42,363 nucleotides of DNA from Defluviicoccus sp. (GCA_022823775.1 JAJEHI010000082.1:1-42363); one strand, 5' to 3'. Counted from the stretch's first letter, positions 1-42,363 are shown. Program-made: numbers and translations. The notes: generated from the sequence alone by a model not told the origin.

Positions 1-1075
1 ACCCGGGCGGCTCCTCCGATTCGGGACGGAGATCGACGACCGCGGCTATCTCAACGCCATGCCGGTGGAGATCGAGGGCCGTCGCATAGGCGCTGTCGTT
101 ATCGGTGACCACCACCGCGCGCTTTCCCGGGAGCACGGCAAAGCGATTGACATAGGCGCGGACGGCGCCCGCCAGCATTACTCCGGGCCGGTCGTTGTTG
201 GCGAACGCCAGCGGCCGTTCCAGGGCGCCCGTCGCCAGCACCACCCGACCGGCTCGGATGCGCCACAATCGCTGGCGCGGCAGGTGCGCCGGTGCGTGCG
301 GCCCGAGACGATCGGTCACCCGCTCGAGGGCGATCAGGAAATTGTGGTCGAAATACCCGGCGACCGTCGTCCGGGTGAGCACGCGGACATTTTCGAGAGC
401 TTCCAGTTCGGCCGTCGTCTCGCCGAGCCATCCGGTATCGGCCGAGCCCAGGAGCGTGCCGCCGGGCAGGCTGTCCTCGTCGGCGAGAACGACCCGCGCA
501 CCGCTTCGCCCCGCCTCCCGCGCCGCCGCGAGCCCGGCCGGCCCCGCGCCGACGACGAGCACGTCGCAATGCGCGTTCATGCGTTCGTAGCGGTCGGGGT
601 CCGGGCCGTCCGGCGCCCGCCCAAGCCCCGCCATCCGGCGGATCGGCCGCTCGTAGACATGCCAGCCGCCATGCGGCCACATGAAGGTCTTGTAGTAGAA
701 CCCGGCGGGGATCAGGCGGTGCGCGAGGTCGTTGACCGCCATGAGGTCGAACCCGACGCTCGGCCAGCAATTGACGCTGCTTGCCGCGAGCCCCTCGTAA
801 AGCTCCACCGTTGTGGCCTTGAGGTTGGGCACGGTGCGACGCCCGGACGCGAGCTGCACGATCGCGTTTGGTTCTTCCGTGCCGGCCGACAGGATGCCGC
901 GGGGACGGTGATACTTGAAGCTGCGCCCGATCAGGTGCACGCCGTTCGCCAGCAGGGCGGAGGCCAGCGTATCTCCCGCATATCCCTCGAACCGGCGCCC
1001 GTCGAAGGAGAACCCGATCGGCTGCGACCGGTCTATCGCGCCGCCTTCGGGCAGTCGGAAGGGTTGCCCGGTCAT
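1..1075 (-). CDS. soxA: Sarcosine oxidase alpha subunit, N-terminal part (runs off the left edge)
   Basis: This is the large subunit of heterotetrameric sarcosine oxidase, which oxidatively demethylates sarcosine to glycine and passes the one-carbon unit to tetrahydrofolate. About 358 residues are visible. The start reads MTGQPFRLPEGGAIDRSQP, followed by the N-terminal ferredoxin-like segment (FDGRRFEGYAGDTLASALLA) and then an NAD/FAD dinucleotide-binding motif (VVGAGPAGLAAAREAG) near residue 180. The C-terminal aminomethyltransferase-like half lies outside the window. The ATG overlaps the soxD stop in an ATGA arrangement, so translation is probably coupled. Gene order soxB-soxD-soxA is the standard one, and soxG would be expected just beyond position 1. 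Family assignment is firm; only the C-terminus is unseen. Confidence 0.93.
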   Translation of the reverse strand, partial: MTGQPFRLPEGGAIDRSQPIGFSFDGRRFEGYAGDTLASALLANGVHLIGRSFKYHRPRGILSAGTEEPNAIVQLASGRRTVPNLKATTVELYEGLAASSVNCWPSVGFDLMAVNDLAHRLIPAGFYYKTFMWPHGGWHVYERPIRRMAGLGRAPDGPDPDRYERMNAHCDVLVVGAGPAGLAAAREAGRSGARVVLADEDSLPGGTLLGSADTGWLGETTAELEALENVRVLTRTTVAGYFDHNFLIALERVTDRLGPHAPAHLPRQRLWRIRAGRVVLATGALERPLAFANNDRPGVMLAGAVRAYVNRFAVLPGKRAVVVTDNDSAYATALDLHRHGVEIAAVVDLRPESEEPPG

Positions 1076-1356
1076 GACCCGTCCTCGCCTGGGGGCGGGT
1101 CGCCCATGCGGTAGACCGTGGCGATCTCGTGGGTGACGGTGTCCCGCTCCACATTGAACCAGCGGCCGCAACCGTGGGCGTGGCACCATCGCTCGCGAAG
1201 CGCGCCCTTTGGATTGGCGCGCATGAACAGGTAGTCCGCCCACTCGGCGTCGCCGAGCGCGTCCGGATCGGGAGGGCGGCGGATATGCGCTTCGCCGCCG
1301 CAGGTGAACTCGCTCTCGTCGCGCTCGCCGCACCAGGGACAGGGGATAAGAAGCAT
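1072..1356 (-). CDS. soxD: Sarcosine oxidase delta subunit
   Basis: This is the small zinc-binding subunit of heterotetrameric sarcosine oxidase (94 residues, the usual size). It starts MLLIPCPWCGERDESEFTC with Cys6, Cys9 and Cys19, followed by a later WCHAHGCGRWF block; Cys/His residues of this kind hold the structural zinc in the family. The FNVERDT and VTHEIATVYRMG segments are characteristic of SoxD. It starts 7 bases after the soxB stop and its own stop overlaps the soxA start, so the three genes form one tight operon. Confidence 0.93.
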   Translation of the reverse strand: MLLIPCPWCGERDESEFTCGGEAHIRRPPDPDALGDAEWADYLFMRANPKGALRERWCHAHGCGRWFNVERDTVTHEIATVYRMGDPPPGEDGS

Positions 1357-1363
1357 CGCCGGC

Positions 1364-2620
1364 TCAGTGCGCCACCGCCGCGGCGCCGTGCTCGTCGATC
1401 AGCCGGCCGCTCGCGAAACGTTCCAGCGCGAACGGCGCGTTAAGCGCATGCGGTCGGTCCTGGGCGATGGTGTGGGCGAACGCCCAGCCGGACCCCGGCG
1501 TCGCCTTGAAACCGCCGGTGCCCCAGCCGCAGTTGATATAGAGACCCTCCACCGGCGTCTTGCCCACGATCGGGCTGGCATCCGGGCACACGTCGACGAT
1601 GCCGCCCCACTGGCGCAGCATCCGGAGTCGCGAGAAGATCGGGAACAGCTCGACCAGCGCGCCGATCTGCGCCTCCACGATCCGGAAGCTGCCGCGCTGG
1701 GAGTACGAGTTGTAGCCGTCCATTCCGGCGCCGATCACCAATTCGCCCTTGTCGGATTGGCTGACATAGACGTGGACGGCGTTCGACATCACCACGCTGT
1801 GCAGCACCGGCTTGATCGGCTCCGACACCATCGCCTGGAGGGTATGGCTCTCGATCGGAAGCCGGAGGCCCGCCATCGCCGCCAGCACGCTCGAATGCCC
1901 GGCGGCGACGAGACCGATCTTCTTCGCGGCGATCCTGCCTCGCGTCGTCTCCAAGCCCGTCACCCGGCCGCCGGCCACGTCGATCCCGGTCACCTCGCAG
2001 TTCTGGACGATGTCGACGCCTCGCGCGTCGGCCGCCCGGGCGAAGCCCCAGGCGACCGCATCGTGCCGGGCGATTCCGCCCCGTCTTTGCAGGGACGCCC
2101 CGAGGATCGGGTAGCGCGGCGAGGGCGAGGTATTGAGGATCGGCACTTCGGCCTTCACCCCCTCCGGGTCGAGGATCTCCGAATCGATGCCGTTCAGCCG
2201 GATTGCCCGTACCCGGCGGGAGAGCTCCTTCAGGTCGTGCCGGTTGTGGGCGAGGTTCAGCACCCCGCGCTGGCTCAGCATGATGTTGAAGTTGAGCTCG
2301 CGGCTGAGACCCTCGTAAAGCTTGAGCGACTTCTCGTAGAGATGCGCGCTTTCGTCCCACAGATAGTTCGATCGGATGATGGTCGTGTTGCGCCCGGTAT
2401 TCCCGCCCCCCAGCCAGCCCTTCTCCAGGACCGCGACGTTGTGGATTCCGTGCTCCCTGGCCAGGTAATAGGCCGTCGCCAGCCCGTGGCCTCCGCCCCC
2501 CACGATCGCCACGTCGTAGGACGGGCGCGGCTCCGGGCTGCGCCAAGCCCGCGGCCAGTTCCGGTGATAACCGAGGGCGTTCCGGGCAAGGCTGAATATC
2601 GAATAGCGCGCCGGTGTCAC
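1364..2620 (-). CDS. soxB: Sarcosine oxidase beta subunit
   Basis: This is the catalytic flavoprotein subunit of heterotetrameric sarcosine oxidase (418 residues, full length). The N-terminus carries [19 protein letters not shown], typical of SoxB, then a Rossmann FAD motif [18 protein letters not shown] at about residues 37-54. The [12 protein letters not shown] segment near residue 186 contains the His that fits the covalent FMN attachment site known in this subunit. The C-terminal [16 protein letters not shown] block is also family-typical. The start is GTG with no strong ribosome-binding site, chosen because the N-terminus matches the family. It is the first sox gene of the operon, 79 bases downstream of the DUF4242 gene. 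Confidence 0.94.
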
Positions 2621-2699
2621 CTCGACCCCGAATGCTCCGCCTTCACGACGCCATCCGTGTCAGACCGGCAACCGCACGGTCGGACGGCGGAGGATCCGC

Positions 2700-2984
2700 T
2701 CAGCCGTTCTTCTCGGTGGTTGGATCGATCGTCTTGCCTATGGCGGTCACCCTGGTTGCCGGGAATCCGCTGATTTCCGCGTGCTTGCGAATGGTGTCCT
2801 CGTCCTTCGCCAGATACACGCAGAACGTCTTGTCCGCCGCGACGTAGCTCTCGACCCACTGGATGTCGGGAGCGAGCTGGGCCAGGGCTTCGTTCGACCC
2901 GGCGGCGGCCTCCGCGAGCTGCTGGCGTTCCAGGGTCCCGACCTCGGGAATGTCGCGTTCGATGATGTATCTGTTCAGCGCCAT
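2700..2984 (-). CDS. DUF4242 (SCO4226-like nickel-binding) protein
   Basis: A 94-residue protein with the hallmarks of DUF4242: MALNRYIIERDIPEVGTL at the start, WVESYVAADKTFCVYLA in the middle and a C-terminal block ending KTIDPTTEKNG. Family members are small ferredoxin-fold proteins; the Streptomyces member SCO4226 binds nickel, but a general role is not established. The start has a clear AGGAG ribosome-binding site 7 bases upstream. It precedes soxB by 79 bases on the same strand and may be co-transcribed. Whether it takes part in sarcosine oxidation is unknown. Confidence 0.8.
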   Translation of the reverse strand: MALNRYIIERDIPEVGTLERQQLAEAAAGSNEALAQLAPDIQWVESYVAADKTFCVYLAKDEDTIRKHAEISGFPATRVTAIGKTIDPTTEKNG

Positions 2985-3031
2985 GGCGTGCTCCTGTATT
3001 CCGGCATGCGGCCGGCCGGCAGGTTACCCCA

Positions 3032-3061
3032 GCTAGTGTTGTGATTCCTAAGTTCGTATCG
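3032..3061 (+). repeat. IS630 left terminal inverted repeat
   Basis: Begins GCTAGTGTTGTG and ends AAGTTCGTATCG. It pairs with the right-end copy at 3811-3840 at 24 of 30 positions, with the outer nine bases identical. The TA of the target site lies at 3034-3035. Confidence 0.85.
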
Positions 3062-3838
3062 TTATGAAGCGGTTGCGCCAGTGGTTTTGAGGGTTCTGAG
3101 GCAGAAGCGCTTGATGGCTGCGAGGATGTCGTCGGCGGATTTGTGCCATCGGAACGGCTTGGGGGCCTCGTTGACGGTCTCGATGTACTCGGTGATGGTC
3201 CGCTCCAGTTCGACGGTCGAGCGGTGAACGCCGCGCCGGATCTGCTTGTCCGTCAGATCGGCGAAGAAGCGCTCGACCTGGTTGAGCCAGGAGGCGGATG
3301 TCGGCGTGAAATGGACATGCCAGCGCGGACGCCGGGCGAACCAGTCGCGGACCGTCTTGGTCTTGTGGGTCGAATAGTTGTCCATGACGATGTGGATCTC
3401 GAGATCGGGCGGAACGTTGGCCTCGACGCGATCCAGGAACCTGCGGAACTCCGCGCTGCGGTGGCGCCGGTAGCACTGTCCGATGACCCTGCCCGTGGCC
3501 ACGTCGAGGGCGGCGAACAGCGAGGTCGTGCCATTGCGCTTGTAATCATGGGTGCGCCGCTCGACCTGGCCGGGCCGCAGCGGCAGCAGGGGCTGGGTGC
3601 GATCGAGGGCCTGAACCTGGGACTTCTCGTCCACACAGAGAACCAGGGCATGCAGCGGCGGGTCCACGTACAGCCCGACAATGTCGCGCACCTTGTCCAC
3701 GAAGTACGGGTCCGCCGACAATTTGAAGGTCTCCGAGCGGTGGGGTTGCAGGGAAAAGGCCTGCCACATCCGGTGGATGGTCGACGGCGCATACCCCGTC
3801 GCCTTCTTAACCATACGAACTTTGCGAACAGAACACTA
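3034..3838 (-). mobile_element. IS630-family element, internally deleted
   Basis: An 805-base element bounded by TA dinucleotides, each inside CTAG, as expected for IS630/Tc1-mariner transposons that duplicate TA on insertion. About 30-base terminal inverted repeats match at 24 of 30 positions. The transposase inside lacks its N-terminal helix-turn-helix part: the right-end repeat runs straight into codons from the middle of the gene. A full-length IS630 of this type is about 1.1 kb, so roughly 300 bases seem lost. The element interrupts or abuts an IS1380 fragment on its right side. It is probably non-autonomous but could be moved by a full-length relative elsewhere. Confidence 0.88.
3062..3814 (-). 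pseudogene. IS630-family transposase, N-terminally truncated
   Basis: The open frame (250 residues) covers the tail of the DNA-binding region and the full DDE catalytic domain of an IS630 transposase. Catalytic acids are visible in [16 protein letters not shown], in the second block [17 protein letters not shown] and in [19 protein letters not shown]. Relatives are about 350 residues and carry an N-terminal HTH domain that is absent here. The first codons ([17 protein letters not shown]) correspond to an internal stretch of the family and follow immediately on the terminal repeat. The product would therefore lack specific end-binding; I treat it as a pseudogene. Confidence 0.87.
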
Positions 3839-3840
3839 GC
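3811..3840 (-). repeat. IS630 right terminal inverted repeat
   Basis: Read on the minus strand it begins GCTAGTGTTCTG and ends AAGTTCGTATGG, matching the left end at 24 of 30 positions. The ATG of the truncated transposase frame overlaps its inner end, which marks the internal deletion junction. Confidence 0.85.
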
Positions 3841-4092
3841 TACGCGGGGGCGTGTTCCCCAGCCGGACCATGGTGGGCTGCGAGCAGAAATCGCGCCCGC
3901 TCTCTGGCGCCCGCCCGACGGCCAGCTTGAACAGCGGATCGGCGCGCAGGTGCGGAGCGTCCACGACGGGTCGCGCCATTCCCGGATGCAGCCCGCCAGC
4001 GTCGCGACAAGGCCCAACCGGCTTTCCGTGGGGCGCAGCAGCACCAGCCCGCTGTCGGACCAGATCGACCCCCTCCCGTGAAATCGGCAGCC
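3839..4092 (-). pseudogene. IS1380-family transposase remnant
   Basis: Two minus-strand frames together spell the N-terminal part of an IS1380-family transposase. One frame (about 4092-3960) reads SDSGLVLLRPTESRLGLVAT and GCIREWRDPS. The next frame (about 3960-3842) reads ADPLFKLAVGRAPESGRDF and CSQPTMVRLGNTPP. Compared with the family pattern about 25 residues are missing at the frame switch, and everything after NTPP is lost at the IS630 boundary. The remnant cannot encode an active transposase. Assignment rests on remembered family motifs, which are distinctive here. Confidence 0.75.
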
Positions 4093-4250
4093 ACTTTCTT
4101 GCGAATGACGGCTGGAAGAACGCACGAAAGGAGGGTATCTTCGGTTTTTGTAGCGTGGCGCTTTCGTGGCTTTGGCAGAAATGCGCTGGCAACGATTTAC
4201 GCTACGTTCGCCACGATGTCCTCGCTGCGTGCTAAACTGTGCAGGTTAGC

Positions 4251-4279
4251 GTGTTTGCGCTGTTCACAGCGACAAACGC
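4251..4279. other. Hairpin upstream of the first glycosyltransferase
   Basis: An imperfect inverted repeat, GTGTTTGCGCTGT facing ACAGCGACAAACGC, with a two-base loop and one bulge, in the leader about 80 bases before the glycosyltransferase start. There is no T-tract after it, so it is not a clear terminator. It could be a protein-binding site or a leader structure. The surrounding 4093-4356 stretch contains no gene I can support. Confidence 0.3.
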
Positions 4280-4356
4280 GTACCGTTAGGTCCTCGAACA
4301 ATTCGTTACAAATCGATTCTGTAGCACAAACCAAGGTCACTGCAGAAGATCGGAAG

Positions 4357-5385
4357 ATGCAGATTCTACAAGCTCTGGGGAGCGCAGGCAACGGTGGTGC
4401 GGAGAATTTTTTTTCACGTCTGGTTCCAGCACTTCAAGGAGCCGGGATTAAGCAGACAGCGATCGTTCGCATTGGTTCCGGACGCGAACGAGACCTTGAG
4501 ATGGCCGGGATCCCCGTGAAAAAAATGAGATTCGGCAGCGTTCACGACCCTGTGACGCGCTATCGCTTCAATCGAGCAGTTCGTAACGTCAACCCAGACA
4601 TATTGATGACATGGATGAACCGTGCCTCGGGTCTTTCTTCAAGCGGACGCCATGTCCAGATCGGACGATTGGGCGGTTACTATAATCTCAAATATTATCG
4701 CCGCTGCAAGCATCTAGTCGGAAATAGTAAGGGAATAGTGAATTACATTCTCTCGAAAGGATGGCCGGCGGACCGTGTTCACCATATCTCGAATTTCGTG
4801 GACACCGCTTTTGAATCTCCAGCTGCTCGCAACGAATTCAGCACGCCCGAGAACGTAAAGTTACTTCTCGCGCTTGGCCGTTTGCACCCGGACAAAGCTT
4901 TCGATACCCTCATTTCGGCCTTGGCCAAGCTACCGGAGGATACTTGGTTGTGGTTGGCCGGCGATGGCGGTCAGGCGCAAAATCTTCGTGCCCTGGCGTC
5001 AGAATTGGGTGTCGAAGACCGTATACGCTTCATGGGATGGCAGCAAAATGTCGCCGCTCTGCTTGCGACGGCAGACGTCTTGGTCGTCCCATCGCGGCAC
5101 GAACCCTTGGGAAACGTGGTTTTGGAGGCTTGGGCACATCGTGTTCCACTGGTCGCTACAGAAAGTGAAGGACCCGCCGAATTGATAACAGATGGCGAAA
5201 CCGGGTTATTGGTACCGGTTGACGACGCCCAGGCGCTGGCAACCCAGATTGCGTTCGCGACCTCAAACCGAGAAGTCACCGCGTCGATGGTTAACCGGGC
5301 ATGGGAAAATTATCAGAAGAATTTTGGGCGCGATACGATCGTGGCACGGTATCGGGAGCTATTCGAGCACGTTTTGAGCCGATGA
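4357..5385 (+). CDS. Glycosyltransferase family 4 (WaaG-like)
   Basis: Predicted retaining glycosyltransferase with GT-B fold, 342 residues from the ATG at 4357, cytoplasmic, probably adding a sugar to an LPS, capsule or exopolysaccharide intermediate. It begins MQILQALGSAGNGGAENFF, a typical GT4 acceptor-domain start with a glycine-rich loop. The donor domain includes LLALGRLHPDKAFDTLISAL and the EX7E element EPLGNVVLEAW, followed by GPAELITDGETGLLVP. The upstream open frame extends to 4078 but that stretch has no family similarity; the ATG at 4357 follows a GGAAG and starts the conserved domain. First gene of a plus-strand glycan set. The sugar and linkage cannot be told from sequence. Confidence 0.88.
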   Translation: MQILQALGSAGNGGAENFFSRLVPALQGAGIKQTAIVRIGSGRERDLEMAGIPVKKMRFGSVHDPVTRYRFNRAVRNVNPDILMTWMNRASGLSSSGRHVQIGRLGGYYNLKYYRRCKHLVGNSKGIVNYILSKGWPADRVHHISNFVDTAFESPAARNEFSTPENVKLLLALGRLHPDKAFDTLISALAKLPEDTWLWLAGDGGQAQNLRALASELGVEDRIRFMGWQQNVAALLATADVLVVPSRHEPLGNVVLEAWAHRVPLVATESEGPAELITDGETGLLVPVDDAQALATQIAFATSNREVTASMVNRAWENYQKNFGRDTIVARYRELFEHVLSR

Positions 5386-5604
5386 ATAGAAAGGAATTGC
5401 AACGCAGCTCGATCAAACGTCATCCATCTCCATCAGGTCGCCTATACGCGTTTGCCATAAAGAGCCGACTCAACGTAGGCTCCTCCTTGGAAACAAATCG
5501 TGGCACCGATATCGGGGAATCCGCACTCGACGGAATTCAACCCATGAATGTCAAGGTCAATTGGCACTGCATAAAAGGAAATCTGACAAGGTGAAAGGCG
5601 AAAT

Positions 5605-6399
5605 ATGAAAATTGTGGTGATCAACCTTGCCAGAGCGACGGAGCGACGCAAGAATATTGTCGCCGGCTTGCAATCCCTTGGAATGGACTTCGAGTTATTT
5701 GAAGCGGTGGATGGGCTGAATATCCCTTCGAAATACGATTCATTGATCGACAGGGATGGTTTTTGGTGGGACGGTCGTCACATTTCCACAGGAGCCATCG
5801 GAGCCTGGCTTTCACAACGGCAAGTTCTCCTTCGCATGGTTGAGAACGGTCCTGAAATCATGGCTATTCTCGAAGACGATGTGACGTTTTCCGCCGACTT
5901 CCCAAGTGTAATCGATGCTCTTGAAGAAACGGCCGACGCATTCGATATTGTATTTCTTCATCATGGTCCCAGACGTTCCTTTATCCCTTTCGCTCGACTC
6001 AACACCGGTCACAAATTGGGCTGCGTGCGCTGGTCTCATTTCGGTTGTCAGGGCTATATAATCAAACGGAGCGCCGCAAAGCGGTTTTTGGAAAAGACAC
6101 CATCGATCCGAATGGGTATAGATCGCGCTCTTGCACGTTTTTGGCATCACGGTCTGATAACTTATTGTGTGCGCCCCGCCGTAGTGTCGCACCGTCTTCC
6201 GGAAGACGGTAATGTTTCGTTCATCGGTCAGTGTCCCACCGTTGAATGCTCGGACAGATTGTGGAAAGCTCGCCGAACTTGGTATCATATCAGGGAGGGA
6301 GCGCGAAAGAAGGTCTCCCTTACCGCGCGGGTGTGCAGGTCGAAGGGTCCGTTCGACGGTCTGTCCGAGGTGATTCGGCCGCGGAACGGTGTCCGATGA
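5605..6399 (+). CDS. Glycosyltransferase family 25 (LPS-type)
   Basis: 264 residues, matching GT25 (LPS glycosyltransferases related to LgtB/Lex1). It starts MKIVVINLARATERRKNI, the classic GT25 opening, followed by LFEAVDG, then the acidic motif MAILEDDVTF at about residue 91 that would bind the metal-nucleotide sugar, and GCQGYIIKRSAAKRFL further on. A good ribosome-binding region (GGTGAAAGG) precedes the ATG. The C-terminal 40 residues are basic and less family-like. It sits between two GT4 genes on the same strand, 219 bases after the first, and probably belongs to the same surface-glycan pathway. Confidence 0.87.
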   Translation: MKIVVINLARATERRKNIVAGLQSLGMDFELFEAVDGLNIPSKYDSLIDRDGFWWDGRHISTGAIGAWLSQRQVLLRMVENGPEIMAILEDDVTFSADFPSVIDALEETADAFDIVFLHHGPRRSFIPFARLNTGHKLGCVRWSHFGCQGYIIKRSAAKRFLEKTPSIRMGIDRALARFWHHGLITYCVRPAVVSHRLPEDGNVSFIGQCPTVECSDRLWKARRTWYHIREGARKKVSLTARVCRSKGPFDGLSEVIRPRNGVR

Positions 6400-6454
6400 G
6401 ACTGCATGGCGCCTCGTGCCCGCGGCCAGTTCCCAATGTATGGAAGCTTTCCAG

Positions 6455-7582
6455 ATGGTTTCGACCCGATTTTCCGCCAACCCGTTGAAGGGCAAGACCG
6501 TTCTTCAGGTGCTACCCGCGCTGGAAGCCGGCGGTGCCGAGCTCAACACACTGGAAATTGCCGCCGCGCTCCGCGATGCCGGCGCGCGACCGCTGGTAGC
6601 TTCCGCCGGTGGGCGCATGGCCGTACCCCTCGGCACGGACCATGTATCCTTGCCGATCGACACGAAGAGCCCCTTCTCCCTCTGGCGCAACTCGATCCGG
6701 CTGAAGGCCTTGATCGAACGGGAGAGTGTGGATCTCGTTCATGCCCACTCGCGCGCGCCAGCATGGAGCGCCCGGTCCGCAGCCCGGCGCCGGCGAAGAC
6801 CGTTCGTCACGACATTTCACGGCGTTTACAGTGCACGCAGCACCGTCAAGCGCGCCTACAACCGAATCATGGTGCGCGCCGACCGCGTGATCGCCCCCTC
6901 GAATTATGTCGCCGAACACATAAGGACGGTCTATGACTGCCCGCGAGCACGTATCAGGGTCGTACACCAGGGAATCGACACGGGGACGTTCGACCCGTGC
7001 GCCGTAACGCCCGCTAGCAAGACCGCGCTACGGGCAGCTTGGGGAATTCCGGACGGGGTTCGCGTCGTGCTGTTGCCTGGCCGGCTGACGCGGCTCAAGG
7101 GCCACGCGGTGCTGATCGAGGCGATGCGCGCGCTCTCCGACGAAAAACTGGCCGCGGTGTTCGTCGGGGCGGACGAGGGGCAAGCCGGGTACCGGCGCGA
7201 GTTGGAAGCGCAGGCCCGAGATATGTGCGTGCGGTTTGCCGGCCATTCGGATGACATGGCAACCGTTTACGCCGCGAGCGACGTCGTAGTATCGGCTTCA
7301 GTCAGGCCGGAGTCTTTCGGCAGGGTGCTGGCAGAAGCGGGTGCCATGGGCCTGCCTGCGGTGGCAACCGGCCACGGCGGTGCACAAGAGATCGTATGCC
7401 ATGGCGATACCGGATGGCTGATTGCCCCGGCCGACCCGGAAGCGCTGGCCAACGGCATCCGCATGGCGCTAACGGCTGCGGGTCCCGCACTCGCTGCCCG
7501 AGCGCGCGCGCATATAGAGGATCGCTTCACCAGATCCAAGATGTGTGCAGGGACGCTCGCGGTGTATGAAGAGCTGATCTAG
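6455..7582 (+). CDS. Glycosyltransferase family 4
   Basis: A GT4 glycosyltransferase of 375 residues from the chosen start. The N-domain has KGKTVLQVLPALEAGGAELN and DLVHAHSRAPAWSA. The C-domain has LLPGRLTRLKGHAVLIEAM and the EX7E motif in RPESFGRVLAEAGAMGLPAV, followed by GGAQEIVCHGDTGWLI. I chose the ATG at 6455 because GGAAG lies 8 bases upstream and the product then starts a few residues before the conserved domain. An in-frame ATG at 6440 and a GTG at 6389, overlapping the GT25 stop, are alternatives. The gene ends 34 bases before a convergent glycosyltransferase. GC content is higher than in the two preceding genes. Confidence 0.88.
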   Translation: MVSTRFSANPLKGKTVLQVLPALEAGGAELNTLEIAAALRDAGARPLVASAGGRMAVPLGTDHVSLPIDTKSPFSLWRNSIRLKALIERESVDLVHAHSRAPAWSARSAARRRRRPFVTTFHGVYSARSTVKRAYNRIMVRADRVIAPSNYVAEHIRTVYDCPRARIRVVHQGIDTGTFDPCAVTPASKTALRAAWGIPDGVRVVLLPGRLTRLKGHAVLIEAMRALSDEKLAAVFVGADEGQAGYRRELEAQARDMCVRFAGHSDDMATVYAASDVVVSASVRPESFGRVLAEAGAMGLPAVATGHGGAQEIVCHGDTGWLIAPADPEALANGIRMALTAAGPALAARARAHIEDRFTRSKMCAGTLAVYEELI

Positions 7583-7616
7583 GGATTCTCCGAATCGAAA
7601 GCGCCTGGCGGTCGAT

Positions 7617-8390
7617 TCAGTATTCCGCTGGATCGCCCCACCAATCGCCGATCCAGGATGCCGGACGCGTTCGGCGGTGCAATCTCGGAGGCCGATAGCC
7701 CGCCAACGCCTCATCCGGATCGGGCCGGCCGTGGAACACCAAGATCCGGGTACCCGGCGGAAGAGACGGCCTCCGCACCAGGTTAAGGGGAAACGCCGGC
7801 ACGGAATGTCGCTTGAAGCTCCGTACCCAGGTCTCCGGCCACCAGTACTTCTCGCCGAGCGCGTAGGTCAGATAGGTTTGCGGCGGCCTGAAATTCTCCA
7901 GCGCCCAGTCGCGCTCGGAATGAAACTTGTCGATCACAAATTGCATTGTATTCGCGCGCCAACGGACGATTGAAGAATTGCCGATATCCGGCCGTTTCTT
8001 GAAGATGAGATGACGCTGCACCCAGTTGTGGATAATGCATCGCTTCCCCGGCATGAAATCGAAGAAGCGATCGATGTTCCCGACAATCAGGATATCGAGA
8101 TCAAGAAACATGCAGTCGCCCTCGATACCCGGCTGATCGTCCGCGAACAAGCCTAGCTTCAGCCACGTGGTTCTCGCATGCCTCGCCGGGAGCTGGATCT
8201 GCGGCAGCGGGCGCGTCTCGATTTCCGGGACAAGACCCGACTCGTCATCGGTGAAACAGAAAAATCTGAACGGCAGGTCGAGATTCGCCCGCACGCCGCC
8301 ATACAGCCGGTTGACGAAATGTGCGCCGTACCGGTCGCCCCATTTCAGCGTCATAATGCTAATTGGCGTATGTTTCGGTATCTTTGACAT
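7617..8390 (-). CDS. Putative glycosyltransferase (GT-A, DxD type)
   Basis: A 257-residue protein starting MSKIPKHTPISIMTLKWGDR, then YGAHFVNRLYGGV and FRFFCFTDDESGLVPEIET. This pattern is found in uncharacterised GT-A glycosyltransferases. The DxD-type motif is CMFLDLDILIVGNID, and LVFHGRPDPDEAL lies near the C-terminus. The open frame extends upstream to 8597, overlapping the FkbM gene, but those residues are not family-like, so the ATG at 8390 is preferred; it has no strong ribosome-binding site and the ATG at 8354 is possible. Converges with the preceding GT4 gene. Likely surface-glycan biosynthesis; donor and acceptor are unknown. Confidence 0.75.
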   Translation of the reverse strand: MSKIPKHTPISIMTLKWGDRYGAHFVNRLYGGVRANLDLPFRFFCFTDDESGLVPEIETRPLPQIQLPARHARTTWLKLGLFADDQPGIEGDCMFLDLDILIVGNIDRFFDFMPGKRCIIHNWVQRHLIFKKRPDIGNSSIVRWRANTMQFVIDKFHSERDWALENFRPPQTYLTYALGEKYWWPETWVRSFKRHSVPAFPLNLVRRPSLPPGTRILVFHGRPDPDEALAGYRPPRLHRRTRPASWIGDWWGDPAEY

Positions 8391-8553
8391 CAAAACTGCG
8401 ACATCCCAGTTGGTGTCAGTCCGGCGGTCGCGAATAGTTGAAGAATGACTATTGCCGATCCGGCGAGGAAACGCGGTCGAACAAACCGGCGATCGAACGA
8501 CGGGCATTCGTCTTCTTAAGCGACATACTCCCTGAGTTCCTCTCCATCGCCTT

Positions 8554-9318
8554 TCAGCCGATATCGGGGTCGCGGTCGAGTAGCCGACCCCAGACATCCG
8601 CGTGATCTGCCCAAAGGCAATAATCGCATTGTCTCAGTTTTCTCGTTATGTCGTCGCGATCGCCCTGTGCAAGATGCTTGTGCTCGTATTGAATGACAGC
8701 GGGGCGCCATCCGGCTTGAAGAGCCATTCGTACAATTTCAGCGTCGAAGGATTCAGTATCGACCATCAGCACGTCGGGCACCTGGATACCTGCCCCGGTG
8801 GTAGCGTCCTTCAGCGTCAGGAGCGGTACATTTTCCTCCTTGATGAGTGACTCGAGCTGGCAATCGAAGCGAACGTTCATTCTCGATCTGATCTCATATT
8901 CGACGTGCTTGCGCTCGAACGAGGCGATGCCGTCACCAAGCCGTCTACCGGCCTCGGGCCTGAGCGAATAAAGCACGCGTACGCCCGATTGTACGTCTAT
9001 AGCGGCGTTGAGACAAACCACATTTTCGAATTTCCCGGTTCGCTCGACCAACCGGTCAAATGCGGTCCGTTGAGGTTCGATCAGTAACGCTCGTTCGATG
9101 CGATCCCGGCGGTCTCGAATCAGATTCCCGAGTACGTCGCTGCCGTCATTGGCTCCGACTTGAACGATGGTGATTCGAGTTTGGTCCGTTATTTCGTCCA
9201 AGAGGTCTCGGAAGCTGCGGAACCGTCGGGTCATTTGTCGGAGATAAACGCCGGGGTTTCGGCAAAGCGCCTTGATCGAGAAGCGAATGCCGCACGCACG
9301 CTTCAGTTTACGGATCAT
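8554..9318 (-). CDS. FkbM-family methyltransferase
   Basis: 254 residues with the FkbM-type SAM-dependent methyltransferase pattern. The SAM-binding motif is ITIVQVGANDGSDVLGNL at about residue 50. An acidic loop ALLIEPQRTAFDRLVE follows, and LMVDTESFDAEIVRMAL near residue 185 is the FkbM signature. The family O-methylates sugars or polyketides; beside glycosyltransferases the likely target is a sugar hydroxyl of the surface glycan. It precedes the minus-strand glycosyltransferase by 163 bases and may be transcribed with it. Confidence 0.85.
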   Translation of the reverse strand: MIRKLKRACGIRFSIKALCRNPGVYLRQMTRRFRSFRDLLDEITDQTRITIVQVGANDGSDVLGNLIRDRRDRIERALLIEPQRTAFDRLVERTGKFENVVCLNAAIDVQSGVRVLYSLRPEAGRRLGDGIASFERKHVEYEIRSRMNVRFDCQLESLIKEENVPLLTLKDATTGAGIQVPDVLMVDTESFDAEIVRMALQAGWRPAVIQYEHKHLAQGDRDDITRKLRQCDYCLWADHADVWGRLLDRDPDIG

Positions 9319-9768
9319 GTGGTCCTCTCTTGATGACCGTACAATTCATCGGGTAGTAGAGCAATATAGAACGCTCGCTCTTACTTCCGCCAAATCCATC
9401 AGCCTCTGGGAATTGTCGGTAGTAGGGACAGCGGCGATGTCGCGCTCCCGTACGTGTCGATTCCGAAGCAAAACTCGTGCACTCGATTCATCGTGAACGG
9501 AACGATTGGGCGCCAGTACCCAATGCGACGCTCTCAGACGCCGGCTTTTCGTCTTCAACGCTATGCTCCACTGCCTCGATAGCTTACAGGCCGTACAAGG
9601 CGGTCGCGATTCCTTTTTTTGACCGCAGCTGGCTCTGGAATATGCTCCGCGGTTTCGCTATGCTACGTTTTCTCAATAGCATCGGAAGAAATCGGCGCTG
9701 CCTACGCCGGTCGTTTATCGGGAAGTCAATGAATCGGTAACCGCAGGTCGGTTGATCCGGGAGAGCGA
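9319..9768. other. Divergent intergenic region, no gene seen
   Basis: 450 bases between the divergent FkbM and ELM1-family genes. The base composition is less GC-rich than in the PKS region. Short open frames occur but none carries a recognisable domain. A sigma-70-like promoter facing the ELM1-family gene is described separately. No tRNA, small RNA or repeat is evident by eye. Confidence 0.5.
9619..9646 (+). promoter_or_regulatory. Sigma-70-like promoter upstream of ELM1-family gene
   Basis: TTGACC at 9619-9624 and TATGCT at 9641-9646 are 16 bases apart, matching the consensus hexamers at 5/6 and 4/6. They lie about 120 bases before the ATG of the broken ELM1-family gene, in a relatively AT-rich stretch. 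Inferred from sequence only. Confidence 0.35.
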
Positions 9769-10480
9769 ATGTCGGACATTGCGCGGCAGACATGGGTTAT
9801 TGCCGATGACAGGATCGGTCATGCCAACCAGGCACTCGGCGTCGCGGAGGCCTTGGAGATGCCGTTCGAGGTGTTTGCGCTCCGCTATAACCGCCTCTCT
9901 TGTCTGCCCAATTTAGTGCTGGGTGCGTCCGACCGCCATGTGGCGACATATGCACGACGTTCCCGCCATGGCCGGATCTCCCGATCGATGCGGGGCGCCG
10001 GACGGCACCCGTCGCGAGTGCGATAAAGTCCAGGAGCGGCGGGAAGGCACGTCTCGTGCAGTGCATGTGGCCCGGGGTTGCCGCGGCCGACTTCGATTTG
10101 ATCGCTGTCCTGGAGCACGACAGGCCACCGACGAACGTCAAAATTGTGGCGACTGTCGGCGCGGTGCATAGGGTGACGGCAGCTCGCCTTGCTGATGCCG
10201 CGGCCGAATGGAGTCCGAGATTGGCAAAGCTGGCGTCGCCGCGTATCGCGGTTCTCGTTGGTGGGGCAACGCGCCGGCGGGACTTCGCCGAGGCGGACGT
10301 CGACAGATTCGCCTCTCGTATCTGGAACATGGCTGGAGAGCTTGGGGCGAGCGTCATGATGGCGACCTCTCCCCGTACGGGACAAAAGCTCACGGAACGT
10401 CTTGAAGCAGTAATGCAGCCCGATCACGGATACCGCTGGGGCGCCCAAGGACAAAATCCATATCTCGGCTATCTCGCGCT
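9769..10480 (+). pseudogene. ELM1-family (DUF1022) protein, frameshifted and 3'-truncated
   Basis: The first frame opens MSDIARQTWVIADDRIGHAN and QALGVAEALEMPFEVFALRY, the start of the bacterial mitochondrial-fission-ELM1 family, then runs to a stop at 10026. From about 9960 the similarity continues in another frame: PPWPDLPIDAGRRTAPVAS, RIAVLVGGATRRRDFAEA and, at the end, GQNPYLGYLALE. In full-length members that last segment is followed by VTGDS-type residues and another ~100 residues, which are absent. The match stops where the stop codon of the convergent MDR gene begins. So there are two lesions: a frameshift near 9950-9970 and a truncation at about 10480. In intact alphaproteobacteria the family is a putative nucleotide-sugar or envelope-related protein. 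Confidence 0.83.
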
Positions 10481-11483
10481 AGAACTCGATAACGATCTTG
10501 CCGAAGTGACCCGCCGCTTCCATCCAGCGGTAGGCCTCCCGGGAATCGGCGAAGGCGAACCGCCGGTCGATCGCGGGCTTCACCCCGCCCGCCTCCATGG
10601 CGGCGTTCATGTCGAGAAACATCGCCTGGCTGCCCACATAGACTCCGTTGAAGCGGATCGACTTGCGCAGGATCTGCGTCGGATCGACCGTACCCTGCGT
10701 CAGTACGCCGATCATCGCGATGTGGCCGCCGATGCGGACCGCTTCGACGGATTGCGCGAGCGTGCCGCCGCCGCCGACCTCGACGACATGGTCCACGCCG
10801 GTCCCGCCGGTCATCTCGGTTGCCGCCGAAGCCCAGTCCGGCGTCCGGGCATAGTTGATCGTCCGCCATGCGCCCATGTCGCGGGCGCGGTCGAGCTTCT
10901 CGTCGCTCTTCGACGTGACGATCGCCCGCGCACCCATGAGGGCGCAGAACTGCAGCGCGAAGATCGAAACGCCGCCGGTCCCCAGCAACAGCACCGTCTC
11001 GCCCGCCTTAAGGCCGCCCTTCTCGACCAGCGCGTTCCACGCCGTAAGCGCGGCGCAGGGCAGGGTCGCCGCCTCCGCGTAGTCGAGATGCGCCGGAACC
11101 GGAACCACGCCCCGGGCGTTCAGCACGACCTCTTCCGCGAGCATGCCATCGAGCGCTCCGCCGAGCGCGCTCGCCATGGCTGCCGCCGAGATGTCGCCCG
11201 CCGCCCAGTCCTGGAAGAAGCACCCCGCGACCCGGTCGCCCTCGGCGATGCCGGAAACGCCCGGCCCGACCGCCGTCACGTCGCCCGCGCCGTCCGAGTT
11301 CGGCACGCGCGGATAGGCGAAGCCCCTCTGCGCCGGCGCCCGCACGGTGCTGAGATCGCGGTAGTTGATCGAGTTGGCCCGCACCCGGATCCCGACCTGC
11401 CCGGGACCGGGTGCGGGGGAGGGCCGTTCGGCGGGTTCGAGGGCGTCGATGCCGCCCTCGCCGACGATTTGCCAGACTTTCAT
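10479..11483 (-). CDS. NADPH:quinone reductase-like MDR oxidoreductase
   Basis: 334 residues of the zinc-free medium-chain dehydrogenase/reductase family. The N-terminal GroES-like domain has RANSINYRDLSTVR and PNSDGAGDVTAVGPGV. The Rossmann domain has VLLLGTGGVSIFALQFCALM at about residue 165, then VEVGGGGTLAQSVEAVRIGG. The C-terminus ends GKIVIEF, as usual in the family, so the protein is complete. The ATG at 11483 has GGAG 6 bases upstream. The long open frame continuing upstream to 13592 is antisense to the Rieske and PPTase genes and is not coding. It diverges from the Rieske oxygenase gene by 129 bases. It could reduce an enoyl or quinone substrate; a link to the PKS pathway is inferred from position only. 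Confidence 0.86.
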   Translation of the reverse strand: MKVWQIVGEGGIDALEPAERPSPAPGPGQVGIRVRANSINYRDLSTVRAPAQRGFAYPRVPNSDGAGDVTAVGPGVSGIAEGDRVAGCFFQDWAAGDISAAAMASALGGALDGMLAEEVVLNARGVVPVPAHLDYAEAATLPCAALTAWNALVEKGGLKAGETVLLLGTGGVSIFALQFCALMGARAIVTSKSDEKLDRARDMGAWRTINYARTPDWASAATEMTGGTGVDHVVEVGGGGTLAQSVEAVRIGGHIAMIGVLTQGTVDPTQILRKSIRFNGVYVGSQAMFLDMNAAMEAGGVKPAIDRRFAFADSREAYRWMEAAGHFGKIVIEF

Positions 11484-11612
11484 GGGTCGCTCCATGTTGG
11501 ACGGGCAAGGATATTGGCTGACGCCCGCTTCGTCATGCCCGGGCGAGCGGTTCCACCTGGACCGGATAGGCTTTAGGCTAAGGAACCGCCGTCGACGGGA
11601 AGGACGACCGCC

Positions 11613-12680
11613 ATGAGCGCCGAGACGATCGCGCCGTTTCTGAGGAATGCCTGGTATGTGGCCGCCTGGCCGGAGGAGGTCGGCGACGAGCCGCTCGCCC
11701 GGACGATCATGAACGAGCCGATCGTGCTGTTCCGCGACGCGGACGGCCGGGCGGCGGCGCTGGAGGACCGGTGCTGCCACCGCGGCGCGCCGCTCACCCA
11801 CGGAAGCGTCGTGGCGGAGGGAATCCAGTGCGGCTATCACGGGCTGGTCTACGACCGGGCCGGGCGCTGCGTCCGCGTCCCGGGTCAGGAGCGTATCGCC
11901 GGCGAGGCGCATGTGCGCAGCTACCCGGTGGTGGAGCGGCAGCAATTCGTCTGGATCTGGATGGGCGATCCGGCGTTCGCCGACGAGGACGCGATCCTCG
12001 ATTACCCGTACCACGACCGGCCGGATCGCTGGCCGCACCGGCGCGCGATGTTCCGCATCGCCGCCAACTACATGATGATGATGGACAATCTGATGGACCT
12101 GTCGCATCTGGGCTATCTCCACGCCCGGACCATCGGCGGCTCCCCGCTGGTCCATTCGACGGCCGAAATGAAAGTCGAGCGGAGACCGACGGGCGTGATG
12201 CTGATCCGCGAGATGCGCGACATGCCGCCGCCGCCCAGCTTCGTCAGGGCGGTCGGTTTCGAGGGGCCGATCGACCGGCGCCAGGAGTTCGAATACGTCG
12301 CCCCGGCCTCGGTCCTCCAGTGGGCGGGCGCGGTCGATACCGGCAAGGACGTCAAGGACGAAAGCGACCCGGGCGCCTTTCGGATCCGGCTGTTCCACGG
12401 GGCGACGCCGGAGACCGAGTCGAGCTTTCACTATTTCTGGTCGTCGGCGACCGGCTACCGGACCGACGACCCGCGGGCGGTGGAGGAATTCTTCGAGGAG
12501 GTCCACGCGACCTTCCTCGAGGACAAGGCGATCATGGAAGCCCAGCAACTGCGCATCGCGCGGGAGCCCGACCGCGATCTGGTGGCGATCCGCGCCGACA
12601 ACGCCCTCGTCGCCGCACGCCGGCACCTGCAGCGCCTGCTGGATGCGGAGAACGCGTCCCCGGCGGTCGCGGCGGAATAG
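11613..12680 (+). CDS. Rieske non-heme iron oxygenase (VanA/phthalate-oxygenase type)
   Basis: 355-residue oxygenase component. The Rieske 2Fe-2S cluster ligands are in CCHRGAPLTHG and CGYHGLVY (residues about 52-75). The mononuclear iron site is in MDNLMDLSHLGYLHARTI, with the Asp that links the two sites and the two His ligands. Length and layout fit vanillate O-demethylase or phthalate-dioxygenase-type enzymes that oxidise or demethylate aromatic or alicyclic substrates. GGAAGG lies upstream of the ATG. No ferredoxin-reductase partner gene is nearby, so electrons must come from an unlinked reductase. It lies 87 bases before the phosphopantetheinyl transferase on the same strand, so it could tailor the polyketide or be an unrelated catabolic enzyme. 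Confidence 0.9.
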   Translation: MSAETIAPFLRNAWYVAAWPEEVGDEPLARTIMNEPIVLFRDADGRAAALEDRCCHRGAPLTHGSVVAEGIQCGYHGLVYDRAGRCVRVPGQERIAGEAHVRSYPVVERQQFVWIWMGDPAFADEDAILDYPYHDRPDRWPHRRAMFRIAANYMMMMDNLMDLSHLGYLHARTIGGSPLVHSTAEMKVERRPTGVMLIREMRDMPPPPSFVRAVGFEGPIDRRQEFEYVAPASVLQWAGAVDTGKDVKDESDPGAFRIRLFHGATPETESSFHYFWSSATGYRTDDPRAVEEFFEEVHATFLEDKAIMEAQQLRIAREPDRDLVAIRADNALVAARRHLQRLLDAENASPAVAAE

Positions 12681-12767
12681 CGCTCGTTCGGCGCAAGGGA
12701 CAGGATTTCGACTGCCGGCGAATACGGCTTGGGCAAACGACGTGCGCGCCGCCATCCGGAGTCGACC

Positions 12768-13478
12768 GTGGCGATGACGAACGACCGGTGGTGGGCACCC
12801 TGGAGCGAGACGGAAGGCGCGTCGGTCCTGCATGTGGACCTCACGCCAGATCCCGACCGCGAGGCGCGCGCGGTCTCCCTGCTCGACGATGCCGAGAAAT
12901 CGCGCCGGAACCGCTTCCTGTCCGCGCGTGCGCGGCGCGAATTCGCTCTCTGCCGGGCCGCGCTGCGCATAAGCCTCTCCCAGCGCCTGGGTTGTGCCGG
13001 CCGGGCACTTTCGTTCGACTGTCTGGAGCACGGCAAGCCATTCGCCCGAGTGGACGGCCGGCGCGTGGAGGCGGCGTTCAACGTCAGTCACAGCGGCCGG
13101 CACGGCTTGATCGCGATAGCCGAGCATGGCTGTCTCGGCGTCGATGTCGAGGAGCGGGTCGCGCAGCGCGACCTCGAGGGGATCGGAAGTATGGTCTACG
13201 GCCCGTTGGAACGGCGCTTGCTCGGGACCGCCGCCGGCGGGGACAGGGTGCGGCTCTTCTATCGGCTCTGGAGCATGAAGGAAGCGCTGATAAAGGCCCT
13301 CGGGACGGGCTTCTCGCTGAGCCCCTCCCGCTTTGAGATTCCCGGGCCGATGTTGCGGGGAGCCCGGTCGGGCGTGTTTCGATTTCCGCATTTGCCGTCG
13401 CAGGAGTGGCGGCTGCTCGATCTGGGAGAACGGCGGTTCGCCGCCGCGCTTGCCTACAAGCTGCCGTGCGGCGGGTGA
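12768..13478 (+). CDS. Sfp-type 4'-phosphopantetheinyl transferase
   Basis: Transfers the phosphopantetheine arm of CoA to the conserved Ser of carrier proteins. Motifs in order are RREFALCRAALRISLSQRLG, FNVSHSGRHGLIAIAE, GVDVEERV with the metal-binding acidic residues, and FYRLWSMKEALIKALG with the W-x-x-K-E-A signature. Length, about 235 residues, is normal for Gsp/Sfp-type enzymes. The GTG at 12768 is placed 6 bases after GGAG; the ATG at 12774 is the alternative. Its position beside the PKS strongly suggests that it activates the ACP of that protein. Confidence 0.9.
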   Translation: MAMTNDRWWAPWSETEGASVLHVDLTPDPDREARAVSLLDDAEKSRRNRFLSARARREFALCRAALRISLSQRLGCAGRALSFDCLEHGKPFARVDGRRVEAAFNVSHSGRHGLIAIAEHGCLGVDVEERVAQRDLEGIGSMVYGPLERRLLGTAAGGDRVRLFYRLWSMKEALIKALGTGFSLSPSRFEIPGPMLRGARSGVFRFPHLPSQEWRLLDLGERRFAAALAYKLPCGG

Positions 13479-13506
13479 ACGCGCCCCGTCACCCGTCCCG
13501 TTCGAT

Positions 13507-13522
13507 GCCCCGAACCCGGGGC
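13507..13522 (+). terminator. Short GC hairpin after the PPTase gene
   Basis: GCCCCG, loop AACC, CGGGGC: a perfect six-pair stem 29 bases after the PPTase stop. No T-tract follows, so intrinsic termination is uncertain. Confidence 0.25.
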
Positions 13523-13577
13523 GAACCGCGGTGAGGATGTCGCTTCCGCACCGCGCCTTCCGCATTTCATAGCAAAA

Positions 13578-13606
13578 TTGCCATGCCGACATGATAATTT
13601 GATATT
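13578..13606 (+). promoter_or_regulatory. Possible sigma-70 promoter for the hydrolase gene
   Basis: TTGCCA at 13578-13583 and GATATT at 13601-13606, 17 bases apart, lie in the most AT-rich part of this intergenic region. The match to consensus is moderate and the distance to the ATG at 13908 is about 300 bases. Confidence 0.25.
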
Positions 13607-13907
13607 CTTCTTCGGTTCGCGCGGCCGATAAGTTATGACCACACTCGCGAAGGCTTTCCGGACGATGTCGGACGGGGCGTGCGGGACGCGGGGCGTGCTC
13701 CGGATCTTCGGTGTGGGGTCTTGCTGGGATCGGAGGACTCTTGTACGAATTCGAAAACCGGTCCTCTACCCAACGTGAACGAAGTCCGATCGCCTCCGAA
13801 CCCGGGGGCGGTCGGCACCATCGCCGCCGGGTGTGCGACGATTTCTCCAGTGCCGCGCCCCGGCTCCTGTTCCTAGCGACGCATCGGGACGAAACCGGAC
13901 CCCAGCC

Positions 13908-14807
13908 ATGACAGAAGACGCGACATGGACGCTACCCCAACCCCTTTCGACCTGCGACGTCCGACTCGACGAACGCACCGTCGTCACGGTACGGCGGCAC
14001 GGCAATCCGTCCGGTCCGCGGGTGGTCCTGAGCCACGGTAACGGTCTCGCCGCCGATCTCTACTATCCGTTCTGGTCGTTGCTCGCCGACGATTTCGACC
14101 TGACGATCTACGACCTGAGGAACCATGGCTGGAACAGCGTCGGCTCCCAGCGGGACCACAACATTCCAACGCTGATCTCCGACCATGACCTCATACTGGA
14201 CGCCATCGTCCGGGAATACGGCGAAAAGACCACCGTGGGCGTCTTCCACTCCCTGTCTACGCTCGTGACGCTCCTCTCCTTCAACGATCTCTATTCGGCG
14301 CTGGTTCTGTTCGATCCGCCGCTGTGCAAGCCCGCCGCGAGCGAAATGGAATTCATCGAGGCGGCGGAACGGACGGCCGAAAGGACCAGGCACCGGACGG
14401 AACGGTTCAAGTCCCGGGAGCAATTTGCCGAAGTCCTGGTCTTCGTTCCCGGATTCGGTCGCGTCGTACCTGGGGTGCGCGACCTCATGGCCCGGTCGAC
14501 CCTTCGCGAAAGCGCCGACGGGGGGGCTTACGAACTCCGCTGCCCCCGCGACTACGAGGCCCAGATCGCGGAATATGTCAGGAGCTTCTCGCCCTTGCTG
14601 GATCTGTCGACGCTGAATTGCCCGACGAAGGTCATCGGCGCAGATCCCACGCAGCCCTACGCGTACCTCCCCACCTTCGACCTGAGCCACGCGTCGGCCG
14701 TCGACTACGACTTCGTGCCGGAGGCCTCGCACTTCCTTCAGCTGGAGCAGCCGGAGCATTGTGCCGCGATGGTCCGGGAATATCTGGCCGGCCACGGAAT
14801 TCGCTAA
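13908..14807 (+). CDS. Alpha/beta hydrolase beside the PKS
   Basis: 299 residues of alpha/beta-hydrolase fold. The oxyanion-hole segment is VVLSHGNGLAADLYYPFW near residue 40. The nucleophile elbow is GVFHSLSTLVTLL with Ser115, the likely acid is in VIGADPTQPYAY, and the catalytic His is in EASHFLQLEQPEHCA (His275). The elbow departs from G-x-S-x-G: both flanking glycines are replaced (F-H-S-L-S). The gene converges on the PKS gene with only 23 bases between stops. Since the PKS has no thioesterase domain, this protein is a candidate for product release, editing or hydrolysis; that role is inferred from position. The ATG at 13908 was chosen because upstream in-frame residues are not family-like. 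Confidence 0.8.
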   Translation: MTEDATWTLPQPLSTCDVRLDERTVVTVRRHGNPSGPRVVLSHGNGLAADLYYPFWSLLADDFDLTIYDLRNHGWNSVGSQRDHNIPTLISDHDLILDAIVREYGEKTTVGVFHSLSTLVTLLSFNDLYSALVLFDPPLCKPAASEMEFIEAAERTAERTRHRTERFKSREQFAEVLVFVPGFGRVVPGVRDLMARSTLRESADGGAYELRCPRDYEAQIAEYVRSFSPLLDLSTLNCPTKVIGADPTQPYAYLPTFDLSHASAVDYDFVPEASHFLQLEQPEHCAAMVREYLAGHGIR

Positions 14808-14830
14808 GCCGCGCGCAAGCGTCTCCCCGC

Positions 14831-25141
<10,311 letters not shown>

Positions 25142-25234
25142 TGCAACACTCCCTGGGTCGGGGCACCGTTATGATCGGACCGTTTCATCATATTTGCGCG
25201 CGGCATGAAAGGGTTTCGCGGCCGCGCGGCGTGC

Positions 25235-26995
25235 TCACTTTCCTCCGTCGGCGGCGGAAACCGGTGCCGCCACGCGGACGGTAACGATATCCGTGCCATG
25301 GAATTGCTGATGGCGCACCGACGACGCAAGGCGGCGCAGGAGCCGCAGCGATACCTCTCTTTCGGCCGGGGCTTCGCCGGGTTCCTCGGCGATCAGAGCG
25401 ACACGGTCCTGGATGTTGTCGTCGCGCGCGGCCACGACGAATTCGAGCACCGCGCCGTCGCCCTCCCGGCGTGCGACGAGGCGGAGCCGACGGGGTTCTT
25501 CCGCGGCTTCCTCTTGGCGGACGAGGCTCAGCAGCGTCTCCTCGCAGGCCGCGTCGAGCCGATCCGCCATGGCGGCGTCCCACCCGTTGCGCGTCGCGAA
25601 GGCGGCCAGGAATTCCCTGATCCTGGGCAATACCGAGAGTTCGAACGCAGATTCGATGCGGCTCGGGCGCGGTTGCGTCATCTCCACGAAAAGCGTCATC
25701 AGGATGACCGCGATGCCGCCCGAGGTGACTCCGTTCCGCAACAGCCCGCCGGCGAATTCGGAGATCTGCCCGGCAAAAATCATGTCATGCTGGAAGCCGA
25801 CGCCGATCCAGAAGGACACACCGACGATCAGGCCCTTGCGGTAATCGATCCCGTCCTGGATGACGATTTTCATGCCGACGATGAAGAGCATCGCCAGCAA
25901 CACGCCCAGATAGGCCGCGACCACGGGGCCCGGTATCGCGAGCACGACGGCCAGAAGTTTCGGCAGGAACGCCATGGCGATGAAGACCGCTCCCGTGGCG
26001 ATGCCGACGCCGCGGGCACCCACGCCGGTTAGCTCGGTCACCGATGCGCCCACCGTCGTGGCCGCGTTCGGCACCGTTCCGGCGAGACCTGACAGCAGGT
26101 TCCCCAGCCCGTCCACGGTGATCGCCCCCTGGACCGCCCGGAAATCCACCGCCCGCGGTCGGCGCCACGAGACCCGCTGGATGGCCACGGCGCCGCTGAC
26201 CGTCCGGATGGAAGCGATCATGGCGACGAGCACGAAGGCGGGCAGGAGCGCCCAGAAAGCCGATCCGAATTCGAGATCGAAGCCCGCCCATTCGCCCGTC
26301 GGCAGCCCGATCCAGGGCGCATCCGCCACACGGTCCACGTCGTAGAGGCCGTAGGCGGCGGCAACGCCCGTGCCGGCGAGGATGCCGATCATCGGCGCCC
26401 AGAGGCGCAGCGTTCCCGTTGCCTTCAGCGCGACCGCGGCGATCGCGACCACGGCCGCCAGCGCGCTCAGCGGTGCCGCCGGAGGCGGGCTCCCGGCGGG
26501 CACCGCGGTCAGCAGATCGAAGACCGGCGGCATCACCGTCACGGGAATCAGCATGATCACGGTTCCCGAAACCGTGGGCGTCAAGAGCCGCTGGAACACC
26601 GAGAGCCTGGCCGCGAGCACGATCGGCACGAGAGACGAGACGACAACGAGCGTCGCCAACAGCGCCGGGCCGCCCTCCGCGACCGCCGCGATGCAGACCG
26701 CGATGAAGGACCCGGTGGCTCCCATGATCACCACGTGCCCCGTCCCGATCCGCCAGACCCGGACCGCCTGCAGCATCGTGGTCGCGCCGCAGATCGCCAC
26801 CGTCGCGAACACCGCCCAGGAGAGATAGCTCTCGCTGGCGCCGCCGGCCCGCATCACGATCGTCGGGATCAATATGATGCCGGCGACGGTGAGCACGGCG
26901 ATCTGCAGCCCGAGACCGAAGGCAAGCGTGGGTGCCGGCCGCTCGTGGGGCTCGTAGCGGATGCTTCTGCGGCCGCCTGCCTGGGCGGCGCTCAT
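25235..26995 (-). CDS. NCS2 (xanthine/uracil-type) permease with RsbW-like C-terminal domain
   Basis: 586 residues. The first ~445 form a hydrophobic membrane protein with about 12-14 helices and NCS2 features: LAFGLGLQIAVLTVAGIILI at the start, RRPRAVDFRAVQGAITVDGL, GNLLSGLAGTVPNAATTVGA, and a late VIQDGIDYRKGLIVG block. Members carry purines, pyrimidines or ascorbate with protons or sodium. Residues 449-586 are soluble (SVLPRIREFLAAFATRNGWD, then LRLLRRLASSVRHQQF) and resemble the GHKL ATPase/anti-sigma fold of RsbW, but the N-box Asn is replaced in CEETLLSL and the G1 box is poor. The ATG at 26995 avoids overlap with the divergent gene. It could be co-transcribed with the PKS, 93 bases downstream. 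Substrate unknown. Confidence 0.82.
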   Translation of the reverse strand: MSAAQAGGRRSIRYEPHERPAPTLAFGLGLQIAVLTVAGIILIPTIVMRAGGASESYLSWAVFATVAICGATTMLQAVRVWRIGTGHVVIMGATGSFIAVCIAAVAEGGPALLATLVVVSSLVPIVLAARLSVFQRLLTPTVSGTVIMLIPVTVMPPVFDLLTAVPAGSPPPAAPLSALAAVVAIAAVALKATGTLRLWAPMIGILAGTGVAAAYGLYDVDRVADAPWIGLPTGEWAGFDLEFGSAFWALLPAFVLVAMIASIRTVSGAVAIQRVSWRRPRAVDFRAVQGAITVDGLGNLLSGLAGTVPNAATTVGASVTELTGVGARGVGIATGAVFIAMAFLPKLLAVVLAIPGPVVAAYLGVLLAMLFIVGMKIVIQDGIDYRKGLIVGVSFWIGVGFQHDMIFAGQISEFAGGLLRNGVTSGGIAVILMTLFVEMTQPRPSRIESAFELSVLPRIREFLAAFATRNGWDAAMADRLDAACEETLLSLVRQEEAAEEPRRLRLVARREGDGAVLEFVVAARDDNIQDRVALIAEEPGEAPAEREVSLRLLRRLASSVRHQQFHGTDIVTVRVAAPVSAADGGK

Positions 26996-27128
26996 CGGGT
27001 CGGCCGGCGGGCGGCGCGAAACTGCAATCGATCCTCCCTCGCGCGGTGTATCTTCCTCTCCCGCGGAAGGTCCCCCAACGGACGGCCGCGCGCAACATCG
27101 GAGCGTGAGGTCCCACGGAGAGTCACCA

Positions 27129-28835
27129 ATGGCGATGCAGCCCCCGATCCATGCCACCCATCACATGGTCGCCTCCGGTCATCACCTGGCGACTCAGGCG
27201 GGCTACGAGGTGCTCGAAGCGGGCGGCAATGCCGTCGACGCCGGGGTCGCGGCGGGGATCGCCCTCGGCGTGCTGCACAGCGATCTGGTGCAGTTCGCCG
27301 GGGTCGCGCCGATCATGATCTACCTTGCCGACGAGGACCGGGTCACGACGATCAGCGGACTCGGCTGGTGGCCGCGGGCCGCATCGCTCGAACGTTTCGT
27401 CTCCGAATTCGGGGGCCGAATCCCGGACGGCATCCTGCGGACCGTGGTCCCCGCCGCGCCCGATGCCTGGATCGCCGCGCTCGGGCGGTACGGCACGATG
27501 ACGTTCGCCGATGTCGCATCGGCCGCGTTTCGCTATGCGAACGAAGGGTTTTCGGTTCACCCGCTGATGGCCGGGAACCTCGCCGCCCATGCCGGCGAGT
27601 ACCGTCGCTGGGAGTCGAGTAGCGACATCTTTCTCCCCGGGGGAAAGCCGCCCGTCCCGGGCGAACGCTTCGTGCAGGCCGACCTCGCCGGCGCCATCCG
27701 ACACATGATCGACGAGGAGGCGGCGGCGCGGGGCGGGCGGGAGGCCGGCCTCGCCGCCGCGCGCGATGCCTTTTATCGCGGCGATCTCGCCCGCGCCATG
27801 GTGCGCTGCCACGAAGAAGCCGGCGGCTGGCTGACGATGGAGGACCTCGCGGAATACCGGAGCGCGGAAGAGGAGCCCGTGCTCGCGCGCCTCGGGGAGA
27901 TCGAGGTCTACACCTGCGGGCCCTGGTGCCAGGGGCCGGTTCTCGCCCAGATGGTCGGCCTGCTCGACGGGATCGAAATCGAGTCGCTGGGGCACAACAG
28001 CGCGCGATACGTGCACACGATCGCCGAGGCGATGAAGCTCTGCTTCGCCGATCGCGAACGCTATTACGGCGACCCGCGATTCGTGGACATTCCGCTCGCC
28101 CGGCTGCTTTCCCCTGGCTACAGCCGGGAGCGCCGGGCGCTCATCCGGCAGGACCGGACGTGGCCCGGCATGCCTCCGGCGGGCGGAGAGGACGCGTTGC
28201 GGGCCGCCGGACCGGAGACGAATGCCGCCGGCGGCCCGGTACCCGCTTCCCCGGACACGTCCTATTGTTGCGCCGTCGATCGCCACGGCAATTGCTTCTC
28301 GGCCACGCCGAGCGATGTCTCGTGGCAGTCGCCGGTCGTCCCCGGCACCGGCCTGTGCCCGTCCTCGCGGGGCTCGCAGTCCTGGGCGGTGCCCGGACAC
28401 GCCTCCTGCGTCGCGCCCGGCAAGCGGCCGCGGCTTACCCCCAACCCCGCCTTCGCGCGGGTTCGCGGGCGCTGGGCGATGCCGTTCGGAACTCCCGGCG
28501 GCGACGTGCAGACCCAGGCCATGCTCCAGGTCCTGCTCAACGTCACCCGGTTCGGGATGAGCACCCAGGACGCGATCGAGGCACCCCGCTTCGCCACGCA
28601 GAGCTTTCCCAACTCGTTCGAGCCGCATGAGGAATTTCCGGGTCGGCTGGTCGTCGAAGAGGGAATTCCGGACCCGGTCGCCCGGGAGCTCGCCGCGCGC
28701 GGTCACGATATCGAGCGGATCGAGGACCGCTCCGCCAGGATGGGGGCCGTGTGCGCGATCGAGCTCGACGTCCAGTCCGGAATCATGGAAGGCGGAGCGG
28801 ATCCGAGGCGGATGAGCCGCGCGATGGGCCGTTGA
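27129..28835 (+). CDS. Gamma-glutamyltransferase family protein
   Basis: 568 residues with the Ntn-hydrolase GGT pattern. The start MAMQPPIHATHHMVASGHHL is followed by AGGNAVDAGVAAGIALGVL. The heavy-chain part has FADRERYYGDPRF. The autocleavage site and nucleophile Thr lie in SPDTSYCCAVDRHGNCF, and GTPGGDVQTQAMLQVLLNV is the conserved small-subunit block. No signal peptide is seen, so a cytoplasmic GGT-like enzyme is likely, as in YwrD-type relatives. GGAG lies 8 bases before the ATG. It diverges from the permease and converges with the next gene, with 3 bases between stops. It could cleave glutathione conjugates or act as an acylase; the substrate cannot be told. Confidence 0.9.
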   Translation: MAMQPPIHATHHMVASGHHLATQAGYEVLEAGGNAVDAGVAAGIALGVLHSDLVQFAGVAPIMIYLADEDRVTTISGLGWWPRAASLERFVSEFGGRIPDGILRTVVPAAPDAWIAALGRYGTMTFADVASAAFRYANEGFSVHPLMAGNLAAHAGEYRRWESSSDIFLPGGKPPVPGERFVQADLAGAIRHMIDEEAAARGGREAGLAAARDAFYRGDLARAMVRCHEEAGGWLTMEDLAEYRSAEEEPVLARLGEIEVYTCGPWCQGPVLAQMVGLLDGIEIESLGHNSARYVHTIAEAMKLCFADRERYYGDPRFVDIPLARLLSPGYSRERRALIRQDRTWPGMPPAGGEDALRAAGPETNAAGGPVPASPDTSYCCAVDRHGNCFSATPSDVSWQSPVVPGTGLCPSSRGSQSWAVPGHASCVAPGKRPRLTPNPAFARVRGRWAMPFGTPGGDVQTQAMLQVLLNVTRFGMSTQDAIEAPRFATQSFPNSFEPHEEFPGRLVVEEGIPDPVARELAARGHDIERIEDRSARMGAVCAIELDVQSGIMEGGADPRRMSRAMGR

Positions 28836-28838
28836 GGG

Positions 28839-29783
28839 TCAGCCGGTGGCGAGATTCTGCTGGTCGGCCGCGTTGTAGTTGGCGTCGTACCACCAGGCGA
28901 GGTGGTCCCCGTATTCCACGGGCGGCCAGCGCGGCGGGTTGCCGGGGCCGGTGCAGGTCGGCGCGCAGCGGATCTCGGCGTCGAGATTGGGGCCGAAGAA
29001 ATAGGGGATCGCGTAGCGGCGGCGCCCGGCCGGAGGCAGCGCGCGGTGCGGGGTCGACTTGTATCGCCCGTTGGTCCAGCGGTGCAGCATGTCGCCGGTG
29101 TTGACGACGAAGGAGTCCTCGACGAAGGGCACGTCCTCCCAGCCGTCTTCTCCGCGCCGGATCTGCAGGCCCGGGACGCCCGACTGCGCCAGGAAGGTCA
29201 TGAAATTGACGTCCGTGTGGGGCGCGATGCCGTAGCGCCCCGGCTCGCGCTCGGCGGGCGGATAGTGCGAGAGCCGGAAGGAGAACTGGCCGCGCGTGAA
29301 ATGGGGCAGGAACCAGTCCTCCGGCAGCCCGAGGGACAAGGCGAGTGCCGGAAGCACGCTCACCGCCAGCCGGTCCACCGCCGCGCAATAGTCCAGAACG
29401 GTTTCCCGGAACCCGGGCAGGTCCGCCGGCCAGCGGTTGGGTCCGGCGAAACGCCGCCCCGCCAGCGGGTCGTCCGGTCCGCGCTCGCGCTTGATGAAGA
29501 AGGCCTCGTTCATGTCCGGCAGCGCGTCCTCGCTGACCCGCGAGGTCCTTACGTTGTACCGCGCCATCGCCATGTAGCCGTTGTTGTGCTCGTTCATCAG
29601 CAGGGCGTGCTTGGCGGCCTCCGGCTGGGCGTGGAACCGCTCCGCTTCGGCGAAGGTCCGCCGGATGAGCTCCCGGGGCACGCCATGGTTCACGACGATG
29701 ACGAAACCGACATGCTCCAGCGCATCCGCCAGCGCGCCGGCCACTTCGTATCGGCTCCGGGAGAGGTCGATCGACGGAATCAT
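28839..29783 (-). CDS. Isopenicillin-N-synthase-like 2-oxoglutarate/Fe(II) dioxygenase
   Basis: 314 residues. The DIOX_N segment is IDLSRSRYEVAGALADAL then GFVIVVNHGVP. The iron ligands are in APHTDVNFMTFL (His-x-Asp) and STPHRALPPAGRRRYAIPYF (distal His, then the Arg-x-Ser/Ala-type co-substrate region). Members hydroxylate, desaturate or cyclise small molecules; bacterial relatives are often annotated only as IPNS family. It stands alone between a convergent GGT gene and a divergent creatininase-family gene. Substrate unknown. Confidence 0.9.
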   Translation of the reverse strand: MIPSIDLSRSRYEVAGALADALEHVGFVIVVNHGVPRELIRRTFAEAERFHAQPEAAKHALLMNEHNNGYMAMARYNVRTSRVSEDALPDMNEAFFIKRERGPDDPLAGRRFAGPNRWPADLPGFRETVLDYCAAVDRLAVSVLPALALSLGLPEDWFLPHFTRGQFSFRLSHYPPAEREPGRYGIAPHTDVNFMTFLAQSGVPGLQIRRGEDGWEDVPFVEDSFVVNTGDMLHRWTNGRYKSTPHRALPPAGRRRYAIPYFFGPNLDAEIRCAPTCTGPGNPPRWPPVEYGDHLAWWYDANYNAADQQNLATG

Positions 29784-29977
29784 GGCTTCGTTTCCCTTCG
29801 GCCGTCCCGCCAGGCCGCAGTAGGCCGGAAGGTTAGAGCATCGACGGTTGCGCGGCCAAGCGGGACCGCACGCCCGGCCGGGTCTTTCGGGAGCGCTGGT
29901 CTTCCGAGCGGTTCGCTCTTACGATTTTCGAGGAGCGGACGGCGTTCTTGAGGCCGGCGGGAAGAGGAGGCCACAGT

Positions 29978-30748
29978 ATGGGAAGGACCGGCAAGCCCAT
30001 CGTCTATGACGAGCTTTCCTGGATGGCGGCCAGGGAGCTGGTCGAGGGCGGCATGGACATGGCGATCGTGCCGACCGGCGCGACCGAGCAGCACGGTCCG
30101 CATCTGCCGATGAACGTGGACTATCTGGTGGCCTACCGGATCGCGCTCGGCGTTTCGGAACGCACCGGAGTGCCGGTGTTGCCGCCGCTGCCGGTGGGCC
30201 ATTCGGGCGGTCACGACGGTATTCCGGGCACGGTGTCGCTGAGCCCGGAGACCTTCCAGAAGGTGGTCGAGGAGATCGCCGAGGGCCTCTACGCCACCGG
30301 CTTCCGGCGCCTGCTGTTCCTCAACGGCCACCTGCCCAACATCCACCCGCTCAACTGCGCGGCGGTGAACCTCAGGGTGAGCCGACCGGACTTCAAGATT
30401 CAGGCGCTGAGCTGGTGGGACATCACGCCCGAGATCCAGGAGAAATTCTACGGCGACGAGAGCTACGGCGTGCCGCACGGCAACATCGTCGAGACCTCGA
30501 TCATGCGCTACTTCCGCGACGACCTGGTCGACATGTCCAAGGCGAAGAAGGTCGGCGGCAAGGGCAAGAGACTTTTCTTCTACTACCTGTTGCGCCAGGT
30601 CTCGCTGTCCGGGCACGGCGGCGACCCGAGCGGGGCTACCGTCGAGCTCGGCGAGGAGCTCTACCGGATGGCGGTCGACGGGCTGGTGCCGCAGATCGAG
30701 AAGGCGCTCGCCGAGGAGCCGCCGGAACTTGCCGACGGGCTGCCCTAG
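29978..30748 (+). CDS. Creatininase-family amidohydrolase
   Basis: 256 residues of the creatininase/FAPy-deformylase family, metal-dependent hydrolases of cyclic or open amides. Motifs: VPTGATEQHGPHLPMNVDYL with the metal-binding Glu, His and Asp; GHSGGHDGIPGTVSLSPET; LFLNGHLPNIHPLN, where the usual NGHGGN is NGHLPN; and GNIVETSIM near residue 168, which normally reads HAGEXETS. The deviations make true creatininase activity doubtful. A strong AGGAGG lies 7 bases upstream of the ATG. The next gene, an M20 hydrolase, starts 2 bases after its stop, so the two form an operon and may hydrolyse successive C-N bonds of one compound. Confidence 0.87.
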   Translation: MGRTGKPIVYDELSWMAARELVEGGMDMAIVPTGATEQHGPHLPMNVDYLVAYRIALGVSERTGVPVLPPLPVGHSGGHDGIPGTVSLSPETFQKVVEEIAEGLYATGFRRLLFLNGHLPNIHPLNCAAVNLRVSRPDFKIQALSWWDITPEIQEKFYGDESYGVPHGNIVETSIMRYFRDDLVDMSKAKKVGGKGKRLFFYYLLRQVSLSGHGGDPSGATVELGEELYRMAVDGLVPQIEKALAEEPPELADGLP

Positions 30749-30750
30749 CC

Positions 30751-31986
30751 ATGCAGAACCTGAGGATCGACTCCGACCGGCTGTGGGCGTCGCTGATGGA
30801 GCTGGCGGAGATCGGGGCGACGGAGAAGGGCGGCGTGTGCCGGCTCGCGCTGACCGACCTCGACCGGGAGGGGCGCAACCTGTTCATCCGCTGGTGCGAA
30901 GAGGCCGGCTGCACGGTGAGCGTCGACCGGCTCGGCAACATCTTCGCCCGCCGGCCCGGCAGGAACGAGGCGCTGCCCCCGGTAATGGCGGGCAGCCATC
31001 TCGATTCGCAGCCGACCGGCGGCAAGTTCGACGGCGCGTACGGGGTGCTCGCGGGACTCGAGGTCGTCCGCACGCTCAACGATCTCGGCATCGAGACCGA
31101 CGCACCGGTCGAAATCGTCGCCTGGACCAACGAGGAAGGCAGCCGCTTTTCGCCGCCGATGATGGGCTCGGGCGCCTTCGCCGGCGTTTTCGGCGAGGCG
31201 GAACTGCTCGCCCGGCCGGACAACGTCACCGGCGAGCTGCTGGGCGACGAGTTGAAACGCATCGGCTATGACGGCGATACCCCGGTCGGGGGGCGCGAGA
31301 TCGGCGCCTATTTCGAGGCCCATATCGAGCAGGGCCCGATCCTGGAGAACGAGGGCAGGACCATCGGCGTCGTCACCGGCGCGCAGGGCCAGCGCTGGTA
31401 CGAGGTCACCGTGACCGGGCAGGAGGCCCATGCCGGCCCGACCCCGATGAAGCTGCGAAAGGATGCGTTGGTCGCCGCCGCCCGGATGATCGATGCGGTC
31501 AACCGGATCGGTCACGATTTCCCGCCCGACGCCTGCGCCACCGTCGGCTTCGTCGAATCGAGCCCCAATTCGCGCAACACGATCCCCGGACGGGTCTTCT
31601 TCACCGTCGATCTGCGCAATCCCGACGACGCGACGCTGGCCGCGATGAACGACCGGCTGCGCGCCGACCTCGCCGGGATCGCGGAAGCCGCCGGATGCTC
31701 TGTCGAGATCGTGGATTTCTGGGACTTCCCCGCGACGCCGTTCGACGAGGGCTGCGTTTCGGCGGTGCGCGGAGCGGCCGAGCAGGGCGGCCACGGCTGG
31801 CGCGACATCGTCTCGGGCGCGGGCCACGACGCCGTCTACATCGCCCGCGTCGCCCCCGCCGCCATGATCTTCATCCCCTGCGAGGACGGAATCAGCCACA
31901 ACGAGGTGGAAAACGCGACGCGGGAAGACTGCGCCGCCGGCGCCGAGGTGCTGCTCCGGGCCGTCCTCGACCGGGCGGTAGCGTAA
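30751..31986 (+). CDS. M20-family Zn hydrolase (N-carbamoyl amino acid / allantoate amidohydrolase type)
   Basis: 411 residues. It resembles HyuC, beta-ureidopropionase and allantoate amidohydrolase. Metal-binding residues are visible in AGSHLDSQPTGGKFDGAYG (His and Asp), AWTNEEGSRF (Glu pair), AHIEQGPIL and DGISHNEVENATRE (final His). The dimerisation lid has VTGQEAHAGPTPM, typical of the carbamoylase subgroup. It likely releases ammonia and CO2 or formate from an N-carbamoyl compound. It follows the creatininase-family gene by 2 bases without its own strong ribosome-binding site, suggesting translational coupling. The exact substrate is not predictable. Confidence 0.9.
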   Translation: MQNLRIDSDRLWASLMELAEIGATEKGGVCRLALTDLDREGRNLFIRWCEEAGCTVSVDRLGNIFARRPGRNEALPPVMAGSHLDSQPTGGKFDGAYGVLAGLEVVRTLNDLGIETDAPVEIVAWTNEEGSRFSPPMMGSGAFAGVFGEAELLARPDNVTGELLGDELKRIGYDGDTPVGGREIGAYFEAHIEQGPILENEGRTIGVVTGAQGQRWYEVTVTGQEAHAGPTPMKLRKDALVAAARMIDAVNRIGHDFPPDACATVGFVESSPNSRNTIPGRVFFTVDLRNPDDATLAAMNDRLRADLAGIAEAAGCSVEIVDFWDFPATPFDEGCVSAVRGAAEQGGHGWRDIVSGAGHDAVYIARVAPAAMIFIPCEDGISHNEVENATREDCAAGAEVLLRAVLDRAVA

Positions 31987-31990
31987 GCCT

Positions 31991-32761
31991 TTACCGCTTC
32001 CGGTCGAGAAACGCCTGCATGCGCTCGCGGGCTTCGCCGCTTGCGAACCCATCGGCGAGGCAGTCGATGCCGCGGGCGACCGCTTCCGACAGCGGCAGCT
32101 CCTCCCATTCGCGCATCAGCGCCTTCTGGAGGCGGATCGCGGCGGGTCCGGCGGCGCAGATCGCGTCCACCGTCCGCGCGATTTCGTCGTCGAGCCCGCC
32201 TTCCGCGACGAGCGAGTCGACGAGGCCCCAGTCGTGCGCCCGTTCCGCCCCGATCGTCTCGCCGGTGTAGATCAGCCGGGAGGCGCGGCCCCAACCGACC
32301 AGGCGCGGGAGGAGTGCCGCCTCGATGACCGAAGGGATGCCGACCTGCACCTCCGGCATTGCGAATTTCGCCGTGGTATCCGCCACCCGGAGATCGCAGG
32401 ATGCCGCGATCTCCAGCCCCGCCCCGAGGCAGTATCCGGCCAGCCGTGCCACCACCGGGACCGGCGCACCCCGGATCGCGGTGCAGACTCCGTGGATCGA
32501 GGCGATGAACGGGCGGGCGGTTTCGGGCGTCAGGTCCACCATCTCCCGGATGTCCGCCCCGCCGATGAAGGCGCGCTCGCCTGCGCCGCGCAGCACGACG
32601 GCCCGCACGCCCGGGCTCCCGGCCGCCTCGCGGATGGCGGCGCTCAGCGCCTCCGCGCCCCCGCTGTCGATGACGTTGAGCCTGGCCGAATTGTCATGGC
32701 GGACCGTCGCGACCCGCCCGCCGCGGGGACTGTCCGCGATTTCGACATGGACGGAACTCAA
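31991..32761 (-). CDS. Enoyl-CoA hydratase/isomerase family protein
   Basis: Crotonase-fold protein of 256 residues from the chosen start. The oxyanion-hole segment is AFIGGADIREMVDL, and LAGYCLGAGLEIAASCDLR and AMPEVQVGIPSVIEAALLP keep both acidic residues that serve hydratases (Glu in GAGLE and in MPE). I chose the TTG at 32761 because AAGGAGGG lies 9 bases upstream and the product then has normal length; a GTG at 32815 would add 18 unlikely residues. It converges with the M20 hydrolase, with 4 bases between stops. Likely a CoA-thioester hydratase in acid degradation. Confidence 0.88.
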   Translation of the reverse strand: MSSVHVEIADSPRGGRVATVRHDNSARLNVIDSGGAEALSAAIREAAGSPGVRAVVLRGAGERAFIGGADIREMVDLTPETARPFIASIHGVCTAIRGAPVPVVARLAGYCLGAGLEIAASCDLRVADTTAKFAMPEVQVGIPSVIEAALLPRLVGWGRASRLIYTGETIGAERAHDWGLVDSLVAEGGLDDEIARTVDAICAAGPAAIRLQKALMREWEELPLSEAVARGIDCLADGFASGEARERMQAFLDRKR

Positions 32762-32904
32762 AGCGGCCGGCCCTCCTTGGCGGGCATCATATGGGGTGCA
32801 TTTGGAGACCGCCACGGCATCATCCGGGCATCACCCGGGTGACGGGGATGTTCCATAATACCGCTCCACGGTAGGCTGGTCGGGAACGCCCAGGGAGCGA
32901 TTCG

Positions 32905-33588
32905 ATGCGGTTCCAGATTGGTCTCCTGCTGTTCCCGGACATCACCCAGCTGGATCTGACGGGGCCGTATGAGGTCTTCACCAAGTTCCCGGAAACGGAC
33001 GTGCACCTGGTTTGGAAGACGCTCGATCCGGTCCGGGCCGCCGGCGGCATGCGTCTTTTGCCTACCGAGACATTCGCCGACTGCCCCCGGCTCGACCTGA
33101 TTTGCGTGCCGGGCGGCGCGGGCATGAACCCGCTTCTGAACGACGAGGAGACGCTCGACTTCGTGCGCCGACAGGCGGAGGGCGCGCGTTACGTCACGTC
33201 GGTATGCACCGGCTCCCTGGTGCTCGGCGCGGCCGGGCTGCTCAGCGGCAAACGGGCGACGACGCACTGGATGTCGCATCCGATGCTCGCCGCCTTCGGC
33301 TGCGAGCCGGTGGCCGAGCGCGTCGTCGTCGACGGCGGCACGATAACCGGCGGCGGGGTGACCGCGGGGATCGATTTCGCCCTGACGGTCGCCGCGGAAC
33401 TGTTCGGGCCGGAAACGGCGCAACGGATCCAGCTCGCGCTCGAATACGATCCCCGGCCGCCTTACGATGCCGGGGGCCCGGCGCGGGCGGATGCCTCCCT
33501 GGTGGCGGCGGTGCGCGAGGCCTCGGCGGCGCGTCAGGGCGAGCGCGAGGCCGCGGTCCGCCGGGCGGCGGCCCGGCTGGGCCGTTAA
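32905..33588 (+). CDS. DJ-1/PfpI family protein, isonitrile-hydratase-like
   Basis: 227 residues. It begins MRFQIGLLLFPDITQLDLTG and has the nucleophile elbow TSVCTGSLVLGAAGLL. Asp17, Cys101 and Thr102 fall at the same positions as the key residues described for Pseudomonas isocyanide hydratase (InhA), which turns isonitriles into N-formamides. The length also fits. GGGAG precedes the ATG. The next gene, an MDR dehydrogenase, starts 15 bases downstream, so they are probably co-transcribed. Isonitrile hydration is plausible; other DJ-1 functions such as glyoxalase remain possible. Confidence 0.85.
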   Translation: MRFQIGLLLFPDITQLDLTGPYEVFTKFPETDVHLVWKTLDPVRAAGGMRLLPTETFADCPRLDLICVPGGAGMNPLLNDEETLDFVRRQAEGARYVTSVCTGSLVLGAAGLLSGKRATTHWMSHPMLAAFGCEPVAERVVVDGGTITGGGVTAGIDFALTVAAELFGPETAQRIQLALEYDPRPPYDAGGPARADASLVAAVREASAARQGEREAAVRRAAARLGR

Positions 33589-33603
33589 CCGGGGGGAGCG
33601 GCG

Positions 33604-34629
33604 ATGAAGGCCATGGTCCTTTACGACCGGAAGGAACGGTTCCGGCTGGAAGAGCGCCCCGATCCCCGCCCCGGCCTGGGCGAGGCGGTGATGCGCGTGC
33701 GCGCGGCCGGGGTGGGGCTCACGCTGGTCAACATGCGGCTCGGTCGGATGGGCGGCTCCCTGCCGCGCGTCATGGGCCACGAGCTGGCGGGAGAGATCGT
33801 CGAGACCGGGGAAGGCGTATCCGCGCTCTCGGAAGGCGATCGCTGCGCGGTCTATTTCTATCTCACCTGCGGGCGCTGCCGCTGGTGCCGCGGCGGGCGC
33901 GAGACGCTGTGCGAGAATTTCGCGGGCTATGTCGGCGGTCACCGGGACGGCGGTTTCGCCGAATATGTCTGCCTGCCGGCGGAGAACTTCCTGCCGATTC
34001 CGGAGGGGTTGAGCGACGAGGCCGCGGCGGTCGCGGCCGATGCGGTCAACACCAACTGGCATTGCATGCGCGAACGCGCGCGTATCGGCCCCGACGGTAC
34101 GGTCCTGCTGATCGGGGCGGGCGGCGGTGTCGGCATTCACGGCGTGCAGGTGGCGAGGCTGTTCGGCGCGCGCGTCATCGCGGCGGACGTCTCCGAGGAA
34201 AAGCTCGATCTCGCGCGGCGATGGGGGGCGGAGCAGACGATAAACGTCCGAGCGGTCGAGGACGTGGCCGGGGAAGCGCGGCGCCTGACCGGGGGAAGGG
34301 GCGTCGACGCCGCGGTCGACTATGTGGGTCACGGCGAAACTTTCACGGCGGCGATCGACAGTCTCGCGACGTCGGGCCGGGCGGTGGTCATCGGCGTCGG
34401 CACCGGCGAGGCGCGCGTCGATCCGTCCGTCCTGGTCCGGACCGAGCGAGTGATCACCGGCTCGCGCCATTCGACCCGCGCGGAGACGATCGAGACGATG
34501 GAAATGATGACACGCGGTCCCGTGGAACCCGTCGTCGGCATGCGCGTGCCGTTCACCGAAGTGGAGACGATCTTCGATGCGCTCGAGTCCGAGACGCTGC
34601 TCGGCCGGGGCGCCCTGACTTATCCATGA
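33604..34629 (+). CDS. Alcohol-dehydrogenase-like MDR protein with structural zinc
   Basis: 341 residues. The structural zinc loop CGRCRWCRGGRETLC (from about residue 96) and the GHELAGEIVETGEGV segment are typical of zinc alcohol dehydrogenases. The nucleotide-binding motif is LLIGAGGGVGIHGVQVARLF at about residue 177. The usual catalytic-zinc Cys (CGTD or CHTD) is missing: the segment reads AAGVGLTLVNMRLG. So it may lack catalytic zinc and act more like a quinone or enoyl reductase. It follows the DJ-1 gene closely and its end overlaps or abuts the next gene (ATGA at 34626). Confidence 0.87.
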   Translation: MKAMVLYDRKERFRLEERPDPRPGLGEAVMRVRAAGVGLTLVNMRLGRMGGSLPRVMGHELAGEIVETGEGVSALSEGDRCAVYFYLTCGRCRWCRGGRETLCENFAGYVGGHRDGGFAEYVCLPAENFLPIPEGLSDEAAAVAADAVNTNWHCMRERARIGPDGTVLLIGAGGGVGIHGVQVARLFGARVIAADVSEEKLDLARRWGAEQTINVRAVEDVAGEARRLTGGRGVDAAVDYVGHGETFTAAIDSLATSGRAVVIGVGTGEARVDPSVLVRTERVITGSRHSTRAETIETMEMMTRGPVEPVVGMRVPFTEVETIFDALESETLLGRGALTYP

Positions 34630-34643
34630 GAGGAACGGACGAG

Positions 34644-35657
34644 ATGCGGAATATCCACCTTGTCGGCAGCGCTCCCTTCGCCACCGCCGAAGAGATGTTT
34701 CGCGCCGCCGCGCGTCATCTCGGTCCGCGTCTGAAACGCCTGCCCGACGGCGAAGTCGGCGAACGGGACAGCTGGATCAAATGGCAGCATGCGCGGATCG
34801 GCCGGAGCCCCCAGTTCCGGCTCGCGGATATCGTTCCGGTCTACGTGCCGGCGCCGCCCTACGAGCTCGTCGAGGGCGTGACCTCGGCCGACGCGATCGA
34901 GTTGCCCGATCTCGGCTACGCCGAGGCGGCGATCGCATCGTACGGAACCTTCCGGGAGCTGACGGAGGATGGCGCGATCCCGCCCGATACCCGCTTCCAG
35001 GTCGGACTGCCGACGCCGCTCTCGGTCGCGAGCGCCTATATCGTGCCCGCATCGCGCGCTACGTTCGAACGGGCTTACGCCCGCGCGCTGGCCGGCGAGC
35101 TGGAGCGGATCCTGGCCGCGGTCCCGGCGGCGAAGCTCGCCATCCAGTGGGAGGCGGCGGTCGAGTTCGCGCTGATCGAGGAGGTCTTTCCCGGCCACCT
35201 GGGCGACGACATGCTCGGCGGGATCGCGGATCGGCTGGCCGGGCTGGTCGACCTGGTGCCGGCCGATGTCGAAGCCGGCATCCATCTGTGCTACGGCGAT
35301 TCCGGACACAGGCATTTCTGCGAACCGGCCGATGCCCGTCACCTGGCCGATGTGGCCAACGGCGTCTCCGCCCGGGCGCGCCGCCCGATCGGCTGGATTC
35401 ACATGCCGGTGCCGAAAGAGCGCGACGACGACGCATATTTCGCTCCGTTGGCCGATCTCCGGCTGAAGCCCGGTTGCGAGCTCTATCTCGGCCTGGTTCA
35501 CATGACCGGCGGCATAGCGGGCACGCGCCGCCGCATCGCCGCCGCGGAAAAATTCGTGCGCGATTTCGGCATCGCCACCGAATGCGGGTTCGGACGCCGG
35601 CCCGCCGATACCATCCCCGACCTGTTCCGCCAGCACCTGGAAGCCGCGGAAGGGTAA
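34644..35657 (+). CDS. MetE/UROD-like zinc protein, paralogue 1 (function unknown)
   Basis: 337 residues, probably a TIM-barrel protein related to cobalamin-independent methionine synthase (MetE) and uroporphyrinogen decarboxylase. The start is MRNIHLVGSAPFATAEEMF. The segment RLPDGEVGERDSWIKWQ follows. AGIHLCYGD (His214, Cys216) matches the MetE zinc motif H-x-C-Y, and ATECGFGRRPADT near the end (Cys314) matches the MetE C-terminal Cys block. Such a site would activate a thiol or other nucleophile for methyl transfer. A paralogue lies at 37004-38101. The ATG at 34644 follows AGAGGA; an ATG at 34626 overlapping the previous stop is possible. The actual reaction is not known. Confidence 0.75.
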   Translation: MRNIHLVGSAPFATAEEMFRAAARHLGPRLKRLPDGEVGERDSWIKWQHARIGRSPQFRLADIVPVYVPAPPYELVEGVTSADAIELPDLGYAEAAIASYGTFRELTEDGAIPPDTRFQVGLPTPLSVASAYIVPASRATFERAYARALAGELERILAAVPAAKLAIQWEAAVEFALIEEVFPGHLGDDMLGGIADRLAGLVDLVPADVEAGIHLCYGDSGHRHFCEPADARHLADVANGVSARARRPIGWIHMPVPKERDDDAYFAPLADLRLKPGCELYLGLVHMTGGIAGTRRRIAAAEKFVRDFGIATECGFGRRPADTIPDLFRQHLEAAEG

Positions 35658-35692
35658 GGCCGGCAGAAATCGAACCGGTCGGCGACGCGGGC

Positions 35693-36985
35693 CTATCCTC
35701 GGTTCACGTACCGGTCGGGCGGAATCAGCGAGCGGACGTTGTTGACGATGTCCGTCGTGAGGCCGGTAAGCGCCCGGTAGTCGCGGGCGATGTCGAGCTC
35801 CTCCTCGCTCAGCACGTCCCGTATGTCATCGAAACCGTCCGGCGCGCGTTCCTCGACCAGCGGCATGAAATGTTCCGGCCCGCCCTTTCGATTGCCTCCC
35901 AGAACCCTGGTCATGGCGGGCAGACGCTCCGCCTCGTAGGCCTTGAGCGCGGCCTCGGGGTCGCCGGGATGCGCGGCCAGCTCGCGGCCCAGCGTCCGTG
36001 CGTCGACGATGGCGAGCGACGCGCCGTTGGAGCCGAGCGGCGTGATGGGGTGGGCCGCGTCTCCCAGGAGCGCCACGTTGCCGAAGACCCATCGCGGCAG
36101 AGGATCGCGGTCGACCATCGGATATTCCCAGATGCCGACGTTGCGGGCGACGATATCCGGCACGTTCGCCTAATCGAACTTCCAATCGACGAACGCGCCG
36201 GCGAAATCGTCCATCGAACCGGAACGATTCCAGTCCTCTTCGCGGTAATCCGTCCCTTCCGGCACGATCAGCTCGCAGATCCAGTTGAGCATGATGTCCG
36301 GCTCGCCGGGCCCGCGGCCGGCCGGTGGCTTCTTCACCTGGTAGGCGACGAATTTCTGCCGGTAGGTGCCCGCGACCACCATGGTCCGCCCGTCCAGAAT
36401 CCGGACGTCGTCGGTCGCGCCCCGCCACATGATGACGCGGTTCCAGTGCGGCGGTCTCTCGTCGGGATAGAAGTGGGCGCGCACGGTCGAGTGCACGCCG
36501 TCGGCGCCGATCAGAACGCCGGGGCTGACGGGATCGAGGGCCTCGCCCGTATCGCGGTCCACCAGATGCGCGACGGTCTTTCCGCCGGCCCGTTCGATCC
36601 GGTCGAGGCGGTGGCCGAGCTTCAACGCATCGTCGCCGAGGCGGCGCCGGACCTCGTCCGCCAGCATCGCGTGGAAGGCGCCCCGGTGCATGTGGAACTG
36701 GGGCCAGTCGAAACCGGCTTCGGTACCCAGCTTTTCGGTCAGCACGTGCTGGCCGCGCCGGGTGTAGTAGGCGAGGCCCCGGGCCGGGATGCCCAGGTCC
36801 CGCACCCGATCCTCCAGCCCGAGCTGAAACAGCTCTCGCACGCAATAGGGCTGTAGATTGATGCCGAGGCCCAACGGTTCGATCTTGCGCACCGACTCGT
36901 AGACCGTACAGCCGATGCCCAGCTGATGCAGCGTCAGGGCGGTGGCAAGGCCGCCGATGCCGCCGCCGACGATCGCGACGTCCAT
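35693..36985 (-). pseudogene. FAD-dependent monooxygenase interrupted by an amber codon
   Basis: A class A flavin monooxygenase (PHBH-like, flavin-dependent oxidoreductase) of about 430 codons. The FAD-binding motif VAIVGGGIGGLATALTLHQL is at the start, LIGADGVHSTVRAHF in the middle and LLGDAAHPITPLGSNGASL in the second part. An in-frame TAG at 36172-36170 (codon 272) splits it: the first part ends FVDWKFD and the same frame continues ANVPDIVARNVGIWEYPMVD. Relatives usually read F-D-W-L-D-V-P here, so a single TGG to TAG change explains the stop. All motifs on both sides are intact, so the lesion is recent, is a sequencing error, or is read through. Last gene of a minus-strand operon, 18 bases after the second MetE-like gene. 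Confidence 0.87.
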
Positions 36986-37003
36986 GGCCCCGCGCCCCCG
37001 GTC

Positions 37004-38101
37004 CTAACCCGCCAGCCGGTCGGCGCCCGCGGCGATATCGGTCAGCAGCTCGCGCACCCTTTCCGGCGTCTCGCGGCCATAGCCGCAATAGTGCGCCAGA
37101 CCGAAGTCCGGCAGAAACTCCTTGGCGGCGTCCGCACGCCGCATCATCGCGTCGACGCCGTCCGCCAGCTCGATGCCGAGGAAGATCCTGGCCTCGCCCG
37201 CCTCCAGGTCCCGGAGCGGGCGAAAGAAATCTTTGTCCGCGTCCCGCATGGACGGCAGATGGAAGAAGTCGACCCGCCGGGGCGTGTTGGCGCTGAGCGC
37301 GTTGGCGAGCCGGACGCAGAGCGAAAGGTCCTCCACCTCGGCCATTGGCCAGCCGCCCCAGGTGCCGTAGCAAAGGTGGTAGCCCATCGGGACCGTTTCG
37401 GGAATCGTCTCCGTCATCGGCGCGAGGTAGTCCCGGGACGTATATCGACGTATCCGCTCCTCGGTGGCGAGATCGTCCACGCCCGATCGGCCGTCGAGAT
37501 AGTTCCCGCGCGCGCCCATGATGTCGAGCACCTCCGAACAGTAGTCCCACTGGACCACCAGATCGTCCGCCGGAATGCGCTCGAGGATTTTCGCGATATC
37601 CGCCCGGATCGCCTTTTCGTATGCGCGGATCGCGACCGGATGGTCGGCGGGGTCGGGAAAGAAACCGACCGTCGCGTCGATCGTGCAGGGCAGCGAAACC
37701 TGGAAGGGGATGCCGGGCTCGACCCTGCCCTCTTCCCGCAGCCGCCGATAGATGCCGTACGATGCGACGGCCTCCCGGGCGTAGGGCAGGTCGAGCGCGG
37801 TTTCGGTGACGCCGGGCTTCAGCCTGTAGGTGCTGCGCGTCGCCTTCATCAGTTCCGGGTCGTGGCTCTCCGGGCTCTTCACCCGGTCCGGCGGCACGAC
37901 GCGGATCGGGTCGAGGTCCGGGTTTTTCGAGTAGGTCAGGTGCGGCAGCGCCTGGACCCAGTTCCTGCGATGCCCGATCTCGCCGTCCGGCAGCGCAAAG
38001 GCGCGGGCGCCCAGCGAGGCGGAACAGGTTTCGAGGACGTCGTCGACCGTTTCGAAGGGCACGCTGCCCACGAGAAGGACGCTTCCGGCGCGCGATGACA
38101 T
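37004..38101 (-). CDS. MetE/UROD-like zinc protein, paralogue 2 (function unknown)
   Basis: 365 residues, clearly related to the protein at 34644-35657. Shared features are LLVGSVPFETVDDVL at the start, ALPDGEIGHRRNWVQ, PFQVSLPCTID, LVVQWDYCSEVLDI, the zinc-type motif GYHLCYG (His242, Cys244) and the C-terminal HYCGYGRETPE (Cys339). The H-x-C to Cys spacing is 97 residues here and 100 in the paralogue. The ATG at 38101 has GGGGAG 6 bases upstream. It lies between an alpha/beta hydrolase and the amber-split monooxygenase on the same strand, so it is probably part of one pathway with them. The reaction is unknown; methyl transfer or a decarboxylase-like role are the options suggested by the fold. 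Confidence 0.76.
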   Translation of the reverse strand: MSSRAGSVLLVGSVPFETVDDVLETCSASLGARAFALPDGEIGHRRNWVQALPHLTYSKNPDLDPIRVVPPDRVKSPESHDPELMKATRSTYRLKPGVTETALDLPYAREAVASYGIYRRLREEGRVEPGIPFQVSLPCTIDATVGFFPDPADHPVAIRAYEKAIRADIAKILERIPADDLVVQWDYCSEVLDIMGARGNYLDGRSGVDDLATEERIRRYTSRDYLAPMTETIPETVPMGYHLCYGTWGGWPMAEVEDLSLCVRLANALSANTPRRVDFFHLPSMRDADKDFFRPLRDLEAGEARIFLGIELADGVDAMMRRADAAKEFLPDFGLAHYCGYGRETPERVRELLTDIAAGADRLAG

Positions 38102-38148
38102 CGTTTTCTCCCCTGGGCGTTTTCCTCTTGTCGGCGCCCGGCCGGGTT

Positions 38149-39324
38149 TCACCCTTCGAGCAGGTTCCGCTTGCGCAGCCATTCGACGGTCAGGCCGATT
38201 GCCTCGTCCATCTGTTCCGGCTGATTCTGGTAATAGTGCGTCGCGCCCTTGACGACGCGATGCTCCTTGTCGGCGCTGGCCGTGGCATCGAAGATCATGC
38301 GGCTATGCGGCTGGGGGACGGCGTCGTCGGCGCTGTTCTCGATGGCCAGCAACGGCACGCCGATCTTCGCCGCGTTCTCCGGTCCGTCCGCGCGGCTCTC
38401 GTCATAGCTCCATTGGCTGAGCCACGAGCGCAGGGTCGAGAAGCGGCCGATGCCCACCGGCCCGCTGTTGACGGTCTCCGGATCGCCCAGATAACACCAG
38501 TTCGGCTTGCGGTCGTTGGGGTCGATCAGGGGGTCGAGGAAGCGCGGGTCGGCCATGGTGCGGTGGACGATAAAGCCGCGCTCCAGCTCCTTGCCGCCCC
38601 TGGCTTTCAGCTCCTCAAGCGTCTCGCGCACCCGGGCGGTAATCTTGCGGTTCCGGGCGATCTGGGCGGCGCGGTAGCGCTCCACGAACCCGGCGTCGAA
38701 AGGCGGGCCGTTCTCCCGATTGTACATGTCGAGTTCGGGGTCGCGGTCGTCCGGATTCTGCTCGTCGCGGACCGAGGGGTCGATCCACTCGGTCATGGTT
38801 CTGGCGCGCGACAGGTGCGCCGCTTGGAAGGTTATGGCGTCCACCGGGATCAGACCGGCGCCCGCCACGTCCACCGGGTCGCCCGCCGGCGTGTCGACGA
38901 TCGTCGGGTTCTCCGCCTGGGCCTGGTAGAAGAGGGAGAGGGCGCCCCCGCCGGACCAGCCGCCCAGCACGATCTTCTCGTAGCCCCATTCCTCCTTTGC
39001 GGCACGGATCCAGGCGCCCATGTCGAGCAGCACCTTCTCGAAGATCAGCGCGGAGTCGTTCTTGGGATAGCGGCTGCCGGCGCACAGCACATGCACGCCG
39101 TAGGTCGGCAGCGCCCGGGTCACGGGAAGCAGTTGCAGCGTCGACGCCGGATGCATGAAGATCATCAGCGTCTTCGAGTCCCGGCCCCGGGGCGTGTAGT
39201 GGACGCCTTCCAGGTTCACGTTGCCGACCGAGCCGGCAAACCCGTATGTCTCGGTGAATTTCGAGACCTCGTTGAACTGGACGTGACGCCAGGTGGCGTC
39301 GGTTTCGAACGACGACTCCGCCAT
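38149..39324 (-). CDS. Alpha/beta hydrolase, large type
   Basis: 391 residues. The oxyanion region is LMIFMHPASTLQLLPVTRAL. The nucleophile elbow is IVLGGWSGGGALSLFYQAQA, the acid is in AIENSADDAVPQPHS, and the catalytic His is in VVKGATHYYQNQPEQ. A long insertion of about 150 residues after the nucleophile (ERYRAAQIARNRKITAR) probably forms a cap. No signal peptide. A GGGAGAGGGAAGAG stretch precedes the ATG. It is the first gene of the minus-strand operon with the second MetE-like gene and the monooxygenase, and diverges from the SnoaL-TauD-ACMSD operon. It probably hydrolyses an ester or C-C bond of the pathway substrate. Confidence 0.86.
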   Translation of the reverse strand: MAESSFETDATWRHVQFNEVSKFTETYGFAGSVGNVNLEGVHYTPRGRDSKTLMIFMHPASTLQLLPVTRALPTYGVHVLCAGSRYPKNDSALIFEKVLLDMGAWIRAAKEEWGYEKIVLGGWSGGGALSLFYQAQAENPTIVDTPAGDPVDVAGAGLIPVDAITFQAAHLSRARTMTEWIDPSVRDEQNPDDRDPELDMYNRENGPPFDAGFVERYRAAQIARNRKITARVRETLEELKARGGKELERGFIVHRTMADPRFLDPLIDPNDRKPNWCYLGDPETVNSGPVGIGRFSTLRSWLSQWSYDESRADGPENAAKIGVPLLAIENSADDAVPQPHSRMIFDATASADKEHRVVKGATHYYQNQPEQMDEAIGLTVEWLRKRNLLEG

Positions 39325-39594
39325 GCTCTTCCCTCTCCCTGTTTCTCCGCCGCGGCCGGCACCGATGGCGGCGCGACCTCCGAAGACCGACCCGTATTAC
39401 GCTTCCGGCGAGGAAAATTCGAGCCCGCGGCCCCGGAGTCGCGAACGGGGTTCGGACGGAAGCCTCCTCGGCCTGCCCGTCCGGCCTCCGCTTCCGTCTC
39501 GCTTCGCACACGATTTCGTCTCCCCGCAGCCGCCGGTTTGCGCGATAGTCGTCGATCGCTCGCGCCTGGCGGGTCACGGCATGGAGGACAGGAC

Positions 39595-40134
39595 ATGGAC
39601 CGAAGCGGGAACGGCAAGTCGCTGGAAGCGCGGTTGCGGGACGTCGAGGACAGGCTCGAGATCTACAACCTGATCGCGTCCCACCCGCCGAGCGCCGATA
39701 CCGGGGCGGACTATTACACGCGCGTCGTCTACGCCGAGGACGGCAGTTTCGACCGCGGCGAAGGTCTCACCGGCGCCGTCGGCAACGAGGCGATCGCCGC
39801 GATGACCCAGACGCAAGGGCACCGGCGCGCCATCGAGGGCGGGCTCGCGCATTTCGCCGGGTTGCCGCATATCGAGATCGACGGAGACGCGGCGTATGTG
39901 ACGTCGTATCTTCTGCTGCTCCATCCGGACGCATCGGGCGAGCCCCGGGAGCTGCCAAATCACGGGTATTCGCCGGGCTTTCGCATCCATCGCGTCGCCG
40001 CCAACCGGTGGATACTGGCGCGAACGCCCGGAGGGTGGAAGATCGAGAGCCGTAAGCTGCGCCCGCTCGACGGATCGCCGCCCGCGCGCGAGATCCTCGA
40101 GCAGGCGCTTGCCGCCTATCGTCCGGCGGATTAG
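39595..40134 (+). CDS. SnoaL/NTF2-like protein
   Basis: 179 residues with the cone-shaped NTF2 fold pattern of the SnoaL_4 type: LRDVEDRLEIYNLIASHPP, DYYTRVVYAEDGSFDRGE, HIEIDGDAAYVTSYLLLL and WKIESRKLRPLDGS. In ring-cleaving and steroid pathways such proteins act as small dehydratases, isomerases or binding partners. GGAGG lies 7 bases upstream of the ATG. First gene of a plus-strand operon; the TauD gene starts 13 bases after its stop. Confidence 0.82.
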   Translation: MDRSGNGKSLEARLRDVEDRLEIYNLIASHPPSADTGADYYTRVVYAEDGSFDRGEGLTGAVGNEAIAAMTQTQGHRRAIEGGLAHFAGLPHIEIDGDAAYVTSYLLLLHPDASGEPRELPNHGYSPGFRIHRVAANRWILARTPGGWKIESRKLRPLDGSPPAREILEQALAAYRPAD

Positions 40135-40147
40135 GGACTTCGGGCAC

Positions 40148-41017
40148 ATGGCTTTCGAGGTTAATCGGCTCGGGGACCGGTTCGCGGCGGAAATCGTCGG
40201 CATCGATCTCTCGCGACCGCTGTCCGACGAGGAGTTCGCGGCGGTCCGCGAGGCGTGGTTCGACGCCGGCGTCGCGGTCTTCCGCGACCAGCACCTCACC
40301 CCTGCCGAACAGGTCGCCTTCAGCCGCCGGTTCGGAAAGCCGATCGTGCATGTCATGAGCCAGTTCCTGCTGCCCGGTCACCCGGAGATCCTGCTGCTCT
40401 CCAACAAGAGGCACCCGGACGGCACGCCGGTGGGTTTCGAGGACGCCGGCCGGTACTGGCATTCGGACATCTCCTACGACGAACGCCCGGCGATGGGATC
40501 GCATCTCTACGCGGTGGATATCCCGCCCGCGGGCGGCGACACCGTGTTCGCCGACATGCGGCATGCGCTGGCGACCCTGCCGGACGACCTCCGCCGGCGC
40601 GTCGACGGACGGTGGGCGCGCCATTCCTATACGCGGAACTGGCGCAGGAACGAGACGGTCGAAGGCGGCCGGCCGGCCGTCAGCGCCGAGCAGCGGGACA
40701 GGCTGCGCGAGGTCTCCCATCCCATGGTCCGCGGGAACGAGGACACCGGCGAAGAGGCGTTGTTCGTAAACCCCGGGTTCACCTTCGCCGTCGAGGACAT
40801 GGACGAGGCCGAAGGCGAAGCGCTTCTTGCCGCGCTCTTCGAGCACAGCACCCGGGAGGCGTTTGTCTATACCCACCGGTGGCGGCCCCGCGACCTGCTG
40901 TGCTGGGACAACCGCACCGTCATGCACCGGGCAACGTCGTACGATCCGGCCCATACGCGGCACATGCACCGCACCACCATAGCCGGCGGCCGTCCCGTCC
41001 AGGCGGCGTATCGATGA
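40148..41017 (+). CDS. TauD/TfdA-family 2-oxoglutarate dioxygenase
   Basis: 289 residues. Iron ligands are in YWHSDISYDERPAMGS (His-x-Asp) and TVMHRATSYDPAHTRHMHR (distal His and the Arg that binds 2-oxoglutarate). The start EVNRLGDRFAAEIVGIDLSR and AGVAVFRDQHLTPAEQ are standard for the family. Relatives oxidise taurine, sulfate esters or aryloxyalkanoates such as 2,4-D. The ATG at 40148 was chosen over the upstream in-frame start because the family domain begins there. Its stop overlaps the next start (ATGA), so the two are coupled. Confidence 0.9.
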   Translation: MAFEVNRLGDRFAAEIVGIDLSRPLSDEEFAAVREAWFDAGVAVFRDQHLTPAEQVAFSRRFGKPIVHVMSQFLLPGHPEILLLSNKRHPDGTPVGFEDAGRYWHSDISYDERPAMGSHLYAVDIPPAGGDTVFADMRHALATLPDDLRRRVDGRWARHSYTRNWRRNETVEGGRPAVSAEQRDRLREVSHPMVRGNEDTGEEALFVNPGFTFAVEDMDEAEGEALLAALFEHSTREAFVYTHRWRPRDLLCWDNRTVMHRATSYDPAHTRHMHRTTIAGGRPVQAAYR

Positions 41018-42066
41018 TCGTCGACATTCACTGCCACTACGTCCCGGAGGCCTATTTCCGTTTCATCGAACGCGAGGAGGCTTTCGACGTTCGCCGTTCC
41101 ACGACCGGCGACGAAGCGGTAGAGGTGGAGATCGGGCGCGCCGGTTTCGCCATGAACAGGACGTTCTTCGACCCCGGGCGGCAGCTGCGCCGGATGGACG
41201 GGCTCGGGATCGACCTCAGCGTCCTGTCGCTCGCGACGCCGCTCATCGACTACGCCGCGCGGGCGGACGCGGCGCTCGCCGCCGCCCGGATCTTCAACGA
41301 CGAGCTCGCACTGCTCAGGGACCGGCACCCCGACCGCTTCGACGGCTGGGCCTTCCTGCCGATGCAGGATCCCGCGCGGGCGGCGCGGGAACTCCGGCGC
41401 GCAGTGGCCGAGCTGGGTTTGCGCGGTGGGCACATCGCGTCCAACGTCGGCGGCCGCTATCTCGACAGCCCGGAATTCGCCCCGGTGTTCGAGGCCGCGG
41501 TCGATCTCGACGTGCCCCTCTTCGTCCACCCAAGCAACCCCGCGGGTGCCGACCGCACCGGGCGCTTCGAGCTCACGGTAGTCAGCGCCTACCTGTTCGA
41601 CACCACGATCAACATCTTCCACATGATCTTCGGCGGGATGCTCGACCGATACCCGACGCTGAAGTTGTGCTGCGCCCATGCCGGCGGCTACGCCCTCCTG
41701 CTCCGGGCCAGGATGCAGAGGGAGGCGGACACCAACCCCGGCCTCGCCGAAACCGTCTCGGGCACGGTCGACGATTACCTGGGGCGCCTCTATTACGACA
41801 CGGTGTGTTTCGAGGACGGCTACCTTGCCTACGCCTCGGAACTGGTCGGGCCGGACCGGCTGGTGCTGGGCAGCGACGGTCCGTTCCCTCTCGGCGAGCC
41901 GGACCCGGTGGGGTTCGTCCAGCGCGCGTTCGGAGACGACCCCGCCGGCGCCGACATCCTGCGGCGCAACGCCGCCAGGATGTTCAATCTCGCCGGGCAG
42001 GAGCCCGGGACATGGAAGCCCGTGACGCCGTCTCCACCGCCCCGGGAGCGCCCTCGTCCCGAGTAG
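41014..42066 (+). CDS. ACMSD-like amidohydrolase (amidohydrolase 2 family)
   Basis: 350 residues of the amidohydrolase-2 family, which includes 2-amino-3-carboxymuconate semialdehyde decarboxylase and gamma-resorcylate decarboxylase. Metal-site residues: MIVDIHCHYVPEAYF (His6 and His8), VPLFVHPSNP, LKLCCAHAGGYALLLRARM and VLGSDGPFPLGEPDP. These fit a zinc-dependent non-hydrolytic decarboxylase of aromatic or muconate acids, although hydrolases occur in the family. Overlaps the TauD stop by 4 bases. A proline-rich tail of about 20 residues follows the domain. Last gene of the operon. Confidence 0.89.
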   Translation: MIVDIHCHYVPEAYFRFIEREEAFDVRRSTTGDEAVEVEIGRAGFAMNRTFFDPGRQLRRMDGLGIDLSVLSLATPLIDYAARADAALAAARIFNDELALLRDRHPDRFDGWAFLPMQDPARAARELRRAVAELGLRGGHIASNVGGRYLDSPEFAPVFEAAVDLDVPLFVHPSNPAGADRTGRFELTVVSAYLFDTTINIFHMIFGGMLDRYPTLKLCCAHAGGYALLLRARMQREADTNPGLAETVSGTVDDYLGRLYYDTVCFEDGYLAYASELVGPDRLVLGSDGPFPLGEPDPVGFVQRAFGDDPAGADILRRNAARMFNLAGQEPGTWKPVTPSPPPRERPRPE

Positions 42067-42147
42067 CCGCGAAGCGGCGTATCGAAGGGCGCTTACCCAG
42101 AAAGGTTGGCGGGTGGGAAGCTCGCGTCATTTCTTCCGTCATGCCCG

Positions 42148-42237
42148 GACTTGTTCCGGGCATCCACGTCTCGCGGCGTGGCGGGATGAGCGGGTACGAG
42201 CGAGACGGCGGAACCGCGTGGATGCCCGGAACAAGTC
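42148..42237. repeat. Compound palindromic repeat (alphaproteobacterial GTCATGCCCGG type)
   Basis: A perfect 21-base inverted repeat: the arm at 42148-42168 starts GACTTGTTCCGGGCAT and its complement is at 42217-42237. The inner arms CGTCTCGC (42167-42174) and GCGAGACG (42200-42207) form a second stem. The left side also has its own small hairpin, ATGCCCGGA facing TCCGGGCAT. Such elements, with the core CGTCATGCCCGGACTTG, are scattered between genes in many alphaproteobacteria. It follows the ACMSD-like gene and could end its transcript or act as an mRNA structure. Confidence 0.8.
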
Positions 42238-42363
42238 TATAGAATTTTCGGCGAATATCATACAAATCATTGGTTTTATGTAATAAATTATACCGCATTA
42301 GATGGCATGTAGCCGATGAATCCAAATCAGTCATCAAAACGAATGCAGATTTTTTCAAAATTT
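42238..42363. other. AT-rich tail of the window, no gene
   Basis: Right after the palindromic repeat the composition switches from strongly GC-rich to AT-rich (for example TATAGAATTTTCGG and TGTAATAAATTATACC). No gene or RNA could be recognised in the 126 bases available. It may be a promoter region or the edge of a foreign segment. Confidence 0.5.

Follow-up and report, generated by a model that had tools for sequence, protein, structure and literature searches.

A 42,363-nt stretch of DNA from Defluviicoccus sp., referred to here as the window, encodes two proteins that resemble part of cobalamin-independent methionine synthase (MetE). The two genes lie on opposite strands, with a monooxygenase gene between them. 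The locus raises three questions: whether the two proteins belong together, how closely their predicted zinc site matches that of MetE, and what reaction they may catalyze.

Two paralogs in separate gene modules

The first protein, A, is encoded at 34644–35657 on the plus strand (337 aa), with an alternative start at 34626 (+) that overlaps the stop codon of the preceding alcohol dehydrogenase gene as ATGA. The second, B, is encoded at 37004–38101 on the minus strand (365 aa); its start at 38101 is supported by orthologs in two other stretches, L009 and L010, that start at the same place. Both coding sequences are full-length and encode MetE-like single-barrel proteins; the two are homologous, sharing 32% identity across 354 columns (E 1e-48). 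A has the motifs H214-L-C216-Y-G (H214-L-C216 at 35283–35291, +) and C314-G-F-G-R (35583–35597, +), with 100 residues from the His to the last Cys. B has H242-L-C244-Y-G (H242-L-C244 at 37370–37378, −) and C339-G-Y-G-R (37073–37087, −), with a spacing of 97. A first-pass annotation had described opposite-strand homologs with H-x-C-Y-G and C-G-[FY]-G-R motifs spaced by 97–100 residues, and was exact in both coordinates and motifs.

In the family tree, A and B belong to different deep clades, i.e., they are distant paralogs, and an origin by tandem duplication is ruled out. A is preceded by genes for a DJ-1/PfpI protein (32905–33588, +) and a zinc-type alcohol dehydrogenase (ADH; 33604–34629, +). 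The same order recurs in genome G004, where DJ-1, alcohol dehydrogenase, the A ortholog, and RidA are encoded in one direction. B is directly followed by a gene for a PhzS-like FAD monooxygenase (35693–36985, −), and an alpha/beta hydrolase gene is located upstream of it (38149–39324, −); an 85% identical copy of this hydrolase adjoins a family member of the other clade (L068) in G001. Because the clades differ and the DJ-1/ADH/A module is separate from the B/monooxygenase module, A and B are not a tandem pair.

The RidA gene also adjoins the A ortholog in G002 and related members in G001 and G003, and is convergent with the G015 member. After A in the window, RidA’s place is occupied by the end of the monooxygenase gene. 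From ~31–35 RidA domains per genome, a rough estimate, not a formal test, puts the chance of direct adjacency at ~1% per gene; finding it again in three subclades is therefore probably not due to chance. The 4.8-Mb source genome is rich in organic-acid uptake and MetE-like proteins, with 67 DctM TRAP permeases, 31 RidA domains, and 20 PF01717 matches. TRAP transporters were considered as a recurring partner and rejected, being not clearly enriched; ~0.2 per 14 kb are expected from the number of permeases.

The two proteins had also been annotated as a pair flanking a monooxygenase. An FAD monooxygenase gene does lie between them, but it is broken by an in-frame TAG (36170–36172), which reflects either recent damage to the gene or an error in the assembly. 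An intact homolog (L010:8124–9407) is located beside a B ortholog, is 75% identical across the TAG break, and is itself PhzS-like (2RGJ/3C96, E 7e-82). The position of A and B, within 3.5 kb and on either side of the gene, would suit joint action on the product of the monooxygenase. We consider such joint action highly improbable given the separate deep clades, the broken monooxygenase, and the occurrence of A orthologs (G002, G004) and B orthologs (L009, L010) without each other in the stretches read. A and B sit in two modules and are unlikely to form a functional pair around one monooxygenase.

Other parts of the window encode further enzymes. A 3436-aa ORF (14831–25141, −) starts like a type I polyketide synthase, with a ketosynthase motif. 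A gamma-glutamyltranspeptidase gene (26961–28832, +) lies beside a gene for an isopenicillin-N-synthase-type 2OG oxygenase (28842–29783, −), a few kilobases from A. Genes for SnoaL_4, TauD-type dioxygenase, and amidohydrolase_2 proteins are located in the same direction at 39631–42000 (+), possibly as a separate catabolic operon.

A MetE-like barrel and its predicted zinc site

The predicted structures of A and B, from a structure-prediction alignment of seven rows, are complete UroD/MetE TIM barrels (pLDDT 82 and 86, pTM 0.86 and 0.89, respectively). For both models, the top match among solved structures is the core methionine synthase MesD (3RPD), with Z 22.6 and rmsd 3.4 over 288 residues for A, and Z 23.1 and rmsd 3.3 over 291 residues for B. 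Lower matches to the two models are MetE (Z ~21), UROD (17–18), MtaA-type/Methanosarcina methyltransferases (~17), and unrelated barrels (~13). Both models are therefore nearer to MetE/MesD than to UROD, although UROD-like chemistry may be compatible with the lower UROD score. Searched alone against the sequences of solved structures, B gave only chance-level matches. A profile of the family aligned with the C-terminal half of E. coli MetE and PF01717 proteins at 99.2% probability (E 3e-18, 320 columns). This alignment pairs S9, E37, E170, H214, C216, and C314 of A with S433, E484, D599, H641, C643, and C726 of MetE, the roles of which are taken from PMC7857596. H214 and C216 are the predicted first and second zinc ligands, and C314 is the last. 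S9 (34668–34670, +) is aligned with the homocysteine-binding S433, E37 lies in P34-D-G-E37 (34743–34754, +), and E170 lies in Q168-W-E170 (35145–35153, +). Together, the models and the profile alignment back the initial reading, in which the catalytic barrel resembles that of MetE and probably has a zinc site.

The predicted zinc ligands are conserved across the family. In 47 members, the motif His, Cys, and Cys show no variation; once plasmid-borne homologs from other phyla are added, 51 of 52 members retain them, and hence they are not a product of chance. First-His-to-last-Cys distances range from 95 to 107 residues (median 99). Other nearly invariant residues (A numbering) are S9, P34-D-G-E37-x-G-x-R41-x-x-W44, Q168-W-D/E170, R247, P255, G283, and C314-G-x-G-R; the position of MetE Asp599 is thus Asp or Glu in the family, and Glu in A.

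The correspondence with the zinc ligands of MetE, claimed for the motifs at first pass, holds for the His and the two Cys but fails for the remaining ligand: three of the four are matched, because the Glu665 position is non-acidic here. Indeed, a conserved Glu or Asp at this position was found in none of the 52 members. Profile alignments with several template sets were used to place Glu665; those that align the strand put its column near P255, about two residues past the invariant H253 and on the same strand, and one of them has a low-confidence register there. His-x-Cys and the late Cys are well supported as predicted zinc ligands. The fourth ligand is probably the invariant His, i.e., H253 in A (35400–35402, +; strand 251–255), a candidate substitute for Glu665, and H281 in B (37259–37261, −; strand 279–282). 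The near-invariant D262, in the loop after the H253 strand, is another candidate. Because Glu665 aligns near P255 and is off H253 by two residues, we put forward the fourth ligand as a proposal. Positions 214, 216, 253, and 314 read HCHC in 50 of the 52 members, across Alphaproteobacteria, Actinomycetota, and Bacteroidota. The exceptions are a Rhodococcus member with Ser in place of H253, and a degenerate Bosea member. The latter, a divergent plasmid relative (L080:7908–8801), is located in an aromatic-degradation cluster and has both predicted zinc Cys replaced (Asp, Ser); its sequence suggests that it is possibly a zinc-free derivative.

The likeness to MetE, which consists of the 320-column profile match and three of the four zinc ligands, comes with several differences. 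MetE has two barrels (~750 aa), with an N-terminal Meth_synt_1 domain, whereas A and B are about half that length. The folate domain PF08267 has no match in A or B, and none over the cut-off in the source genome. The first-pass view that both proteins are too short for MetE and lack its folate domain is therefore sound, and MetE identity is ruled out by length, the absent folate domain, and the absent Glu ligand. Spacings also differ: the His-to-last-Cys distance is 85 residues in E. coli MetE, below the family range; the first His and the third-ligand candidate are 24 residues apart in MetE and 39 here; and the Ser433-to-Glu484 segment is 51 residues in MetE and 28 here, such that the binding pocket must differ. 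Among PF01717 (COG0620-type) proteins, Listeria 1YPX was the one suggestive match in a family-profile search of solved structures, a weak hit (E 0.011) over the HxC and CG blocks, and the DGE motif is common to both. In the third-ligand strand, the PF01717 proteins used for comparison have an acidic residue, which family members lack.

The structural match raises the prospect of a folate-independent (core) methionine synthase of the MesA–MesD kind. Like the family, these enzymes have a single catalytic barrel without a folate domain, and the homocysteine-binding Ser, Glu/Gln, and Asp. MesD in particular shares with A and B the single MetE-like barrel, the His-x-Cys and late Cys, and the homocysteine-binding Ser/Glu/Asp as aligned through MetE (3RPD; PMC7857596), at 14–16% identity. 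However, the zinc set of MesA–MesD is HC(E/D)C, with His as the second ligand in MesC (PMC7857596), as opposed to the HCHC of the family. MesD keeps the Glu zinc ligand and works with MesX (PMC7857596), whereas the acidic residue is missing from A, B, and every other member. The contexts of the family are accessory and catabolic, and MesX (PF08908) had no match in 26 genomes, in a search run without a positive control. Moreover, the presence in the host of MetH and of six paralogs of the family points away from methionine synthesis as their role. We regard a core methionine synthase as improbable.

UroD-branch methyltransferases, i.e., MtaA/MtbA, aromatic O-demethylases, and epoxyalkane:CoM transferase, share with the family the superfamily fold and the His-x-Cys...Cys zinc set of the S-methyltransferases (PMC10418091). 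They differ from the family in their lower structural scores (Z ~17). In addition, URO-D (PF01208) has no Pfam match in A, B, or 37 relatives, and among the annotated neighbors, which are a subset of all neighbors, neither a corrinoid protein nor another methyl carrier was recognized.

Distribution and gene neighborhoods of the family

A, B, and the 37 relatives have no match to any Pfam or NCBIfam model, and none reaches the gathering cut-off of PF01717 (Meth_synt_2). No description of the family turned up in literature searches; the annotated members found are all named “hypothetical protein”, and none has an assigned function. The source genome, an alphaproteobacterial assembly, encodes its six copies in addition to its 20 separate PF01717 matches. 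The family is common in the source’s order, being present in 20 of 97 related genomes, and was found in just 2 of 398 genomes sampled evenly across the phylum. Plasmid-borne members occur in Rhodococcus opacus 1CP, Arthrobacter, Streptomyces, and Spirosoma. One genome-scan match, L013, was a false hit and not a family member. We conclude that the known UroD/MetE superfamily includes here a new and unmodelled family, which has an altered zinc site and occurs in a new pathway setting.

A survey of genomic context bears out the catabolic setting suggested at first pass, and shows it to be specifically aromatic in the conserved operons of relatives. In four genomes of the source’s order (G007, G010, G012, and G016), the family member lies between two genes in the same direction, preceded by one for a 4,5-dihydroxyphthalate-decarboxylase-like protein (E 2e-90 to 9JP7) and followed by one for a flavin reductase. 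In G015, the family member comes after genes for an FAD oxidoreductase and for a pyrogallol transhydroxylase homolog, the latter with both of its subunits (E 5e-72 and 2.5e-292). Other neighbors of relatives include an MhpA-type hydroxylase and a benzoate-CoA-ligase-family protein in G003, the latter with a homolog in G001; UbiD and thioesterase genes; and a reductive-dehalogenase-like protein that adjoins the B ortholog in L009. This aromatic setting is limited to part of the family, with many A-like members having no informative neighbor. A PF01717 protein is directly beside a family member in L011, L100/L076, and L059 (genomes including G018 and G022).

In L098:7899–13999 (−), from an alphaproteobacterium, both subunits of a pyrogallol transhydroxylase homolog and an FAD oxidoreductase are encoded directly upstream of the family member. 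In L011:1993–5539 (+), the family member lies between two PF01717 paralogs (74% alike), all in one direction.

Possible chemistry

In the UroD/MetE superfamily, a His-Cys-Cys zinc sphere is associated with S-methyltransferases and sulfur substrates, whereas replacement by a carboxylate is associated with oxygen substrates (PMC10418091). Since both Cys are kept and the homocysteine-binding positions align, a zinc-activated amino-acid thiol is the most economical reading. We propose that A, B, and their relatives act in aromatic catabolism as zinc-thiolate S-alkyl(methyl)transferases, and not as methionine synthases, with a probability of roughly 0.45. The computed evidence for this reading is the fold, homology, residue conservation, and operon partners; from it we infer zinc binding, the thiol, the alkyl donor, and the direction and chemistry of transfer, including methyl transfer by A and B. 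In such a mechanism, a single-domain TIM barrel would carry one zinc coordinated by His-x-Cys, the late Cys, and a fourth ligand of an unusual kind. A small amino-acid thiol, either homocysteine or cysteine, would be bound at the Ser/Glu/Asp(Glu) positions, which are retained, and its sulfur would be activated by the zinc. The thiolate would then accept a methyl or other alkyl group, independently of folate, from an aromatic or related catabolic intermediate. This step could come before or after one catalyzed by a flavin monooxygenase, decarboxylase, or transhydroxylase, and each paralog would have its own substrate.

The neighboring oxygenases suggest a different use of the thiol. Epoxyalkane:coenzyme M transferase conjugates a thiol to an electrophile, and serves as the model for an enzyme that would add a thiol to an epoxide, quinone, or haloarene made by a neighboring monooxygenase, with no methyl transfer. 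The superfamily and His-x-Cys...Cys set are the same, and PhzS-like and MhpA-like monooxygenases, a flavin reductase, and a reductive-dehalogenase-like protein are among the neighbors. However, a gene for the next step, such as a beta-lyase or CoM-type reductase, was not seen in the annotated neighborhoods, and the Ser/Glu/Asp triad is retained, which suits an amino-acid thiol and not CoM. By analogy, thiol conjugation may occur, but it is unlikely.

It is similarly doubtful that the zinc acts as a Lewis acid without any thiol, i.e., that the MetE-type scaffold supports a hydrolase, lyase, or decarboxylase that acts on intermediates of ring cleavage or on hydroxy-aromatic ones. Neighboring genes encode decarboxylase-like proteins, UbiD, alpha/beta hydrolases, and thioesterases, and the loss of Glu665 alters the site and might leave the zinc open to a carbonyl. 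We know of no case of such activity in the MetE branch. The models’ closeness to MetE/MesD and the two invariant Cys ligands, which favor soft sulfur substrates (PMC10418091), argue against it. Of the methyl-transfer or decarboxylation step envisaged in the first-pass annotation, the decarboxylation part gains no positive support from the data, as both models are closer to MetE/MesD than to UROD and the His-Cys-Cys set is the one reported for S-methyltransferases.

More tentatively, the family may represent a new enzyme class of aerobic bacteria, in which a MetE-type barrel with a His-Cys-His-Cys zinc site would remove alkyl groups from aromatic catabolic intermediates, or tag these intermediates, by means of an amino-acid thiol; in some operons, a second MetE-like barrel (PF01717) would take part. 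Neither Pfam nor NCBIfam includes the family, although it occurs in multiple copies in an alphaproteobacterial order and has a full set of catalytic residues. Its operons indicate substrate classes, i.e., pyrogallol-type and phthalate-type aromatics and PhzS-like hydroxylation, which makes the chemistry directly testable. The family could extend the aerobic catabolism of aromatics by a step that depends on a thiol.
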